Shown here: positions 1 to 64,000 of the stretch, piece after piece
Numbering within the stretch: position 1 is the stretch's first letter
How the letters are laid out: each line of letters starts with the position of its first letter
Assembly (NCBI RefSeq): GCF_041860085.1
Contig: NZ_CP124747.1
Location: 5,270,001 to 5,334,000, forward strand
Direction of reading: 5' to 3'
Length of the DNA: 64,000 nucleotides
Source: Schlesneria sp. DSM 10557
GTDB lineage: Bacteria > Planctomycetota > Planctomycetia > Planctomycetales > Planctomycetaceae
Translations under genes and position numbers: made by a program
Notes under the pieces: generated by a model
Databases searched by the model: none
Seen by the model: only the letters and a program-made list of their open reading frames with translations
What the model was told of the DNA's origin: nothing

Positions 1-278
1 TCGTAGAGGAAGGGATAGTCTGCTGGTTCCGCTTTCCAGGGGGGCATCAGCCGTTGTTTGACGACGTCGGCAATCAGGTCCCCTCGTTCCTGAACATCGG
101 CGTACGTCAGCAGAGGAAAGGGAGCTGCCTCGCCAGGCCGATGGCAGGTCGCACAGTTTTCAAAAATGATCGGAGCGATCTCTTTGGTAAAATTCACATC
201 CGCGAACGTGCTCGGCGTATGAGACCACCAAGTCAGGATGACTGCGACAAAGACAAGCTGGCAGCGAAAGGACAACAT
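1..278 (-). CDS. Haem-c protein, N-terminal part (3' end outside window)
   Basis: This leftward gene starts with ATG at 278 and runs off the window edge, so only about 92 residues are visible. Residues 1-26 form a signal peptide, so the product is exported. A single class I haem-binding motif CATCH (Cys42, Cys45, His46) follows, then an HRPGEAAPF stretch and an MPPWKAEP stretch. In planctomycetes this order is typical of a cytochrome-c-like domain in front of a copper type II ascorbate-dependent monooxygenase-like region; that the missing part is such a domain is inference. The start lies 9 bp after the stop of the redoxin gene, so the two are almost certainly cotranscribed and may form one exported redox unit. 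Haem binding is well supported, the enzyme activity is not. Confidence 0.8.
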   Translation of the reverse strand, partial: MLSFRCQLVFVAVILTWWSHTPSTFADVNFTKEIAPIIFENCATCHRPGEAAPFPLLTYADVQERGDLIADVVKQRLMPPWKAEPADYPFLY

Positions 279-287
279 ACCTAATCC

Positions 288-935
288 CTAGCGAGTGAGT
301 AGTCGGGCGTCTGTTTTCGGCTTGGGAATATAACAACCGATCGCTTTCGTCGTCTCCTGTGGAACGGGGACTCCCTGAAGAATCGCATCCAGTGCGTTTC
401 TCAGGTCATGCTGGGTGGCTTTAAAGCGGCGTTTGCCCAGCGCGGCGTAAAGATTATCGATACGCCCTCGATAGAGGCATTTTCCTTCGGCAGAGACTAC
501 GGCGACTTCCGGCGCGATGGTGACTTCTGTCTCGCGAACTAGCTCGAAGGATAAGTCGCGCAATACGGGAATTTCATAGCCATAGTCGGTCGCGTGTTTC
601 TTAGCGTCCTCAACGGAAAGGTCAGGACTGACATAGACAATAAACGACGCGATTTCCTGTTCGGCATATTGGGCTGCGATCCGTTTGATCTCGGGTGCAT
701 AAGCGTTCGAGATGGGGCAGTCAGGCAGCAGAAAGAACAGGATCGTTGCCTTGGCCTTGGCATTCCTGAGCGGAGTATGAGTCTGTCCCTCGAGGTCGAC
801 CAGTTCCACCGTATTTTCGGGAGGAGCCGCCTGGAGAGCCGAGCTGTACAGCGTGACGCAGAGCATGAGAGTGAGCATCGCCCTGCCCATTCGGGGGGGA
901 CGGTGGGAGTCTTTTTGATCGAATTGGCTGGACAT
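288..935 (-). CDS. Exported redoxin/TlpA-like thioredoxin-fold protein
   Basis: This 215-residue protein has an N-terminal signal peptide (about residues 16-37) and a thioredoxin-fold domain of the redoxin/AhpC-TSA type. The active-site region reads LLPDCPISNAY, with one cysteine (Cys73) and a serine where a classical CxxC thioredoxin has its second cysteine. This favours a peroxiredoxin-like or one-cysteine role over disulfide exchange. I chose the ATG at 935 because GGAGA lies 8 bases upstream; an upstream extension in the same frame would overlap the response regulator gene, and an internal ATG at 890 is a weaker alternative. The gene lies 76 bp after the response regulator and 9 bp before the haem-c gene, all on the same strand. 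The pairing of a redoxin with a haem-c/monooxygenase-like protein recurs in planctomycetes. The substrate is unknown. Confidence 0.85.
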   Translation of the reverse strand: MSSQFDQKDSHRPPRMGRAMLTLMLCVTLYSSALQAAPPENTVELVDLEGQTHTPLRNAKAKATILFFLLPDCPISNAYAPEIKRIAAQYAEQEIASFIVYVSPDLSVEDAKKHATDYGYEIPVLRDLSFELVRETEVTIAPEVAVVSAEGKCLYRGRIDNLYAALGKRRFKATQHDLRNALDAILQGVPVPQETTKAIGCYIPKPKTDARLLTR

Positions 936-1011
936 GGGCGGTCTCCGTAAACGTGGACGGGTCGTCATTTCTCGCCCGTGACCGGTCAGATCGCAAGTCA
1001 TCGTGCTCCCG

Positions 1012-1746
1012 TCAGGCTTCAGCGGCACGTGCGAGAAACCGGTATCCGGTTCCGCGCACTGAGACGATATACCGGGGCTGTGCGGGATCGGGTTCAAGAA
1101 TCTTGCGAAGTCGCAGGACGAAGTTGTCAATAGTCCGTGTCGTCACATCGGCGGACTGATCCCAGACCTCTTCGAGGATACGGTGCCGCGAAAGCACTTC
1201 CCCTTCGTGCTCAATGAAGTAGCGCAATAGTTGCATTTCCAGTGTGGTGAGTGCGTGCTTCTTGTCACCGACGGACACTTCAAACGACTGGAAGTCGATG
1301 CGGACATCGCCGAAGGTGTAAACGCCCGAGATGACCCCTTCACTGGTGGTCCCATTGGAGGTGACGTCGGTCAGAATGGTCCGGTGTCGCTCCATCAGGT
1401 TCTTGACACGGTTCAGCAGTTCGGGCAGTGCGAAGGGCTTTGTGATGTACTGGTCCGTGCCGACATCGAACGCGTGCATGCGGTCTTCGACCAGCGTGCG
1501 TGCGCTCAGCACGATGATCGGGACCAGCTTATTGGTGGTCCGGATGGCAGAACAGATTTCGTATCCGCTCATCCCCGGCAGCATCAGGTCTAGAATGATC
1601 AGGTCGATGGGCGGGACCGCCGTGTGAAAAATCTTCAGGGCCGTCGGACCATCCCCGGCGAGCAGTACTTCGTACCCTTCCTGTTCGAAATTGAATTTCA
1701 ATCCCAACGCGAGGGCTTCTTCGTCCTCGACAATTAAGATCCTCAT
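1012..1746 (-). CDS. OmpR/PhoB-family response regulator
   Basis: This 244-residue protein has a receiver domain (about 1-120) and a C-terminal winged-helix DNA-binding domain (about 145-240). The receiver has the acidic pair Asp8/Glu9, phospho-acceptor Asp53 in the LDLMLPG motif, and Lys103 in the ITKPF motif. The effector domain carries typical OmpR-type signatures, including LTTLEMQLLRYF and a VRGTGYRF ending. It therefore should be a phosphorylation-controlled transcription factor. The ATG at 1746 begins the conserved MRILIVEDE. No histidine kinase is encoded nearby, so its partner is elsewhere. The redoxin gene follows after 76 bp, which makes that redox pair a plausible target or cotranscribed cargo; this is inference. 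Confidence 0.93.
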   Translation of the reverse strand: MRILIVEDEEALALGLKFNFEQEGYEVLLAGDGPTALKIFHTAVPPIDLIILDLMLPGMSGYEICSAIRTTNKLVPIIVLSARTLVEDRMHAFDVGTDQYITKPFALPELLNRVKNLMERHRTILTDVTSNGTTSEGVISGVYTFGDVRIDFQSFEVSVGDKKHALTTLEMQLLRYFIEHEGEVLSRHRILEEVWDQSADVTTRTIDNFVLRLRKILEPDPAQPRYIVSVRGTGYRFLARAAEA

Positions 1747-1867
1747 CGATTTTGCCCCAATCGCCCGTTGATTTCTGATGAAAATCGTCCTCAAAAATGG
1801 TGGACGAGGAATCGATCCTCGTTCATCGCGAGACAATGGCGAATTGTAAGGCATCCGGCCGGGAAAA

Positions 1868-1980
1868 GAATTCTCTTTCTGGGATTCCGTCGTGACTCCC
1901 GTGTTCGGTGCTGCAGTTCCGTACCGCAGTTCCGTGCTGCAGGAGAGACCGTTTTCCGTAAACGGCGAGAAAGAGAATTC
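1868..1980. repeat. 13-bp inverted repeat with internal direct repeats
   Basis: Two perfect 13-bp arms, GAATTCTCTTTCT at 1868-1880 and its reverse complement at 1968-1980, enclose 87 bp in the gap between the response regulator start and the phosphoesterase stop. Inside, GCAGTTCCGT occurs twice (1913-1922 and 1926-1935) and CTGCAG occurs twice. The arms could form a long hairpin in RNA or mark a small mobile or structured element. No function can be assigned. Confidence 0.5.
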
Positions 1981-2005
1981 GTCCGCTGTACGGCGCCAGG
2001 TCAGG

Positions 2006-2710
2006 CTAACGGAGGGGCTTGGCTCGACCTCCGTAACGCAGAGCCTGAGCGGCGAGTTCGATGACGTCACTGTCCATGCCGCTGGCTTCGAGCTGCCGAA
2101 CGGCCGCATCGATGTCGTATGCGACTCGTTTCAGTTCGACTTGCCCATTTTCGATAATGGCGTAAGCGGCGCGGGGATCTCCATCCCGGGGTTGTCCCAC
2201 GCTTCCCGGATTCAGGACCTGACGGTTTCCCAGGGTCAGGTGAAACGGAATATGGGTGTGTCCGACACAAATGAAGTCAGCTTCAATATTCGTTAATCGC
2301 CGTTCCCAGCCTTCCGCATCCGCAGCAAGATACTCATCCATTGGATCGCGAGGTGTGGCATGGACGAGATGAAACCGCAGGTTGTCGATCGTCACGTTCT
2401 GAGTGACGGGGAGTTGGGAAAGATATTTTAAATGCGAAGGACGGAGGATGTCCCAGTGCTGTTGTCGGGTGGCACCTGCAAGTCTGCGGAATCCCGTACC
2501 GACAGGGGGAGGCACCCGCTGTGCGACGGAGTGATCGTGGTTTCCGCGAATCGCATAGGTGACGTGTTTGCGTACCCAGTCGATGCAGGGGATCGGGTCC
2601 ACGCCGTATTCGACGAGATCGCCGAGGAACAGACATTCGTCAAAAGTTTCACGAATGGAGCTCAGGGCCAGCCAGTTGGCGTGGATATCGGCTAGAACCA
2701 GGATTCTCAT
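2006..2710 (-). CDS. Calcineurin-like metallophosphoesterase
   Basis: This 234-residue protein has the full set of metal-binding motifs of the YfcE/MJ0936-like phosphodiesterase family: Asp8-x-His10, Gly-Asp31, Gly-Asn57-His58-Asp59, a histidine in VHATP and a final GHTH. These residues bind two divalent metals and would hydrolyse phosphodiester bonds of small nucleotides or similar substrates in the cytoplasm. No signal peptide is present. Length and motif spacing are normal for the family. The gene lies upstream of the response regulator on the same strand but is separated by 259 bp holding an inverted repeat, so it is probably its own transcription unit. The substrate cannot be read from the sequence. 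Confidence 0.9.
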   Translation of the reverse strand: MRILVLADIHANWLALSSIRETFDECLFLGDLVEYGVDPIPCIDWVRKHVTYAIRGNHDHSVAQRVPPPVGTGFRRLAGATRQQHWDILRPSHLKYLSQLPVTQNVTIDNLRFHLVHATPRDPMDEYLAADAEGWERRLTNIEADFICVGHTHIPFHLTLGNRQVLNPGSVGQPRDGDPRAAYAIIENGQVELKRVAYDIDAAVRQLEASGMDSDVIELAAQALRYGGRAKPLR

Positions 2711-2907
2711 AGATCAGGTCGCAGATCTGTTTTTCTCGTTCATGGCGTGGCCCCGTCATGAAAGGGGTGATGGAAGTGAGCTGATTTCCGCTCCGACAGA
2801 ATCTTGTGATTCTCCCAAGGTTCAGTTTAAAGCATCTTGACGATTGACGCGCGGGATCGATCTAATAGTGAGTCACTTCTTCATCGTACTTTCAAAAAAG
2901 AACGATC

Positions 2908-3216
2908 ATGAGTTCATCCATCGATCATCTGACGCTGCGTGAAAAACTGCGTGATGCTGCCCATGGATTGCGTGAACTTGCCGAGCATCTCGAAATGGGA
3001 TTTGTACCGAAAGTTCATGAACTCAGGAAGTTAAGCCGTCAGCCTGACCCGGGCTCGGATCAGCCCCCGGTTGCTGATGTCACGATTCGAAGCTATGTTT
3101 CTTCTGTTCTGGAGAGCGATCGCTTTACTGCAGGATTGAATGAGACGTTGGAAAAATACCTGAACTCAATACAAAAGGATGTGTCGGACGTCATTTTTCG
3201 CGGAAACGCCGGTTGA
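2908..3216 (+). CDS. Small hypothetical protein, helical
   Basis: This 102-residue protein is not recognised. It is charged and probably mostly helical, with no signal peptide or membrane segment and no cysteine. An AAGAA ribosome-binding sequence precedes the ATG at 2908 at suitable spacing. Residues 47-60 are a proline- and aspartate-rich hinge between two helical stretches. It lies 238 bp ahead of the Ser/Thr kinase gene on the same strand, which may or may not be meaningful. I accept it as a gene because of the ribosome-binding site and because no competing frame is better. Confidence 0.6.
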   Translation: MSSSIDHLTLREKLRDAAHGLRELAEHLEMGFVPKVHELRKLSRQPDPGSDQPPVADVTIRSYVSSVLESDRFTAGLNETLEKYLNSIQKDVSDVIFRGNAG

Positions 3217-3454
3217 ATCGTTCACAACCGGACTTGATCCGCAATCGATGTACGGTGTTTTGGTTTTCCCCACTTGTCGGCAGGCTGTCACGGGCGAAGA
3301 ATGCCGGCGGTCTCGGTTTCCATCAAGATTTCTATTCCCGTCGTACGACTTGATGCCCGTCAACCCAGCGCAAGCAACTCACGCACTTCTCGTTTGAGCC
3401 GTCTCAATACGGCGAGCAGATTCAATTTATGTATTCCCTTTTACGGCGTGCAAC

Positions 3455-6238
3455 ATGTCCAGCAGCCTGAATAAGCCTCAATCGGACTCTGGTCAGGGGA
3501 CCAGCTCCGTATTGAGTTATTTGTGGCGCGGCAACAAAGGGGCCGGTCCCGAAACGGTGATCACAAATCCCCGCGTCATGTCCCTGACAGGATCGTCAGG
3601 CGATATCTCGGCGTCGGGCAATGACGTGGTTCCCCGCCTGTTTCCTACGGGGCATGACGCCGATCACGTCGCCGGCATCACCATCGGTCACTTTACGATC
3701 CAAAAGCGAATCGGTGTCGGCGGCATGGGCAGCGTGTTTCTCGCGATGGACGACCGCTTGAAACGAGACGTCGCTTTGAAAGTGCTGGCGCCCTCTCTTT
3801 CACTGGATCAAACGTCCGTTCAGCGATTTCAAAATGAAGCCCAGGCCGCAGCTCGGCTGGACCACGATAACATCGCACGCGTCTTCTACTCGGGTGAAGA
3901 GGCCGGGCTGCATTACATCGCCTACGAGTACGTTCCGGGACAAAACCTGCGAGACCTGATTCGATCGAAAAAGTGGCTCGATCCCCCGGAAGCCGTCAAC
4001 TACACGATTCAGCTCGCCGCCGCCCTGCACCACCTTTCGGGGGCCGGTGTCATCCATCGGGATATCAAGCCTTCGAACGTACTGATCACCCCGTTTGGCC
4101 GCGCGAAGCTGGTTGACCTGGGTCTTGCCCGCAAGACCTCGCTGGAAACCTCATTCGAATTGACGATTCCCGGAACAACCCTGGGAACCTTCGACTATAT
4201 CTCACCTGAACAGGCGCGTGATCCGCACAGCGTCGATGTCCGCAGCGATATCTACTCGCTGGGATGCACGCTGTACCACATGCTGACGGGAGAGCCCCCC
4301 TACCCTGAGGGAACGGTACTGCAGAAACTGCTGGACCATCAGGACAAGGAACCCCCCGATCCGGCTCGCAAGAATCGCCGGGTTACGCCCATGCTGTCGC
4401 ACGTCGTGCGGAAGATGATGGCCAGCGTCCCCGCGCGACGTTATTCGTCCCCTGCGGACCTGTTGCGGGATCTGTTGATTGTTGCTCGCAGCCTGGGGGC
4501 AGGAGCCGTCCCGGTTGACGGGCAAGTCTGGTTGACCGCGACCCGGTTCAAACCACCCTTCTGGCAAAGTAACTTCGGCTGGGTGGCCACCACCTGTGCG
4601 CTCTGTCTCCTGGTTGTTGCCGTTCAGTATTACCCCAAGCTGACCCAAGGGACGGCCGATCCGGGGCTCGCCGCAACTCGCCGGACAGCGCCCGCTGAGC
4701 CGTTCATTGTCGAGCCTCTGTTCCCAGACCGAAACGTTGAGACCGATTCGGGACGGGCCAAAGAGGACTTCGTGGTGAAGGTCCCCGACGATCCGAAGCG
4801 ATCGTTGCTTGATTCGACCAGTTTCCTTGACCCGAAGAAACAGGCGACATCGACGATCGAACCCGAAGTCGCACGCGTCGAGCCGTTTCCGCTGACGATT
4901 GGGACGATTCCCCAGGAACCCGCATTGCCCAGTGAGCGGCCCTCGACCCCTGCCGCCGAGCGTCCGACCATGTCCGAACGGACTACGCCGGAAAGGACTC
5001 CTCAGGAACGAGCCACGGCCGACCGAACGACGTCCGAAAGAATTGCGGAAACCAAGGCATCAGCAGAGATTGTTGCGCCGATTCGTATTGTGAACGGCAA
5101 GTCATACGACAGCCTGGAGGCGGCCTGTACCGAGGCGGCAGAAGCGGGCAGCATCATCGAGCTGAGGTACAACGGTGTCCGCAAGCCCGAACGACCGATT
5201 CGCCTGCCGAACAAAAAGCTGATCATTCGTGGTGCCGTCGGCTACCGACCCACGATTACGTTTGCTCCCACGGATCTCTCAGCGGATGGCTCACCTCACA
5301 TGGTGACCGTGGCGGGGGGCTTGTTGGAGTTCGTAAACGTCGATCTGGCGATGGCAGTTCCCAACCGCGTGGGGATGGATCGCTGGGCGTTGTTCAGCCT
5401 GGAACGGCCTGAGCGAGTGCAGCTCAAGGGAGTCACTGTCACCGTCACCAATCCGTTCAGCAAGCCGGCCTGCATTTTTGAGCAGCGAGCACCGGTGGGG
5501 CAGAGTATTGATGGCATCGGTCTCCGCTTGGGCGGCATGCCGGTGGTGCCCCCTGAGACATTGATCACCGAAAGCTTTGTTCGGGGCGGTTGCGATCTGA
5601 TTGTCATGCGCGACCCCGTCCCCGCACGATTTGAATTGAAAGATTCTGTCGTCGGCGTCGATGGAAACCTGCTTCAGTTGAAGCTCGTTTCCGACATGGT
5701 CGGGATGGAGCGGGAAAGCATCTCCCTGGAACTGGAACACGTGACCTGCCTCTTGGGACAAAGCCTGCTTTCGGTGGATGGGATGGGGGGGCTGTCTGAA
5801 AAGCTGCCGCCACTGTTCATCGATGCTCGCAATAACGTGATTTCGTGTGGACCGGGGCGACCCCTCATCTCCATGCGTGGTCTGTCGGAATTCATGGACT
5901 TCCAGCGGTCGTTCTCGTGGAAGGGCGATTTGAACTTCTACAACAGCATTGAGACGTTCTTGGAAATCTCGACCTCGCAACTGAGTGGGAATTCTCCGGC
6001 ATTCGACTATGCCCAGTGGAAATCGTTCTGGGGATCGAATGAAGGGGTCCGTTCTGAAAATATGCGCGTGGTGAAAACGCCGGACAAGGTCTATTCCAGC
6101 CTCACGACAGATGACGTGGTACTGCTGGCCGATTCCAATCCGGCGATCAAAGGGGCCAGTGACGGTGACGCGGCGGGAGCCCCACTGAAGAAGCTCCCCT
6201 ATCTTGATCGCACACGTGACGAAGACGCTCGGCGCTAG
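3455..6238 (+). CDS. Membrane-anchored Ser/Thr protein kinase with extracytoplasmic beta-rich domain
   Basis: This 927-residue protein has a Hanks-type kinase domain at about residues 78-348: glycine loop GVGGMGSV (87-94), ATP-binding Lys109, catalytic Asp203 in HRDIKPSN, and DLG (221-223) in place of the usual DFG, a variant common in planctomycete kinases. One transmembrane helix follows at about 375-393. The outer part contains a low-complexity linker (494-530) built of short ERxT/SERT-like repeats, then about 350 residues resembling a right-handed beta-helix or pectin-lyase-like fold, beginning near GKSYDSLEAACTEAAE. The likely role is to sense something outside the cytoplasm and phosphorylate proteins inside. 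The moxR-DUF58 pair follows on the same strand after 300 bp. The kinase assignment is firm; the beta-helix is inference from sequence texture. Confidence 0.93.
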   Translation: MSSSLNKPQSDSGQGTSSVLSYLWRGNKGAGPETVITNPRVMSLTGSSGDISASGNDVVPRLFPTGHDADHVAGITIGHFTIQKRIGVGGMGSVFLAMDDRLKRDVALKVLAPSLSLDQTSVQRFQNEAQAAARLDHDNIARVFYSGEEAGLHYIAYEYVPGQNLRDLIRSKKWLDPPEAVNYTIQLAAALHHLSGAGVIHRDIKPSNVLITPFGRAKLVDLGLARKTSLETSFELTIPGTTLGTFDYISPEQARDPHSVDVRSDIYSLGCTLYHMLTGEPPYPEGTVLQKLLDHQDKEPPDPARKNRRVTPMLSHVVRKMMASVPARRYSSPADLLRDLLIVARSLGAGAVPVDGQVWLTATRFKPPFWQSNFGWVATTCALCLLVVAVQYYPKLTQGTADPGLAATRRTAPAEPFIVEPLFPDRNVETDSGRAKEDFVVKVPDDPKRSLLDSTSFLDPKKQATSTIEPEVARVEPFPLTIGTIPQEPALPSERPSTPAAERPTMSERTTPERTPQERATADRTTSERIAETKASAEIVAPIRIVNGKSYDSLEAACTEAAEAGSIIELRYNGVRKPERPIRLPNKKLIIRGAVGYRPTITFAPTDLSADGSPHMVTVAGGLLEFVNVDLAMAVPNRVGMDRWALFSLERPERVQLKGVTVTVTNPFSKPACIFEQRAPVGQSIDGIGLRLGGMPVVPPETLITESFVRGGCDLIVMRDPVPARFELKDSVVGVDGNLLQLKLVSDMVGMERESISLELEHVTCLLGQSLLSVDGMGGLSEKLPPLFIDARNNVISCGPGRPLISMRGLSEFMDFQRSFSWKGDLNFYNSIETFLEISTSQLSGNSPAFDYAQWKSFWGSNEGVRSENMRVVKTPDKVYSSLTTDDVVLLADSNPAIKGASDGDAAGAPLKKLPYLDRTRDEDARR

Positions 6239-6538
6239 CGATTTGTTCAGAATCCAAGCGCCGCTGCCGCGGATTCGCCCGTGACGACGAAAGAGCTCTC
6301 CCTCGCATTAGAAGCGGGAAGGCACTGTGCCAAGAGGGAGATGCTGCATGAATGAGAAGCCTTGCATCGCTGCGGACTTCGAGGCGACGGCATGCCCCCC
6401 ACGGATTTCTGCGGGACAATGCGGCCGTTGTTCGGCCAAAACGTCTGCGGGGGTCGCGTCGGATTCGGTCAGCCGCTAGCATGATGATCTGAATCTGACG
6501 AGAAACCGACCTTTCCTATTATTGGAGACCGCGTCGTC
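6239..6538. other. Intergenic, two hairpins between kinase and moxR
   Basis: No gene is seen in these 300 bases. Just after the kinase stop, GAATCC...GGATTC with an inner GCG/CGC pairs into a stem (about 6250-6275) that may end transcription, though no T run follows. Further on, CTCCCTC (6298-6304) and GAGGGAG (6334-6340) enclose a nested GGCAC-T-GTGCC hairpin. A GGAGA ribosome-binding site lies just before the moxR ATG. Confidence 0.5.
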
Positions 6539-7594
<1,056 letters not shown>

Positions 7595-8596
7595 AGCCAT
7601 TGCGAGGATTTCCCGCCTGGAAATCCTCGCTCGCAATGTTGTGGAAGGCTTTCTGTCCGGTCTGCACCGCAGCCCCTATTTCGGTCAGTCCGTCGAATTT
7701 GCTCAGCACCGCGAGTATGCGCCGGGTGATGACATTCGACGAATCGACTGGAAAGTCTGGTCCAAGACCGACCGGTACTACATCAAGCAGTACGAAGAAG
7801 AGACCAACCTGCGGACCATGCTGCTGGTTGACCAGTCAGAGTCGATGCAGTTCGGTTCGGGCAAGCTGACCAAGTACGAATATGCCTGTCAGATCGCCGC
7901 TTCACTGGCTTATCTGCTCCTGCGTCAACAAGACGCTGTCGGGATTACGACGTTCGATTCCGAAATCCGTTCACGGGTCCCCTTCAGCAGCAAGCAGAAT
8001 CATCTGCACGCGATACTGGCAACACTGGATCAGAACCAGCCGTCAAAGAAGACGGACCTGCAGCGTCTGCTGGCTCAGGTTGCCGACGAACAGACGCGAC
8101 GAGGACTGATCGTCGTCATCTCGGACCTGTTCGTTGATCGGCCCGGACTGTTCAAAGGCCTGAAACTGCTCCGGACTCGCGGTCACGACGTAATGGTGAT
8201 GCACGTCATGGACGATGAAGAACTCGACTTCCAGTACAGTGGCACGACCAAGTTTGAAGGGATGGAAGAGACAGGCGACCTGGTTTGTGACCCCCGGGCT
8301 CTGCGCGAAGGGTATCTCAAGGCGGTGACAGAATTCGTCGACGACCTTCATCGGAACTGTGCTCGCCAGATGATCGACTTCCAGACGATTCGCACCAGTG
8401 AGCATCTCGACGCAGCACTGGCTTACTATGTCACTCACCGTGTCGGCATGCGGAAATCGGTTCGTTCCTGACCGTACGGCGGGGGTTCGTGAACTTGCTC
8501 AGCCGCGGTCACGGAGGATTCACGCTCACACGGCTCACCGGTCGTTCGGTCACCGGAATACAGGTGGTTGCGGCAAGATTGCCAACTGCCGCCTGA

Positions 8597-9310
8597 ATGG
8601 TACCGGCATCGACCAATTTTCCGTTCAGACATGATTCCCTGCGTCCCGGATTCTACGAAATCATGCTCACCACATTGGCGACTTCGGCCCCGCGGGAATG
8701 GCTAGATCCGTTGCAGACATTGGCTGCCACGAGGTGGTGGGATCATGTTCCGCTCACGACGGTGGAGTCCCTGCTCACGGAACTGAATCAGACTGCGTCG
8801 GCGGCCCCGACGGTTCGTGCCAACGCGGTGCGAAAAGCCCTCGGACAAGTAATCCTTCTTGCCAGCAAGTTGCTGAAGGAGGGGGAGCCATCGAGTCGTG
8901 ACCCGTGGTTGGCTCTCGCCGGTTTCCTTGGCACACTGCCCGATGAGGCGATTCCAGGATTGTTTGAAACGCTGTTCGGAAGGCCCCTGAACCGATTAGC
9001 GGCTTATGGTTCGCTGCGGCCTGGGGAGTCGAACTTCGATCAGGTCTCGATGATCAACGGTTGCTGGGTCGACGGGAAGGTGAAAGGACGGGTCTGGCAA
9101 CCGGACGAGTACCTGGAGTTCGCGTGGGATGTCACTGCGCCGGCGATGGAAGTTCGCGTTCTGATATCGTCAGATTTGTACGAACACATCGACCGACTCG
9201 ATCAATTCGAGGGGGAATGTTACCGGCGAATTCTCGTCCCCGTCTTGATCGCCGAAAGTGTCTCGATCTGTCATATTTATGAAGGGGTTCGCACAGACTT
9301 CCGGGTTTGA
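8597..9310 (+). CDS. AIG2/gamma-glutamylcyclotransferase-like domain protein
   Basis: The C-terminal half of this 237-residue protein carries an AIG2/GGCT-like fold: the diagnostic AYGSLRPGESN loop (about 136-146), a GRVW strand, and DRLDQFEGECYRRILV, where the family has its conserved DxxEGxxYxR element. Such proteins cleave gamma-glutamyl compounds or act as cyclotransferases. The N-terminal 130 residues are helical and unrecognised. The start is uncertain: neither ATG 8597 nor ATG 8663 has a good ribosome-binding site; using 8663 would remove 22 residues. It lies 125 bp after the DUF58 gene on the same strand, but no functional link is evident. Confidence 0.75.
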   Translation: MVPASTNFPFRHDSLRPGFYEIMLTTLATSAPREWLDPLQTLAATRWWDHVPLTTVESLLTELNQTASAAPTVRANAVRKALGQVILLASKLLKEGEPSSRDPWLALAGFLGTLPDEAIPGLFETLFGRPLNRLAAYGSLRPGESNFDQVSMINGCWVDGKVKGRVWQPDEYLEFAWDVTAPAMEVRVLISSDLYEHIDRLDQFEGECYRRILVPVLIAESVSICHIYEGVRTDFRV

Positions 9311-9458
9311 TCGTCGCAGCATCTCATCCCGCAGGCCCGGCAGCTGATCCACCCCGTTCGTCCCGTCATCTCCGTCGACAGATCACCAAGTCATTGTCAT
9401 CAATCAACTGAATAAGTCGGACCGAGCAATTCCCTCTCTTCAACAGGGCCTACTTCGA

Positions 9459-11945
9459 ATGACGCATGATTCTCACCCTGCTGTTCAATCTCGATCCCGT
9501 AATTCTCACGCTCCTGCGTCGCGCCTGATCGTTGCCGCGTTGGCCGGACTATGGCTCGTTTGTCAGGGGCTCTCCGCAGAACTGAGCGGGGCCGAACAGG
9601 CCGCCGCCCGACCGGGGATGCTTGATCTTACCGACGGCATCGTGGTCGCGCCCGAGGGGCTATCTGATCGCGAGAAGAAAGCGGTTTCACTACTGATCGA
9701 GGAAGTTCGCAAACGGACGATGGTCCGATGGACTGAGCAGCAAAGCCTGCCGGCATCGAGCAACACTCCGGTCATTCTGGTCGGTCCCTTCAAGGTGATT
9801 CGACCCGTGCTGTCGAAGTCGGGCTCCCGTGTGAAGTTGCCCGAGACGGCGGGACCGAGCGAGGGATATCAGATCGAATCCCTTTCCTCCCCGAAACTCA
9901 TCGCCGTTGTCGGCAACGATGAACGAGGTGTCCTGTTTGGTGTCGGGCGGCTATTGCGGGAACTGCGGATGTCTCGCGGCCGGGTTGAACTCCCTGCGGA
10001 CTTCCGTGAAACGTCCGCACCGGAAACTTCTCTGCGCGGTCACCAGTTGGGCTATCGTCAGAAGACGAATTCCTACGACGCCTGGGACGTGGACCATTGG
10101 GACCAGTACATTCGCGATCTGGCCCTCTTCGGGACCAATGCAATCGAGCTGATTCCACCTCGGTCGGACGATGCTCTCGACAGCCCTCATTTTCCCGTTC
10201 CACCGATGGAAATGATGGTCGAAATGTCCCGTCTGGCAGATGGGTACGGGCTGGACGTCTGGGTCTGGTACCCCGCCATGGATAAAGACTACGCCGACGC
10301 CGGGACCGTGGAATTTGCCCTGCGTGAATGGGAGGAAGTCTATAAGCGGCTCCCCCGTATTGATGTTGTCTTCGTCCCCGGGGGGGATCCGGGGCACACT
10401 CACCCGCTTCCGCTGATGGCCCTGCTGGAGAAGCAGGCGGCTCTGTTACGGAAGTATCATCCCAAGGCCCAGATGTGGATGTCGCCTCAAAGCTTCAATA
10501 AGGACTGGGATGATGAGTTCTACCAGTTCATGAAGTCGGAACCGAAATGGCTGGATGGGATCGTCTTTGGCCCGCAGGTGCGGATGAGTCTTGAAGAGGT
10601 ACGGCAGGCGATTCCTCAGCAGTATCCGATTCGGGGCTATCCAGACATCACCCATAGCACGAACTGTCAGCACCCTGTACCGGAATGGGACGTCGCCTTT
10701 GGAATTACGGAAGGACGCGAGGTGATCAACCCGCGCCCACTGAGTCAGGCCGAGATCTTCAAGTATTACCAGAAATCGACCGTCGGGTTTCTGACCTATT
10801 CTGAAGGGTGCAATGACGACGTAAATAAATTTGTCTGGAGCGGACTCGGCTGGAACAGCAAAACGCCCGTCATCGAAATCCTGCGGCAATACAGTCGCTA
10901 CTTCATATCAGAGCAATTCACCGAGGAGTTTGCTCATGGTCTGCTGGCACTGGAACAGAACTGGGTGGGACCCTTACTCACTAATACAGGAGTGGAAACA
11001 ACGCTGCATCAGTTTCAGGTTATGGAACAGACGGGGGGAGCACGCCTGCTGCTGAACTGGCGTTTCCAGCAGGCGCTCTACCGGGCCTACTATGATGCCT
11101 ACCTGCGTGACCGGTTGATCGCAGAAACGGCTCAGCGGGCCGAAGCGGCGGATCTCCTGCGTCGGGCTGACCGCATCGGATCTCTCGTGGCGATCGCCCA
11201 GGCGGACGCGGTGCTGGATCAGGCCGATCTGAAGCAGGTTTCTCCGGCACGACGCGATCGAGTCAATGAATTGGGAGAAGCGCTGTACCAAAGCATCCGG
11301 ATGCAGCTCAACAGCAAACTTCATCAGGGTGAGCATGGCCGGGGAACGTCGCAGGATACGATTGATCGACCATTGAATGATCGATTCTGGCTGAAGGGGC
11401 AGCTCACCCAGGTCCGAGCGGAGCAGAAGGAATCGCAGCGACTTCATGCCTTGAATGAAATCCTGAACCGAACGAATCCGGGGCCCGGCAGCTTTTATGA
11501 CGACCTGGGAGATCCGCGTCGACAACCGCATCTGGTTCCTAATACCGTCCCGTTTGTCGAGAACCCCGACTTCCGTAAGTCCGTCTATACGAGTTTTGAT
11601 TTTCGCGTCGATCGGCCGCGGGAATGGTGGACGAACGTGCTCTCGATGTATGACGCACCGCTCGTGATGCGATATGAAGGGCTCGACCCGAAGTCTCGTT
11701 ATGTGGTCCGGGTTGTCTATTCGTCAGAACCGACTCGCAAATTGAAAGTCCGGATGGACGCGAACGGGGAAGTCGTCCATGACTGGATGTTCAAACCGGA
11801 TGAAATGACACCGCTCGAATTCAACGTTCCCCCTTCCGCGACCAGTAAGGGTGAACTGACACTCCGCTGGACGCGCGAGCCCGGCATGGGTGGGAACGGA
11901 CGGGGATGCCAGGTCGCCGAAGTCTGGCTGCTGAAGCAACCCTGA
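9459..11945 (+). CDS. Secreted glycoside-hydrolase-like protein
   Basis: This 828-residue protein has an N-terminal signal peptide (hydrophobic core about 22-40). Residues about 50-190 resemble the alpha+beta domain found in front of GH20/GH67-type catalytic barrels, ending at a GVGRLLRELR element. A TIM-barrel-like region follows, with YIRDLALFGTNAIELIPP, GLDVWVWYP and FVPGGDPGHTHP segments of the kind seen in GH20/GH67/GH84-like enzymes. The last 250 residues are helical and then beta-rich, ending in a sheet-type domain that could bind carbohydrate. It probably attacks an external polysaccharide or glycoside. The exact family and catalytic residues cannot be fixed by eye. It stands alone, 148 bp after the AIG2-like gene. 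Confidence 0.7.
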   Translation: MTHDSHPAVQSRSRNSHAPASRLIVAALAGLWLVCQGLSAELSGAEQAAARPGMLDLTDGIVVAPEGLSDREKKAVSLLIEEVRKRTMVRWTEQQSLPASSNTPVILVGPFKVIRPVLSKSGSRVKLPETAGPSEGYQIESLSSPKLIAVVGNDERGVLFGVGRLLRELRMSRGRVELPADFRETSAPETSLRGHQLGYRQKTNSYDAWDVDHWDQYIRDLALFGTNAIELIPPRSDDALDSPHFPVPPMEMMVEMSRLADGYGLDVWVWYPAMDKDYADAGTVEFALREWEEVYKRLPRIDVVFVPGGDPGHTHPLPLMALLEKQAALLRKYHPKAQMWMSPQSFNKDWDDEFYQFMKSEPKWLDGIVFGPQVRMSLEEVRQAIPQQYPIRGYPDITHSTNCQHPVPEWDVAFGITEGREVINPRPLSQAEIFKYYQKSTVGFLTYSEGCNDDVNKFVWSGLGWNSKTPVIEILRQYSRYFISEQFTEEFAHGLLALEQNWVGPLLTNTGVETTLHQFQVMEQTGGARLLLNWRFQQALYRAYYDAYLRDRLIAETAQRAEAADLLRRADRIGSLVAIAQADAVLDQADLKQVSPARRDRVNELGEALYQSIRMQLNSKLHQGEHGRGTSQDTIDRPLNDRFWLKGQLTQVRAEQKESQRLHALNEILNRTNPGPGSFYDDLGDPRRQPHLVPNTVPFVENPDFRKSVYTSFDFRVDRPREWWTNVLSMYDAPLVMRYEGLDPKSRYVVRVVYSSEPTRKLKVRMDANGEVVHDWMFKPDEMTPLEFNVPPSATSKGELTLRWTREPGMGGNGRGCQVAEVWLLKQP

Positions 11946-12222
11946 TCCGCGTGGGCCACCGCCCGTTCGGCACGGTAGGACTCTCGGCACGTCGCTCTGT
12001 TAGCGGGGCCCCTTCGGCATGATCAACGCCGTGTGGGGCGATGCAGGGAACTATTCAACGAGCGGCCCGTGGAGGCAGTTGCCGAAGTCGCTATTCGTGC
12101 TGCTGACGGACGCGATCGTCGCTCGCTATATAGCGAGAAGTACCGCAACGGAGTACCGTAATCAGGCCTGCAGTCATCGATGTTCTATTCGCCGGGCAGG
12201 GACGCTCTATCGCGGAGCTGAA

Positions 12223-13182
12223 ATGTTGCGAAAGCCAACGGTCTTCATTGGGTCTTCCTCGGAAGGGCTGAAAGTCGCTCAGGCGCTTGAGGCCGCCTTC
12301 GGTCAGCGAGCGGAAGTCGAAGCATGGAACTCTGGTGCCATTTTTCAGCGTCACCAGGACTTTCTGACCTCATTACTCAACACCGCCAGTCTCTATGAAT
12401 TTGCGGTTCTCATTTTTACCAAGGACGATATCAGTGTGTCGCGCGGCAAGACGTATGCGGCCGCGCGGGACAATGTGCTGTTCGAGTTCGGGCTCTTCCT
12501 GGGCAAGCTGGGACCGCGGAGAGCGTTTACTCTTGTCGAAAGAGATCTCAAGATTCCCACCGATCTGCTGGGAATCACGCTCGATCAGTTCAGTCGCAAA
12601 AAAGACGGTCGTCCGACCGCCGAGTTTGCAGGAACAGCGGATAATATCGTCTCGCAGATCGTTACTCGGCATCACAATACGACCGAGTTTTCCCATCTGC
12701 CCGCGACGGCACTGGCAATCGGGTATTTTCATAACTTTCTGTCGCGCGTCCTGGATCAGTTAGATGATTTTGAGCCCGTACTCGTCGGCCGTCGCCGGTT
12801 CGATTACAGCACCTTTACGCTCCATGTCATTGTCCCGGATCGACTGGACGTTCTGGACCAGGATAAGTTCAAGAAGATTCTGCGCGGGCTGGAACCGGTG
12901 ACGGTCAAGTGCCGACTTCGCGAGTTTCCCTTTTATATCAAGGGGATTCCTGCCGAGGGGACGACACATCTCGACTTGTTCGACATCCCCACAACGATGC
13001 GGGCCTCCCGAGAGACGATTTGTCGAGTCTTTCGTGAAGAATATGTCGGAGTGAATGATCTCCAGGTGCAGGCCGAGCGGCGCGAAGTATCGAACTTCGA
13101 GAGAACACTTCAGCTTCTGCTGAATGAGCACCCCCGATGGCAGCGTTACGTGAAGTTCGTCTATCTGTCCGATTTCCTTTGA
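12223..13182 (+). CDS. TIR-STING protein (CBASS-type effector), no adjacent cyclase
   Basis: This 319-residue protein has two domains. Residues 4-125 match the TIR family of CBASS/Pycsar effectors (PF10137): VFIGSSSEGL at the start, RDNVLFEFGLFLGKLG (82-97) containing the likely catalytic NADase Glu88, and IPTDLLGIT. Residues about 158-312 match bacterial STING: ATALAIGYFHNFL (161-173) corresponds to the GLAxxYYxxYL helix of STING, LFDIPTT (252-258) to the ligand-contacting segment, and a terminal EVSNFxxxL helix follows. In known systems cyclic dinucleotide binding to STING polymerises the protein and the TIR domain destroys NAD+, stopping phage growth by killing the cell. I start it at ATG 12223 because GGAG lies 5 bases upstream; the open frame upstream is not needed. 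No CD-NTase gene lies on either side, which is unusual. Confidence 0.85.
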   Translation: MLRKPTVFIGSSSEGLKVAQALEAAFGQRAEVEAWNSGAIFQRHQDFLTSLLNTASLYEFAVLIFTKDDISVSRGKTYAAARDNVLFEFGLFLGKLGPRRAFTLVERDLKIPTDLLGITLDQFSRKKDGRPTAEFAGTADNIVSQIVTRHHNTTEFSHLPATALAIGYFHNFLSRVLDQLDDFEPVLVGRRRFDYSTFTLHVIVPDRLDVLDQDKFKKILRGLEPVTVKCRLREFPFYIKGIPAEGTTHLDLFDIPTTMRASRETICRVFREEYVGVNDLQVQAERREVSNFERTLQLLLNEHPRWQRYVKFVYLSDFL

Positions 13183-13230
13183 CGAACAAGTCCCAGCAAC
13201 GCGTGCTGACGGCTCCCACTAGAGCTTCTA

Positions 13231-14601
13231 CTAGAACAGTGCCGTGATGGGATTCCCATCGACAATGCGATGCGGCCGGCCGAGCGGGTCGTGAAGTTCT
13301 GCGTCGGGATTGATTCCCAGGCTATGGTAGATCGTCGCCAGCATGTCTTCCGGTGAGACCGGGTTGGATGCCGGGTAGGCCGCATCTTTGTCGCTGCTGC
13401 CGTAGACCTGTCCGCCACGGATCCCCCCTCCCGCCAGGATCGCGGATTGGACGCGCCCCCAGTGGTCACGCCCCTGCGTCGAATTCAGCATGGGCGTTCG
13501 CCCGAACTCACCGTACATGGCTACCAGGGTTTCATCCAGCAGGCCTCGTTCTGACAGGTCGTCCATCAGCGCCGCGAATCCGGGATCGAGGGACTTCAGG
13601 CAATACGGTTCGGTCAGCATGGACGTTCCCGCGTGGTTGTCCCACACGTTCGACACAACGCCGTTCGCGAAAACGGTCATCCACGAGATCGTTACCAGCC
13701 GCACACCCGCTTCCACCAGTCTGCGCGCCAGAAGCATCGATTCGCCCCATTCGTTCCGGCCATACTTGTCGCGTAGTGCCGGGTCTTCCTTGTCCAGATT
13801 GAAGGCATTCTGGGCAACGGAAGACGTGAGCATTCGGACCGCTTGATCACGATAAAGATCAATGTTTCGGGACGCCGCCAGTTGGTCGTAGCGTCGTTCC
13901 ACCTGATCGATCGTGCGGACCAGTCCCTGACGTGCCAGCAGTCGTGTGTTGCTCAGGTCTTCCAGCAACGACATCGTGTGAGTTGGCTTTTCCGTTGAGC
14001 CCCCCGCTGCGGCCGCGATTTCCATGGGATCATGGGCCGCACCGAGCCAGCCAGCGTGAGTTCCCGAGTAGGTGACGCCGCTATGACCGATGGGGCGAGG
14101 GATGGTCACGGCAGCAGGAAGGACCCCCGGCTTCGAGAAGGCCGAGACCATCGACCCCAGGTTCGGTGCATCCAGACGATTGCGCTGATTTCGAGGGACG
14201 ACGAGCGTATTGTTCACGCGTCCGGTTAACGTCCGATAGACGCTCGGTTCATGATTGTCGCTGTCGTGGGTTAATGAGCGGACGATGGCCAGCTTGTCGG
14301 TGTGCCGCGCGAAGTTCGGCATGTGCTCGCAGACGTCGATGCCGGGCGTCACCGTCTGGATGGGCTTGAACAGGCTACGCATGGCCGACGGGGAATGCGG
14401 CTTCATGTCCCACAGATCCTGCTGAGGGGGGCCACCCCAAAGGTAGATCAAGATGCAGGACTTTGCTTTACCAGTGGGAGTACTGGCAGCCGAGGGGGAG
14501 CCGTTAGCACGCAGTTGGTCGGCCCGCAGCAGTTGAGGAAGCGTCACGGCCCCTAAGCCGAACTGACCCAAACGTAACATGGCGTCGCGACGGTGCAACA
14601 T
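13231..14601 (-). CDS. DUF1501 protein, sulfatase-like fold, Tat-type leader
   Basis: This 456-residue protein belongs to DUF1501, a planctomycete-rich family with an alkaline-phosphatase/sulfatase-like fold. A twin-arginine-like leader (RRDAMLRLGQFG) opens the protein. Family landmarks include LIYLWGGPPQQDLWDMKP, VRSLTHDSDNHEPS and GEFGRTPMLN followed by GRDHWG. In the family these residues are thought to form a metal site, but activity is not established. Most DUF1501 genes sit beside a DUF1549/DUF1553 gene; this one does not. Twin palindromes lie 42-75 bp upstream of its start and may control it. It converges with the TIR-STING gene 48 bp away. Confidence 0.92.
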   Translation of the reverse strand: MLHRRDAMLRLGQFGLGAVTLPQLLRADQLRANGSPSAASTPTGKAKSCILIYLWGGPPQQDLWDMKPHSPSAMRSLFKPIQTVTPGIDVCEHMPNFARHTDKLAIVRSLTHDSDNHEPSVYRTLTGRVNNTLVVPRNQRNRLDAPNLGSMVSAFSKPGVLPAAVTIPRPIGHSGVTYSGTHAGWLGAAHDPMEIAAAAGGSTEKPTHTMSLLEDLSNTRLLARQGLVRTIDQVERRYDQLAASRNIDLYRDQAVRMLTSSVAQNAFNLDKEDPALRDKYGRNEWGESMLLARRLVEAGVRLVTISWMTVFANGVVSNVWDNHAGTSMLTEPYCLKSLDPGFAALMDDLSERGLLDETLVAMYGEFGRTPMLNSTQGRDHWGRVQSAILAGGGIRGGQVYGSSDKDAAYPASNPVSPEDMLATIYHSLGINPDAELHDPLGRPHRIVDGNPITALF

Positions 14602-14642
14602 GGTGGTGGCTCATTCAGTGGTCGTTGAATGCGAGGCTGCCA

Positions 14643-14676
14643 ATTGATGGTATCAATCGTTATTGATGCGATCAAT
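14643..14676. promoter_or_regulatory. Twin palindromes ATTGAT-N3-ATCAAT, putative operator
   Basis: Two perfect 15-bp palindromes stand side by side: ATTGATGGTATCAAT (14643-14657) and ATTGATGCGATCAAT (14662-14676). Only the three central bases differ; the gap is 4 bp and the centres are 19 bp apart, close to two helical turns. They are AT-rich in a GC-rich surrounding and lie 42-75 bp upstream of the DUF1501 start. This is the pattern expected for two dimers of a helix-turn-helix regulator. The core resembles an FNR box but has one base fewer in the middle. Confidence 0.7.
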
Positions 14677-14766
14677 GTGCATTCGTGCGAGTGAACCATC
14701 CGCCAGGAATCTCCTCCGCAGGGGGCAGCGAGTCAGGCTGGGTCGACGGACACGTTCAGGTCCGTC

Positions 14767-16074
14767 TTACTGCAGATCAGCGTCGTAGGTGATTCGCTGG
14801 TTCTTGACGAGGCGGTCGCATTCGATCGTCAGGGTGGGAGCGGAACCTCCTGCATCGATCGTGAATTCTTTCACTTCTCCTGGAAGCAGCCCCTTGAGTG
14901 ACTCCTTCGACCGAATTCCGTTCACTGCGGGGTGCGCGTCGTAGTAGATTGGCGCGATTCCGTCGTTCCGGACTTCGACTTTCGCTGCTGTTGCCGTGGC
15001 CTCAAATCGGGTCACGCGGAAGCGGTAGCCGCACGCCAGACTGGCGTCGCGAATGCGTGCGGGTGGTTGATGACGGGGCTGGGCATCTCCGATCATGAAC
15101 GAAATATGGAAGCGGGCTGCATGTTGCTCAAAGGGGATCCCGTGCGGGCCCTTCGCGGAGAGCGCGGCCGTCTGATCGATCTTCTCGAAAAAGCTGAACT
15201 CGCCCCCCGTCGGGGCAATCTTCCAGCGGTCGCGCCGCAGCGCTTCCCAGTTGGGCTCGTTGTACTGGCTGTGTTTGGCATGGTTGAAGGAGTCGTCAAA
15301 GACTCCAAAGGGCAGGTCCAGCAGTTGTGGATCCGAAGCGAAAGGGGCATGATCCCCCGCGGCATCGACCGAAATCATCCAGGGAGTCTCTCGGAATGTT
15401 TTCCCCAGGTGCAGGGCAAATTCGGATTGAAACTCGCGTGAGGGAAACGTCTGGCCCAGCTTCATGGGACCGTCGTAGATGTGGTATTCGGCCCACAATC
15501 CGAATCCAACTTCCACAAAGGCGATCCGGGGATCTCGATCGTATTTGTCTGCAAACGTCGTAAAAAATTCGAGGACGAACCGGCGGAGTTCAGGGTGCGA
15601 CCAGTCCGGAAATCCCGTCGTTTTATTCTCGCTCTTGCCGGTGGTCTCTTTGTAGTCGGGTAACTTTTTGATGTAAGCCGGAACCCCGGTCGGCTTTGCC
15701 ACGTAGGTGTCGTTCCAGCGAATGATCGCCTGATGACCGCGTGAAGCGACGGCGTCGAGTAACTCTTCCAGAACGCTCCAGTTGTATTGACCCTTCTCCG
15801 TGACAATCTGGTCGTACTGGAGATAGCTGTATTCCAGCTGGATCGGCGCTGTCTTGACCGCCCCGTTGGTGGCCCACAGGACAATCCCCGTCATGGGCTG
15901 AACAGAATCAATCTTCGCCGCGAGTTTCACCGGCCGAAAGTCGTCGGCCGACATCACCGGACCGGTCGCGTGAAGGATCAGCAGAGTAATTAACGTAGAG
16001 AGACACCCCAGGGAAGGAGCGGGAAGTTTGAAACGCGTGGCTGCTTGACCGCATTCGCTGACTGGCGTGGACAT
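14767..16074 (-). CDS. Exported DUF4832-like glycoside-hydrolase-fold protein
   Basis: This 435-residue protein has a signal peptide (about 22-42) and a TIM-barrel-like region, with GIVLWATN, YSYLQYDQIVTEKGQYNW, IIRWND and FVEVGFGLWAEYH segments, followed by a beta-sandwich-like C-terminus from about residue 335 (CGYRFRVTRFEATATAAKVEVRN). This order matches bacterial proteins with a C-terminal DUF4832 domain, often labelled putative glycosyl hydrolases. The glutamate in VEVGFG sits where a barrel enzyme could place an acid/base, but I cannot confirm a catalytic pair. It lies 165 bp upstream of the DUF1501 gene on the same strand; the twin palindromes lie between them, so the two genes need not share an operon. 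Confidence 0.65.
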   Translation of the reverse strand: MSTPVSECGQAATRFKLPAPSLGCLSTLITLLILHATGPVMSADDFRPVKLAAKIDSVQPMTGIVLWATNGAVKTAPIQLEYSYLQYDQIVTEKGQYNWSVLEELLDAVASRGHQAIIRWNDTYVAKPTGVPAYIKKLPDYKETTGKSENKTTGFPDWSHPELRRFVLEFFTTFADKYDRDPRIAFVEVGFGLWAEYHIYDGPMKLGQTFPSREFQSEFALHLGKTFRETPWMISVDAAGDHAPFASDPQLLDLPFGVFDDSFNHAKHSQYNEPNWEALRRDRWKIAPTGGEFSFFEKIDQTAALSAKGPHGIPFEQHAARFHISFMIGDAQPRHQPPARIRDASLACGYRFRVTRFEATATAAKVEVRNDGIAPIYYDAHPAVNGIRSKESLKGLLPGEVKEFTIDAGGSAPTLTIECDRLVKNQRITYDADLQ

Positions 16075-16297
16075 AGGGTAAGCTGCTTTCCATTTCGATG
16101 CTTGCGACGATGTTTTGACCGCACGGGAAGTTCAAGGGTAGACAGTCATGCTCATCGATGCGAGTCCTGCGGAAGCGTCCTTCCGGGGGCTGGGCTCCTG
16201 ACGACGTTTTACTCCCGACCGATTTGATTCGAGGTTCCGGCAAGCGTAGAGTTCGCAGTCATTCCGTCCACTTCATTTCAGGAAAGAATGGCCTCCC

Positions 16298-17797
16298 ATG
16301 CGAATTGCCGTCGGTGGAATTTCTCATGAAACCAGTTCGTTCGCAAAAGTTCCCACCCGCATCGCCGACTTCGCGGAGGGATTCGGGCTTTTTCGCGGTC
16401 CCGAAGTCATTCAGCGATTCACGGGTTCGAATATCTGCACGGGGGGATTTATCGAGGCGGCCGAAACTCATGGCTTTGAGATCGTGCCGCTGCTCTGGGG
16501 CTTCGCCTATCCCAGTGGACTGATCGTCCGCGAGGACTACGAGGCGCTCAAGCAGGAATTCCTCGATCGACTGCGTGCAGCCGAAATGGAAGGGGGCCCG
16601 GTAGACGGGGTGTTGCTCGATCTGCACGGAGCGATGGTTGTCGAGGGAATCGATGACGGTGATGGCGACTTCATTGAAGCGGTTCGTCGCGCCGTTGGTA
16701 ACGAACGACCGATCGGCGTCACTTTCGATCTTCATTCGAACCATACCCCTCGTCGCGTTGCGGCAGCGACAGCGATCGTCGGCTTCGACACCTTTCCGCA
16801 CGTGGATATGGCGGAACGGGGCCGCGAAATGGCAGACCTCGTGGTGAGAACGATTCGGAAAGAGATTAGTCCGACGATGAGTCTCCACCAATTACCGCTC
16901 TTCTGGAACACACCGACGCAGATCACAGCTCTTCCTCCCATGACGGACGTCATGGAGCGGGTGCACGAACTGGAACGTCGCAAAGGCGTTCTGGCCGTGA
17001 CACTCGCGACCGGCTTTCCGTGGTCGGATGTTCCGGATGTCGGGGCAAGCGTGATTGCGGTGACCGATGGTGATCCGGCACTGGCGAAAGCCGTGGCGGA
17101 TGAACTGGGGACATGGATCTGGGAGCACCGGGAACGCTGGTATCACCCGATGAAATCGGTGGGTGACGCCATCGCGGAAGGGAAACAGATTGGTCGTTAC
17201 CCGATTGTCCTGGCCGACCATGCGGACAATACAGGGGGGGGATCTCCGGGTGATGCGACGGAAGTCCTGATCACGTTCCTGGAACGCAAACTGACCGACG
17301 CGTTGATTCTCTACATCGTCGATCCCGAGGTTGCACAACAGGCACATGTAGCTGGCGTGGGGGCTGTCATGACCGTGGATGTCGGAGGAAAATCCGATCC
17401 GCTGCAAGGCCCCCCGGTGAGAATGACAGCCACAGTGAAGGCCGTTTCGACGGGGGACTTTACGTATGATGGTCCGATGTATGCCGGGCTGACCGGCAAC
17501 ATGGGATGCTCGGCCTGGCTCCAGCAGGATGGTGTCTCTGTCGTGGTCGTTTCAGCGCATGAGCAGCCACTGGGGCCCGCCTTTGCCAAGTCTCTCGGAA
17601 TTGATTGTCCGTCGATGAAGTACATCGCGGTCAAATCAGCCGCACATTTTCGGGCCAGTTTCGGAAAATTTGCGGGATCCATTTTCAACGTGGATACCAA
17701 GGCAATTCACACCCACGACTTCAGGCAACTCCCCTATCAGAAGCGGACACGGGCCGTGTTTCCGGTCGAGATTCCCCCCAGAGAAACCCATCGCTGA
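16298..17797 (+). CDS. M81-family metallopeptidase (MlrC-like)
   Basis: This 499-residue protein matches the M81/MlrC family (N-terminal DUF1485, C-terminal MlrC domain) over its full length. Landmarks are GGISHETSSF at residues 6-15, DLHGAM with Asp108 and His110, FDLHSN with Asp144 and His146, and DNTGGGSPGD near the middle. The family includes microcystinase C (MlrC), which degrades linearised microcystin, but most members act on unknown peptides or amides. No signal peptide is seen, so it acts in the cytoplasm. Neighbours transcribe away from it or converge, so it is a single-gene unit. The family is secure, the substrate is not. Confidence 0.92.
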   Translation: MRIAVGGISHETSSFAKVPTRIADFAEGFGLFRGPEVIQRFTGSNICTGGFIEAAETHGFEIVPLLWGFAYPSGLIVREDYEALKQEFLDRLRAAEMEGGPVDGVLLDLHGAMVVEGIDDGDGDFIEAVRRAVGNERPIGVTFDLHSNHTPRRVAAATAIVGFDTFPHVDMAERGREMADLVVRTIRKEISPTMSLHQLPLFWNTPTQITALPPMTDVMERVHELERRKGVLAVTLATGFPWSDVPDVGASVIAVTDGDPALAKAVADELGTWIWEHRERWYHPMKSVGDAIAEGKQIGRYPIVLADHADNTGGGSPGDATEVLITFLERKLTDALILYIVDPEVAQQAHVAGVGAVMTVDVGGKSDPLQGPPVRMTATVKAVSTGDFTYDGPMYAGLTGNMGCSAWLQQDGVSVVVVSAHEQPLGPAFAKSLGIDCPSMKYIAVKSAAHFRASFGKFAGSIFNVDTKAIHTHDFRQLPYQKRTRAVFPVEIPPRETHR

Positions 17798-17844
17798 ACG
17801 ACACGCGACCTGCTCACCACGGTGGTTTCGCACGCGATCTCGAC

Positions 17845-19431
17845 TTAATCCCCCGCTTTCGCATCGTCCGGCAGGGGTTCGGGGGGAACGATGGATTCGT
17901 CTTCAGGATCGAGTTCGATCAGCGACGGCGGCACGGCGACCGGGGCAAAGTCGAAGACCGGTGGCAGCCCACCCCCTCCTCCACCCAGTGCCTGATAGGT
18001 GTTGACCACGGCTGAGACTTGCTGCCGTTTCGTTTCGATCAGGACCATGCGGGCGTCCATCAGGTCGCGCTGTGCGTACAGGACATCCAGATACTCGGTC
18101 CGGGCATTCTGGAAGAGGCGTCCGGCGACATCGACGGACTCTTCGAGAGCTTCCAGTTGCTGCTTCTTGATTTCAATGCTCTTCCCGTAGTTCTCGACCT
18201 TAGAGACGCGATTGATGACTTCCGTGAAGGCGTCCAGAGTCGTTCGCTGATAATTGACCAGCGCCTGGATTTGCCGTGCATTGGCGCTCATGTAATCCGC
18301 CTTGATCGCGGCCCGGTTGATCAATGGCGCGACCAGGCTGCCGGCGACGCCGCCGACGATCGACTCGGGTGTGAAGAACAGGTATTTCGGATTGAAGGCT
18401 TCAAATCCGACTGTGCCCGTGATGTTAAGTGTCGGATAGAATCGGGCTCGAGCAACTTTCACATCCAGTCCCGCCGCAGCGAGGTCGCGTTCAGCCTGCC
18501 GGATATCGGGCCGGTTTGAAAGTAACTGCACCGGTACCCCGACATTCAGCGGCGACATGTGCAGCTCGATGAATCGATCCGAATGCCGTTCCACCGGCAT
18601 CGGGTATCGTCCCAGAGCGAAGTTGATCCGATTCTCGGCTTCGATGATTTCCTGCTGAATGATCAGCTTTTCGCTGTGGTTCTTGCGGAGTTCGGCGATA
18701 AATCGCTGAACGGGCAACTCGGTAACGCGAGCCGCTTCCTTAAGTGCCTTGGCGATATCGAGACTTTTCTCCTGCAGCTGAATAATGCTGTCGAGGTTTT
18801 CCAGCTTCTTGTCCAGGGCCATCAGGGTGTAGTAGTTTTCGGCCACATCGGCGACCAGTCGAGTGACGACGTAGTTTCGCCCTTCTGCCGTGCCGAGATA
18901 ACGCAGGGCGGCGGCATCACGGGCATTACGCAATTGACGCCAGATATCGACCTGCCACGTGAGATCGGTCGCGATCAGGAAGTTGGGAAGTGGTCGAGGA
19001 AAGTGTTGACCGGGAAGATACTGCAACTGATCTTCGACGGCCCCTTGCGGTGTGTAAACGCTGGGCTTCATCACCCCCGCTCCCGCACCGATGTTAAAGA
19101 AGGGGAAATAGGCCCCTTTCCGTGCGAGAATCTCGTTGTTGGCAATCTGAATGTCTTCGGCCAGGATTTTCAGTTGTTGGTTCCCGACGAGCGCCTCTTC
19201 GATCAGACAGGTCAGAACCGGATCGTTGAAGAATTCGGGGATCGAGACTTGAGACGAGCTCTCGGCACTGATGCGTCCGTTGAAAGTGTCTGGCAAGTCA
19301 GGACCCGGTTCCGCCTCGCGCAGGCAGGGGATGCGACACGAAGGGAGGACCACGAGAACGATGCAGAGCCAGGCGAGAACCGCGTTGGGTTGTCGCCTCT
19401 TTCTGTCCTGGCCGTTCAGAAAATGACTCAT
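17845..19431 (-). CDS. Outer-membrane efflux lipoprotein (TolC/OprM/NodT type)
   Basis: This 528-residue protein is the outer-membrane channel of a tripartite efflux system. It starts with a lipoprotein signal: a basic N-terminus, a hydrophobic core and an LPSC lipobox. Two outer-membrane-efflux repeats follow, with long helices, RPDIRQAERDLAAAGLDVKVARARFYPTLN-type sequence (read in short pieces: RPDIRQAE, ARARFYPTLNITG) and a second set near ARTEYLDVLYAQRDLMDA. I use the ATG at 19431 because AAGGA lies about 8 bases upstream. The tail is unusually rich in Gly, Pro and acidic residues. It lies downstream of the RND pump on the same strand but is separated from it by 1.28 kb holding a transposase remnant, so it may now need its own promoter. 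Confidence 0.93.
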   Translation of the reverse strand: MSHFLNGQDRKRRQPNAVLAWLCIVLVVLPSCRIPCLREAEPGPDLPDTFNGRISAESSSQVSIPEFFNDPVLTCLIEEALVGNQQLKILAEDIQIANNEILARKGAYFPFFNIGAGAGVMKPSVYTPQGAVEDQLQYLPGQHFPRPLPNFLIATDLTWQVDIWRQLRNARDAAALRYLGTAEGRNYVVTRLVADVAENYYTLMALDKKLENLDSIIQLQEKSLDIAKALKEAARVTELPVQRFIAELRKNHSEKLIIQQEIIEAENRINFALGRYPMPVERHSDRFIELHMSPLNVGVPVQLLSNRPDIRQAERDLAAAGLDVKVARARFYPTLNITGTVGFEAFNPKYLFFTPESIVGGVAGSLVAPLINRAAIKADYMSANARQIQALVNYQRTTLDAFTEVINRVSKVENYGKSIEIKKQQLEALEESVDVAGRLFQNARTEYLDVLYAQRDLMDARMVLIETKRQQVSAVVNTYQALGGGGGGLPPVFDFAPVAVPPSLIELDPEDESIVPPEPLPDDAKAGD

Positions 19432-20168
19432 CCATCTCATCCTTGATGAATTGATGCTCTGTGAGATTCCATCGGGTTGCCGCGTCTGCGGTCGATCTGT
19501 CTTGCTCGTTCTCGGCGCGATGGTCTCTTCAGTGGGAACCAAGTGACTGAGTGCTACGTTGTCTTAAACATGACCCTTTCGCGTTCTCTATCGGGAGAAT
19601 GCGAGAAGGGGTGATGCAGCCTGACGACTCTGTCAAAATGACCTTCAGCCTGCGGTCGCAAAATTTTCCGGAGTGGTCGTTTCCAACTGTGGCGGAAACT
19701 GCCAGTCCGATCCTCGAAGACGCTTTGTAGTATTACATTGAGAAACTTGATTAATTCATCGACGGGCGGAATTACCGGCAGAAGCCAAATAGAGGAAAAA
19801 AAGAGCTAAATTAATAAGTTGATGGCGACCACTTTCGCGGGGATTACAGGGTCTTAAGTACGGAGTAACTCCCGGCACGCTCGATCGTTGCTGATCGTCG
19901 CGTTGACCTTCCGCTAGTGGAAATTGGGTCGGCTAATGTTGATTATTACGGAGATGTAATATGGTGATGGGGCGACTATGACGAGGCTCAGCGCAGGTTG
20001 ATCGGCCGCGGGTTAGCGGAAGTAAGCCGCAGGCAGATTTGCCGTTCTTTGGCTTCAAACTGAATGTGTCTTGCTAGCAGTACGACGCTCGCAGTCGGGG
20101 CTTTGGGTTGAGATTCGATGCCCATCGAGGGAGCCCTGCCACTACTACCTCGACGGTCGATCTCCCGT
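19432..20168. other. Intergenic region with strong hairpin, AT-rich
   Basis: These 737 bases hold no convincing gene. A near-perfect 15-bp hairpin lies at 19574-19610 (CCCTTTCGCGTTCTC pairing with GAGAATGCGAGAAGGG, one bulge and one wobble). Around 19730-19830 the sequence is AT-rich, unlike its neighbours. A smaller palindrome TATTAC-N6-GTAATA lies at 19944-19961. The part next to 20168 is probably decayed transposon sequence. The region could supply a promoter for the efflux lipoprotein gene. Confidence 0.5.
19574..19610 (-). terminator. Hairpin, possible terminator or leader structure
   Basis: The stem is about 15 bp with a 6-base loop, one bulged base and one G-U pair. It lies 143 bp upstream of the efflux lipoprotein start and downstream of the pump and transposase remnant. 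Only a weak T-rich stretch follows on the minus strand, so a terminator is possible but not proven. Confidence 0.4.
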
Positions 20169-20600
20169 CTAATGCTCGCCCCCAATAGAATCATTACGGG
20201 TCGGACAGTCGATGGAGTTCATCGGGCTCCCCTGTTTCCCAGTCCCTGAATCGGATGAGGTGGGGCCTTGATCAGTCGTGTTTCCGCGAACGTCTGCGAG
20301 AGTATCAGGTGGTGTGAGTCGGTTCGCGGCGGACTGCTGAGCCTTCCGTCCTCCCCCGGGCTTCCGGATTCGAGTACCTGATTCCGACGGCGTTTCTATG
20401 GCTTCCGACTGGATTTCGGCGATCCCCCGTTTGATCGTATTCGGGGAAATCCGCAGCACTTTACTCACCAGGGAAATTCCACCCCAGCCGCGCTGGAGGG
20501 CTTCCTGGGCTGCCCACAGCCGCCGCTGTCGCTCATTCAATGAATGGCGAACCTCGCGATAACGCTCTTCCAGTTCACGAATTGCCTGTTCCTGGTTCAT
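20169..20600 (-). pseudogene. ISAzo13-type transposase, N-terminal remnant
   Basis: The first 86 of 143 residues match the N-terminus of ISAzo13-family (Rhodopirellula-type) transposases: LNERQRRLWAAQEA, a helix-turn-helix GWGGISLVSKVLRISPNTIKRG (in pieces GWGGISLV and ISPNTIKRG) and RIRKPGGGRK. The full family is several hundred residues with a DDE catalytic domain that begins soon after this basic motif. Here the similarity stops, and an unrelated polar tail of about 55 residues follows. The gene is therefore a truncated remnant that can bind DNA at most. It lies between the pump and outer-membrane genes of the efflux set. I see no terminal inverted repeats. Confidence 0.65.
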
Positions 20601-20708
20601 GCGAATTCACAAATTTTGACTTCGGAAGCGAAGGGGATGTTGAAACCCCACTTTCTCATCAGCATGATCTCCGGAAATGCGGAGACGATCGGGGGCCAGA
20701 CCGGGGAG

Positions 20709-23700
20709 TCAGGAGGCGTGTGACTCCACGGACTCAGTCAGTGGGTGATCCACTTCGTCCTGAATGAACTTGCCGCTGTTGTCGGTGATCTGACCGAACA
20801 GGTAATACAGTCCTGGGATGACCAGCACACCGATGATGGTGCCGACCAGCATCCCACCTACGGCCGTCGTGCCGATCGTGCGATTGCCGATTGCGCCGGG
20901 ACCTGTGGCGCGAACCAGTGGAATCAATCCCGCAATAAACGCGAAGGACGTCATCAGAATCGGGCGGAATCGCAGTTTCCCCCCTTCGATGGCGGCTTCT
21001 TTCAGGCTGACGCCTTCATGGTGTCGCTGGACGGCAAACTCAACGATCAGAATTGCGTTCTTACCCAGCAATCCGACGAGCATGACCAGACCGATCTGGG
21101 CGTAGACGTCGTTGGCGAGCCCCATGTACTGCAGCAACGCGAAGGACCCGAAGATTCCGACGGGGAGCGAGAGGATTACCGAGAGGGGCAGGATGAAGCT
21201 TTCATACTGACCCACCAGAACCAGGTACACGAAGATCACGACGATCAGGAAAATATAGATCGCCAGATTCCCCTTGCGAGCCTCGTCATAAGAGAGGCCT
21301 TCCCAGCCAATGGAATAGCCACGAGGCAAGGTTTGGGCAGCGACCTCCTGAATCGCCTGGATGGCTTCACCACTACTGTAACCTGGCGCGGGGGCTCCCT
21401 GAATGGCGGCTGACGGATAGAGGTTGTAACGGTTGATTTCGTTAAGGCCCTGCTGCTTCTTAATGGTCATGAAGGCCGAGTACGGAACCATCTCACCCTG
21501 GTCGTTCTTGACGAACATATTCTCCAGATCTTCAGGGTATCGCCGGAATTCGGGCATCGATTGCACGAAGACTTTGTAGAACTGTCCAAACAGAATGAAG
21601 CCCTGTTCCCAGGTACTCCCCACGACAATCGAGAGATTATCCATGGCTTTGGCGATGGAGACACCTTTCTGCATCGCGACGTCGTTGTTGATCACCACTT
21701 CATACTGGGGATAGTTGCTGGCGAAGAAGGTGAAGATCCCTTTCACCTCTTTTCGTGCCTTGAGGGCTGTCATGAACTTCTCATTCACCTCTCCCAATTC
21801 CTGGTAGTTATTTGAGTTCGTCATGTCCAGCACGCGAACCGAGAAACCACCGGCCGCTCCGAACCCGGGGACGGCGGGTGGCTCGAAGAATTCCAGATTC
21901 ACGTTAGAAATCTGCTTACATTCCCGTTCCAGCTCGCGAATGATCTCTTTGGAAGAGAGCTTCCGTTGTGACCAGCTTTTCAAATTGATCAGACAGGTCC
22001 CTGCATTGGATCCACGGCCTTCTGTCAGCACTTCATAACCTGCCAGTGACGATACAGAGTTGACGCCGTCGATCTTCTTCGCGATCTCGAGAAGTTCGTG
22101 GGCTTTAGCGTTGGTGTATTCAATCGTCGAACCGGGGGGCGTCTGCAGGATGCCGTAGATCATCCCCTGGTCTTCCAGAGGGATGAATCCTGCGGGAAGC
22201 TGGCGATTGACCAGATAAATGGCCACCGCAAATCCCCCGACCACCCCCAGTGTGAGCAACCTGCGGGTCACGATCGGACGAAGGAAGGCGGCATAGCCTC
22301 CCGTCACTTTCTCGACACCGCGATCAAATAGATGCAGCAGGATTCCCAGCGGTCCGCGCCGCTTGGGAGCCGCGGTGTGAGGTTTAAGAATCATCGCACA
22401 CAGCACCGGGGTGAGTGTCAACGCGACCACGCCCGATAGGACAATCGAGGTTGCCATGGTGATGCCGAACTGCCGGTAAAAGGTTCCCACCGGGCCTGTC
22501 ATAAACGTCACGGGAACGAAGACGGCGGTCATCACGAAGGTAATGGCAATGATGGCACCACTAATCTCGTTGACCACTTCTTTTGTCGCCAGATAAGGGG
22601 AGAGATGCTTTTCATGCATCTTGGCATGAACGGCTTCGACCACCACGATGGCGTCATCGACCACCACGCCGATCGCCAGCACCAGGGCAAACAGCGTGAT
22701 GAGATTGATCGACAGGCCGAAGATCTGCAGAAAGAAGAACGTCCCAATCAATGAAACGGGAACCGCGATCGTGGGAATGAGCGTCGATCGCCAGTCCCCC
22801 AGGAACAGAAACACCACCAGAGAGACGAGGACGAAGGCCTCTAAAAGCGTATGCAGCACCTGTTCGATCGACGCTTCAAGAAAGCTGGAAACGTCGTAAC
22901 TGACTTCGAACTTCATGCCGGGTGGAAACGATTTCTCCTGGATCTCTTCGAGTTGTTTTTTGACCTCTTCGATGACCGTCGTGGCATTCGTGCCGGGAAG
23001 CTGCTTGAGAACGATGGCTGCGGAAGGTCTTCCGTCGATATCCGAATAGATATTGTAGTAAGACGGCCCCAGCTCAACTTCGGCGATATCCTTCAGCCTC
23101 AGAACCTCACCGTCGGGATTCGCCCGCAGGATAATGTTTTCATACTGCTCCGTCTTGTTATAGCGGCCGACCCATGTCAGCACGTACTCGACGGTTTGCG
23201 ATGTCTTGCCCGTGGCCTGCCCCAGGCGACCCGGTGAACCAATCATGCTCTGGTCGGCCAGAGACTTCATGACATCATCGGCCGACAGATTGTAGGCACG
23301 CATCCGGTCAAGGTTCAGCCAGACTCGCATCGAGTATTGGCGGCTGCCGAGAATGGTCGCGCTGCCGATACCGCGGACTCGCTTAATTTCCGGCAGGAGA
23401 TTGACGAACGCGTAGTTGTACAGGAAGTTCTGGTCATGCCCGGGGTCGGTGCTGTAAATGTTGACATACATCAACATACTGGTCATGGCCTGCATGACGA
23501 TGATCCCTTCACGCTCGACGAGCGGGGGGAGCCGGTTTTTGACGGTCTGAATGCGATTCTGCACATTCAGCACGGCGACGTTCGGGTCGGTGCCGGGTTC
23601 GAACACGATCTGGATCGTCGCTTCACCTGCACTCGTTGCGGCGGAAGCCATGTACCGCATGTCCGGTACACCGTTGATGGCCTGTTCCAGAATCACCAGC

Positions 23701-23882
23701 ACCGAATCGACCAGCACGGCCGCACTGGCCCCCGGATAAGCGACCGTGACGACCACGCTGGGGGGAGCCACCGACGGAAACTGCGAGATTGGAAGGGTCG
23801 AGATCGACAGTCCTCCCAGGAACAGAATGATGATCGAAATCACGATCGCAAGTGCAGGTCGGCGGAGGAACTGTGAGAACAT
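20709..23882 (-). CDS. RND efflux pump, HAE1 family inner-membrane transporter
   Basis: This 1057-residue protein is a full-length AcrB/MexB-type proton-driven drug exporter. It starts MFSQFLRRPALAIV, has 12 predicted membrane segments and two large periplasmic loops. The proton-relay pair Asp409-Asp410 lies in AIGVVVDDAIVVVEAV, equivalent to Asp407-Asp408 of AcrB. Length is normal for HAE1 pumps. The adaptor gene lies upstream on the same strand (333 bp gap) and the outer-membrane lipoprotein gene downstream, so all three parts of the pump are present. Likely substrates are hydrophobic toxins, but the sequence does not tell which. A short TCTCCG/CGGAGA hairpin lies 24 bp past the stop, without a T run. 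Confidence 0.97.
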   Translation of the reverse strand: MFSQFLRRPALAIVISIIILFLGGLSISTLPISQFPSVAPPSVVVTVAYPGASAAVLVDSVLVILEQAINGVPDMRYMASAATSAGEATIQIVFEPGTDPNVAVLNVQNRIQTVKNRLPPLVEREGIIVMQAMTSMLMYVNIYSTDPGHDQNFLYNYAFVNLLPEIKRVRGIGSATILGSRQYSMRVWLNLDRMRAYNLSADDVMKSLADQSMIGSPGRLGQATGKTSQTVEYVLTWVGRYNKTEQYENIILRANPDGEVLRLKDIAEVELGPSYYNIYSDIDGRPSAAIVLKQLPGTNATTVIEEVKKQLEEIQEKSFPPGMKFEVSYDVSSFLEASIEQVLHTLLEAFVLVSLVVFLFLGDWRSTLIPTIAVPVSLIGTFFFLQIFGLSINLITLFALVLAIGVVVDDAIVVVEAVHAKMHEKHLSPYLATKEVVNEISGAIIAITFVMTAVFVPVTFMTGPVGTFYRQFGITMATSIVLSGVVALTLTPVLCAMILKPHTAAPKRRGPLGILLHLFDRGVEKVTGGYAAFLRPIVTRRLLTLGVVGGFAVAIYLVNRQLPAGFIPLEDQGMIYGILQTPPGSTIEYTNAKAHELLEIAKKIDGVNSVSSLAGYEVLTEGRGSNAGTCLINLKSWSQRKLSSKEIIRELERECKQISNVNLEFFEPPAVPGFGAAGGFSVRVLDMTNSNNYQELGEVNEKFMTALKARKEVKGIFTFFASNYPQYEVVINNDVAMQKGVSIAKAMDNLSIVVGSTWEQGFILFGQFYKVFVQSMPEFRRYPEDLENMFVKNDQGEMVPYSAFMTIKKQQGLNEINRYNLYPSAAIQGAPAPGYSSGEAIQAIQEVAAQTLPRGYSIGWEGLSYDEARKGNLAIYIFLIVVIFVYLVLVGQYESFILPLSVILSLPVGIFGSFALLQYMGLANDVYAQIGLVMLVGLLGKNAILIVEFAVQRHHEGVSLKEAAIEGGKLRFRPILMTSFAFIAGLIPLVRATGPGAIGNRTIGTTAVGGMLVGTIIGVLVIPGLYYLFGQITDNSGKFIQDEVDHPLTESVESHAS

Positions 23883-24215
23883 GATTCAACGCGCTTCCGG
23901 TTGGATGGGCTGATGATTCTTGAGAGCAGTGAGCAGAAAATCGCAATCCACGTCGCAAGTTGTTCCAGAGAAACAGCGTATCAGTTACGAAGTCGCAAAG
24001 CTCGCCGATACGGGTCTGCCTGCTTTCGGTCCCGCTCACTCGCATGTCATGTGCGGAGGACCTGAGCCTGTCTGAAAACGAGCAGGTGGCAAGCGAGGCG
24101 GGGGCACAGGACGATCGACCGATCCCCACCCGGGCCGTCGATGATCGGCCCGGGAACGGCCCCTTGTCTTTCAATTGATACGCAGTGTCCGAATGGAGCA
24201 AGATCGCGATTCTGG

Positions 24216-25415
24216 TCACTCTGCGTGATACTTCAGATTGGCGACGACCTGGTCAGAGTGCAGCGCGTCGTATTCGACCTTGTCACCATCGCGGACCTGA
24301 CGTACCCCTTCCAGGACGATTTTCTCGTCGACGTTCAGCCCTTTCTTCAGGACGAAGATATCTTCGAGTTCATTCTCGATGGCGATTTCCCGCTGGTGAG
24401 CCACATCGTCCTGATCGACCACAAAGACATATCGCTTGTTCAGGATTTCGAAGGTGGCTCGCTGCGGTATGACGATCGCATCCGTCACAACGCGGTGGAT
24501 CAAAATATTGCCCGTCTGGCCATGTCTTAGCAGGCGATCTGGATTCGGAAAGTCGGCTCGAAACGGAATATTTCCCGTCTGGTTATTGAAGTCGGCCTCA
24601 ATGGCGCCGATTCGGCCCACTTGAGGAAACTTGCTGCCGTCAGCCAGTACCAGCTCGACCTGCAAATCGTCCTGGTTCTGTCGCAGCTCGGCCATGTATT
24701 CCAGGTAGCGGGCTTCGGGGACGTTGAAGTACACCCACATCAGGCTGTTGTCCGACAGCGTTGTCAGACATTCTCCCTCTTCGACAAGACTTCCCTGCTG
24801 ATGCTGCAACCGATCCACGATTCCGTCGAAAGGGGCCTTCACTGTTGCAAAGTTGAGTTCCGCCTGGGCTTGTTTCACCTTGGCTTCGGTCTTTTTGACT
24901 TTTGCCAGATTCAGGGCGACTTCATTTTGCGAAACGACCTTGTCTTCGAACAGTTTCTTGCTGAAGTTGTATTCGAGTTGTGCCAGATGTGCTTCCGCCA
25001 GTTCGGCTTCCAGCCGGGCCTGATAAAGGACCGGCATCACCTTGAACATCAGGTCTCCCGCCTTCACGGTCTGACCTTCCTTCACAGGAATCGCCTCCAG
25101 ATAGCCTCGTTCAAGTGCTCGGACCTGGATGTGACGCTGTGAGTGAATCTGGCAGACGTACTGCTGGGTGATCGTGACACTCGTCGATTGAGGGGTCGTG
25201 GCGACGATTCGGTGCGTTTCCTCGTGATGCTCTTCCTCGTGCTTCGGGAAGAGTGACTCAACGCGTTCGCTCAGCGCATGCAGGTTTGCCGTGTCGACGA
25301 CAGACTTCAGTTCTACACCGGACGCCGACAGTCCCATTCCACCGGCAACCAGAATTGCGACGGCGAGCAGCAGCGTGATAATAGGGCGGTTCCTGACGAA
25401 GTGAAGAATGTTCAT
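24216..25415 (-). CDS. RND efflux periplasmic adaptor (membrane fusion protein)
   Basis: This 399-residue protein is the periplasmic adaptor of the RND pump. An N-terminal hydrophobic anchor (about 10-32) is followed by a His/Glu-rich segment (HEEEHHEETHR) that could bind metal or serve only as a linker. The lipoyl half-motifs surround a coiled-coil hairpin (about 120-180), with KAPFDGIVDRLQHQQGSLV as the second half. Beta-barrel and membrane-proximal domains complete the protein. The ATG at 25415 starts MNILHFVRN; the longer open frame upstream lacks a site for initiation. It precedes the pump gene on the same strand. Confidence 0.94.
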   Translation of the reverse strand: MNILHFVRNRPIITLLLAVAILVAGGMGLSASGVELKSVVDTANLHALSERVESLFPKHEEEHHEETHRIVATTPQSTSVTITQQYVCQIHSQRHIQVRALERGYLEAIPVKEGQTVKAGDLMFKVMPVLYQARLEAELAEAHLAQLEYNFSKKLFEDKVVSQNEVALNLAKVKKTEAKVKQAQAELNFATVKAPFDGIVDRLQHQQGSLVEEGECLTTLSDNSLMWVYFNVPEARYLEYMAELRQNQDDLQVELVLADGSKFPQVGRIGAIEADFNNQTGNIPFRADFPNPDRLLRHGQTGNILIHRVVTDAIVIPQRATFEILNKRYVFVVDQDDVAHQREIAIENELEDIFVLKKGLNVDEKIVLEGVRQVRDGDKVEYDALHSDQVVANLKYHAE

Positions 25416-25717
25416 AGTGGTTATCGTTCCTGTAATTTTGAAGGCGAAAGTAATCCAAGGGGATTGCGACAATTCGCAATGCGAATGTAATGCCATGACA
25501 TAGCAGCCCAGTCGACAGGGGTGACTCACTCGGTCCAGACCTGTTACCAATGTCTCTTAGCGCGAGAGAACTGGCTCGCTCAGCGAAGTGTGAGCGACAT
25601 CGTCGAGAGCAGACTCTGGAGCGCAGCACGCTACGTTGTACGGACCGGTCCGTGAGGGAACCTCGAACAAGAGGTGCTCCATCCGTCCATGAATTTCAGG
25701 CTGGCGTGAGAGTGTGG
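25416..25717. other. Intergenic, upstream of efflux adaptor
   Basis: No gene is seen in these 302 bases. A small hairpin TCGCTCA-N8-TGAGCGA occurs near 25574-25596 and could be an operator or leader structure for the efflux genes. No promoter could be assigned by eye. Confidence 0.4.
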
Positions 25718-26095
25718 CTAGCCGTAGGTGAGTTCGGCGTGGTCTCGAAACCATGCCAGATCGGAAGGGTAAGTCAGCGCATCCGTTGCACGGAGGGACT
25801 CAATGGGCGAGAGAAGCAGGAGAGTCACTGAGCGATCGATGACGTGAGAGTTGCCCTCTTCAAGATCAATATCGTCCGTGGGTGTGACCGGCGCAGCCTC
25901 CCCCGGCAAGGGGATAGAATCTCGATGGGTGGTCGAGTCGGCGCGGCTGCTGATGGAAAGAGGGGGCAATCCCGAAGGCGAGAACGAGGCACAGCTTCTT
26001 GGCGCCACGGCAGAAAGCATGACCTGAGCCATAGCGACGAAGACGAGTGCTAAGGCGATCGTGGTGCGCTCAATGGAGGTGGGTTGCAGTGTCAT
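25718..26095 (-). CDS. Hypothetical small exported or membrane protein
   Basis: This 125-residue product is not recognised. Its N-terminus has a clear hydrophobic stretch (about 13-30, ALALVFVAMAQVMLSAVAP) that fits a signal peptide or membrane anchor, and the rest is polar with a Pro/Asp-rich middle. The ribosome-binding site is weak. It lies 302 bp upstream of the efflux adaptor on the same strand and could be an accessory or leader gene of that set, but this is inference. It may also be a chance open frame; the hydrophobic N-terminus is the main reason to list it. Confidence 0.4.
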   Translation of the reverse strand: MTLQPTSIERTTIALALVFVAMAQVMLSAVAPRSCASFSPSGLPPLSISSRADSTTHRDSIPLPGEAAPVTPTDDIDLEEGNSHVIDRSVTLLLLSPIESLRATDALTYPSDLAWFRDHAELTYG

Positions 26096-26629
26096 AGTTC
26101 GATTCGTCCACGGACGATGGGATGCTCTGCGGAGACAACATTCACGTATAAGCCCGGTATGGCTGTTTCGGAGACCAGCGGACTAACATCGGCTGGTTGC
26201 GAAAAGTATCACGTCGGTTGTTCCATGATTGAGTTCTCTCGCACAGCCTTGCGGTGGGGTCTCGTAACAGGTGCAACTATTCTACCGGCCCGGTGAAGCG
26301 CCGGTCCTGAGCCCGCGCTTGACGGGAGCCCGACTGATCGACGCTCTAAAGACAAAGTACTGCAAGGATCGGCGATCTGCCAGACGGCATTCGTGCGAGA
26401 TCGTGATTCCTAAGGAAGATTAAGGAAATGGTGCCGTCTTGCGGGGGTAAGGGGGAACTAACTGACTAGTTTCCCGGACGGCTGATGCTAGTGAGCTGCG
26501 CGGGAGTTGTTTCTTTTGCGAGCATACTAAATCAGCGCGTGCGAAGCTGGTCGGTCGAGACTCAAGGCTCGCTCCGGCCGGCGGCCCCACGTTCGCGGGG
26601 CCGGTGCGTGGCTTTGCGCTGGATTTGTG
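26096..26629. other. Intergenic, GC-rich hairpin near its end
   Basis: I find no gene in these 534 bases. A stem CGGCCCC (26582-26588) with GGGGCCG (26597-26603) lies 27 bp past the stop of the TIGR03067 gene and may help end its transcription on the minus strand, although no T run follows. The remainder shows no clear element. Confidence 0.4.
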
Positions 26630-27481
26630 TCAGAGAGCCTTAACGGCTTTGCCGACGCGACCCATGTAGTCGACAAAGATCAGGTCTTTTTCGGAGATGG
26701 ACCGGATTGTGAAGGGAAGCGTCTTATTAATGCGGCTGAGGTGAATCGAAGCGGTGCAGTGGAAGTTGAGAGTCCCGTTCTTAACGGACCAGTGCCCACT
26801 GGAGATGGGGGTCTCGACGAAGACTCGTCGGAACACGCGAAGCTGTTGGACCTCCCGTGTCGATGACCATTTGCCATCGCTCGTCATTTTGATCACCAGC
26901 ACGCCCGCTTCATCCTGGAACCGCCAGGTGCCGGGGAGCATCTTGGAAACTTCGGCATCGGTGAGTACCTGACCTGCCTTGAGTGTCGCCGATGGGGTCG
27001 TGGGAGACTCTTCGTGGATTTCTTTCGAGTTGGCGTCGGGGATTCGCCGTAGCGTCATCAACATCCGTTTCGAATCAATCTTGGCCGAAAAGTCACTCGG
27101 ACGCGGTCCGTCTTCGGGGTCGGAAATGCAGACGACCAGATTGCCATCTTCGAATTTGACGATCCCTGATGCTTCCTTTCTGTCACGGCTGACAAGATCG
27201 AAACCTTTGGGATTTTGTGTTCCATCGACGGCGAAGACGCGTGCATGCTTCTTACCGTCGTGACTGCTGGTGTAAGTGATGGCGTTGTCGATGATCTCGA
27301 TCTTGCCACCGGAGGGAAGCCATTCCCGGATGGAATGATGAGGGATCACGTGTCCATTCTCGATCAGCTCGATCACTTCCCAGCGACCCTGAAACGGCTC
27401 GACGGCCGGATCTTTTTCCGCTGCGAATGCTGTGGCCAGGACGATCGCCGAGAGAAGATAAAACCTCCAGACACTTTTCAT
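26630..27481 (-). CDS. TIGR03067-domain exported protein
   Basis: This 283-residue protein has a signal peptide (about 1-20) and a TIGR03067 domain, a family abundant in planctomycetes. The landmark FQGRWEVIELIENGHVIP and a later DGTQNPKGFDLVSRD match the family pattern (LQGxWxxxxxxxNG and DPxKxPKxxD). A second, weaker copy seems to begin at MLPGTWRFQDEAGVLVIK (about 186 on), so the protein may contain a degenerate tandem repeat. The ATG at 27481 has GGAG 8 bases upstream. It is probably a beta-rich, lipocalin-like protein in the periplasm; no function is known for the family. Confidence 0.8.
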   Translation of the reverse strand: MKSVWRFYLLSAIVLATAFAAEKDPAVEPFQGRWEVIELIENGHVIPHHSIREWLPSGGKIEIIDNAITYTSSHDGKKHARVFAVDGTQNPKGFDLVSRDRKEASGIVKFEDGNLVVCISDPEDGPRPSDFSAKIDSKRMLMTLRRIPDANSKEIHEESPTTPSATLKAGQVLTDAEVSKMLPGTWRFQDEAGVLVIKMTSDGKWSSTREVQQLRVFRRVFVETPISSGHWSVKNGTLNFHCTASIHLSRINKTLPFTIRSISEKDLIFVDYMGRVGKAVKAL

Positions 27482-27791
27482 GCTTCCGACTCCATTCCGA
27501 AATAAAAGGGGATCCATCCCGAGCCGCGCTGCCACTCACGGAATGAAGTAAGGTCATTCCAGAGAACGCTGTCACGCATGCGGTCAGGAGCGACTATCTT
27601 AACATTCCGTGAACAGAGCGGAATCGTACGCATAGCGGGAATCTCTGTGCAGCACGTCGATCCCCCCTTGCGATCCTTCGTTCAGGTCGGCCCTCCTCTG
27701 GAAACCGATCCTGAAACGCGTCAACGCACCACCCCTGCTCGATTTGTGGGTCATGGAGCAGGAGCGGCGTTGTCGGACAGTCGAGAGCGCG
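27482..27791. other. Intergenic, nothing recognised
   Basis: These 310 bases separate the TIGR03067 gene from the end of the DUF1501 gene, both on the minus strand. I see no convincing gene, terminator or repeat. A promoter for the TIGR03067 gene should lie here but cannot be placed. Confidence 0.4.
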
Positions 27792-29225
27792 TCACGCAAG
27801 GATGTCGTGAATGATCTCACCATGCACGTCGGTCAGACGGAAATCCCGACCTGCGTACTTGTAGGTCAGCTTCAGATGGTCGAGACCCAGCAGGTGTAGC
27901 ATCGTCGCGTGCAGGTCGTGCAGGTGGACTTTGTCTTCGACTGCATAATACCCGTAGTCATCGGTTTTGCCGTAACGGATCCCCGGTTTGACTCCGGCAC
28001 CCGCCAGCCACATCGTGTAACCCTGCGGGTTGTGGTCACGACCGTCGTCCCCCTGGGCGACAGGTGTCCGACCAAACTCGCCGCCCCACAGAATCAGGGT
28101 ATCCTCCAGCAGGCCGCGGGCTTTCAGATCGATCAGCAGAGCCGCGATGGGCTGGTCAACCTCCATCGCGTTCTTGGAGTGATCTGCCTTGAGATTGCCG
28201 TGCTGGTCCCACTTGTAGCTATGCGTGCATTGCACAAACCGGACCCCTCGTTCGATGAACCGGCGGGCCATCAGGCACTGGCGTCCAAAGTTACGGGTGG
28301 CCGGTTGATCAAGACCGTAAAGCTTTTGCGTCGCTTCTGTCTCGTCTCCGATGTCCTGAAGTTCCGGGGCCGCCGACTGCATGCGGAAAGCGAGTTCAAA
28401 GGACTCAATCCGGCTTTCCAGCACGTTGTCCGGCCCGGTCAGGGCGAGTTGGTCGGAGTTCATTTCGCGCAAGAGATCGAGTTCCATTCGTTGCAGATGC
28501 CGCGACTGCTTTTCGGCATTTTCGATGAACGGAATCTTGGCCTGGTCGGAGGGGATGCTCGCGTTTCCCAGCGGGGTCCCTGAGTAGATTGCCGGCAGGA
28601 AGGCCGAACTGTAGGCGTTCACCCCTCCGTGCGTCAGCGTGGGACACATCGTGATAAAGCCCGGCAGGTCCTGGTTCTCGGTTCCCAGTCCATACGTGAT
28701 CCACGAACCCATGCTGGGGCGGACAAAGGTGTCGCTGCCGGTATGCAGTTCCAGCAGTGCACCCCCATGCCGGGAGTTGGAACCGTGCATTCCGTTAATG
28801 ATGCACAGATCGTCGACCTGTTTGGCGACATGCGGAAAAATGTCGCTGACCCAGGCCCCGCTCTCGCCATACTGCTTGAACTGAAAGGGAGATTTCAGCA
28901 GGTTTCCCGTGGGTGCCGAAAAGACGCGTGGCTTGGAGAACGGCAGCGGCTTCCCGTGATCCCGTTCGAGCAGCGGTTTGTAGTCGAACGTATCGACCTG
29001 GGAAGGTCCTCCGTGCATGAACAGGAAAATGACCCGCTTTGCCTTGGGCTCGAACTGAGCCGGTTTGGCGGCCAGCGGACTGACTTTGGACCGGGCTGCG
29101 TCGGCACGGACTTCCTCCGAAGTCAGGCCGGCCAATGCCAGACTGCCAAAGCCCGCCGCGCTCATCTTGAGCAGATCACGACGATTGAACACAGGCGTAA
29201 ACGAGTAGCAGGGTTTTTGAGGCAT
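27792..29225 (-). CDS. DUF1501 protein paired with PSD1/DUF1553 protein
   Basis: This 477-residue protein is a DUF1501 member with an NRRDLLKMSAAGFGSLALAG twin-arginine leader (pieces NRRDLLK and GFGSLALAG), so it is likely exported folded with a bound metal. Landmarks include FLFMHGGPSQVDTFDYKP, INGMHGSNSRHGG, GGEFGRTPVAQ and GRDHNPQG. The fold resembles sulfatases and alkaline phosphatases. It starts 9 bp after the stop of the DUF1549/DUF1553 gene, the standard planctomycete pair, so the two are cotranscribed. The pair is widely suspected to take part in breakdown of complex polysaccharides or other polymers outside the cytoplasm, but no activity has been fixed. Confidence 0.95.
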   Translation of the reverse strand: MPQKPCYSFTPVFNRRDLLKMSAAGFGSLALAGLTSEEVRADAARSKVSPLAAKPAQFEPKAKRVIFLFMHGGPSQVDTFDYKPLLERDHGKPLPFSKPRVFSAPTGNLLKSPFQFKQYGESGAWVSDIFPHVAKQVDDLCIINGMHGSNSRHGGALLELHTGSDTFVRPSMGSWITYGLGTENQDLPGFITMCPTLTHGGVNAYSSAFLPAIYSGTPLGNASIPSDQAKIPFIENAEKQSRHLQRMELDLLREMNSDQLALTGPDNVLESRIESFELAFRMQSAAPELQDIGDETEATQKLYGLDQPATRNFGRQCLMARRFIERGVRFVQCTHSYKWDQHGNLKADHSKNAMEVDQPIAALLIDLKARGLLEDTLILWGGEFGRTPVAQGDDGRDHNPQGYTMWLAGAGVKPGIRYGKTDDYGYYAVEDKVHLHDLHATMLHLLGLDHLKLTYKYAGRDFRLTDVHGEIIHDILA

Positions 29226-29234
29226 TGGTTCCGA

Positions 29235-32200
29235 TTACTCCACGTAGACGAATTCGTTGGCCGACAGGACGGCGCGGCAGAGACTGACCCACGCCCGCGT
29301 TTCGGTCTCACTCTCGGAGACCCCTGCCTCCGCCAGCGAAGCCCGCAATCGCTGCAGGTAACTGGCGGCACGAGTGACTTCGGTTTCGGACGGATCGCGT
29401 CCATAAGCCCGCTGATACAACTCTTTCGTGCGCGCGGCATGATCAAGTTCACTATGCGCGAGCAGTTGCTGTGCGAGAGGTTGAACCTGATCGAGCACGA
29501 ACGCACTGTTCATCATAAAGAGTGCCTGTGGTGCGACGGTCGTCTGATCCCGCTGGCCTGCCAACGTGCTGGGGTCTGCAAAGTCAAACGCCGTAAAAAC
29601 TTCGTACAGAGCGGACCTGACGACGGGCAGGTAGATCGAACGACGATTGCTGTTGTAGAGCGCCGGATTCACGTTAGCGGTACTGGTGACGTAGTTGCGG
29701 TTAGGCGTCGTCAGCAGAGTACCACCCTGTCTTTCATCCAGTTGGCCGCTGAGGGCGAGCAGGGAATCCCGCAAGACCTCGACATCCATCCTCTGGCGAT
29801 GAAAACGCCACAGCAGCTTATTATCAGGATCAGCCAGCGCCGCGGCCGCATCATAGTCGGTGTTCTGTCGATAGGTCGATGTGGCGGTTAACGCCCGGTG
29901 AAAGGCTTTCAGACTCCAGTTGCGTGGACTGTCCTGCCCTGACGGATATGCGCCGGAAAACTCGCTCGCCAGCCAATCCAGCAGTTCGGGGTGACTCGGC
30001 CGTTCACCGAGACGGCCGAAGTTGTCGGGGGATCGGACGAGTCCCTGTCCGAAGTGCCATTGCCAGATCCGGTTGGTCATCACGCGCGACGTGAGCGGAT
30101 GCTGTGGACTGGTCAACCACTGCGCGAGTTCCAGCCGCCCACTCCCTTCCTGCAGTTCGTGCGTGGCAATTCCCAGTCGCGCCATGGAGTCGGTCAGAAT
30201 TTTGGGAAGTTGGCGCGGCACCTGGCGGCCCAGAGTCAAATGGCTGCCGCGAAGATGGATTTTCAGATTTTCGGGAGTACTGTCGACAACGGCCATCACC
30301 TCGGGGAACTTGGGGATGGCAGCCTCACGGCCTGCCAGTTCGGCTCGCTCCATCTTCAGTTTCTCCTGCGTTTCCGCGGAGAATGCGGCTTCGATGTCGG
30401 GCGGAGTGCGGAAGGGGCCTTCCGGGTTTGTCAGCAACTGATGGGCGGCATTCAGGACCGGGTCCTCAAGTGACTTCGATTCTGTCGCAGTCTCCCTTTT
30501 CTGGAGGTCGATCCATGCCGCTCGAGTTGCCTCGAAGAGCTGGTCATAACGCTGTGCGAGGTCAGCCAGCGACGTTGGCTGGCTCTCGCCCAGCAGTCGG
30601 GCGATCCCATTTTCGGGGGCGGAGGGGTCGACGGTGAGCTGGCCCGTTGTGACAAACTGGTTCCATGCGGTCAGGATCGACTGGGGATCAGCCTTTGCGA
30701 CTCTGATCGCCTCAGCCCATTGTTGCGTCAACGTCCCCAGGGGCTCGAATGTCTCACGTCCCCCTTCGCTGACGTCGGGTAAAAATGCGGGGGATTTGAG
30801 TTGTTCCGGTGCGACAGGGGTCAGCAGCAGCTTGTCGATGTGAGGGAAGAAATTGGGCTGTTCTAACCGGATCAGGTTCTTGCCGGCGTTCAGGGTGACA
30901 TAGCATTCCACGAACCAGGTCTGACTGTCCGGGGTCCACGACCCGGTCACCTTCGATGCCGCATTCTTCTTGACGAGTCGCTGATTGACGTACGTCTTTA
31001 CGGTACGCTCAGTGACCGCGGCGTAACGCAACTCGAACTGGTAAGTCCCTGCGGTTTCGACGTTGATGTCGTATTCGACGAAATTCGGAGTCTCTCCCCG
31101 GTTGACCAGGACCCCAATCTCTTTGCCGTAGGTCTCTTTATCCTTGATCACATTACCGCGATCGAAATCTTCTGCTTCGCGGAAAATTGCACCGGGAATT
31201 TGTTGCGGGTGCGGTTCGACTCCCCGTGGCTTGGCGGTGCTCAGTAACTCTGCAAGCTGCGTTTCACGGGTGGCGGCGAGCAGATACGAGCCCGACTGTT
31301 TTCTCGCGGATTCAATGGCCGCTGCTGTCGAATCACGCACAAGTTTCTCGACCGTCTCCTTCTGGACTTTGGCGAGCTGTTCCAGCGAATCCCGCTGCTG
31401 CAGTTCGAGGGGTGACGCCATGGGACGTTCGTGCCAGCGGGCCACGACGGTGAAGGTGTCCATCGTCTGCGTGCTCTTAAAGACACCCGCCAGACCGTAA
31501 TAGTCTTCGGTGGAGAGAGGATCGAATTTGTGGTCGTGACAGCGTGCACACCCCATTGTCAGCCCCATCACCGCCCGGGCGATGGTATCGACCTGTTCGT
31601 CGATGATGTCCATCTGCATTTTGACCGGGTCGTCTTCGGCGAGCATCTTCGGACCCAGGCACAGAAAGCCGGTCGCGATCAACCCGTCGAAGGCCTCGGG
31701 GGGGAGATGAGCTTCGGTCGAATTCGCATACGGTGAAGGAAGCAGGTCCCCGGCGATCTGTTCCGTCAGGAACCGATCGTACGGCTTGTCCTCTCGCATC
31801 GACTTCACCACGTAGTCCCGGTAGCGATAGGCGTTGGCGTAGGCCAGGTTCTCATCCATTCCGTTGGAGTCTGCATAGCGGGCAACGTCCAGCCAGCGTC
31901 GGCCCCAGCGTTCGCCATAGTGAGGAGAAGCGAGCAACCGGTCGACCAGTCTTTCCAGTGCATCCGGAGATTCGTCGCTGACAAAGTCGGCGACCTCGTG
32001 CGGTGTCGGCAGCAGGCCAATCAGATCGATCGTTAAACGGCGAACCAGTGTCCGCTTGCTCGCTTCAGGGGATGTCGGCAGCCCTTTGCTTTCGCGTTCT
32101 GCCAACAGGAAGTGATCGATGGGAGACCGGACCCAGGCATGATTCTGAACGGCGGGGGGCGAAACCCGTTGCACGGGCTGAAAAGCCCAGAATGCTTTTT

Positions 32201-32627
32201 GTTCGTCGGTGAATTCGGTGATGGTCGCTGCGGCAGGAGCGGGTGTGGCTGGCTTGGAATTCGGCCAGGGGAGGCCGCGACGGATCCAATCCGTCAGGAT
32301 GAGAATATCGGAATCGGGCAACTTTGACTTGGGGGGCATCTGGACCACGTTGCGGTAGCCGATGACGTCGACGAGGAGGGATTCTTCTGGTTTCCCGCTG
32401 ATCGCCGCAGGACCACTTTCACCCCCCTGAAGAATTTCTTCCCGAGAAGTCAGGCTGAGTCCCGCTTTGGGTTTGTCGCTACCGTGACATTCAATGCATT
32501 TCGCATGAAGCAGCGGGCGAACCCTGGTTTCAAAAAACGTCGCATCGGCCGCATCGTCGGCGACGGCCGAGTTGATCATTCCGATCCCGACAATCGCGGC
32601 CAGAAGACCCAAGCCCAGAAATCGCAT
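29235..32627 (-). CDS. Planctomycete cytochrome protein: PSCyt1, DUF1549, CBM-like insert, DUF1553
   Basis: This 1130-residue exported protein has, in order: a signal peptide; a PSCyt1 haem-c domain with CIECH in LLHAKCIECHGSDKPKAG; a DUF1549 (PSCyt2) domain with a second haem motif CARCH in MGCARCHDHKFDPL; an inserted beta-sandwich of about 120 residues (480-600) resembling CBM6/CBM35, from FREAEDFDRGN to HIDKLLL; and a DUF1553 (PSD1) domain with SHLTLGRQVPRQLP and MTNRIWQWHFGQGLVRSPDNFG-type sequence. I use the ATG at 32627 because GGGAG lies 6 bases upstream; the frame stays open far upstream but without family sequence. The DUF1501 gene follows after 9 bp. Two haems suggest electron transfer during oxidation of an external, possibly carbohydrate, substrate. 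Confidence 0.94.
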   Translation of the reverse strand: MRFLGLGLLAAIVGIGMINSAVADDAADATFFETRVRPLLHAKCIECHGSDKPKAGLSLTSREEILQGGESGPAAISGKPEESLLVDVIGYRNVVQMPPKSKLPDSDILILTDWIRRGLPWPNSKPATPAPAAATITEFTDEQKAFWAFQPVQRVSPPAVQNHAWVRSPIDHFLLAERESKGLPTSPEASKRTLVRRLTIDLIGLLPTPHEVADFVSDESPDALERLVDRLLASPHYGERWGRRWLDVARYADSNGMDENLAYANAYRYRDYVVKSMREDKPYDRFLTEQIAGDLLPSPYANSTEAHLPPEAFDGLIATGFLCLGPKMLAEDDPVKMQMDIIDEQVDTIARAVMGLTMGCARCHDHKFDPLSTEDYYGLAGVFKSTQTMDTFTVVARWHERPMASPLELQQRDSLEQLAKVQKETVEKLVRDSTAAAIESARKQSGSYLLAATRETQLAELLSTAKPRGVEPHPQQIPGAIFREAEDFDRGNVIKDKETYGKEIGVLVNRGETPNFVEYDINVETAGTYQFELRYAAVTERTVKTYVNQRLVKKNAASKVTGSWTPDSQTWFVECYVTLNAGKNLIRLEQPNFFPHIDKLLLTPVAPEQLKSPAFLPDVSEGGRETFEPLGTLTQQWAEAIRVAKADPQSILTAWNQFVTTGQLTVDPSAPENGIARLLGESQPTSLADLAQRYDQLFEATRAAWIDLQKRETATESKSLEDPVLNAAHQLLTNPEGPFRTPPDIEAAFSAETQEKLKMERAELAGREAAIPKFPEVMAVVDSTPENLKIHLRGSHLTLGRQVPRQLPKILTDSMARLGIATHELQEGSGRLELAQWLTSPQHPLTSRVMTNRIWQWHFGQGLVRSPDNFGRLGERPSHPELLDWLASEFSGAYPSGQDSPRNWSLKAFHRALTATSTYRQNTDYDAAAALADPDNKLLWRFHRQRMDVEVLRDSLLALSGQLDERQGGTLLTTPNRNYVTSTANVNPALYNSNRRSIYLPVVRSALYEVFTAFDFADPSTLAGQRDQTTVAPQALFMMNSAFVLDQVQPLAQQLLAHSELDHAARTKELYQRAYGRDPSETEVTRAASYLQRLRASLAEAGVSESETETRAWVSLCRAVLSANEFVYVE

Positions 32628-32975
32628 GACCACTCCCACCAGAAAGTTCAGACGCATCGAAATCTGTTTGATTGTACGCCTCTTTGGCGTTGTTCGGAAG
32701 TTTGATTCGGTGAAGTCGCGTAAGAAGGTGTTTTCCCTTTCCCGATCGGGAAGGTGTGTGTGGGCACGATGAGTGAGGGAGGTATCGGTTTGAGGGAATT
32801 TGGTGGTTAGAGGGGGCTGCTCGACAGAGGTCTCGTTTCGCACGGTTGGGGTGGCGTTTCCAGGGAACCGGCGATTCTCAGGCCTGCTGTTTCGGAATGA
32901 TGGCGTTGATGGCAGACTGGAGATGGTCAAGCGAGATACTCGAACCACGTTTGATTTCAGGAGTTGAGGGGCACC
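32628..32975. promoter_or_regulatory. Divergent promoter region with 14-bp palindrome
   Basis: This 348-bp gap separates the leftward DUF1549/DUF1553 gene from the rightward propeller gene and must hold both promoters. A perfect palindrome TTCCCGATCGGGAA lies at 32739-32752, about 110 bp upstream of the leftward start. It could be an operator. No gene is seen here. Confidence 0.4.
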
Positions 32976-34265
32976 ATGCGAAACCGTTGTCTGGCAGCGC
33001 GTCAACTTCGGATGAGACTGACATTGCACGCCTGTCTGTGGTCGACCTTGATCATGTGCGGTGGGACCGGCTCCCGTCACTTCGCCTGGGGTGCCGAGGA
33101 ACCGTCCAAGACAGCGGCGAGCCGCTTCTTTTTCACTTCTCAGGGGCGGACCGGACTTGCGACCTCGGATGGGACGGCGCTCACGTATCTTCGCTTCGAC
33201 GCACCGGGACAGGCGACCTGGCAACCCGGAGAGACGTTTCGGGATGGGCGGCGTGTGGTCATCCTGAGTATGGAGCCGCGCCGGGATGGGCCGGGGCGAC
33301 CGTTCGAAGAATACTACACTCAGACTCCGACGCACCTGTGGCAATATGATTTGATCACGGAATCCCTTGAGGAAATCTGTACCAAGGATCAACAGGCCCC
33401 CTTCCGCACGCCCGCGCTACTGCTCTCGGACGACCGATTATTGATTCAGGTGGTGAAGAATAAGGTCGGTCAGATCTACAGCGTCCGATTGGATGGGAGT
33501 GACCCGAAAGAATTTACCAAGGCCGGTGAGGGGCTGCCTTACGGGCTCAGCCTGAGCCCTGACGGGCAACGAGTGGCCTTTCATCTGGCCAGCCCCGAAG
33601 GATACCAGATCTGGACAAGCGACGTTGACGGAGGCAACCGCGTCCGCGTGGCGGCTCAGGCAGGACACCTTTATTTCGGGACACAGTGGTCACCGCAGGG
33701 GGACTGGGTCCTCTACGTCGATTGCCACTACCAAAGCGATCCCGGCCATGACTGGGCGGATGTCTGCATTGGTCGTCCGGATGGTTCGGAGCATCGCGTG
33801 CTGACCTCCGGGCAGTCGATGTGGTTCGCGGCGACGTATGGAAATGAGAAGGTCCGCGGCGGGGGATCGAATGTCCCTTCCTGGACACGTGACGGGCAGA
33901 TCCTGTTTCCCCGTCGGACGGCCGATGCAAAGGTTCCCTGGCAGTATCGGATCGGAAAGCCTGATCTGGACCACTTCAACCGGGATTTTCTGCCAGACCA
34001 GGCTCAAGGAGGAACCCAGATCTGCAAGCTCAACCCGCACGACGGTTCGATCACGGAACTGACGCCTGGTAAAGAATCGGTCTGGGATTTTCGAGCCAGT
34101 GAATCGCCCGATGGGCAACAGATCGTGTTCTGCCGCGCGGCAACGGGGGACGTTCCTTCCATCTGGGTGATGGACCGCGACGGCGCCAATCCGCGGCAGA
34201 TTACAAAGGGAATCGAGGACCTGGGCGCCGATCACCCTCGCTGGATTCCGTCACTTCGGCAGTGA
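32976..34265 (+). CDS. TolB-like beta-propeller protein, exported
   Basis: This 429-residue protein has an N-terminal signal-like segment and then repeated WD40/PD40-like blades of the TolB type: SPDGQRVAFHLAS, DVDGGNRVRVA, SPQGDWVLYVD, SPDGQQIVFCRA and DRDGANPRQIT. Such propellers bind other proteins or sugars; some oligogalacturonate lyases have a similar fold. I use the ATG at 32976, preceded by GGAG and GGGG; a TTG 12 bases upstream is less likely. The gene lies next to, and divergent from, the DUF1549/DUF1553-DUF1501 pair. Its last 65 bp overlap the end of the convergent Uma2-type gene. Confidence 0.82.
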   Translation: MRNRCLAARQLRMRLTLHACLWSTLIMCGGTGSRHFAWGAEEPSKTAASRFFFTSQGRTGLATSDGTALTYLRFDAPGQATWQPGETFRDGRRVVILSMEPRRDGPGRPFEEYYTQTPTHLWQYDLITESLEEICTKDQQAPFRTPALLLSDDRLLIQVVKNKVGQIYSVRLDGSDPKEFTKAGEGLPYGLSLSPDGQRVAFHLASPEGYQIWTSDVDGGNRVRVAAQAGHLYFGTQWSPQGDWVLYVDCHYQSDPGHDWADVCIGRPDGSEHRVLTSGQSMWFAATYGNEKVRGGGSNVPSWTRDGQILFPRRTADAKVPWQYRIGKPDLDHFNRDFLPDQAQGGTQICKLNPHDGSITELTPGKESVWDFRASESPDGQQIVFCRAATGDVPSIWVMDRDGANPRQITKGIEDLGADHPRWIPSLRQ

Positions 34266-34830
34266 AATTGACCCGGTCGTACACATCACCCAGGGGCAAG
34301 CCGACACCGATCGAGCGAAGCTCCGCGACCTGGTCGAGTCCAGAGACCGTGGTCAGCGTCCAGGTGTTGTCTTCATTCCGAAAGAACGTCTGGACCATCG
34401 GCTCGTCCTGGGAAACGAGCACATATTCTTGAAGAGTCGGGATCGTTCTGTAGTGGTCAAATTTCTTTCCCCGGTCGTAGGCCTCTGTACTTTTCGACAA
34501 GACCTCCAGCAACACCGTGGGATTCAGGGCAGTGTCCTCGCGGTCGTCGTCAAATGTCAGATCACCGCAGATGACGCTTGCGTCGGGGTAGGTGTAGAGG
34601 CCGGTGGGGCACATCATCCGGAGGTCGTTGTCGTACGTCACGCAGGGCTGACCCTTCAGACGGTTATTCAATAGACTCAGCAGGTTTGTCTTGATTCGAC
34701 TATGTCGGGCGGAACCTCCCGCCATCGCGAACATTTCGCCACGAAAGAATTCACTTCGAAACGGGGCCTGCCGCTCAATTTCCAAGTATTCGGAGGACGT
34801 CAGCATTCCGGATCGTTGAGGCAAACCCAT
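34201..34830 (-). CDS. Uma2-family (DUF820) PD-(D/E)XK nuclease-like protein
   Basis: This 209-residue protein matches the Uma2/DUF820 family, which has a restriction-endonuclease-like fold. It shows the N-terminal MLTSSEYLEIE region, a GEMFAMAGGSARH element, YPDASVICGD with the likely metal-binding Asp, and VLLEVLSKSTEAYDRGKKFDHYR, the most conserved motif. These genes are highly amplified in cyanobacteria and planctomycetes, and their role is unknown despite the nuclease fold. I choose the ATG at 34830; an upstream TTG would add 27 residues without family similarity. Its 3' end overlaps the propeller gene by 65 bp in opposite orientation. Confidence 0.9.
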   Translation of the reverse strand: MGLPQRSGMLTSSEYLEIERQAPFRSEFFRGEMFAMAGGSARHSRIKTNLLSLLNNRLKGQPCVTYDNDLRMMCPTGLYTYPDASVICGDLTFDDDREDTALNPTVLLEVLSKSTEAYDRGKKFDHYRTIPTLQEYVLVSQDEPMVQTFFRNEDNTWTLTTVSGLDQVAELRSIGVGLPLGDVYDRVNFTAEVTESSEGDRRPGPRFPL

Positions 34831-35151
34831 GTTGAATGACTCTAACTCAAACTCAATTGGAGGTGCGATGATTATGATATCTGTTGTTTGGCGCGGCGGC
34901 GATTCGTCCAAATTTCAGTAAAAAGAGCCATCCGGCAGTCCGTTGTCATGCCCTGTTAAAGCATGTCCGAGCGGGGCACAAACAACAGAACTTCTGGAAT
35001 TGTCATCAGCCGAGTTCCCAAATGCAATCTCCATCAACCTTGTGCTGGGTTGCGGTGAGTCTCTACAAATGCGTCACTCTCCCACAAGCAATTGCCGATA
35101 CATCGTTGAAGTCGCTCTGCTGATCCCCGTTCGTGCTTAAAGACCGCTGCC
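34831..35151. promoter_or_regulatory. Divergent intergenic region, Uma2 / glycolate-oxidase-type genes
   Basis: These 321 bases must hold promoters for the leftward Uma2 gene and the rightward GlcD-GlcE gene. I see no hairpin, operator-like palindrome or gene. The ribosome-binding site of the GlcD-GlcE gene is weak. Confidence 0.4.
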
Positions 35152-37572
35152 ATGAAGTCACATCGGCTGGAAAGTCTGTTGAAGAAATCGTCGGTTCGGG
35201 GCCGGGTCCTTACCTCACCGGCTCAACTGGCGGGTTATGATGCCGATGGGCTCGGTTACAAAACCTTTCGTCCCGATGCGGTGGTGATTCCCACAGATGC
35301 GGACGACATGATCCGCGTCCTCGCCAGTGCACGGCAACTGGGGGTGCCGATTTGTCTCCGGGGGGCCGGGACATCGCTGTCAGGTGGCCCCGTTGCTGCT
35401 CAGGGGGGCGTCGTTGTCCATACGTCCGGTCTCAGAAGTGTCCGGCACATCTGCAAGTCGGGTCTGTGGTGCGAAGTGGAATGTGGCGTCATTCTGAATC
35501 AGCTCGACGAAGTACTGAAGCCGTACGGAATTTTCTATCCGCCCGATCCATCCAGTGGGCCAGTTTGCACACTGGGGGGGAACATCGCCATGAACGCTGG
35601 GGGGGCGCATTGTTTCCGCTACGGCGTGACTAGTAACTATGTGCTGGGGGTGGAAGCGATTCTACTGGACGGTTCCGTTCACCGATTTGGCGGACCGGCC
35701 GGTGGACGAGGCGACTGGCGAGAGGACTGGAAGCGATTCATGGTCGGTTCGGAAGGAACGCTCGCAGCCTTCACCCGTTTCTGGCTGCGGCTGCTGCCCC
35801 GCCCTGACAAGGTCTGGACGTTCCGAGCCACTTACCCGGACCTGATTACGGCCGAGCGGGCGATTCACGCATTGGTCGCTCATTCCTCGTTTCCGGTCGC
35901 GATCGAACTGATGGACCCTCGCTGTGTCGAGATGGTCGAGAACAGTCCGATGGCCGTCGGTCTGCCGAAGAACTCGTTCATGCTGTTATCCGAGATCGAC
36001 GGACCGCCGGAACTGGTCGACGCGCGAGTCGAAGCCGTTGCACAGATTTTGCGAGAGGCGGGGTCCCAGGATGTGGTTTTCAGCGATGATGACGAACAGC
36101 GTAAGAAGCTGTGGAAGGCACGTAAGGCCGCTGGTGGCCTGATGGGCCAACTGAGTGCCGATTTCGTCGTCCAGGATGCGGTGATCCCGAAACGGGCTCT
36201 CGCAGAGCTGCTGCAGCTGGTCTATGACGAAGCGGATGCGGCGGGGATCCGCGCAGTGAACGTCTTCCACGCAGGTGATGGCAACTTGCATCCGAATTTT
36301 CTGTTTGATTCCCGCAAGCCGGGGGAACTGGAAAAAGTCGAGCTGATTGGAAAGCGGCTGATGCAGCGGGTCGTGGAAGTCGGTGGCACGCTTTCTGGTG
36401 AACATGGAATCGGCAATGACAAGACCGCGTATATGCCGCTTGTTTTCGGCGCAGACATGACGCGGGTGCAATTGGCGATTCCGGCGATCTTCAACCCCCG
36501 ACATCAGTTGAATCCGCTGAAGGTGTTCGCGGGTCGCCGGTTTGAAGAGACGAACGGAACTGCCCCGGCCAATGGCATTTCAACCGTAAGTGCAGACCTG
36601 GCTCATGACGCTCCGCATGATGAAATCTACGAAAACGCTGCGACGACGGGATCTCGCTGCTTCACGCATTTCCTGGATGAAATCGATGGTGTTCTTTGCT
36701 TGAGTGCCGATGCGAAGCTGGCTGAGATCAATGCGAAAGCATCCCCCAGTCGGCTCCGTTTCCCGCTGATTCTTGATCCGAACGCCACGCTGCGTGAGCA
36801 GGTGAACGCCACAGGGTTTGCCCCCGCCTCGTCACGGTTTGGTCCCTATTGCGACAACATCATCGGGATGAACTGGCGATTTCCAAGCGGAAAGGTGGTT
36901 CGGGTGGGGGAACGCGTCGTGAAGACGACGACGGGCTATGATCTGTTCCGGTTTCTGCTCTCCACAAACGGCCGCTTTGGTGAACCGACCGACTACGTCG
37001 TGCGACTGCGTCCCGATTGCGGGGTGACTCGTGTCTATGGGTTATTCGGTGAATCAACTGATGTCTTGCAAGCGGCGGCGGACTTGTTGCAGACCTGCTG
37101 GATGCACTGGCTGGATTCGATCGACTATCTCGTCGGGTCACCGGAGGACTCGGGCCACCTGCGGATCGTGGTGAATAGTCCCGTGTCAGAAAGCGCCCTG
37201 ATCGAGGACTTTGTTTCGTCATTCGCGCGGGCCCACGAACTGGTCTATCAGCCAGAAGCGGGAAGGGAGTTGCCGGCCGATGGGATTCCTGACTTTGTCT
37301 TCAAGACGTCTCCGGAAAGCCTGCTGGCGATGACCAGAGAAATCGCCGGTCAGGGTGGAATTCGGTGCGTGGCGCTTTGTTATAACGGTGTGCTTCACGG
37401 ATATCTCGATGACGAGACCGCTCGAGTCGACCGTATCCGGCGACTGGTCGATGAGTACGCTCAACGGTTGACGATGGGGGGTGGGGACTGGTTCTCGCGG
37501 CACCTGCCGCCGGCCGAGATGTCACCGCTGGAAGCGGACTGGGTTCAGTTACTCGAACAGGAACTTCATTGA
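35152..37572 (+). CDS. Glycolate-oxidase-type GlcD-GlcE fusion, FAD-binding
   Basis: This 806-residue protein fuses two subunits. Residues about 1-460 match GlcD, an FAD-binding (PCMH, FAD_binding_4) dehydrogenase of 2-hydroxy acids: CLRGAGTSLSGGPV, CTLGGNIAMNAGGAHCFRYG, MVGSEGTL, and a C-terminal domain with VNVFHAGDGNLHPNFLFD and GEHGIG. Residues about 500-806 match GlcE, with SRLRFPLILDPNATL, SRFGPYCDNIIGMNW and VVKTTTGYDLFRFL. The enzyme should oxidise glycolate or D-lactate and pass electrons to the GlcF subunit encoded next. The start codon of glcF overlaps this stop by 4 bp, so translation is coupled. Glycolate versus D-lactate as substrate cannot be decided here. Confidence 0.92.
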   Translation: MKSHRLESLLKKSSVRGRVLTSPAQLAGYDADGLGYKTFRPDAVVIPTDADDMIRVLASARQLGVPICLRGAGTSLSGGPVAAQGGVVVHTSGLRSVRHICKSGLWCEVECGVILNQLDEVLKPYGIFYPPDPSSGPVCTLGGNIAMNAGGAHCFRYGVTSNYVLGVEAILLDGSVHRFGGPAGGRGDWREDWKRFMVGSEGTLAAFTRFWLRLLPRPDKVWTFRATYPDLITAERAIHALVAHSSFPVAIELMDPRCVEMVENSPMAVGLPKNSFMLLSEIDGPPELVDARVEAVAQILREAGSQDVVFSDDDEQRKKLWKARKAAGGLMGQLSADFVVQDAVIPKRALAELLQLVYDEADAAGIRAVNVFHAGDGNLHPNFLFDSRKPGELEKVELIGKRLMQRVVEVGGTLSGEHGIGNDKTAYMPLVFGADMTRVQLAIPAIFNPRHQLNPLKVFAGRRFEETNGTAPANGISTVSADLAHDAPHDEIYENAATTGSRCFTHFLDEIDGVLCLSADAKLAEINAKASPSRLRFPLILDPNATLREQVNATGFAPASSRFGPYCDNIIGMNWRFPSGKVVRVGERVVKTTTGYDLFRFLLSTNGRFGEPTDYVVRLRPDCGVTRVYGLFGESTDVLQAAADLLQTCWMHWLDSIDYLVGSPEDSGHLRIVVNSPVSESALIEDFVSSFARAHELVYQPEAGRELPADGIPDFVFKTSPESLLAMTREIAGQGGIRCVALCYNGVLHGYLDDETARVDRIRRLVDEYAQRLTMGGGDWFSRHLPPAEMSPLEADWVQLLEQELH

Positions 37573-38795
37573 TTGTGACGACGTCAAATTCGAATCGCCC
37601 GACCGCCGCTCAGTCGTGTCATTCAATGGACCCTGATCTGCTTGCGAGTTGCGTTCACTGTGGTTTCTGTCTGGAAGTCTGTCCGACCTACAAACTGACC
37701 GGGGATGAGAATAACTCGCCCCGTGGTCGGCTACGGCTTTGGCGCGAAGAGGCTGACGGGCGGATTCCGCAAGATCCTTGGACCGACCATTACACATCCG
37801 AATGCGTCGGCTGTCTGGCGTGTGAGTCGGCGTGTCCTGCGAATGTTCCGTATGGACAGATCTTTGAACAGGTCAAACATCAGCACGTCGCCCAGAAGCG
37901 GTCGCGTCCCCCCATCTCGTTGAGGTTTGCTGCAGGCTTAGCCCGGCATCAATCGCTGTTCAATCTGGCGATGCTACCAGCGCGACTGCTGCGGAAAGCC
38001 GGGATCCTGCCCCATCGCTTTCTCTTCAAAGGCGAGCCTGCCGCGTTTCAGTCGACGCAGGCCTATGTCAGCCACCTGATGCAAGTCCACCGGCCGACCG
38101 GTCCGCGTGTGGCGCTGCTGACCGGTTGCTTGATGGAATCTCTCTTCCGCGAAATCAACTTCGCAACCGTGCGGGTACTGATCGAGAACAATATCCAGGT
38201 CATCGTGCCGCCCGATCAGGGATGCTGCGGGGCGTTCCAGGAACATACGGGGATGGACGGCGTCGACCAACTCCAGGAACAGAACCGGATCGCTTTCGGG
38301 AAGCTGGATGTGGACGCGATCGTCAGCAATTCTTCCGGTTGCGGCCTGGCGCTGGGGAAGACCATGAAAGGCGCAGTCCCGGTTCGTGACGTGCTCGGTT
38401 ATCTGGGTGAACAGAAGCTCGTCACGCGGACGAGGATGGACCAAGCGGCGCGCGTCTATGTGGATCTTCCCTGCCATCTGGTGCATGGTCAAAAGGCGGC
38501 TGGCATTCCTGCGAACGTGCTGGACGCGACCGGATATCAATGGGAACTGGCACCCCAGGCACGTGACTGCTGTGGATCAGGTGGGGTCTATAACATTCAG
38601 AAGCCAGAGAACGCGCAGCAGATTCTCGCCCGCAAATCGGCCTTCTTGAATGAGGCGGTCGGTACCCCCGTCATTCTGGCGACGTCGAATCACGTCTGCA
38701 TGATGCAGTGGAATTCCGCGAGATCCACGGGGCTGGTGAAGCGTCCCTACGAAGTGCGGCACGTCATCCAACTGCTGGATCCGCTGGGTTCCTAG
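37569..38795 (+). CDS. glcF: Glycolate oxidase iron-sulfur subunit GlcF
   Basis: This 408-residue protein has two 4Fe-4S clusters of ferredoxin type: Cys28, 31, 34, 38 in CVHCGFCLEVCP and Cys79, 82, 85, 89 in CVGCLACESACP. Two cysteine-rich CCG domains follow, with QGCCGAF and RDCCGSGG. It carries electrons from the flavin subunit to the quinone pool at the membrane. The most likely start is TTG at 37569, overlapping the upstream stop, with AGGAA about 7 bases before it; GTG 37575 and ATG 37626 are alternatives. A TTGTCC/GGACAA hairpin (38815-38831) lies 20 bp past the stop. Confidence 0.93.
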   Translation: MIVTTSNSNRPTAAQSCHSMDPDLLASCVHCGFCLEVCPTYKLTGDENNSPRGRLRLWREEADGRIPQDPWTDHYTSECVGCLACESACPANVPYGQIFEQVKHQHVAQKRSRPPISLRFAAGLARHQSLFNLAMLPARLLRKAGILPHRFLFKGEPAAFQSTQAYVSHLMQVHRPTGPRVALLTGCLMESLFREINFATVRVLIENNIQVIVPPDQGCCGAFQEHTGMDGVDQLQEQNRIAFGKLDVDAIVSNSSGCGLALGKTMKGAVPVRDVLGYLGEQKLVTRTRMDQAARVYVDLPCHLVHGQKAAGIPANVLDATGYQWELAPQARDCCGSGGVYNIQKPENAQQILARKSAFLNEAVGTPVILATSNHVCMMQWNSARSTGLVKRPYEVRHVIQLLDPLGS

Positions 38796-38814
38796 CGGTT
38801 CGAAACAGATCCGG

Positions 38815-38831
38815 TTGTCCCTGATGGACAA
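38815..38831 (+). terminator. Hairpin after glcF, possible terminator
   Basis: TTGTCC-CTGAT-GGACAA forms a 6-bp stem with a 5-base loop 20 bp past the glcF stop. No T run follows, so Rho-independent termination is doubtful. Confidence 0.35.
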
Positions 38832-38920
38832 TGGGAGTCAGGGGACTGGCCGCAATTTGCAGTCTGTCCCAACCTCATTCGAACGAAGTCTGATCGAATG
38901 AAGTTGCCGGTCGGTGGAAC

Positions 38921-40063
38921 TCAGTCGTATTGTTCACGAGATCGCCGTTCTCGCGGCTGATCTGCGAGGGATTCTTTCCGCTTGCGGCCTGTAACGATCC
39001 AGTAATCGTTGGCTTCAGCCACTTCGACGTCCCCGTACCACAGGGGCATCCGTTCGACGAACCAGTTCGGGGTCTTGGTCACGATCAGGATTTTTGACTT
39101 GGGTTTCAGTGCCCGATGACCCGTGTCGAGGAACAAGTCCGCGATCGCGTAGTTCGAGAAGTACGGCGGGTTGGCGAGGGCCAGGTCAAACTCGTCTGAT
39201 GCGGGAGTTTCCCCTTCGGCGTCCAGGGCATACGTGATCCCGGGAGCTTCATTCTTAGCGATCCCCCGTTCCAGCGACTGAATGGCGCGGGCGTTGGAGT
39301 CGACTGCGTGGACCGAGACATTTTCTGCCGCGAAGGCGGCGGCCAGTGAGACGGTACCGGCGCCGCTTCCCAGGTCCAGGACCTTCATGCCCGGTTTGAC
39401 GACCATCTTGTTCATCAAGGCCCGGGCACCCCCGTCGATATGACGATGACTGAAGACACCGGGACGACTGTACGCGTAGATGAGTCGGCCCCGGTCACGA
39501 AACGCGAATTCGCAGTCGAAGTCTTTGAGTTTCTTCAGCGGCGCCACTTTCGTCGCGAGATAGACAGTCCCCTGCTTCCGGACGGGGCGACGTGTTACCT
39601 TGGGAAAAATCGCCCGTAACTCTTTGTGAATCCACTGATCTTCGTCGTTGTCGGTGGAAACGACCATCCGGCCCCCCTCGACCAGACGCTGGTGTCCCTG
39701 CTGGAGCAGATCGCGGGTCAGCTCGGCCTCACCCCCCTTTTTGAAGGCGAACGCCACGAGATCCGCTTCGTGATCGGGCAGATCCGGCTGGCAGATCAGA
39801 TTCAGGTTCGGGGGGGGCGGTCCATCTTCGCTGATACGGAATTCGCTCTGCGTCCTGTGAAAAATATCGAGAAACCAGCAGTCAACCTGAGCGTCAGGAT
39901 GATCTGTCGCGTAGGCGACGGCAAACTGGGCACGCCCGGCGGACGTACAGATCACTCGTTTCCCCGACATGTCCGGCAGAGTGTCGATTAACAACTTCTC
40001 TTGTGGACGGATGAAAAACGAATGAGGGATCGTTTCTTCGACTTTTTTATTTCGACGTGACAC
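38921..40063 (-). CDS. RsmC/RlmG-like class I methyltransferase
   Basis: This 380-residue protein has the double-domain layout of RsmC/RlmG rRNA guanine-N2 methyltransferases: a degenerate N-terminal methyltransferase-like half (about 1-190) and a C-terminal catalytic half with SAM-binding DLGSGAGT (230-237) and catalytic NPPY (298-301). It should methylate an rRNA guanine in the cytoplasm, but which position cannot be told. Translation probably starts at GTG 40063. The C-terminus is very basic and polar. The next gene upstream on the same strand is another rRNA methyltransferase-like gene, 188 bp away. Confidence 0.85.
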   Translation of the reverse strand: MSRRNKKVEETIPHSFFIRPQEKLLIDTLPDMSGKRVICTSAGRAQFAVAYATDHPDAQVDCWFLDIFHRTQSEFRISEDGPPPPNLNLICQPDLPDHEADLVAFAFKKGGEAELTRDLLQQGHQRLVEGGRMVVSTDNDEDQWIHKELRAIFPKVTRRPVRKQGTVYLATKVAPLKKLKDFDCEFAFRDRGRLIYAYSRPGVFSHRHIDGGARALMNKMVVKPGMKVLDLGSGAGTVSLAAAFAAENVSVHAVDSNARAIQSLERGIAKNEAPGITYALDAEGETPASDEFDLALANPPYFSNYAIADLFLDTGHRALKPKSKILIVTKTPNWFVERMPLWYGDVEVAEANDYWIVTGRKRKESLADQPRERRSREQYD

Positions 40064-40251
40064 GCGCGGCTCTGTGGAGAAAGTAGGAAGAAGTCTGTGG
40101 CGATCCCGGGGGGAGGAAATCGCCAGTATGGGCCCGGAACGGAGGCTATTCTACGTCAAAGGGGAGTAAATTCATTCCCCTTTATGATTTGAACGGCCAA
40201 CAATGATGGCGATCGCTGGAAATCGGGTGGATTCATCTCGTGAAACGACAT

Positions 40252-41466
40252 CTACAGCACGCGACAAAGGTAGCACTTCAGGTAGTTGGTTTCGAGGCAG
40301 TGAATCGACGCGGGGTGGTCTGCGGCAGGGCCGCGTACCTCGAGCACCTGCAACCGGCGGTCTGCGTGCAGTGCCGACTGACTGAGCATATCCGCAAACA
40401 TTTCGTGAGAGATGTGACCAGAACAACTGCAGGTCACGAAGAATCCACCCGGGTTGATCAGACCGAGGGCAAAGCGGTTCAGGCTGTAATAACCCCGTAG
40501 CGCGGCATCGATCCCCTGCCGGTTGCGTGCGAGCTTCGGCGGGTCCAGCACCACGGTGTCGAACGTTTCCTGTTTCGAATGAAATTCTTCCAGAGACTTG
40601 AAGGCATCTTGTTTGACTGTCTTGAGCCGGTCGGCAACCCCGTTCAGCTCTGCATTGGAACGGGCCTGGGTGAGAGCCGCTTCTGACGCATCGACGGCGG
40701 TGACTTCGGCAGCCCCCCCGTTCACCAGGCAGTTCAGGCCAAAGCCACCGGTGTAACAGCAGACATCGAGAACTCGCTTATCTCGCACGAAGTCGGCGAT
40801 CCGTCGGCGATTATCCCGCTGATCCAGGAAGAATCCGGTCTTTTGTCCTTCGGCCACGTCAATTCCATAGCGAACGCCATGCTCGGCGATAAAAATGGGT
40901 CGAGGAGGAGACTGGCCCCAAAGCAACCCGTCGGTCAGTTCCAACCCTTCCGCCGCGCGAATTCCTTTCTCGGTTCGCAGCCAGATCCCTTCCGGTTGCA
41001 GGGTTTCGCGCAGGCTATCGAGGATGACCTCCTTGTGATTCGCCAAGGCCAGACTGGTCAATTGAACCATCAGCCAGCCGCCATAGCGGTCCACGGTCAG
41101 TCCCGACAGGCCGTCGGCTTCGCTATAAATCTGTCGGCTGGCGTCCTGGGGCCCCTGTTGGGGAAAGAGGACCTTCCGCATCTCTACGGCGTCTGTAACT
41201 CTTTGCCGCCAGAAACTTTCTGTCAGAGTGTATGCTTCATCCCATGAGTAAAGTCGGACGGCAATCTTGCTGATGGGATTGAACAGACCCCAGGCGATGA
41301 ACTGTCCGTCGTGAGCGGTGAGGGCGACGGCGTCACCGGGAGCCGGATTTCCCTCGATCCGGTCGATGGCGCCTTGGAAAACCCAGGGATGACGACTGAA
41401 AAAGGGGAGTGCTTTACGAGGTTTAATGACAACGCGTGCCGTGGAACCGGCGGAATGGACAGGCAT
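40252..41466 (-). CDS. RlmI-like 23S rRNA cytosine methyltransferase
   Basis: This 404-residue protein matches the RlmI (YccW) family. An N-terminal PUA domain carries SRHPWVFQGAI, followed by the family signature GQKTGFFLDQRDNRR, a SAM-binding CCYTGGFGLN and a catalytic-site DPPKLAR. The N-terminal PUA domain binds RNA and the C-terminal Rossmann domain methylates C5 of a cytosine in 23S rRNA. I use the ATG at 41466 rather than the TTG 15 bases upstream. It is likely cytoplasmic and transcribed with or before the RsmC-like gene. Confidence 0.9.
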   Translation of the reverse strand: MPVHSAGSTARVVIKPRKALPFFSRHPWVFQGAIDRIEGNPAPGDAVALTAHDGQFIAWGLFNPISKIAVRLYSWDEAYTLTESFWRQRVTDAVEMRKVLFPQQGPQDASRQIYSEADGLSGLTVDRYGGWLMVQLTSLALANHKEVILDSLRETLQPEGIWLRTEKGIRAAEGLELTDGLLWGQSPPRPIFIAEHGVRYGIDVAEGQKTGFFLDQRDNRRRIADFVRDKRVLDVCCYTGGFGLNCLVNGGAAEVTAVDASEAALTQARSNAELNGVADRLKTVKQDAFKSLEEFHSKQETFDTVVLDPPKLARNRQGIDAALRGYYSLNRFALGLINPGGFFVTCSCSGHISHEMFADMLSQSALHADRRLQVLEVRGPAADHPASIHCLETNYLKCYLCRVL

Positions 41467-42046
41467 GTCGGATTGTTTCAAGTGAGGAAAAAGTATTCGT
41501 TAACAGGACCGCCACAGTTCACGTGGTCGGCCCTCGGGTGCGGGACAGCGAGTGATCGCCACGGGAATCATTCTGCGGCGGCGGACCCCGTCCAATCGCC
41601 GGTGATCTTCGGGTTGCGTCATCCGGATCGAACTTCCTGTCGAATCTCAGCACCGACGGGCGTAGGGGAATCGGTTGAGGACGCATACAGATAACCGTTT
41701 CGTCATTTCTGGAAGACTGCCCGCTGATCATATCGCAAACGCGTGTGCAGGGCGCGGGTCGCGATGATTCCTGTTACCCGCGCTTCCTCATAAGGAGGGA
41801 ATTTCGCTTCGACTGGAGTCTCGAAAATCGTTCCTCTCGGATTGGACGCTGCGGGAGCGTGTGCGTGGACGGAGGCGGGAACGGGGATCAACGAGTGTAG
41901 GTGACTTCACTTTTTGCCCCGGAACTGTTGGTTTTTGCGGGTTGTATCGACTCGTTTTTGGATTTCCGAATGGAATGGGCCGACTCTGTCCAATGAACAT
42001 CCTCCGATTTTGCCGATCCGATGAAGGACTTTGTCACGCATTCTGG
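41467..42046. other. Divergent intergenic region, no clear gene
   Basis: This 580-bp gap between the leftward RlmI-like gene and the rightward adaptor gene has no recognised gene. The reading frame of the adaptor stays open back to 41861, with other ATGs at 41975 and 41993, so part of it could be coding if the start chosen below is too late. Promoters for both genes must lie here. Confidence 0.4.
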
Positions 42047-43186
42047 ATGAAGCGCACCATGCCCGGCGAAATTTCCTCGACGACACACCAAGCCTCTTCC
42101 AGTTCCCTGATGTTCAAAGGGGTTTGCATCGGTCTGGCATTATTTGCAGGGACGGGATTCGCCTGTCTCTTCGAATATGTCGGCGAGCATTCCTATCCAG
42201 GGGTGCTGCAGTCCCGTTCGACGACGGTGTCCTCGAACTGTCTGGCTCAGGTCCGAGATGTGTCAGTCAAAGCAGGACAGACACTCGTTCCCGGCGATTT
42301 GCTGGTCCAGCTCGTCGATCCCCGCCTTGAGGATCGCATCATCAGCAAGCGTCGCGAAATCTCGGAACTGGAAGCCGAGATGAACCGGGTGAAAGTTGCG
42401 GCCGAAGTGGACCTGGCCTGGCGGCGACGAGAACTGGATGCGGAAGTCTTCGAGACACAGCTCAAGGAGACCGCGCTGGCACAGGAACGGCTCAACAAGC
42501 AGGTCGAGCAACTTGCCTGGAAAGACCATCTGGCGAGCGCAGATTCGCTGGTCAGTCCCATGGGCGCGGAACTGAATAACCCCTTCAGTTCGCTGACGAA
42601 GCAGCTTCACCTTCCCGACGAACGCCGCCTGCAGGCGATGCTTCGTGAAGACGCTGCTGCAGCCTCCGCAGAGACTCTGGCGATTCAGGTCACGCTCTGT
42701 CAGGAACGACTCACCCGCCTTGCCGCCCTGGAAAAGAATCTGGAAGAGCAGATTCGCAAGGGGTCGGGCGTGGATGTCATCGAGGCCAAATTAAACGGAG
42801 CCCGACAGGAGCTGGTTGCGCTGGAAGAACAATCCAAAGAGCTGCAGATCATCAGTCCGACCTACGGCACCGTCGGGGAAGTCAAAGTTCATTCCGGCGA
42901 TCAGGTCGCAGGTGGCGGTTCCCTGGTGGATATTCTGGACGACGTCCAGCGTCATGTGGTGGCGCAGTTGCCCCCGGGGACAGCGGCCCAGTTGAAACCC
43001 GGAACCAAGGTCACTCTTGTCTTTCCAGAGAATGACAAACGGATTGGAGTGATTTCCGAGATCCCCTCGCACGTCACGTCGTCATCGCGGAATGGCGAAT
43101 CGTTCGTGGCTGTAAAGATCGAACCGGCTGGCAAGTTGTGGCCCAAAATTGCGATTGGTGCCAACGTCAAGGTCATGCTTCCGTAA
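42047..43186 (+). CDS. HlyD-like membrane fusion/adaptor protein, orphan
   Basis: This protein of about 379 residues has a membrane anchor (about 22-42), a lipoyl half-domain (SSNCLAQVRDVSVKAGQTLVPGD in pieces, e.g. VKAGQTLVPGD), a long coiled-coil hairpin rich in Glu, Arg and Leu (about 100-270), and a second half-domain IISPTYGTVGEVKVHSGDQV, followed by a beta-barrel. This is the HlyD/membrane-fusion layout. In tripartite pumps the adaptor links an inner-membrane transporter to an outer-membrane channel, but neither is encoded beside this gene. The start is uncertain: no good ribosome-binding site is seen at 42047, 42059 or 41993. Confidence 0.82.
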   Translation: MKRTMPGEISSTTHQASSSSLMFKGVCIGLALFAGTGFACLFEYVGEHSYPGVLQSRSTTVSSNCLAQVRDVSVKAGQTLVPGDLLVQLVDPRLEDRIISKRREISELEAEMNRVKVAAEVDLAWRRRELDAEVFETQLKETALAQERLNKQVEQLAWKDHLASADSLVSPMGAELNNPFSSLTKQLHLPDERRLQAMLREDAAAASAETLAIQVTLCQERLTRLAALEKNLEEQIRKGSGVDVIEAKLNGARQELVALEEQSKELQIISPTYGTVGEVKVHSGDQVAGGGSLVDILDDVQRHVVAQLPPGTAAQLKPGTKVTLVFPENDKRIGVISEIPSHVTSSSRNGESFVAVKIEPAGKLWPKIAIGANVKVMLP

Positions 43187-43394
43187 TTGGGATGACTCCG
43201 TCACAATGCCTCAATCCCGCAGCGAGACTGCTGCGGTCTGATGCGATAACGCTGGTTGCGTCGTCTGAGATGGATCGCTCGATTCCTCTTTGCAGGCTGC
43301 ATCTGCAGAATCTCTGCGGGTCAGTGTGAGAAACGAGTGAACTTCCGGACTGTGGCCTGTCGCACGTCCTGATTGAGTGATTTGATTTCGGAGC

Positions 43395-43937
43395 ATGAAA
43401 TTTATGGGGCACTCCCCGGCTGAACCCCCGCAAGGTCTCTTGGCGACGGTTGGGCAGTTTATTGCTCGCTTCTGTACGTCCGCCTGGGTTGGTGCTGCCA
43501 CTCTGTTTGTGATTGTGGGAGTGGCCGAGGTGACGCGAGGCGGCTTCGACTCTGCCACCAAAGATATTCTCGTCGCACTCCGCTTTCCTGCGTATTACGT
43601 CTGCGGAGTGGTTCTGATGGGAAGTGCCTGGCTGGGGGCACTTGTCGGGGGACCGTCGGCCGCTTTTCCCCGGTTCCGACGCACTGGGGCACTGATCTTC
43701 CTGGCGCTGTCACTTGGCGTGCTGGCGCTGGACTACGTCTTTGTCTATCTTCCTCTGCTGCGAATGGTCGTTCCCCCGGGCCAAGCCAAGTCGGCGTCGT
43801 TTACGCACTACCATGAAGCCTCGAAATGGGTCAATCTGGTCGGCTTGACGTTATGCCTGATCGCGACGGTGCTCGTCCAGTGGCCTGTTCGCGTCACCCG
43901 GGTTGCAGAAACGGGGACACCTGACACCGCCGCCTAA
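43395..43937 (+). CDS. Four-helix membrane protein, DUF4149-like
   Basis: This 180-residue protein has four predicted transmembrane helices (about 28-47, 63-85, 99-122 and 147-165). The first contains WVGAATLFVIVGVAEV, and a later SFTHYHEASKWVNLVGL segment with conserved His and Asn suggests the DUF4149/TMEM205-like family, a tentative call. No enzyme motif is seen. It lies 208 bp after the adaptor gene on the same strand and converges with murG, whose stop is 4 bp away, so a shared terminator is not possible. Confidence 0.65.
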   Translation: MKFMGHSPAEPPQGLLATVGQFIARFCTSAWVGAATLFVIVGVAEVTRGGFDSATKDILVALRFPAYYVCGVVLMGSAWLGALVGGPSAAFPRFRRTGALIFLALSLGVLALDYVFVYLPLLRMVVPPGQAKSASFTHYHEASKWVNLVGLTLCLIATVLVQWPVRVTRVAETGTPDTAA

Positions 43938-43941
43938 CGGC

Positions 43942-45075
43942 CTATCGGGCGCAGGGACTCACCTCAGCCGCGATGACATCCGCGATGGCCGCGGCTGCGT
44001 CCGGGTGGGCAAGTGACAATGCGGCATTTCCCATGCGATGACGCAACTCGGTGTCTCTTAGGAGCTTCTCCAGGTTCCGGGATAACTGCAAAGCGGTCTC
44101 GTCAGAAGAATGTGCATGTTCCACGAGGAGTGCGGCCTCGCGATCGACGAACACTTTGGCATTGGCATGCTGATGAGCGTCGGCTGCGTGCGGATAGGGG
44201 AGCAGAACTACCGGCTTGCCCGCACACGCCAGTTCCGCCAGCGTCGTGGCACCGGCTCGTGAAATGACGAGACTCGCACGCTCGTAGAGTGCGGGCATTT
44301 CACGAAAGAATGACGACACTTCAGCTTTTAACCCCAGTTGGGCGTATGTTTGACGAGCGACCTCCACATCGCGAGGCCCGGTCTGGTGATCAATCTGCCA
44401 GTTGGCGAGTGGTTCGCGCAACGCCGCAACCGCTTTCAATACCGCAGCATTCAGCGAGTCGGCACCTTGACTTCCGCCGAGGATCAGCAAATGTCGGCCA
44501 GTATCCACTGGAGAGACGACGGTGTCTGCATGATCTTCTGCGGGGTGGTGCAAGCGGGCAATCTCTGCGCGTACGGGATTCCCGGTGACCGTCACACGGC
44601 GAGCGCGCGGCAAATATGATTGTGCCTCGGCGAACGAGAGGCAGACCTGTTTTGCGTAGCGGCTCAGACCACGTGTCGTCCGTCCGGGGATCGCGTTTTG
44701 TTCCAGCAGCACGACGGGAATTCGCTGGCGGCTGGCTGCATAGACGAGGGGTGCACTGGCGTAGCCACCCAACCCAATGACGGCGGCGGGCCGAAGTTCT
44801 TTCAGCAGTGCTTGGGCGCTGCGCCACGCCTGCCAGTTTCGCCAGAGAAATCTGACGGGGTTTCGTTTGAGAACCGCCAGTGATTCGACCGGCAACATGC
44901 GATGTTCGAGGTGGTGGTCCGCCGCGATGCTGACTTCGATGGGCCGGTTGGAGCCGATGAAAATGAGTCGGCGGGAAGGGGAACGCTGGCGGAGCTGTTC
45001 GGCCACGGCGATCCCGGGGAACAGGTGGCCGCCGGTGCCTCCCCCCGCAAAAAGGATTGTCGGCGCCGCTTCCAT
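43942..45075 (-). CDS. murG: UDP-N-acetylglucosamine transferase MurG
   Basis: This 377-residue protein is MurG, which adds GlcNAc to lipid I to give lipid II at the inner face of the membrane. It has the N-terminal GGGTGGH (11-17), the acceptor-side GLGGYASAPLVYA, EQNAIPGRTTR, the donor-side ILGGSQGADSLN, and the UDP-GlcNAc motif SRAGATTLAELACAGKPVVLLPYPHAADAHQ in pieces (SRAGATTLAEL, PHAADAHQ). The ATG at 45075 has GGAA upstream. In many bacteria murG lies in the dcw cluster with ftsW and murC; here it stands alone. Its presence agrees with peptidoglycan synthesis in this organism. Confidence 0.96.
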   Translation of the reverse strand: MEAAPTILFAGGGTGGHLFPGIAVAEQLRQRSPSRRLIFIGSNRPIEVSIAADHHLEHRMLPVESLAVLKRNPVRFLWRNWQAWRSAQALLKELRPAAVIGLGGYASAPLVYAASRQRIPVVLLEQNAIPGRTTRGLSRYAKQVCLSFAEAQSYLPRARRVTVTGNPVRAEIARLHHPAEDHADTVVSPVDTGRHLLILGGSQGADSLNAAVLKAVAALREPLANWQIDHQTGPRDVEVARQTYAQLGLKAEVSSFFREMPALYERASLVISRAGATTLAELACAGKPVVLLPYPHAADAHQHANAKVFVDREAALLVEHAHSSDETALQLSRNLEKLLRDTELRHRMGNAALSLAHPDAAAAIADVIAAEVSPCAR

Positions 45076-45364
45076 GACTTTCCGTTCCTCAGCTTGTGTC
45101 CGTAAGGCTGGTGCAAGTCCCTGACGTGATTTCGGTGGAGCGCGTGACGCCTGTGAGTTCCCCAGCATCGCTGCGGCGCAGAATCAGGGTGCATGCTGAA
45201 CACGAACCCTGTTTCGCAGATTTGAGTTCGACCGGCAAGTTGAAGTGATGTCTGTACGGATGAAAATCCCTCCCGAGGTGACTAGAGTGTCCCGACGCCG
45301 TGCAAAACTGAATAATGAGAAGTCGTTTCACAGCCTCGCAGACACAACTACCAGGGAGACTAAG

Positions 45365-46222
45365 ATGAAGCTGGCCACATTGAAAACCGACTGGGGACCA
45401 CGAGTCGTTGGCGTTGCACTCGACGGACGCTTTGTGGATTTGTGTGAAGTGGATGTCAAGCTTCCCACCACCATGCGGGAAATTCTGGCCGCTCCAGAAG
45501 GTCTGATCACTGCAGCCCATGCGCTGGCGGTCGGATCGGTCAAAGGCCCCTTCATCACGGGTCAGCTGGCGGCCCCGGTGGGAAATCCGGGCAAAGTCTT
45601 CTGTATCGGGTTGAACTATCGCGATCACGCGATCGAAACCAATTCGCCCATTCCGACCGAGCCCGTCGTCTTCAGCAAGTTTTCGCAGACCGTGATCGGT
45701 CCCGAAGACGCGGTGATTCTGCCGAAAGTTTCTCATGAAGTCGATTATGAGGCCGAGCTGGTCGTCGTGATTGGCAAGCAGGGAAAAAACATCCCGAAAG
45801 AGGAAGCTTACTCATACGTCGCGGGATACACCTGCGGTAACGATGTCTCGGCTCGCGACTGGCAAAAGGGACGACCGGGCGGTCAGTGGCTCTTGGGCAA
45901 GTCACCAGACACCTTCGCACCCACGGGACCCTACCTGGTCACCGCCGACGAAGTCGATCCACGCAGTCTGAAGATCGGTCTGCGTCTGAACGGCGAAACG
46001 CTACAGAATTCGTCGACAAAAGAGCTGATCTTTGGCATCGACGAAGTGATTGCTCATCTGTCGCAACTGATCACGCTGCAACCGGGCGACCTGATCTTCA
46101 CCGGAACGCCTCCGGGTGTCGGTTCGGCTCGCAATCCGCAAGTCTACCTCAAGGCGGGCGATCGGATGGAAGTTGAAATCGAAGGGGTGGGTGTTCTCGC
46201 CAACCCGGTTATTGCTGAATGA
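45365..46222 (+). CDS. Fumarylacetoacetate hydrolase family protein
   Basis: This 285-residue protein belongs to the FAH family. Metal ligands Glu129 and Glu131 lie in [12 protein letters not shown] and the third, Asp160, in [11 protein letters not shown]. The C-terminal [11 protein letters not shown] loop is typical. Members hydrolyse or decarboxylate acyl-pyruvates, oxaloacetate or aromatic breakdown intermediates in the cytoplasm. The ATG at 45365 has a strong GGGAG site; the open frame upstream is not used. A textbook terminator lies 62 bp past the stop, so it is a single-gene unit. The exact substrate is unknown. Confidence 0.93.
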
Positions 46223-46284
46223 TCCCGGCTTGGTCGAAAAGCGGCTGATACGGATCCGTGGCGTGAATAACGCCGAATCAATAG

Positions 46285-46332
46285 AGAGAGCAGACCAGGA
46301 CTCAGAATTGCCCCGGTCTGCTCTCTTTTTTT
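46285..46332 (+). terminator. Rho-independent terminator of the FAH-family gene
   Basis: A perfect 12-bp stem, AGAGAGCAGACC (46285-46296) with GGTCTGCTCTCT (46315-46326), has an 18-base loop and is followed by a run of T to 46332. It is the clearest terminator in the window. Confidence 0.93.
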
Positions 46333-46488
46333 ACGACTCATGCCAGAAACGGCCGTCGGGGCGAGTCCGCTCACCCGTGAAACGTCCCGGACCGACGTCA
46401 GTCTGCGGGCGTCCTGAGACGCGTCCGCAGACTGGTCATCTTTGCCCCCATGGCCGATGAGATCGGGAGGCGTTCCCTTCAGGAAAAT

Positions 46489-49401
46489 CTACTTCACGAC
46501 GAAGTTGATCATCTTACCCGGGACCACGATAGTCTTGACGATATTCTTCCCTTCGAGCTGACCAGCAATGACTGCGTCCGCCTTGGCCGCCGCTTCCGTT
46601 GTGGGCTGATCTGCACCTGTGGGGATCGTGATCTTGCCGCGCAACTTTCCGTTGATCTGCACCGGGATTTCGACCTCGGCTTCGATGAGGTATTTCTCTT
46701 CGTGAGTCGGCCATGGTTCGTACGCCAGCGTTTTTGAATGTCCCAGCAGTTCCCAGAGTTCTTCGGCCAGGTGCGGTGCGAAGGGGCTGAGCATCAGGAC
46801 GAACGGTTCCATGACGGCTTTCGGGCGAACGTCCTGGCTGAGGAACTCATTCACAAATTCCATCATGCGGCTGATGGCCGTGTTGAATCCCATGGATTCC
46901 ACGTCGCGCGTAACTGCCTTGATGGTACGATGCAAGGTTCGCAGTTGAGCCGCCGTCGGAGCGACATCCTGGACCTGAGGACACAGTTGGGCCTTGGTAT
47001 CATTCGATTCATCGACGATCATTCGCCAGACACGACCAAGGAACCGGGCAACCCCTTCGACACCCTTCATGCTCCATGGCTTAACGGCTTCGAGCGGACC
47101 CATGAACATTTCGTACAGTCGAAGTGAATCGGCTCCGAACTGGTTGACCACGACATCGGGATTGATGACGTTGCCCCGGGATTTGGACATCTTATGGGCG
47201 CGGCTTTCAATCACGATCTCGGGCCGATCCTTCAGGACGAAGGCATCTCCCTTCTTCTCGACCGCCTCAAGATCAAGTACGACGGGCGTGACGACTTCAC
47301 CGGTCTTTTCGACGACTCGTGTGGTGGCACCACTTTCATCGACATTCGCTTTCAAATCGCGTGCTGAAACGAAGGGAAGTGTCGCAATATCCGTCCCCGC
47401 ATTTGTCCCCAGCACGTACCCGGTGAACTCGACTTCGCCCAGAATCATTCCCTGATTGACCAGTCGCTGGAACGGTTCTGCCGTCGAAACGTGTCCACGG
47501 TCAAACAGGACTTTATGCCAGAAGCGGGAATACAACAGGTGCAGCACGGCGTGCTCTGCCCCACCGACATACAGGTCGACTGGAAGCCACCGCTTTTCCA
47601 GGGCCGGATCCAGGAATCGCTCGGTGTTCTGGGGGTCGGCGAAGCGCAGGTAGTACCAGCACGACCCCGCCCACTGCGGCATGGTGTTGGTTTCCCGCTT
47701 GAGACGCACGCCCTCGGGCGAGGTTTTGTACAACCAGTTCTCTGGTGCCTTTGAGAGCATCGGATCAGGCGTACCCGTCGGTTTGAAGTCAGCCATTTCC
47801 GGCAGACGAACCGGAAGTTCGGTGACGGCATCGGTTCGCAACAGACCGGTCGGTTGTCCGTTTTCGTCCAGCTCGTGCCAGATCGGGAACGGTTCGCCCC
47901 AGTAACGCTGGCGCGAGAACAACCAGTCACGCAAGCGGTAGTTGACCGCCTTGCGTCCGATCCCCGCGGACTGCAGATCACTGGTCATTTTTGTCTTGAA
48001 CTCAAGCGTCGGCAGGCCGGTGTACGCTCCCGAATTGATCGCGACACCGTGCTGAAAGAAGCCCTGACTGACGTCGACGCTTCCGTCGGCCGGAGCCACG
48101 ACGTGCGTGATGGGAATCTGGAACTGCGTGGCGAACTCGAAGTCTCGTTCATCGTGGGCGGGAACGGCCATGATGGCACCGGTGCCGTAGCTCATCAGAA
48201 CGTAGTCAGCGATCCAGACGGGGACCTGCTCGCCGTTCATCGGGTTCGTCGCGTAGCCCCCGGTGAAGACTCCGCTCTTGTTCTTGGCCAGATCGGTTCG
48301 ATCCAGATCACTCTTCGTGGCAGCCTGCTGTCGATAGGCCTCCACGGCCGCACGTTGCTCAGGAGTCGTCAACACGGCCACCGCCGGATGCTCAGGGGCG
48401 AGGACCATGTACGTCACGCCGAAGAGCGTGTCAGGACGCGTCGTATAAATTCGCAAGACATCGGGTGAAGCTTCCCGCGGGAAGCCATTCGTCGCACGGT
48501 TTGCCTTCCATTCTTCGTAAGCGGGGCCGTGCTGTCCGACGTAGAAATCGACTTCCGCACCTTCGCTGCGGCCGATCCAGTTTTTCTGCATCAGCTTGAT
48601 CGATTCGGGCCATTGAAGATCGTCCAGCTCGTTCGCCAGACGGTCTCCGTAGGCGGTGATCCGCAGCAACCATTGGCGCAGCGGCACTCGCTCGACCGGA
48701 TGCCCGCCTCGTTCGCTCTTCCCATCGACGATCTCTTCGTTAGCGAGCACCGTTCCCAGTGCGGGACACCAGTTGACCGGGGCTTCATGCTGATAAGCCA
48801 GCCGGTGCTGATCCTGGTAGCGCCTCACCGCGTCACTGCCGCGAGAGGCGATGTCGGCGGGAATCGGCAGGTCGGCGATCGGGCGACCCCGTCCTGTACG
48901 GGCCTTACCGTCGGGACCGGTCCATTCATGAGCGGGATCGTACCAGGTGTCGAAAAGCTGGAGGAAGATCCACTGTGTCCAGCGGTAGTATTCGGGATCT
49001 GTCGTCGCGAACTCGCGGCTCCAGTCATAACTGAAACCGAGTGACTTCAGTTGCCGCTTGAACGTTTCGATGTTTTTGGCCGTCGTGACGGCGGGATGAG
49101 TTCCGGTCTTGATCGCGTAGTCTTCGGCGGGCAATCCGAAGGCATCCCAGCCCATCGGGTGCAGCACCTGCTTGCCCCGCATGCGGTTAAAGCGGCAGAC
49201 GATGTCCGTCGCGGTGTATCCTTCGGGGTGTCCGACATGCAGACCCGCTCCCGACGGATAGGGAAACATATCGAGGACATAGAGTTTGTCTGACGCATCG
49301 GCACTGGTACCGGCCGGATCAACTTGAAACGTCTGGTGTTCGTCCCAGTAGGCCTGCCACTTGGCTTCAATCCGCTTGACGTCGTCATCGTAACGAGGCA
49401 T
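46489..49401 (-). CDS. leuS: Leucyl-tRNA synthetase
   Basis: This protein of 970 residues is a class I leucyl-tRNA synthetase, which charges tRNA-Leu. The HIGH-type motif is HVGH (55-58) and the KMSKS motif reads [13 protein letters not shown]. The CP1 editing domain shows [21 protein letters not shown], read here as [11 protein letters not shown] and LAPEHPA. At about 970 residues it is roughly 110 longer than the E. coli enzyme; the leucine-specific region ahead of KMSKS carries extra sequence ([20 protein letters not shown]). I use the ATG at 49401, with AAGG just upstream; an in-frame upstream ATG at 49494 adds 31 residues without family similarity. Confidence 0.97.
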
Positions 49402-49700
49402 GACCTTCAGTCCGTTTCCGTATTCAAAAATGGTGTCAAGTTGTGATGATTCAGCATCAGGTGGGACGGAATTGTCTCTATCCGCGGACTGCAAGAGGAC
49501 ACCTCGATGCGCTCTTCAGGTTCGGATCACGACAAGTCCGGATCCAGGCGTCGCGAGAAATCGGCTTCCCACCGGTGTCACCCAGGCCGTTTCCGGCTTT
49601 CATCAGGAACTCCGTCTGGCCCCGAAATCATAGCGGTTTGGCAGGTTCGTACAATTTCGGTCGCTCCCCCGGAGGGGGGAGCGTGGCAGGGGGGCCCGAT
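49402..49700. other. Intergenic between purK and leuS
   Basis: About 300 bases without a recognised gene. The strong hairpin listed separately lies near the purK side. The leuS promoter probably lies in the remainder. Confidence 0.4.
49662..49683 (-). terminator. GC-rich hairpin after purK
   Basis: CGCTCCCCC and GGGGGAGCG form a 9-bp stem with a GGAG loop, 18 bp past the purK stop. It is very stable but lacks a T run on the minus strand, so it may act with Rho or be a different structure. Confidence 0.5.
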
Positions 49701-50840
49701 TCAGCGGAACTTCAATGCCGCACGGGCCTGCTTTGCCGTCTGTTCGGCTTCGTGCACAGTCGGAGCCAGCACGGTGAGGTGCCCCATCTTTCGCCCCGGT
49801 CGCGGATCCTGCTTGCCATACAGATGCAGCTTCAAATTGGGATGCCGCAACGCCGCCGTCCAGTTTGGTTCGCCGCTGTCCCAGACATCGCCCAGGAGGT
49901 TCGCCATGGCCGAGGGAGACCGGAGTTCACCGGACCCCAGCGGCAGCCCGCAGATGGCCCGCACCTGTTGTTCAAACTGGCACGTGACATGGGCGTCGAT
50001 CGTCAAGTGGCCCGAGTTGTGTGGACGGGGCGCTGTCTCGTTAATCAGTAATTGCTGATTCTTTGTGAGAAAGAACTCGACACACATCACACCGACCACG
50101 TTCAGTCGATCAAGGACCGCCCGCGTGATCTCGATTGCATCGGCCGCGACGGAACCGGGGACCAGCAGCGGACAGACGGAAATGTCCAGAATGTGATTGC
50201 TGTGTACGTTTCCGATCGGGCCATAGCTGACAAACTGCCCGTCGAGACCCCGGGCCGCGACGACAGACAGCTCACCTTCGAAATCGATAAACTTCTCAAG
50301 AATTGCCTGAGGAGCGTTCAGTTTGGCCCAGGCCGCCTGAAGTTCGTCTTCAGACCGGACGACCACCTGACCTTTGCCGTCGTATCCCCAGTCGGCCGTC
50401 TTGAGTACCCCCGGCAACCCTTGCTGCTTCGCCGCTGCTTCCAGTTCCTCGACCGATCGCACAAGTGTGAAGGGGGTCACGGGGAGCCCGGCTTCTTTGA
50501 GGGCGGATTTTTCCCGATATCGATTCTGGGATGTGTGCAGCACGGACCCGTCGGGGCGAACGGGACAGTACTTGCGGCAGACTTCGGTTGTTTCTGAGGG
50601 GACATTCTCGAATTCAAACGAGACGACGCTGACGCCCCTCGCAAATTCAGCGACCCGATCAAGGTCCTGATAGTCACAGCGGACTTCGACGTCCGCGACT
50701 TGCCCTGTCGGCGTTTCCGTGTCGGGAGAAAGGACATGGACGCGGTAGCCCATGCGTCGCGCGGCGATGGTAAACATGCGGCCGAGTTGGCCACTTCCCA
50801 GCATTCCCAGCGTGGCACCGGGCAGAATCGGATTCGTCAT
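49701..50840 (-). CDS. purK: N5-carboxyaminoimidazole ribonucleotide synthase PurK
   Basis: This 379-residue ATP-grasp enzyme is PurK, which makes N5-CAIR from AIR, bicarbonate and ATP in purine synthesis. The N-terminal [12 protein letters not shown] nucleotide-binding loop, [15 protein letters not shown] glycine-rich ATP loop, [17 protein letters not shown] and the metal-binding [18 protein letters not shown] are all typical. Its ATG overlaps the purE stop by 4 bp (ATGA), so translation is coupled and the two enzymes act in sequence. A strong hairpin follows the gene. Confidence 0.97.
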
Positions 50841-51337
50841 GGAAGTGAATCTCCCAGTACCCGGTCGCGTTGACGGGTTTGAAAGTCGTGCAGTCGGGCT
50901 CGGAGTTCCGGACGGGTTGTGGCGAGGATGCGGACTGCCAGCAATCCCGCATTTTTGGCACCCGCCTCACCGATCGCCAGTGTTCCCACGGGGATTCCGC
51001 CGGGCATTTGCACGATGGACAGAAGCGAATCCATGCCGTTGAGTGCGCGGCTCTGCACGGGAACGCCCAAAACGGGAAGGACCGTCTGCGAGGCGACCAT
51101 GCCGGGAAGGTGCGCCGCCCCCCCTGCTCCGGCGATGATGACTTCCAGGCCCGCCGATTCGGCCGAACGGGCGTAATCATTCATCAATTCAGGAGTTCGG
51201 TGAGCTGAAACAATCCGACATTCATGAGGAACTTCGAATTCCTGCAGCAGTTCCGCAGCGTGCCGCATCGTTTCCCAATCGGATTTGCTTCCCATGATCA
51301 CCCCAACCAGTGGTGAAGGGGGACTGGAATCGGCCAT
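50837..51337 (-). CDS. purE: N5-CAIR mutase PurE
   Basis: This 166-residue protein is class I PurE, which converts N5-CAIR to CAIR. It shows [13 protein letters not shown] near the N-terminus, the IVSAHRTPE loop, and [17 protein letters not shown], which contains the active-site histidine. The ATG at 51337 has AGGAGA upstream; the open frame further upstream has no PurE similarity. It is the first gene of a purE-purK operon. Confidence 0.97.
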
Positions 51338-51566
51338 CGAATCTCCTGTCGTTGCAAAGGAACCAGATCGGCGAGGGCACAAATACGGCCGCCGAACCGT
51401 CATGTTGGCGATTCCTCGCACAAGTTCAAGCAGCAATCGCTGAAACGGTCCTTCAGGGGCAGACGAGATCTACGGTAAGGCGCGACTGGCAGGGCCGATT
51501 TCCGCCTGACAGCGGTGTTCATTGCAACTTGTCGCCGGCCAGTAAAAGTATCAGTCTCGTTCGCGG

Positions 51567-52988
51567 CTATCCCGATGTCGCCGTCGGTTCCAGGACCGAC
51601 TTTTCAAACGGCTTGGGATCGATGGTGGCATGCAGGATCTTCAATTGAATGTTGATCTTCAGGCCGTCGCAGCGCTGGTGGATGATTTCGGGCATTCCGC
51701 TGAACAGCAGTGACGAATTCTCCTGGGTGTAGTAGCCCCCGATCATGCTGACTAAGCCCAGCAGGTCGCTGCAGAGGCTGAGGTACAGGAGATGGTCCCT
51801 GCGTGTTCTGGAATCATGCACGCCGAGGACATCTTTCGAGCTTTGATGGATACTGATCAGACTGACCAGTGAATTGAGTTCATGGAACCGCTTGCGATAC
51901 GCCAGCATCTCCAGTCCCGTCAGGGCGAGAAACGCCAGCACAAGATTGATAATGATCCCCAGGAAGGCGTCGACCCCCTGAAAGAGTTCGCTCGTCTCAC
52001 TGAGGCTGGGCTCATACTGGCCGGATGACATCGGGGTCTGCTCCCCGTCCAGCAGGTGACTTGCCGCCGCCAGCATGCGGGGGGTGATATCCTTGCGAGC
52101 GACGAGGTACGTTTTGACGGCATAAGTGGCGACTGGTTGTTCCGGAAAGGGGGGAATGCTGAGAAGATACCCGGCCGGGATCGTGTGCGGGCTGAGATAG
52201 TCTAATTGAGCGACGCGGGCCCCCAGGTCGGGCGATGCGAGCACAAACCCCGCTTCTGAGAGTCGCTCTGCCGCTGTCAGGGCCTGCGGATCGGCGGGGT
52301 CTTTGACGACGAACACCGCATCGATGTCCTCGGACAGCGGGGACGCTTCATCGCCCGAAAGCAATTTCCAGTCATGGACAAACTCAATTTGTGAGTCGAG
52401 TCGCCAGGCACGAAGAAAATCTTTTGCGACCGTATGACTGCCCGCTCCTTCGACGGACGTGAGAACTCGCTTGATGGCTCCGAAGTCCGGAATTGATCGA
52501 CGCACAAACCATAGAACCAGCTCCGGGTTACTCGTTTGGAACCGGGGAAGGTCTGCGGGAATTTCGACGCCCCCCTGAATGAATCCCAGATCGACCTCAC
52601 CAGCAGAAACTTTCTGGACGGCTTCTCGCGATCCCGGTACGACCTCCTCGGTAAACCGGATTCGATCATCCTGCTGCATGCGGGATTTCAGTGCCTGAAA
52701 GTCCCGATCGGGGAGTGCGATTTTGAGAGTGGTCGTGCGAAAGAACTCGATATAAATCCAGACGATCAGCAGCAGTAACGCGATTGCCAGGAACGCGGCG
52801 GGAAGTCGGTGTACTCCAAAAGGACGCCTTAATTGCTGAGCGACATGTTCTGCGTCACGTGCCGCCGTGGCGACGCCTGCCGCCAGACTTCGAAGTCCGG
52901 CATGATCGGGAAGTTCGCGTTCAACTCGAAGTCGTACGTCTTCGGCATTCTGAACGACGGGCCCGATTCTCAGACGTAGCCTGCTCAC
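51567..52988 (-). CDS. Membrane-anchored TAXI/NMT1-like solute-binding protein
   Basis: This 473-residue protein has a cytoplasmic N-terminus, a transmembrane helix (62-83), a periplasmic-binding-protein-like region (about 85-335), a second helix (342-364) and a cytoplasmic C-terminal tail of about 110 residues. The middle part resembles TAXI-type TRAP receptors or NMT1-like binding proteins: VPGSREAVQKVSAGEVDLGFIQGG, VRRSIPDFG and a later IPPFPEQPVATYAVKTYLVARKDI. These bind small organic acids or ions. No TRAP permease is encoded nearby, and anchoring at both ends is unusual for a binding protein, so it may act as a sensor. Translation probably starts at GTG 52988, preceded by GGGAG. Confidence 0.7.
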   Translation of the reverse strand: MSRLRLRIGPVVQNAEDVRLRVERELPDHAGLRSLAAGVATAARDAEHVAQQLRRPFGVHRLPAAFLAIALLLLIVWIYIEFFRTTTLKIALPDRDFQALKSRMQQDDRIRFTEEVVPGSREAVQKVSAGEVDLGFIQGGVEIPADLPRFQTSNPELVLWFVRRSIPDFGAIKRVLTSVEGAGSHTVAKDFLRAWRLDSQIEFVHDWKLLSGDEASPLSEDIDAVFVVKDPADPQALTAAERLSEAGFVLASPDLGARVAQLDYLSPHTIPAGYLLSIPPFPEQPVATYAVKTYLVARKDITPRMLAAASHLLDGEQTPMSSGQYEPSLSETSELFQGVDAFLGIIINLVLAFLALTGLEMLAYRKRFHELNSLVSLISIHQSSKDVLGVHDSRTRRDHLLYLSLCSDLLGLVSMIGGYYTQENSSLLFSGMPEIIHQRCDGLKINIQLKILHATIDPKPFEKSVLEPTATSG

Positions 52989-53223
52989 AAATTACTCCCG
53001 CTTTATAGACGCGTTCATCGGTCTGATCATACTCATCGCCATGCTGACAGGGCGGCTGTGATAGTGACAGAGGTGATTCGGATCTTCCAGCGTTATGCTC
53101 GAGTTGACACTTGGATGAACGTGAGCAATGGAGTGCGGATCATGCTTTCGCAGGTTTCCGCTCAAGAAAGTTCAGAAGAAGGTCGTCGTTGTTTTACTGA
53201 ATCGCGCTACGTGGAGCTCCCGG

Positions 53224-53508
53224 ATGGACCCGCTTTCTCTCTTCAATGGTTTGGAAGCTGCGTTCTGGATCCCGATCGGCGCTGCTCTTTTCTTTCGCAG
53301 TCGGGGACCAAGTCGAAATCAGCACCTGGGACGTGTGGCCGCACTCTGGTTCCTGCTGTTTGGCATTTCTGACATCTTCGAAATCTTTACGGGCGCGTGG
53401 TGGCGTCCCTGGCCGCTCCTGCTGCTGAAAGGGACCTGCGTGATCGCATTGATCTGGTGCGGCATCGCCTACCGGAGTCGAAATCGTGGGCGGGGACGGT
53501 CCCACTGA
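53224..53508 (+). CDS. Small membrane protein, hypothetical
   Basis: This 94-residue protein has three hydrophobic stretches (about 10-25, 38-55 and 65-80) and ends in a basic tail. I use the ATG at 53224, preceded by GGAG 7 bases upstream; an upstream ATG at 53128 adds a polar stretch without clear reason. No family is recognised. It stands between a binding-protein gene and an aldolase gene without close coupling to either. Confidence 0.6.
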   Translation: MDPLSLFNGLEAAFWIPIGAALFFRSRGPSRNQHLGRVAALWFLLFGISDIFEIFTGAWWRPWPLLLLKGTCVIALIWCGIAYRSRNRGRGRSH

Positions 53509-53671
53509 GTTTCAGGAGCAGACCGTGAGCGGAGGCTGAAGCGATGCCAGCAATCCGCTCTCGCAATTCGTTTGTTCCGGTTGTGCGAATCCGTGACGAA
53601 GCGGGTAGGATAATTCCCTTTTCATCCCTTCCCCTGAGTGATGATTCTGTCTCCCCTATAAAGGAACGCAG

Positions 53672-54442
53672 ATGCTGGCGAATCCGGTCAAGAAGTGCGT
53701 GGCAACGGGCGGTGTCTCGGTTGGGACGATGATGTTTGAGTTCAATACGACCGGCATTGGTCGGATTGCCGCTAATGCCGGGGCCGAGTTCGCTGTCTAT
53801 GACATGGAACACACGGGATGGGATATTGAGTCCATCCGCATGCTGATTGCCACGACGCCGAAACCGAAGCTGGTTCCCATCGTTCGCATCCCAACGACGC
53901 AGTATCACTTCGTTTCGCGGGTATTGGATATGGGAGCGATGGGAGTGATGGCTCCAATGGTCGAATCGGCAGAGGAGGCTCGGTTGCTCGTGCAGTCAGC
54001 GAAGTACCCCCCGATTGGGCGCCGAGGTGCGGCATTTTCGATTGCTCATGATGACTACAAGAATGATTCGATTGCGGAAGTGGTTCGTTCCGCCAACGCC
54101 GAAGTGCTGATCATCGCCCAGATCGAAACTGCTGCGGGTCTGAATAACCTTGATGAAATTGCCGCCGTTCCCGAACTCGATTGCCTGTGGATCGGACTCT
54201 ACGATCTGGCGAATTCCCTGGGATTGCCGGGGCAGATGCAGCATCCCCGCATCCTCGATGCCATCGACCGGGTCCTGGCTGCCTGCGAGCGGAACCGAAA
54301 GGTCCCCGCTGTGCTGGTGACCAGTGTGGAAGAGGGACGGGCCCAGATTCAACGGGGATTTCGACTGGTTGCGTTTGGGGGTGATGTCTGGATTTACCAG
54401 TCGGCGCTGACGCAGGGGTTGGCGGCCGTGCGTGCGCCTTGA
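53672..54442 (+). CDS. HpcH/HpaI-family class II aldolase
   Basis: This 256-residue protein matches the HpcH/HpaI aldolase/citrate lyase family. It has the DMEHTGWD motif at 44-51, a VRIP strand, and metal-binding Glu151 in AQIETAAG and Asp177 in WIGLYDLANSLG. In related enzymes these ligate a divalent metal that activates pyruvate for aldol cleavage of 2-keto-4-hydroxy acids. The ATG has AAAGGA upstream at good spacing. The HAD gene follows 243 bp downstream on the same strand; a shared metabolic role is possible but not shown. Confidence 0.92.
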   Translation: MLANPVKKCVATGGVSVGTMMFEFNTTGIGRIAANAGAEFAVYDMEHTGWDIESIRMLIATTPKPKLVPIVRIPTTQYHFVSRVLDMGAMGVMAPMVESAEEARLLVQSAKYPPIGRRGAAFSIAHDDYKNDSIAEVVRSANAEVLIIAQIETAAGLNNLDEIAAVPELDCLWIGLYDLANSLGLPGQMQHPRILDAIDRVLAACERNRKVPAVLVTSVEEGRAQIQRGFRLVAFGGDVWIYQSALTQGLAAVRAP

Positions 54443-54685
54443 ATCGTGGACGTTCACAGGTCACCCAACTAAACTTCGTGCTCAGAGTCCTCATCCTGAT
54501 TTAACGGCCGATCCATCGGGACCGGCTGAACAAGTCAGTGTGCTTCTGAACTCACGCGCGAGCCCTCGTTGCGACGTGCCTGGCATGAGCGACATGGCTT
54601 GCAGGCGGATTCTGCTTTTGAAATGAGCTTGCCCCCTGCTGGCCAGGGTCGGCCGAGAGTACTTTGCTGGAACTTCAAGAACGCT

Positions 54686-55348
54686 ATGACTGAGACGATT
54701 CCCCAGATTCAGGCCGTTTGTTTCGACCTGGATGGGTTGATGTTTAATACGGAAGATGTCTTCTACGTTTCTGCCGATGTTCTGCTGCAACGTCGCGGAC
54801 TGAGAATGTCCAAAGGAGCGATGGATGCGATGCTCGGTCTGCGTCCGCTGGAGTCGTTAACGGCGTTTCGAGATTACATGAAGCTCAACGAAGAACCGGC
54901 GGATCTGCTGGCGGAATCTCGTGTGATCTTTCACGAAATGCTGAACGAACACCTCCGGCCGATGCCCGGCCTGTACGACTTATTGAATCTGATTGAATCC
55001 CGAAAGCTTCCCAAGGGAGTGGCGACGTCCTCGCCCCGGGATTATCTGGACGACATCTTCGAGCGATTCGAGCTCGGACACCGTTTCCCCGTGAAATTGA
55101 CGGCGGAAAGCGTGACTCACGGAAAGCCGAATCCCGAGATCTATCTCAAGGCGGCGGAACTGCTCGGTGTCCGACCCGAAAATATGCTGGTGCTGGAAGA
55201 TTCGGGGACCGGTTCCCGGGCCGCCGCGGCCGCCGGAGCCTTTATCGTTTCGGTCCCGCATGATCACACGGCCAGCCATGATTTCAGTCGATCGAAGCAT
55301 ATCGCCAAGGGGCTGAATGATCCCTTCATCTGGAACCTGCTGTCGTAG
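54686..55348 (+). CDS. HAD-superfamily phosphatase, beta-phosphoglucomutase-like
   Basis: This 220-residue protein is a HAD hydrolase with cap type 1. The catalytic Asp14-x-Asp16 lies in CFDLDGLMFNTE, motif II is ATSSPRDYL, Lys lies in SVTHGKPNPEIYLKAAELLGV, and motif III is LVLEDSGTGSRAAAAAG. This resembles beta-phosphoglucomutase and phosphoglycolate-phosphatase-type enzymes, so it acts on a small sugar phosphate or similar ester. Glycolate released by a phosphoglycolate phosphatase could feed the Glc complex encoded elsewhere in the window, but this is speculation. The start at ATG 54686 has only a weak AAGAA site. Confidence 0.9.
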   Translation: MTETIPQIQAVCFDLDGLMFNTEDVFYVSADVLLQRRGLRMSKGAMDAMLGLRPLESLTAFRDYMKLNEEPADLLAESRVIFHEMLNEHLRPMPGLYDLLNLIESRKLPKGVATSSPRDYLDDIFERFELGHRFPVKLTAESVTHGKPNPEIYLKAAELLGVRPENMLVLEDSGTGSRAAAAAGAFIVSVPHDHTASHDFSRSKHIAKGLNDPFIWNLLS

Positions 55349-55489
55349 CTGGATTTCGGACTGCCGCAGGGACTTTACCCGTGGCGGCTGTGAAAACTGG
55401 TCGAAACCCGTGGCTTGCGGTGGTTGGTCCGATTATCATGCTGGTTTGCCTACCTTGTGAAAATTGCTCAAACTGAAGTCTCCTACGTT

Positions 55490-58400
55490 ATGCCGCCGAC
55501 AGACCGTTCTGAACGTATCGCAATTGTCGGTGTTGGCGGGGTATTTCCGGGGGGCTCGAACCTCGACAAGTTCTGGCAGAACATCGCTGACGGGGTCGAT
55601 ACGGGGCGGTCCGTCCCCCCGGATCGCTGGTTCCTCGACCCGGCCAAAGCGGTCGACAAAGAGGGGCCGAAGCCGGATCGCGTTTACTCTGACTGGGGCT
55701 GCTTCGTCGAAGGCTTTCAGTTTGATCCCGAGGGACTGCGACTCGATCCAGCGTTGCTCCGTCAACTCGACCCCCTGTTTCATCTGGGCCTTCACGCCGC
55801 CCGCGCTGCTTTTCGAGATGCACGCGAGATGGGTGGCACGGAACGCTCACGGGTCGGCGTGATTCTGGGGAACATTGTTCTTCCCACGGAATCGACCTCG
55901 GCGCTCTGCCGGGATGTGCTGGGGCGAACTCTGTTCGAACGAATCGTTGAGGCCGCAGCCGTTCCGGACGGGCGGAAAAATGAGTTGAAGCGGGGGGCGG
56001 CGGAACTCGTCGCTGCGGGGAACTGGCATCCGTTGAACCGTCTGGCGGCGAGTCTGCCTGCCGTGTTGATTGCGGAAGGTTTGGGGCTGGGAGGTCCCGC
56101 GTATACGCTGGATGCCGCCTGTGCGTCGTCGCTTTATGCGTTGAAATTTGCATGTGAGGAACTGCTGGCGGGTCGTGCCGATGCCATGCTTGCCGGAGGG
56201 ATGTCGCGACCCGATTGCCAATACACGCAGATGGGTTTCGCGCAGTTGAAAGCCCTCTCTCGTGGCGGGCGATGCGCTCCGCTCAGCTCTGCCGCCGATG
56301 GTCTCGTCGTGGGAGAAGGGGCGGGGGTCTTTGTCCTGAAACGCCTCACGGATGCGGTTTCCGCAGGGGACCACATTTACGGTGTGATCGCCGGGATCGG
56401 TCTGTCGAACGATCGCGGCGCGAACCTGCTCGCACCTCACTCCGAGGGCCAACTCCGTGCGATGCGGTCCGCCTACGAGCAGGCAGGCTGGCGTCCGAGC
56501 GACGTCGATTTGATCGAGTGCCACGCGACGGGGACGCCGGTCGGTGATGGGGTGGAGATCGACAGTCTGCATCAGTTGTGGGCCGACGAGACCTCGTCCC
56601 CCGGTCAGTGCGTTATCGGGGGCGTCAAATCGAACGTTGGTCACCTGTTGACGGGGGCCGGTGCCGCCGGGCTGATGAAAGTTCTGTACGCTTTCCGTCA
56701 CGAGACGCTCCCACCGACGGCCAATTTTCAGCAGCCTGCGGCAGGACTGGCCCGGTCCGGCAGCCCGTTCCGTGTGCTGAGTCGTGCCGAACCCTGGCCA
56801 CGGCGAACAGCGGACGTCCGTGGTACTGTGGGGGCTACCACCGGCATCACCCCTCGTCGTGCCACGATCAATGCCTTTGGCTTTGGCGGTATTAACGCGC
56901 ATGTGCTGATTGAAGAGTATTGCGGACCGCATCATTCCAACATGATGACGCGGGTACCCGTTCCCGCGTCTCCGGCACAGCGACCCAACTCCACGGCAGA
57001 CCGCTCGCTATCGCCGGCGCAGGATCTCGACATTGCCATCGTCGGGGTGGCCAGTTCCCGGGGTCTCCTCGCAACCGGGGGTCTCCCTGCAACGCAGAGT
57101 AATAGATCGGATTCACTCGCTTCGGACGACGCCTCAGAGAGAGCGAAATCTCCTTCCGATATCCGAGATTGGGGCGTCACTCACTCGGACTGGTTCCTAA
57201 ACGAGTTCGCCGGTGCGGCGGAAGAAAGTACGGCAGCGGTGACGTCCGTAGAACTGCCCATGGGCGAGTTCCGTATCCCGCCACTGGAAATGCAGGACAT
57301 GCTGCCCCAGCAGCAGTTGATGCTCAAGGTCGCCGCAGCAGCCCTGAAGGACGCTGACAGCGTTGCCGATCGTGCTGACCGCAGTCCGTCGGACGCCATC
57401 GCGCTTGGCAACGCCACGGGAGTTTTTGTCGGGATCGAACTCGACCCAAATACCACGAATTTTCACTTCCGCTGGTCGATCGAGGAACTGGCCTCGCACT
57501 GGGCAACGGCGCTCAACCTTGAGCTGTCGGATGAGGAACTGACGCAATGGACGACGGAGTTGAAAGACTCGGTCAGTCCCCCCCTGTCGGCCAACCGGGT
57601 CATGGGCAATCTGGGGGGAATTGTTGCCAGTCGTCTGGCTCGTGAATTCAATGTCGGGGGACCGAGCTTCACGATTTCCGCTGATGCGAATTCCGGGCTG
57701 CGGGCGTGTGCTGTAGCGGCCCAGAGTTTGCGCCGAGGTGAACTCGATCGAGCCGTCGTCGGGGCAGTTGATCTCGTCTGTGACATCCGTCATCGGGTGG
57801 CGGTCCTGCGGGAACGGCAGCAGAATGGCGACGGCGGCAATCCGGCGTTTGTGGATAGTGCGACGGCCTTCATTCTCAAGCGACGTGAAGATGCCGTACG
57901 AGACGGGGATCACATCCATGCGATCCTCTCGCGAATCGAAACGGATCCCGGGGAAATTGGACAGCTCTTCCCTGATGGTTCGACACACAGAGGCCATGCC
58001 GAACCTCCAGCCGACGGTCGCTCCCCTGCCGACGGTTTGACGGTGGAATCGCCGGCGGGTGCTGCGACAGGATTGCTGAGGCTGTTTACAGCGGTCGAAT
58101 CGCTTTCCCGGCATGCGATCCCGGAATCTCCGTCGGGTGGCTGGATGCAGAACCGGGTGGAGCAGACTCGACCGATCACGTTGTCAGGTCTGGGCCCGGA
58201 CGGCCGATCAATCCGACTGGAACTGACCACGGCACCCGGACCCGTTCGCAAAGCGGCTCTTGCCCAGCGGGCTGCTGCTCGTGAAACTCGCGCGGCGTTG
58301 CCCGTGGGCCTGTTCGTCATCGACGGGGATTCGGTCGAACAGCTTGAGTCCGGGGTGAATCAACTGAACGAACGCGCGGCGAACGCGAGTTCTGTTGCGA

Positions 58401-61400
58401 CCCTGGCTTCGGACTGGTTTCGATCCCGGCCTCCTCAACCAGAACACCGCTGGGGACTGTCGCTAGTCGTTCGATCGCTGGCGGAAATTCCCGATGTCGC
58501 TCGGATTGCCGTCAACGCATTGCGTGACCAGCCCGCCGCTGTCCTGGATCGGCGCGTTCGTTTCACGCGAACACCGCTCGGGACTACGGGGCGATTGTCC
58601 TTTGTCTTCCCCGGTTCGGGGAATGCATTCCTCGGGATGGGGCGTGAGCTGCTGAACGCATTTCCGGAGGTGCTGCACCAGCAGTATCTCGAAAATGAAC
58701 GGTTGCGAGATCAGTACCGTCCCGACCTGATCTGGTTCGGGGATTCAACCGCAGCAGTACTGGAACAGCACAAAGCGATGATCTTTGGGCAGGTGGCCTT
58801 GGGAACGGCCGTCTGTGACCTGCTGAATCGTCTGGGTGTCACGCCTGACGCCAGCATCGGTTATAGCCTGGGGGAATCCGCCGCACTCTTCGGGCTGCGG
58901 GCCTGGACTGACCGGGACGAGATGTTGCGACGGATGGAACAGGCAACGCTGTTCGGCAGTGATCTGGTCACACCGTTTGAAGCAGCCCGGCGCGCCTGGA
59001 ATGTTCCTGCTGGTTCGCCCGTTCGCTGGACATCAGGTGTCATCGACCGATCGGCGGCAGTGGTTCAGGCGGCGATCCAGAACCTGTCACACGATCAGGG
59101 ACGACCTGGTTCGTCTACTGCCGACGCATCAGGGGCACGGGTTTATCTGCTGATCGTGAACACCCCGCAACAATGTGTGATCGGTGGGGAAACAGATGGT
59201 GTCGAACGACTTGTCCGGGATCTGGGCGGAACTTTCGTTCCGTTTGCAGCACCGAGTACCGTTCACTGTCCGATCCTGCGGCAAGTCGAAGAAGCCTATC
59301 GGGCACTACACCTGATGCAGACGACGGTTCCTCTGGTGAAGCGGCCTCGAATTGGCACCGCTCATTACGAGCAACCGATCGATTTCTACAGCACGGCGTG
59401 GGGCCGGAAATACGAACTGAGCCGGGAATCGGCCGCCGAGGCCATTGTGGCGCAGGCCGTCAATACCATCGATTTCCCGCGGGTGGTCGAGCAGGCCTAT
59501 TCGGATGGCGTCCGCCTGTTCGTGGAGATTGGTCCGGGAAGTTCGTGCACGCGGATGATCGATGAGATCCTGAGCGACCGTCCGCATCGTGCCCTGTCTG
59601 CGACCCCCTCGACCGCGTCCCCCCTGGTTGCGTTTTACGAACTTCTGGCTGTGCTGATTGCGGAGCGAATCCCCGTCGAACTGCGGTTCCTCTACGGCGA
59701 CGCACGAACGACCGAAGCCACGATCACCAGTCCCTCCCCCACGAAGCGGGGTATTGTGACAGCGGTGGGTGGTTCTCCGTTCTTGGTGCCCAGACCAGCG
59801 AAGGGATGGCGAATCCCGCCACGAGCGTCCACTTTTGGAATGAATGTCATGACTCAGTTTGATGATATGGTGGCCGCCCGACTGCGTGCTCATGAAACCT
59901 ATCTGCGTGTGACCGCGGAAGCTCAGCGGATCATGGCGGAACAGTTGGCGCTCTTCACCCGGATTGCTGCGGGCGAACAAGTTGCCTCGCCCGATCTCGT
60001 CGCGGGGCCGACGGTCTCCGATCCGGTGGAACCAGTGGAACCTGTCGCGCCGAATGCTGCGCCGCCTGTTGAAGAGTTGCCGCCGACTCCGCTGGTGGCC
60101 CCTCGCTCGCTGAACCGGGCGCAGTGCATGGAATACGCTATTGGCAAGATTGGTCGGGTGCTGGGACCGCAGTTCGCTCCGATCGATGAATTCCCGACGC
60201 GCGTCCGGTTGCCGGACGAACCGCTGATGCTCGCTGATCGGATGCTGGAAATTGAAGGCGAACCACTGTCGATGACATCAGGCCGTGTCGTGACCGAGCA
60301 CGACATCCATGAAGGGGCCTGGTATCTCGACTGCAACCGCATTCCCACGTGTATTGCGGTCGAAGCGGGACAGGCGGACCTGTTCCTGTCAGGGTGGCTG
60401 GGAATTGATTTTCAGACCAAGGGCCTGGCCAGTTATCGATTGCTCGATGCGGTCGTCACGTTCCATCAAGAGCTGCCCGGTCCCGGAAAAACCATCAATT
60501 ACAATATCCGCATTCTTCACTTCTTCCGTCAGGGACAGACATATCTGTTCCGCTTCGAGTTTGACGCGACGGTGGACGGAGAACCGCTGCTGACGATGCG
60601 GGAAGGTTGCGCGGGGTTCTTCACCGCTGCCGAACTGAATAGCGGGAAAGGGATCATCCACACGGCTCTCGATAAGCAGGCACGTCCCGGAAAGTGGACC
60701 GGCAACTGGAAGGAACTGGTACCGCTCGCACGCGAAAGCTTCTCCGACGCTCAGTTGCTGGCCCTGCGGAGAGGGGATCTTGCCGCTTGCTTCGGTGCTC
60801 AGTTCGCACAACTTCCGCTCACGAACCCGGTCACCATTCCCGGTCTGACCAGATCCGGGTCGGCGGGGGCTGACGAACGCTCGAAGATGTGGCTGGTTGA
60901 CCGCATTCTTCAGATCGAGCCGACCGGCGGGAAGTTCGGCATGGGAACGATCCTGGGCGAACTGGATATTCATCCGGATGACTGGTTTCTGACGTGTCAC
61001 TTCTGTGACGATCAGGTGATGCCGGGAACGCTGATGTATGAATGCTGCATGCATACACTGCGGATCCTGCTGCTGCGAATGGGTTGGCTGGGTGAAGCGG
61101 ACCAGATCGTGTATGAGCCGATTCCCGGCGTCCGCAGCCGCTTGAAATGCCGCGGTCAGGTTCTCGCGACCACAAAGAAGGTCTGGTACGAGATCACGCT
61201 GAAGGAAGTCGGCTACCGAGACTTTGACGCAGCCAGCGGTGCCCCGGGTGTCCCCTCGGAATCGTCGAGTCCCACCGCGACCCCGTACTGCCTTGCCGAT
61301 GCCTTGATGTATGCGGACGGGAAACCGATCGTCGAAATTACCGACATGTCCGTAAGGATGTCGGGCCTGACGCGGGAGTTCATTGAGCGACTGTGGAGTT

Positions 61401-62569
61401 CCGCAGCGGCGCGTGGCGAAAAGGGCGTTGTCATTTCCTCACAGAAATTTACGCCTCGCTACGATCGCCGCCCTGCACTGTTTGACACCGACCGAATCAC
61501 CGCGTTCGCCGTTGGTAAGCCGTCAGAAGCCTTTGGGGACCGCTACCAGGTCTTCGACGCGGAACGAGTCATTGCCAGACTTCCGGGACCACCGTTCCAA
61601 TTCCTGGACCGCATTGTCGCGATCAGTGACTGTGAGCAGTGGGTGCTGAACCCAGGCGGAGTCGTCGTCGCTCAGTACGACGTTCCTCCCGATGAATGGT
61701 ACTTCCAGTCGAACCGTCAGCGGCGAATGCCATTCGCTGTCCTGCTGGAAACAGCCCTGCAGCCATGTGGCTGGCTGGCCGCCTACGTCGGCTCTGCGCT
61801 CACCAGCGACACGGATATCTCGTTCAGAAACCTCGGTGGGACGGCAACACAATACCGGGATGTGACCCCCGCATCGGGAACGCTCACGACGACTGTGAAA
61901 ATGACTCGCGTTTCCAACGCGGGGGGGATGATCATTCAGCACTATGACTTCGATCTTCGCTGTGACGATCAGCCTGTCTATGTCGGGAATACCTACTTTG
62001 GATTTTTCTCGCGTGCCTCACTGCTGAATCAGGTGGGGATCCGTGAGGCGAAACCTTTCTCGCCGTCGCCGGACGAGGCGAGTCAGGCCGAACGCTTCGC
62101 ATATCAGGACCGAGCTCCCTTCGCGGATTCGCAGTTCCAGATGATCGATAACGTTCAAATCTCGCTGCAGAATGGCCCCTACGGTCAGGGCTTCGCCATC
62201 GGCACAACCAGGGTGAATCCCGAATCGTGGTTCTTCAAGGCTCACTTCTACCAGGATCCTGTTGTGCCAGGATCGCTGGGGCTGGAATCGTTCTTCCAGT
62301 TACTGAAATTCTACGCCGCTCGTCGGTGGAACGCGGGGCCGGATGCGCAGTTCCTGACACCGGTACTCCACGATCCCGCATCCGGGACGAGTGGCAAACA
62401 CGAATGGGTCTACCGCGGACAAGTGGTGCCACGCGACCAGTTGGTGACCGTGACCGCTGTCATCAAAAGTGTTGACGACCAGCGAAAAACGCTGATTGCG
62501 GAAGGCTTCCTGTCGGTGGATGGACGAGTCATCTATCAGATGAAAGAGTTTTCATTGGGCCTCGAGTGA
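55490..62569 (+). CDS. PfaC-like polyunsaturated-lipid synthase: KS-CLF-AT-DH-DH
   Basis: This 2359-residue multidomain synthase has, in order: a ketosynthase (about 8-480) with catalytic Cys211, His345 and His385; a chain-length-factor-like second KS (about 510-940) in which Ala733 replaces the catalytic Cys; an acyltransferase (about 1030-1350) with Ser1126 in GYSLGES; a Pro/Val linker near 1500; and two FabA-type dehydratases, each a double hotdog, with catalytic histidines His1837 (HFCDDQVMPG) and His2252 (HFYQDPVVPG). Glu occupies the position of FabA Asp84. The order is that of PfaC in PUFA and secondary-lipid synthases. No acyl carrier protein, ketoreductase or enoylreductase domain is present, so partners must be encoded elsewhere. 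The start at ATG 55490 lacks a strong ribosome-binding site. Confidence 0.92.
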   Translation: MPPTDRSERIAIVGVGGVFPGGSNLDKFWQNIADGVDTGRSVPPDRWFLDPAKAVDKEGPKPDRVYSDWGCFVEGFQFDPEGLRLDPALLRQLDPLFHLGLHAARAAFRDAREMGGTERSRVGVILGNIVLPTESTSALCRDVLGRTLFERIVEAAAVPDGRKNELKRGAAELVAAGNWHPLNRLAASLPAVLIAEGLGLGGPAYTLDAACASSLYALKFACEELLAGRADAMLAGGMSRPDCQYTQMGFAQLKALSRGGRCAPLSSAADGLVVGEGAGVFVLKRLTDAVSAGDHIYGVIAGIGLSNDRGANLLAPHSEGQLRAMRSAYEQAGWRPSDVDLIECHATGTPVGDGVEIDSLHQLWADETSSPGQCVIGGVKSNVGHLLTGAGAAGLMKVLYAFRHETLPPTANFQQPAAGLARSGSPFRVLSRAEPWPRRTADVRGTVGATTGITPRRATINAFGFGGINAHVLIEEYCGPHHSNMMTRVPVPASPAQRPNSTADRSLSPAQDLDIAIVGVASSRGLLATGGLPATQSNRSDSLASDDASERAKSPSDIRDWGVTHSDWFLNEFAGAAEESTAAVTSVELPMGEFRIPPLEMQDMLPQQQLMLKVAAAALKDADSVADRADRSPSDAIALGNATGVFVGIELDPNTTNFHFRWSIEELASHWATALNLELSDEELTQWTTELKDSVSPPLSANRVMGNLGGIVASRLAREFNVGGPSFTISADANSGLRACAVAAQSLRRGELDRAVVGAVDLVCDIRHRVAVLRERQQNGDGGNPAFVDSATAFILKRREDAVRDGDHIHAILSRIETDPGEIGQLFPDGSTHRGHAEPPADGRSPADGLTVESPAGAATGLLRLFTAVESLSRHAIPESPSGGWMQNRVEQTRPITLSGLGPDGRSIRLELTTAPGPVRKAALAQRAAARETRAALPVGLFVIDGDSVEQLESGVNQLNERAANASSVATLASDWFRSRPPQPEHRWGLSLVVRSLAEIPDVARIAVNALRDQPAAVLDRRVRFTRTPLGTTGRLSFVFPGSGNAFLGMGRELLNAFPEVLHQQYLENERLRDQYRPDLIWFGDSTAAVLEQHKAMIFGQVALGTAVCDLLNRLGVTPDASIGYSLGESAALFGLRAWTDRDEMLRRMEQATLFGSDLVTPFEAARRAWNVPAGSPVRWTSGVIDRSAAVVQAAIQNLSHDQGRPGSSTADASGARVYLLIVNTPQQCVIGGETDGVERLVRDLGGTFVPFAAPSTVHCPILRQVEEAYRALHLMQTTVPLVKRPRIGTAHYEQPIDFYSTAWGRKYELSRESAAEAIVAQAVNTIDFPRVVEQAYSDGVRLFVEIGPGSSCTRMIDEILSDRPHRALSATPSTASPLVAFYELLAVLIAERIPVELRFLYGDARTTEATITSPSPTKRGIVTAVGGSPFLVPRPAKGWRIPPRASTFGMNVMTQFDDMVAARLRAHETYLRVTAEAQRIMAEQLALFTRIAAGEQVASPDLVAGPTVSDPVEPVEPVAPNAAPPVEELPPTPLVAPRSLNRAQCMEYAIGKIGRVLGPQFAPIDEFPTRVRLPDEPLMLADRMLEIEGEPLSMTSGRVVTEHDIHEGAWYLDCNRIPTCIAVEAGQADLFLSGWLGIDFQTKGLASYRLLDAVVTFHQELPGPGKTINYNIRILHFFRQGQTYLFRFEFDATVDGEPLLTMREGCAGFFTAAELNSGKGIIHTALDKQARPGKWTGNWKELVPLARESFSDAQLLALRRGDLAACFGAQFAQLPLTNPVTIPGLTRSGSAGADERSKMWLVDRILQIEPTGGKFGMGTILGELDIHPDDWFLTCHFCDDQVMPGTLMYECCMHTLRILLLRMGWLGEADQIVYEPIPGVRSRLKCRGQVLATTKKVWYEITLKEVGYRDFDAASGAPGVPSESSSPTATPYCLADALMYADGKPIVEITDMSVRMSGLTREFIERLWSSAAARGEKGVVISSQKFTPRYDRRPALFDTDRITAFAVGKPSEAFGDRYQVFDAERVIARLPGPPFQFLDRIVAISDCEQWVLNPGGVVVAQYDVPPDEWYFQSNRQRRMPFAVLLETALQPCGWLAAYVGSALTSDTDISFRNLGGTATQYRDVTPASGTLTTTVKMTRVSNAGGMIIQHYDFDLRCDDQPVYVGNTYFGFFSRASLLNQVGIREAKPFSPSPDEASQAERFAYQDRAPFADSQFQMIDNVQISLQNGPYGQGFAIGTTRVNPESWFFKAHFYQDPVVPGSLGLESFFQLLKFYAARRWNAGPDAQFLTPVLHDPASGTSGKHEWVYRGQVVPRDQLVTVTAVIKSVDDQRKTLIAEGFLSVDGRVIYQMKEFSLGLE

Positions 62570-62604
62570 CAAAGCTGCCAATGGCACGGCGTCGGAGTTT
62601 TCGC

Positions 62605-62629
62605 AGAAGCGGTGGCTTCTCGTTTTTTT
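62605..62629 (+). terminator. Rho-independent terminator of the synthase gene
   Basis: AGAAGC-GGTG-GCTTCT forms a 6-bp stem with a tetraloop, followed by CG and seven T. It lies 36 bp past the synthase stop. Confidence 0.85.
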
Positions 62630-62875
62630 GAAGAGGGTCAGAGCGCACTGCATGCCCGAAGACGGTCATACAGTGGCATTCACTTTGGGTCGGTCCCGGG
62701 CACGAGCACGTAGTCACGTCGGTTCGCATGCCACTGGCAAGCGGGAAGAGATCGAAGAAAGAGCCCTCCCTGGCTACTTTGGCCCGCTTCTTCGAGATCA
62801 TTGACGAACGAGTCATCAAGGGATGGATGGAGGGTGGAAACCCCTGTGCAGGACTTCACCCAGGTCGACTCATTC

Positions 62876-62918
62876 GAAAAAGCCCCTTCAGCAATCAGGA
62901 TTCGATCACTGAAGGGGC
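62876..62918 (-). terminator. Rho-independent terminator of clpP
   Basis: A perfect 10-bp stem, GCCCCTTCAG (62882-62891) with CTGAAGGGGC (62909-62918), is followed on the minus strand by a run of T (complement of the A run at 62877-62881). It lies 56 bp past the clpP stop. Confidence 0.88.
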
Positions 62919-62973
62919 GTATTAAACACTCGTGATGCGTGAGGTGATTCCCGCCGTCGGGGCGAAAACCCGA

Positions 62974-63582
62974 TTAAGACTGATGCGACGGTGGAACTGG
63001 CAATTGTTCAAGAACCGTGTCGATCAAACCGTAGTGGCGAGCCTCTTCGGCCGACATGAAGTTGTCTCGATCGGTGTCCTGTTCAATCTTGTCCAGGGTC
63101 TGGCCGGTGTGCTTGAACATCAATTCGTTCATGCGCCGCTTGGTGCGGATGACTTCCTTGGCATGAATTTCGAGTTCGACGGCTGTCCCCTGCATCCCGG
63201 CCAGTGGCTGATGGATCATGATGCGGCTATTGGGCAGTGCGAATCGCTTTCCCTTGGTTCCGGCTGTCAGCAGCATCGCACCCATACTGGCGCACTGACC
63301 CAGGCAGTACGTCGCGACGTCGCAACTGATGAACTGCATCGTGTCATAGATGGCCATGCCCGAGGTGATCGAACCACCGGGGCTGTTGATGTACATGTGG
63401 ATGTCGGCCTTGCTGTCTTCGAATTGAAGGTACAGCAATTGAGCGACGATGCTGTTGGAGACATCATCATTGATGGCACTTCCCAGCAGAATGATTCGAT
63501 CGCGAAGCAAGCGACTGTAGATGTCCATCGCCCGTTCTTCACGGCCGTTTTTTTCAATAACGTAAGGAACAAGTGAAGTCAT
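62974..63582 (-). CDS. clpP: ATP-dependent Clp protease proteolytic subunit (first copy)
   Basis: This 202-residue protein is a full-length ClpP serine peptidase. The catalytic triad is Ser99 in CASMGAM, His124 in IMIHQPLAG and Asp173 in DTDRDNF. The family motif [18 protein letters not shown] (in pieces INSPGGS and MAIYDTM) is intact. ClpP forms a two-ring barrel that degrades proteins unfolded by ClpX or ClpA/C. A second clpP lies 140 bp upstream on the same strand, so two ClpP isoforms are made and may form mixed barrels. A strong terminator follows the gene. Confidence 0.97.
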
Positions 63583-63722
63583 ATCGGGGAACTCGCTGAT
63601 CGAGGGTGACTGTTTCAGGCGTTACGGATGATTCATCCGGTCGTATCGTTTCCGGTCGAGTCGCACAGGTGATTTCGCCCTCGGCACAAGGGAGAATCAA
63701 TGCCTTCGTGCGACGTCGGCGA

Positions 63723-64000
63723 TCATTTCGCGGCGGCCAGTTTTGCTTTGGGATTGACCAGAATTTCATCGATCAGTCCGTATTCTTTCGCCTGGTTGGC
63801 GTTCATGTAACGGTCGCGACCGGTATCCTTGGCAATCACTTCTACTGGCTGGCCCGTGTGGACAGCGAGAATCTGATTCAAGACTTCGCGGGTCTCGAGG
63901 ATTTCCTGAGCCTGGATTTCGATGTCGGAAACCTGACCTCCCACTTCGCCATAAGGCTGGTGGATCATCATCTTCGCGTGAGGCAGGATGAATCGCTTGC
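63723..64000 (-). CDS. clpP: ClpP second copy, C-terminal part (5' end outside window)
   Basis: About 92 C-terminal residues are visible. They include [18 protein letters not shown], with the catalytic His in MIHQP, and KDTGRDRYM, with the catalytic Asp. The beginning of the gene lies past the window end. The sequence differs from the neighbouring copy (for example GEVGGQ after the His motif), so it is a distinct isoform, not a recent duplicate. It is probably transcribed with the downstream clpP copy. Confidence 0.95.

Follow-up and report, generated by a model that had tools for sequence, protein, structure and literature searches.

A TIR-STING gene standing alone in a planctomycete genome: a possible one-gene guard against foreign c-di-GMP

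In the current view, a bacterial STING supplies the second of the two parts of an alarm; what, then, is the alarm in a clade that has this part only, keeps its ligand pocket and occurs where no maker of the ligand was found? The question is raised by a TIR-STING gene of Schlesneria sp. DSM 10557, found in a window of 64,000 nucleotides (the whole stretch of DNA analysed here; features in Table 1). An ORF check confirmed its ATG at 12223 and its length of 319 aa. The reading frame is already open from an upstream ATG at 12019, and the start at 12223 is supported by Met1, which is invariant in the 29-row clade alignment A1, although in four of its rows (P0004, P0005, P0012 and P0017) the called N-terminus extends further upstream. 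The gene stands alone, 278 bases downstream of the preceding gene and with an opposite-strand gene facing its 3' side, and no match to a sigma-70-type promoter was found upstream of it. The initial annotation had named its neighbours a glycoside-hydrolase-like gene and a DUF1501 gene; the second label holds, and the first is unproven because a Pfam search with the 828-aa neighbour gave nothing at E 1e-3. A defence island around the gene was considered and rejected: in a PADLOC scan of 34 of the 47 non-overlapping ORFs of the window (one of them swapped for the opposite-strand ORF 6539-7591), the matches were mostly kinase-type and no cyclase was among the best 25 of the 37 families matched. 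These matches, to PD-T4-6 and also to PglW and mads, probably represent ordinary protein kinases.

Table 1. Features of the TIR-STING locus, with positions in the window.
Feature	Position	Strand	Basis
Upstream neighbour, 828 aa	9459..11945	+	no Pfam match at E 1e-3; outside any CBASS operon
GGAG, likely ribosome-binding site (putative)	12214..12217	+	direct reading, five bases before ATG
TIR-STING gene, 319 aa	12223..13182	+	ORF list, profiles, sequence match
TIR (CAP12/Pycsar type) NADase domain, residues 7-124	12241..12594	+	PF10137, 93.4 bits, above cut-off
Glu88 codon	12484..12486	+	counterpart of the catalytic E84 in TIR-STING of Sphingobacterium faecium
Prokaryotic STING domain, residues 160-297	12700..13113	+	PF20300 (prok_STING), 81.8 bits, above cut-off; profile 1-137 of 137; fold
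Beta-strand lid motif R233-E234-F235, class I (c-di-GMP) type RX(Y/F)	12919..12927	+	alignment; model of low confidence at residues 230-233
Asp254 codon	12982..12984	+	aligns with the Asp that contacts guanine N2 in solved bacterial STINGs
Convergent downstream neighbour, a DUF1501 protein	13231..14601	-	PF07394, 297.6 bits

The gene is a genuine TIR-STING of the Cap12 type, as its profile matches, predicted fold and active-site residues agree. Both domain profiles matched above their cut-offs (Table 1), and the PADLOC TIR effector model PDLC00729 gave 271 bits against the 319-aa protein, while PDLC02371 (Pycsar TIR) gave 86.6 bits over residues 4-141. The equivalog cut-offs of the NCBIfam Cap12 models were not reached, NF050172 giving 231.6 bits in a full-length match and NF050171 153.9 bits, each against a cut-off of 450. 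By sequence, the nearest solved proteins are 9lmq of Epilithonimonas lactis (E 1.3e-53) and 7un8 of S. faecium (E 6.8e-42), each annotated as CD-NTase-associated protein 12. The same two entries ranked top when the AlphaFold2 model (pLDDT 77.7) was compared by Foldseek and VIA-align, the rows of the latter mainly spanning residues 93-319, and the bacterial STING fold was thus recovered. Glu88, which had been proposed as the likely catalytic residue from the reading of motifs, proved to be the counterpart of the catalytic glutamate of the S. faecium protein. Moreover, all nine NAD-site residues of that protein, at the positions given in PMC9402430, are identical here in the alignment: F6, S10, W33, F37, L47, R78, N80, E84 and D110 correspond to F8, S12, W35, F41, L51, R82, N84, E88 and D114. 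Eight of the nine positions vary in no more than one of the 29 clade rows; the ninth, D114, is occupied by Asp in 22 rows, by Glu in 6 and by Asn in 1. The identity proposed by the initial annotation was thus borne out by profile search and structure comparison alike.

The ligand pocket also appears conventional. The marks of the class I, c-di-GMP-specific STINGs are a lid of the form RX(Y/F) and a guanine-contacting Asp (described in PMC8748872). R233, F235 and D254, together with F172, match the solved c-di-GMP-binding TIR-STINGs and are identical in 29/29 clade rows. As residues 230-233 of the lid have a pLDDT below 50 in the model, the claim for the pocket rests on the alignment, from which we infer that this TIR-STING would bind c-di-GMP through a class I lid. 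With ligand residues of the published c-di-GMP class, there is no need for the different ligand or threshold suggested earlier. At the filament interface, R307 of S. faecium corresponds to E302, a reversal of charge, and A309 to P304; both residues are required for full activity of the S. faecium protein. Likewise, the calcium-site residues D260 and E264 of the E. lactis protein are replaced by R263 and C267. Judged from these residues, ligand and chemistry look conventional, and details of filament control may differ.

Where might c-di-GMP, or any other ligand, come from? The host genome is a single contig of 7.07 Mb, and it was searched as a whole with four CD-NTase-type models, PF18144, PDLC00784 (CdnE), PDLC00774 (DncV-like) and PF01909, which found no CD-NTase in the window or in the rest of the genome. 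PF18144 gave no match up to E 10. Because this model alone is insufficient (it misses the CdnE of S. faecium, which matched PF01909 alone, at 20.5 bits), the PADLOC and PF01909 searches were added. The two PADLOC models gave nothing up to E 1 in the host, while they matched strongly in the genomes of three loci used as positive controls (L045, L047 and L061). With PF01909, four matches were obtained up to E 1: GlnD, an HD-domain protein and an RlaP pair, as labelled by Pfam, and an amidohydrolase-like frame, read by eye. PADLOC run on three loci with PF01909 matches found no cyclase. The RlaP pair, at about 2.63 Mb (L109), is a tandem of two genes for RNA-repair nucleotidyltransferases of the RlaP type. 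The absence of a cyclase beside the gene and in the window, noted from the first reading, was thus confirmed, and the suggestion of a cyclase encoded elsewhere finds no support genome-wide from these four models, a result that covers these kinds of model only. No GGDEF domain (PF00990) was found in the host genome at E 0.001, and at E 1 there was just a SecD protein (E 0.94). The sole cyclic dinucleotide synthase found is one for c-di-AMP, a diadenylate cyclase whose DAC domain (80.7 bits) is fused to a PTS EIIA-like domain at about 3.915 Mb. The gene for this fusion (L110:562-1920) adjoins an ORF that looks RuvA-like by eye.

The lone state is not confined to this locus. A protein search returned 28 further clusters with 47-84% identity, followed by a gap in score from 341 bits (P0029) to 237 bits (P0030), and in a 78-row tree the window protein and these 28 clusters form one clade of 29 with support of 100/100 and a stem of 0.86. 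The clade members with DNA context are four: the window, L003 (a Chthoniobacterales bin), L004 (Variovorax sp. dw_308) and L044 (Burkholderiales bacterium 8X). None of them has a CD-NTase in its flanks, and PDLC00784 and PDLC00774 are empty in all four genomes, that of L003 being a metagenome bin. The same holds for the flanks of a further locus, L005, and, by these two models, for its genome; the only weak matches to them came from two genomes outside this set, G396 and G401 (E 0.01 to 0.4). Local displacement of a cyclase, which the initial annotation itself had named as a way to refute its reading, was therefore rejected: no adjacent cyclase was found in the three other clade members, which are 49-52% identical, the closer P0002 (84%) lying outside this comparison. 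No neighbour gene is common to the five loci, except an oxidoreductase-like ORF present at differing distances in L004, L005 and L044; other flank matches besides STING were shadow frames of the STING gene.

Among 59 other STING loci, CdnE lies within the flanks of 33, a DncV-like cyclase within those of 15, and neither in 11, of which one (L026) is at a contig edge and some are on short contigs. Mapped on the tree, the no-cyclase label is dispersed and changes 10 times, which is no better than for shuffled labels; solitary STINGs thus arise outside the 29-row clade too. L046 (Verrucomicrobiota, on a contig of 4.9 kb) and L041 (Bacteroidota) form a second fully supported lone-STING pair, with no cyclase in the fetched DNA. 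At L055 the fetched flanks are also cyclase-free and a DncV-like cyclase is encoded elsewhere in the genome; a caspase-domain protein (Peptidase_C14, L055:6489-7478) lies immediately upstream of the TIR-STING there. The 15 loci with a DncV-like cyclase beside TIR-STING are L006, L007, L010, L012, L027, L035, L036, L037, L040, L047, L048, L052, L057, L060 and L061. At L047, the one locus on which the E2 models of PADLOC were run, the gene between TIR-STING and the cyclase matches them.

The initial annotation had considered sensing of the cell's own c-di-GMP, remarking that it is a normal messenger in many planctomycetes. The remark is correct: in the host's family, GGDEF occurs in 98 of the 101 genomes sampled, in 96 of them over the cut-off, and usually in more than one copy. 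The Schlesneria host, however, is one of the three family genomes without GGDEF, and thus has no GGDEF enzyme to supply c-di-GMP of its own. The other two (G435 and G446) have no STING. Of three genus mates in the sample, G461 and G480 have strong GGDEF matches and G428 two weak ones. As this last genome, which is without STING, has weak matches only, the loss of GGDEF may be older than the TIR-STING gene. The other two carriers of the clade that are not metagenome-assembled, G393 and G397, belong to one Variovorax-like genus and are thus not independent. In that genus, 55 of 61 genomes have a GGDEF match (48 at E <1e-30, median 6); the STING search covered these two of the 61 genomes, and both carry it. 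The single GGDEF match of G393 belongs to a CHASE2-adenylate cyclase protein, and the single above-cut-off match of G397 is a receiver-GGDEF protein that is very probably inactive, given that its signature reads ARDKF. Overall, no intact GGDEF over the cut-off occurs in the 14 STING-carrying genomes; the above-cut-off matches are only those of G393 and G397, both inspected, and among eight matches below the cut-off inspection covered the one of the host genome. The association of STING with lack of GGDEF comprises few independent cases, namely the host (G000) and then G393 with G397. Nevertheless, the absence of intact GGDEF in carriers, set against its presence in relatives, speaks against sensing of own c-di-GMP.

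The TIR-STING gene is intact and appears to have been acquired horizontally, travelling alone. PF20300 occurs in a single genome out of 392 in the phylum sample, and likewise in a single one out of 170 in the family, among which are 15 of the genus. The GC content of the gene against its surroundings is 0.555/0.676 in L004, 0.526/0.668 in L044 and 0.541/0.578 in the window, and its presence in three host groups, with GC below that of the host, suggests repeated successful transfer. Moreover, the gene is under purifying selection in the L004/L044 pair (dN 0.28, dS 1.89), the other five pairs being saturated. A mobile carrier of the gene was looked for and rejected: no phage record matches the protein, 13 of 72,556 plasmid records match the TIR part only and none covers 80%, six viral contigs match the TIR part only, and no convincing flanking repeats were found at the gene. 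Diguanylate cyclases are often borne by mobile elements (described in PMC10672970). Among the 72,556 plasmid records at least 5000 matched a GGDEF query, as did 160 among 50,697 phage records, the "plasmids" including many megaplasmids and several of the "phages" being bacterial contigs by their titles or sizes; a CdnE relative is present in 50 plasmid records.

How might a lone TIR-STING then be of use? In three reports, TIR-STING without its cyclase halts the growth of E. coli owing to the c-di-GMP that this host makes (PMC8748872, PMC9402430, PMC12421889), and the arrest is relieved when the ligand residues D252 or R233 of PcTIR-STING are changed (PMC8748872, PMC9402430). A dedicated cyclase would thus be unnecessary where c-di-GMP is present. 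Furthermore, NAD+ cleavage by the E. lactis TIR-STING is switched on by c-di-GMP only, not by c-di-AMP (PMC12421889). Together with the toxicity in E. coli, this argues that a lone class I TIR-STING would kill hosts that have diguanylate cyclases and would be silent otherwise. We propose that the protein works without a dedicated cyclase: c-di-GMP would be bound via the class I lid, filaments would form, NAD+ would be cleaved and the cell would be killed or arrested. Being toxic in any cell that makes c-di-GMP, the gene would therefore persist only in hosts without diguanylate cyclases, where c-di-GMP would be non-self and a single gene could be both sensor and effector. The trigger might be a plasmid, an integrative element or a phage that encodes a diguanylate cyclase or a CdnE producing c-di-GMP, or else the material of another bacterium. 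Given a silent host and mobile elements with diguanylate cyclases, we judge a guard against foreign c-di-GMP to be the most likely explanation. We tentatively regard the gene, at somewhat less than even chances, as acting on its own as a suicide guard that is restricted to cells without c-di-GMP and set off by c-di-GMP of foreign origin. The general form of the idea, in which bacteria without c-di-GMP signalling use one transferable cyclase-less TIR-STING as a direct sensor of non-self c-di-GMP and answer that of an invader by suicide, is more doubtful.

The main rival to a guard against foreign c-di-GMP is a synthase acting in trans, that is, a CBASS-like pathway that has been split, with an unlinked enzyme (a divergent CD-NTase, an mCpol/Cas10-like polymerase or a new kind) making the ligand on infection. 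We consider it unlikely, but it deserves serious weight. Such a separation is indeed seen at L055, the PADLOC cyclase models are far more numerous than the two tried genome-wide, and PF00990 could miss an mCpol, since these proteins are described as nearly without the GGDEF motif (PMC12657218). Against a synthase in trans, the four models find no CD-NTase in the host, where the PF01909 matches have other labels, the two PADLOC models are empty in the genomes of L003 (a metagenome bin), L004 and L044, and no neighbour is common to the three host groups. It is also conceivable that the gene is a relic or a selfish gene, which lost its cyclase, has no function and is tolerated because the host makes no c-di-GMP. 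The lack of a partner and of an operon, and the scattered presence within the family, are compatible with this, but a relic would hardly be full-length and keep all active-site and ligand residues in a clade reaching down to 47% identity; dN lies well below dS in the sole unsaturated pair, and the three host groups with their GC differences suggest successful transfer. A relic is thus improbable.

A trigger of another nature, such as a component of a phage, some nucleotide that is not a cyclic dinucleotide, or simply concentration, could be invoked from the altered filament and calcium-site residues, which imply that control of assembly may differ; it would leave the invariance of the c-di-GMP pocket unexplained, and we regard it as decidedly improbable. 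In most bacteria that have c-di-AMP, its production is constant, and sensing of it would therefore kill the host cell. This weighs against the possibility that the protein senses own c-di-AMP, for which the host encodes the DAC fusion. c-di-AMP does let the E. lactis TIR-STING build spiral filaments, but NAD+ cleavage there needs c-di-GMP (reported in PMC12421889), and binding of c-di-AMP by MySTING is abolished, which PMC8748872 ascribes to a clash with the lid Arg equivalent to R233. Sensing of own c-di-AMP thus appears highly improbable.

If a guard against foreign c-di-GMP is indeed encoded here, c-di-GMP, the messenger of most relatives of the host, would become a mark of non-self, and the direct sensing of foreign cyclic dinucleotides, thought to be an animal trait, would exist in bacteria as a counterpart of animal STING, which senses bacterial cyclic dinucleotides directly. 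The loss of diguanylate cyclases would moreover be predicted to open the way for the gene. The founding 2020 paper on bacterial STING reportedly already remarked on STING-bearing bacteria without the usual c-di-GMP signalling. The architecture and chemistry of TIR-STING are already known; as far as the open-licence PMC literature shows, where we recognised no description of a lone bacterial TIR-STING, what is new is a lone, clade-wide TIR-STING in c-di-GMP-free bacteria.

A CD-NTase in the same operon, as in CBASS, was not found here with the four models. The TIR-STINGs of CdnE-STING CBASS (Cap12; 7un8 of S. faecium and 9lmq of E. lactis) are the nearest known proteins, whereas in our case no CD-NTase adjoins the gene or was found in the genome, and the protein belongs to a clade of its own on a long, fully supported branch. 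Moreover, the calcium-site residues of E. lactis are absent and one filament contact of S. faecium is charge-reversed. The TIR-STINGs with a DncV-like cyclase, accompanied by an E2 gene in the case of L047, have the same effector architecture but carry in their flanks the cyclase that is missing here. The Pycsar TIR effectors (PycTIR) have the CAP12/Pycsar TIR domain in common with our protein, but the Pycsar sensor is one for cyclic mononucleotides, whereas here it is STING. Panoptes (mCpol plus effector) is likewise a cyclic-dinucleotide defence outside ordinary CBASS; as described in PMC12657218, its ligand restrains the effector and its synthase adjoins, neither of which is seen at our locus. 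The nearest printed idea that we recognised is the proposal made for the standalone STINGs of choanoflagellates, which are likewise without a cyclase partner, bind 3'3'-c-di-GMP and are proposed to detect foreign bacterial c-di-GMP (PMC12424679); those proteins are eukaryotic, whereas ours is a bacterial TIR-STING in cells that are apparently free of c-di-GMP synthases.
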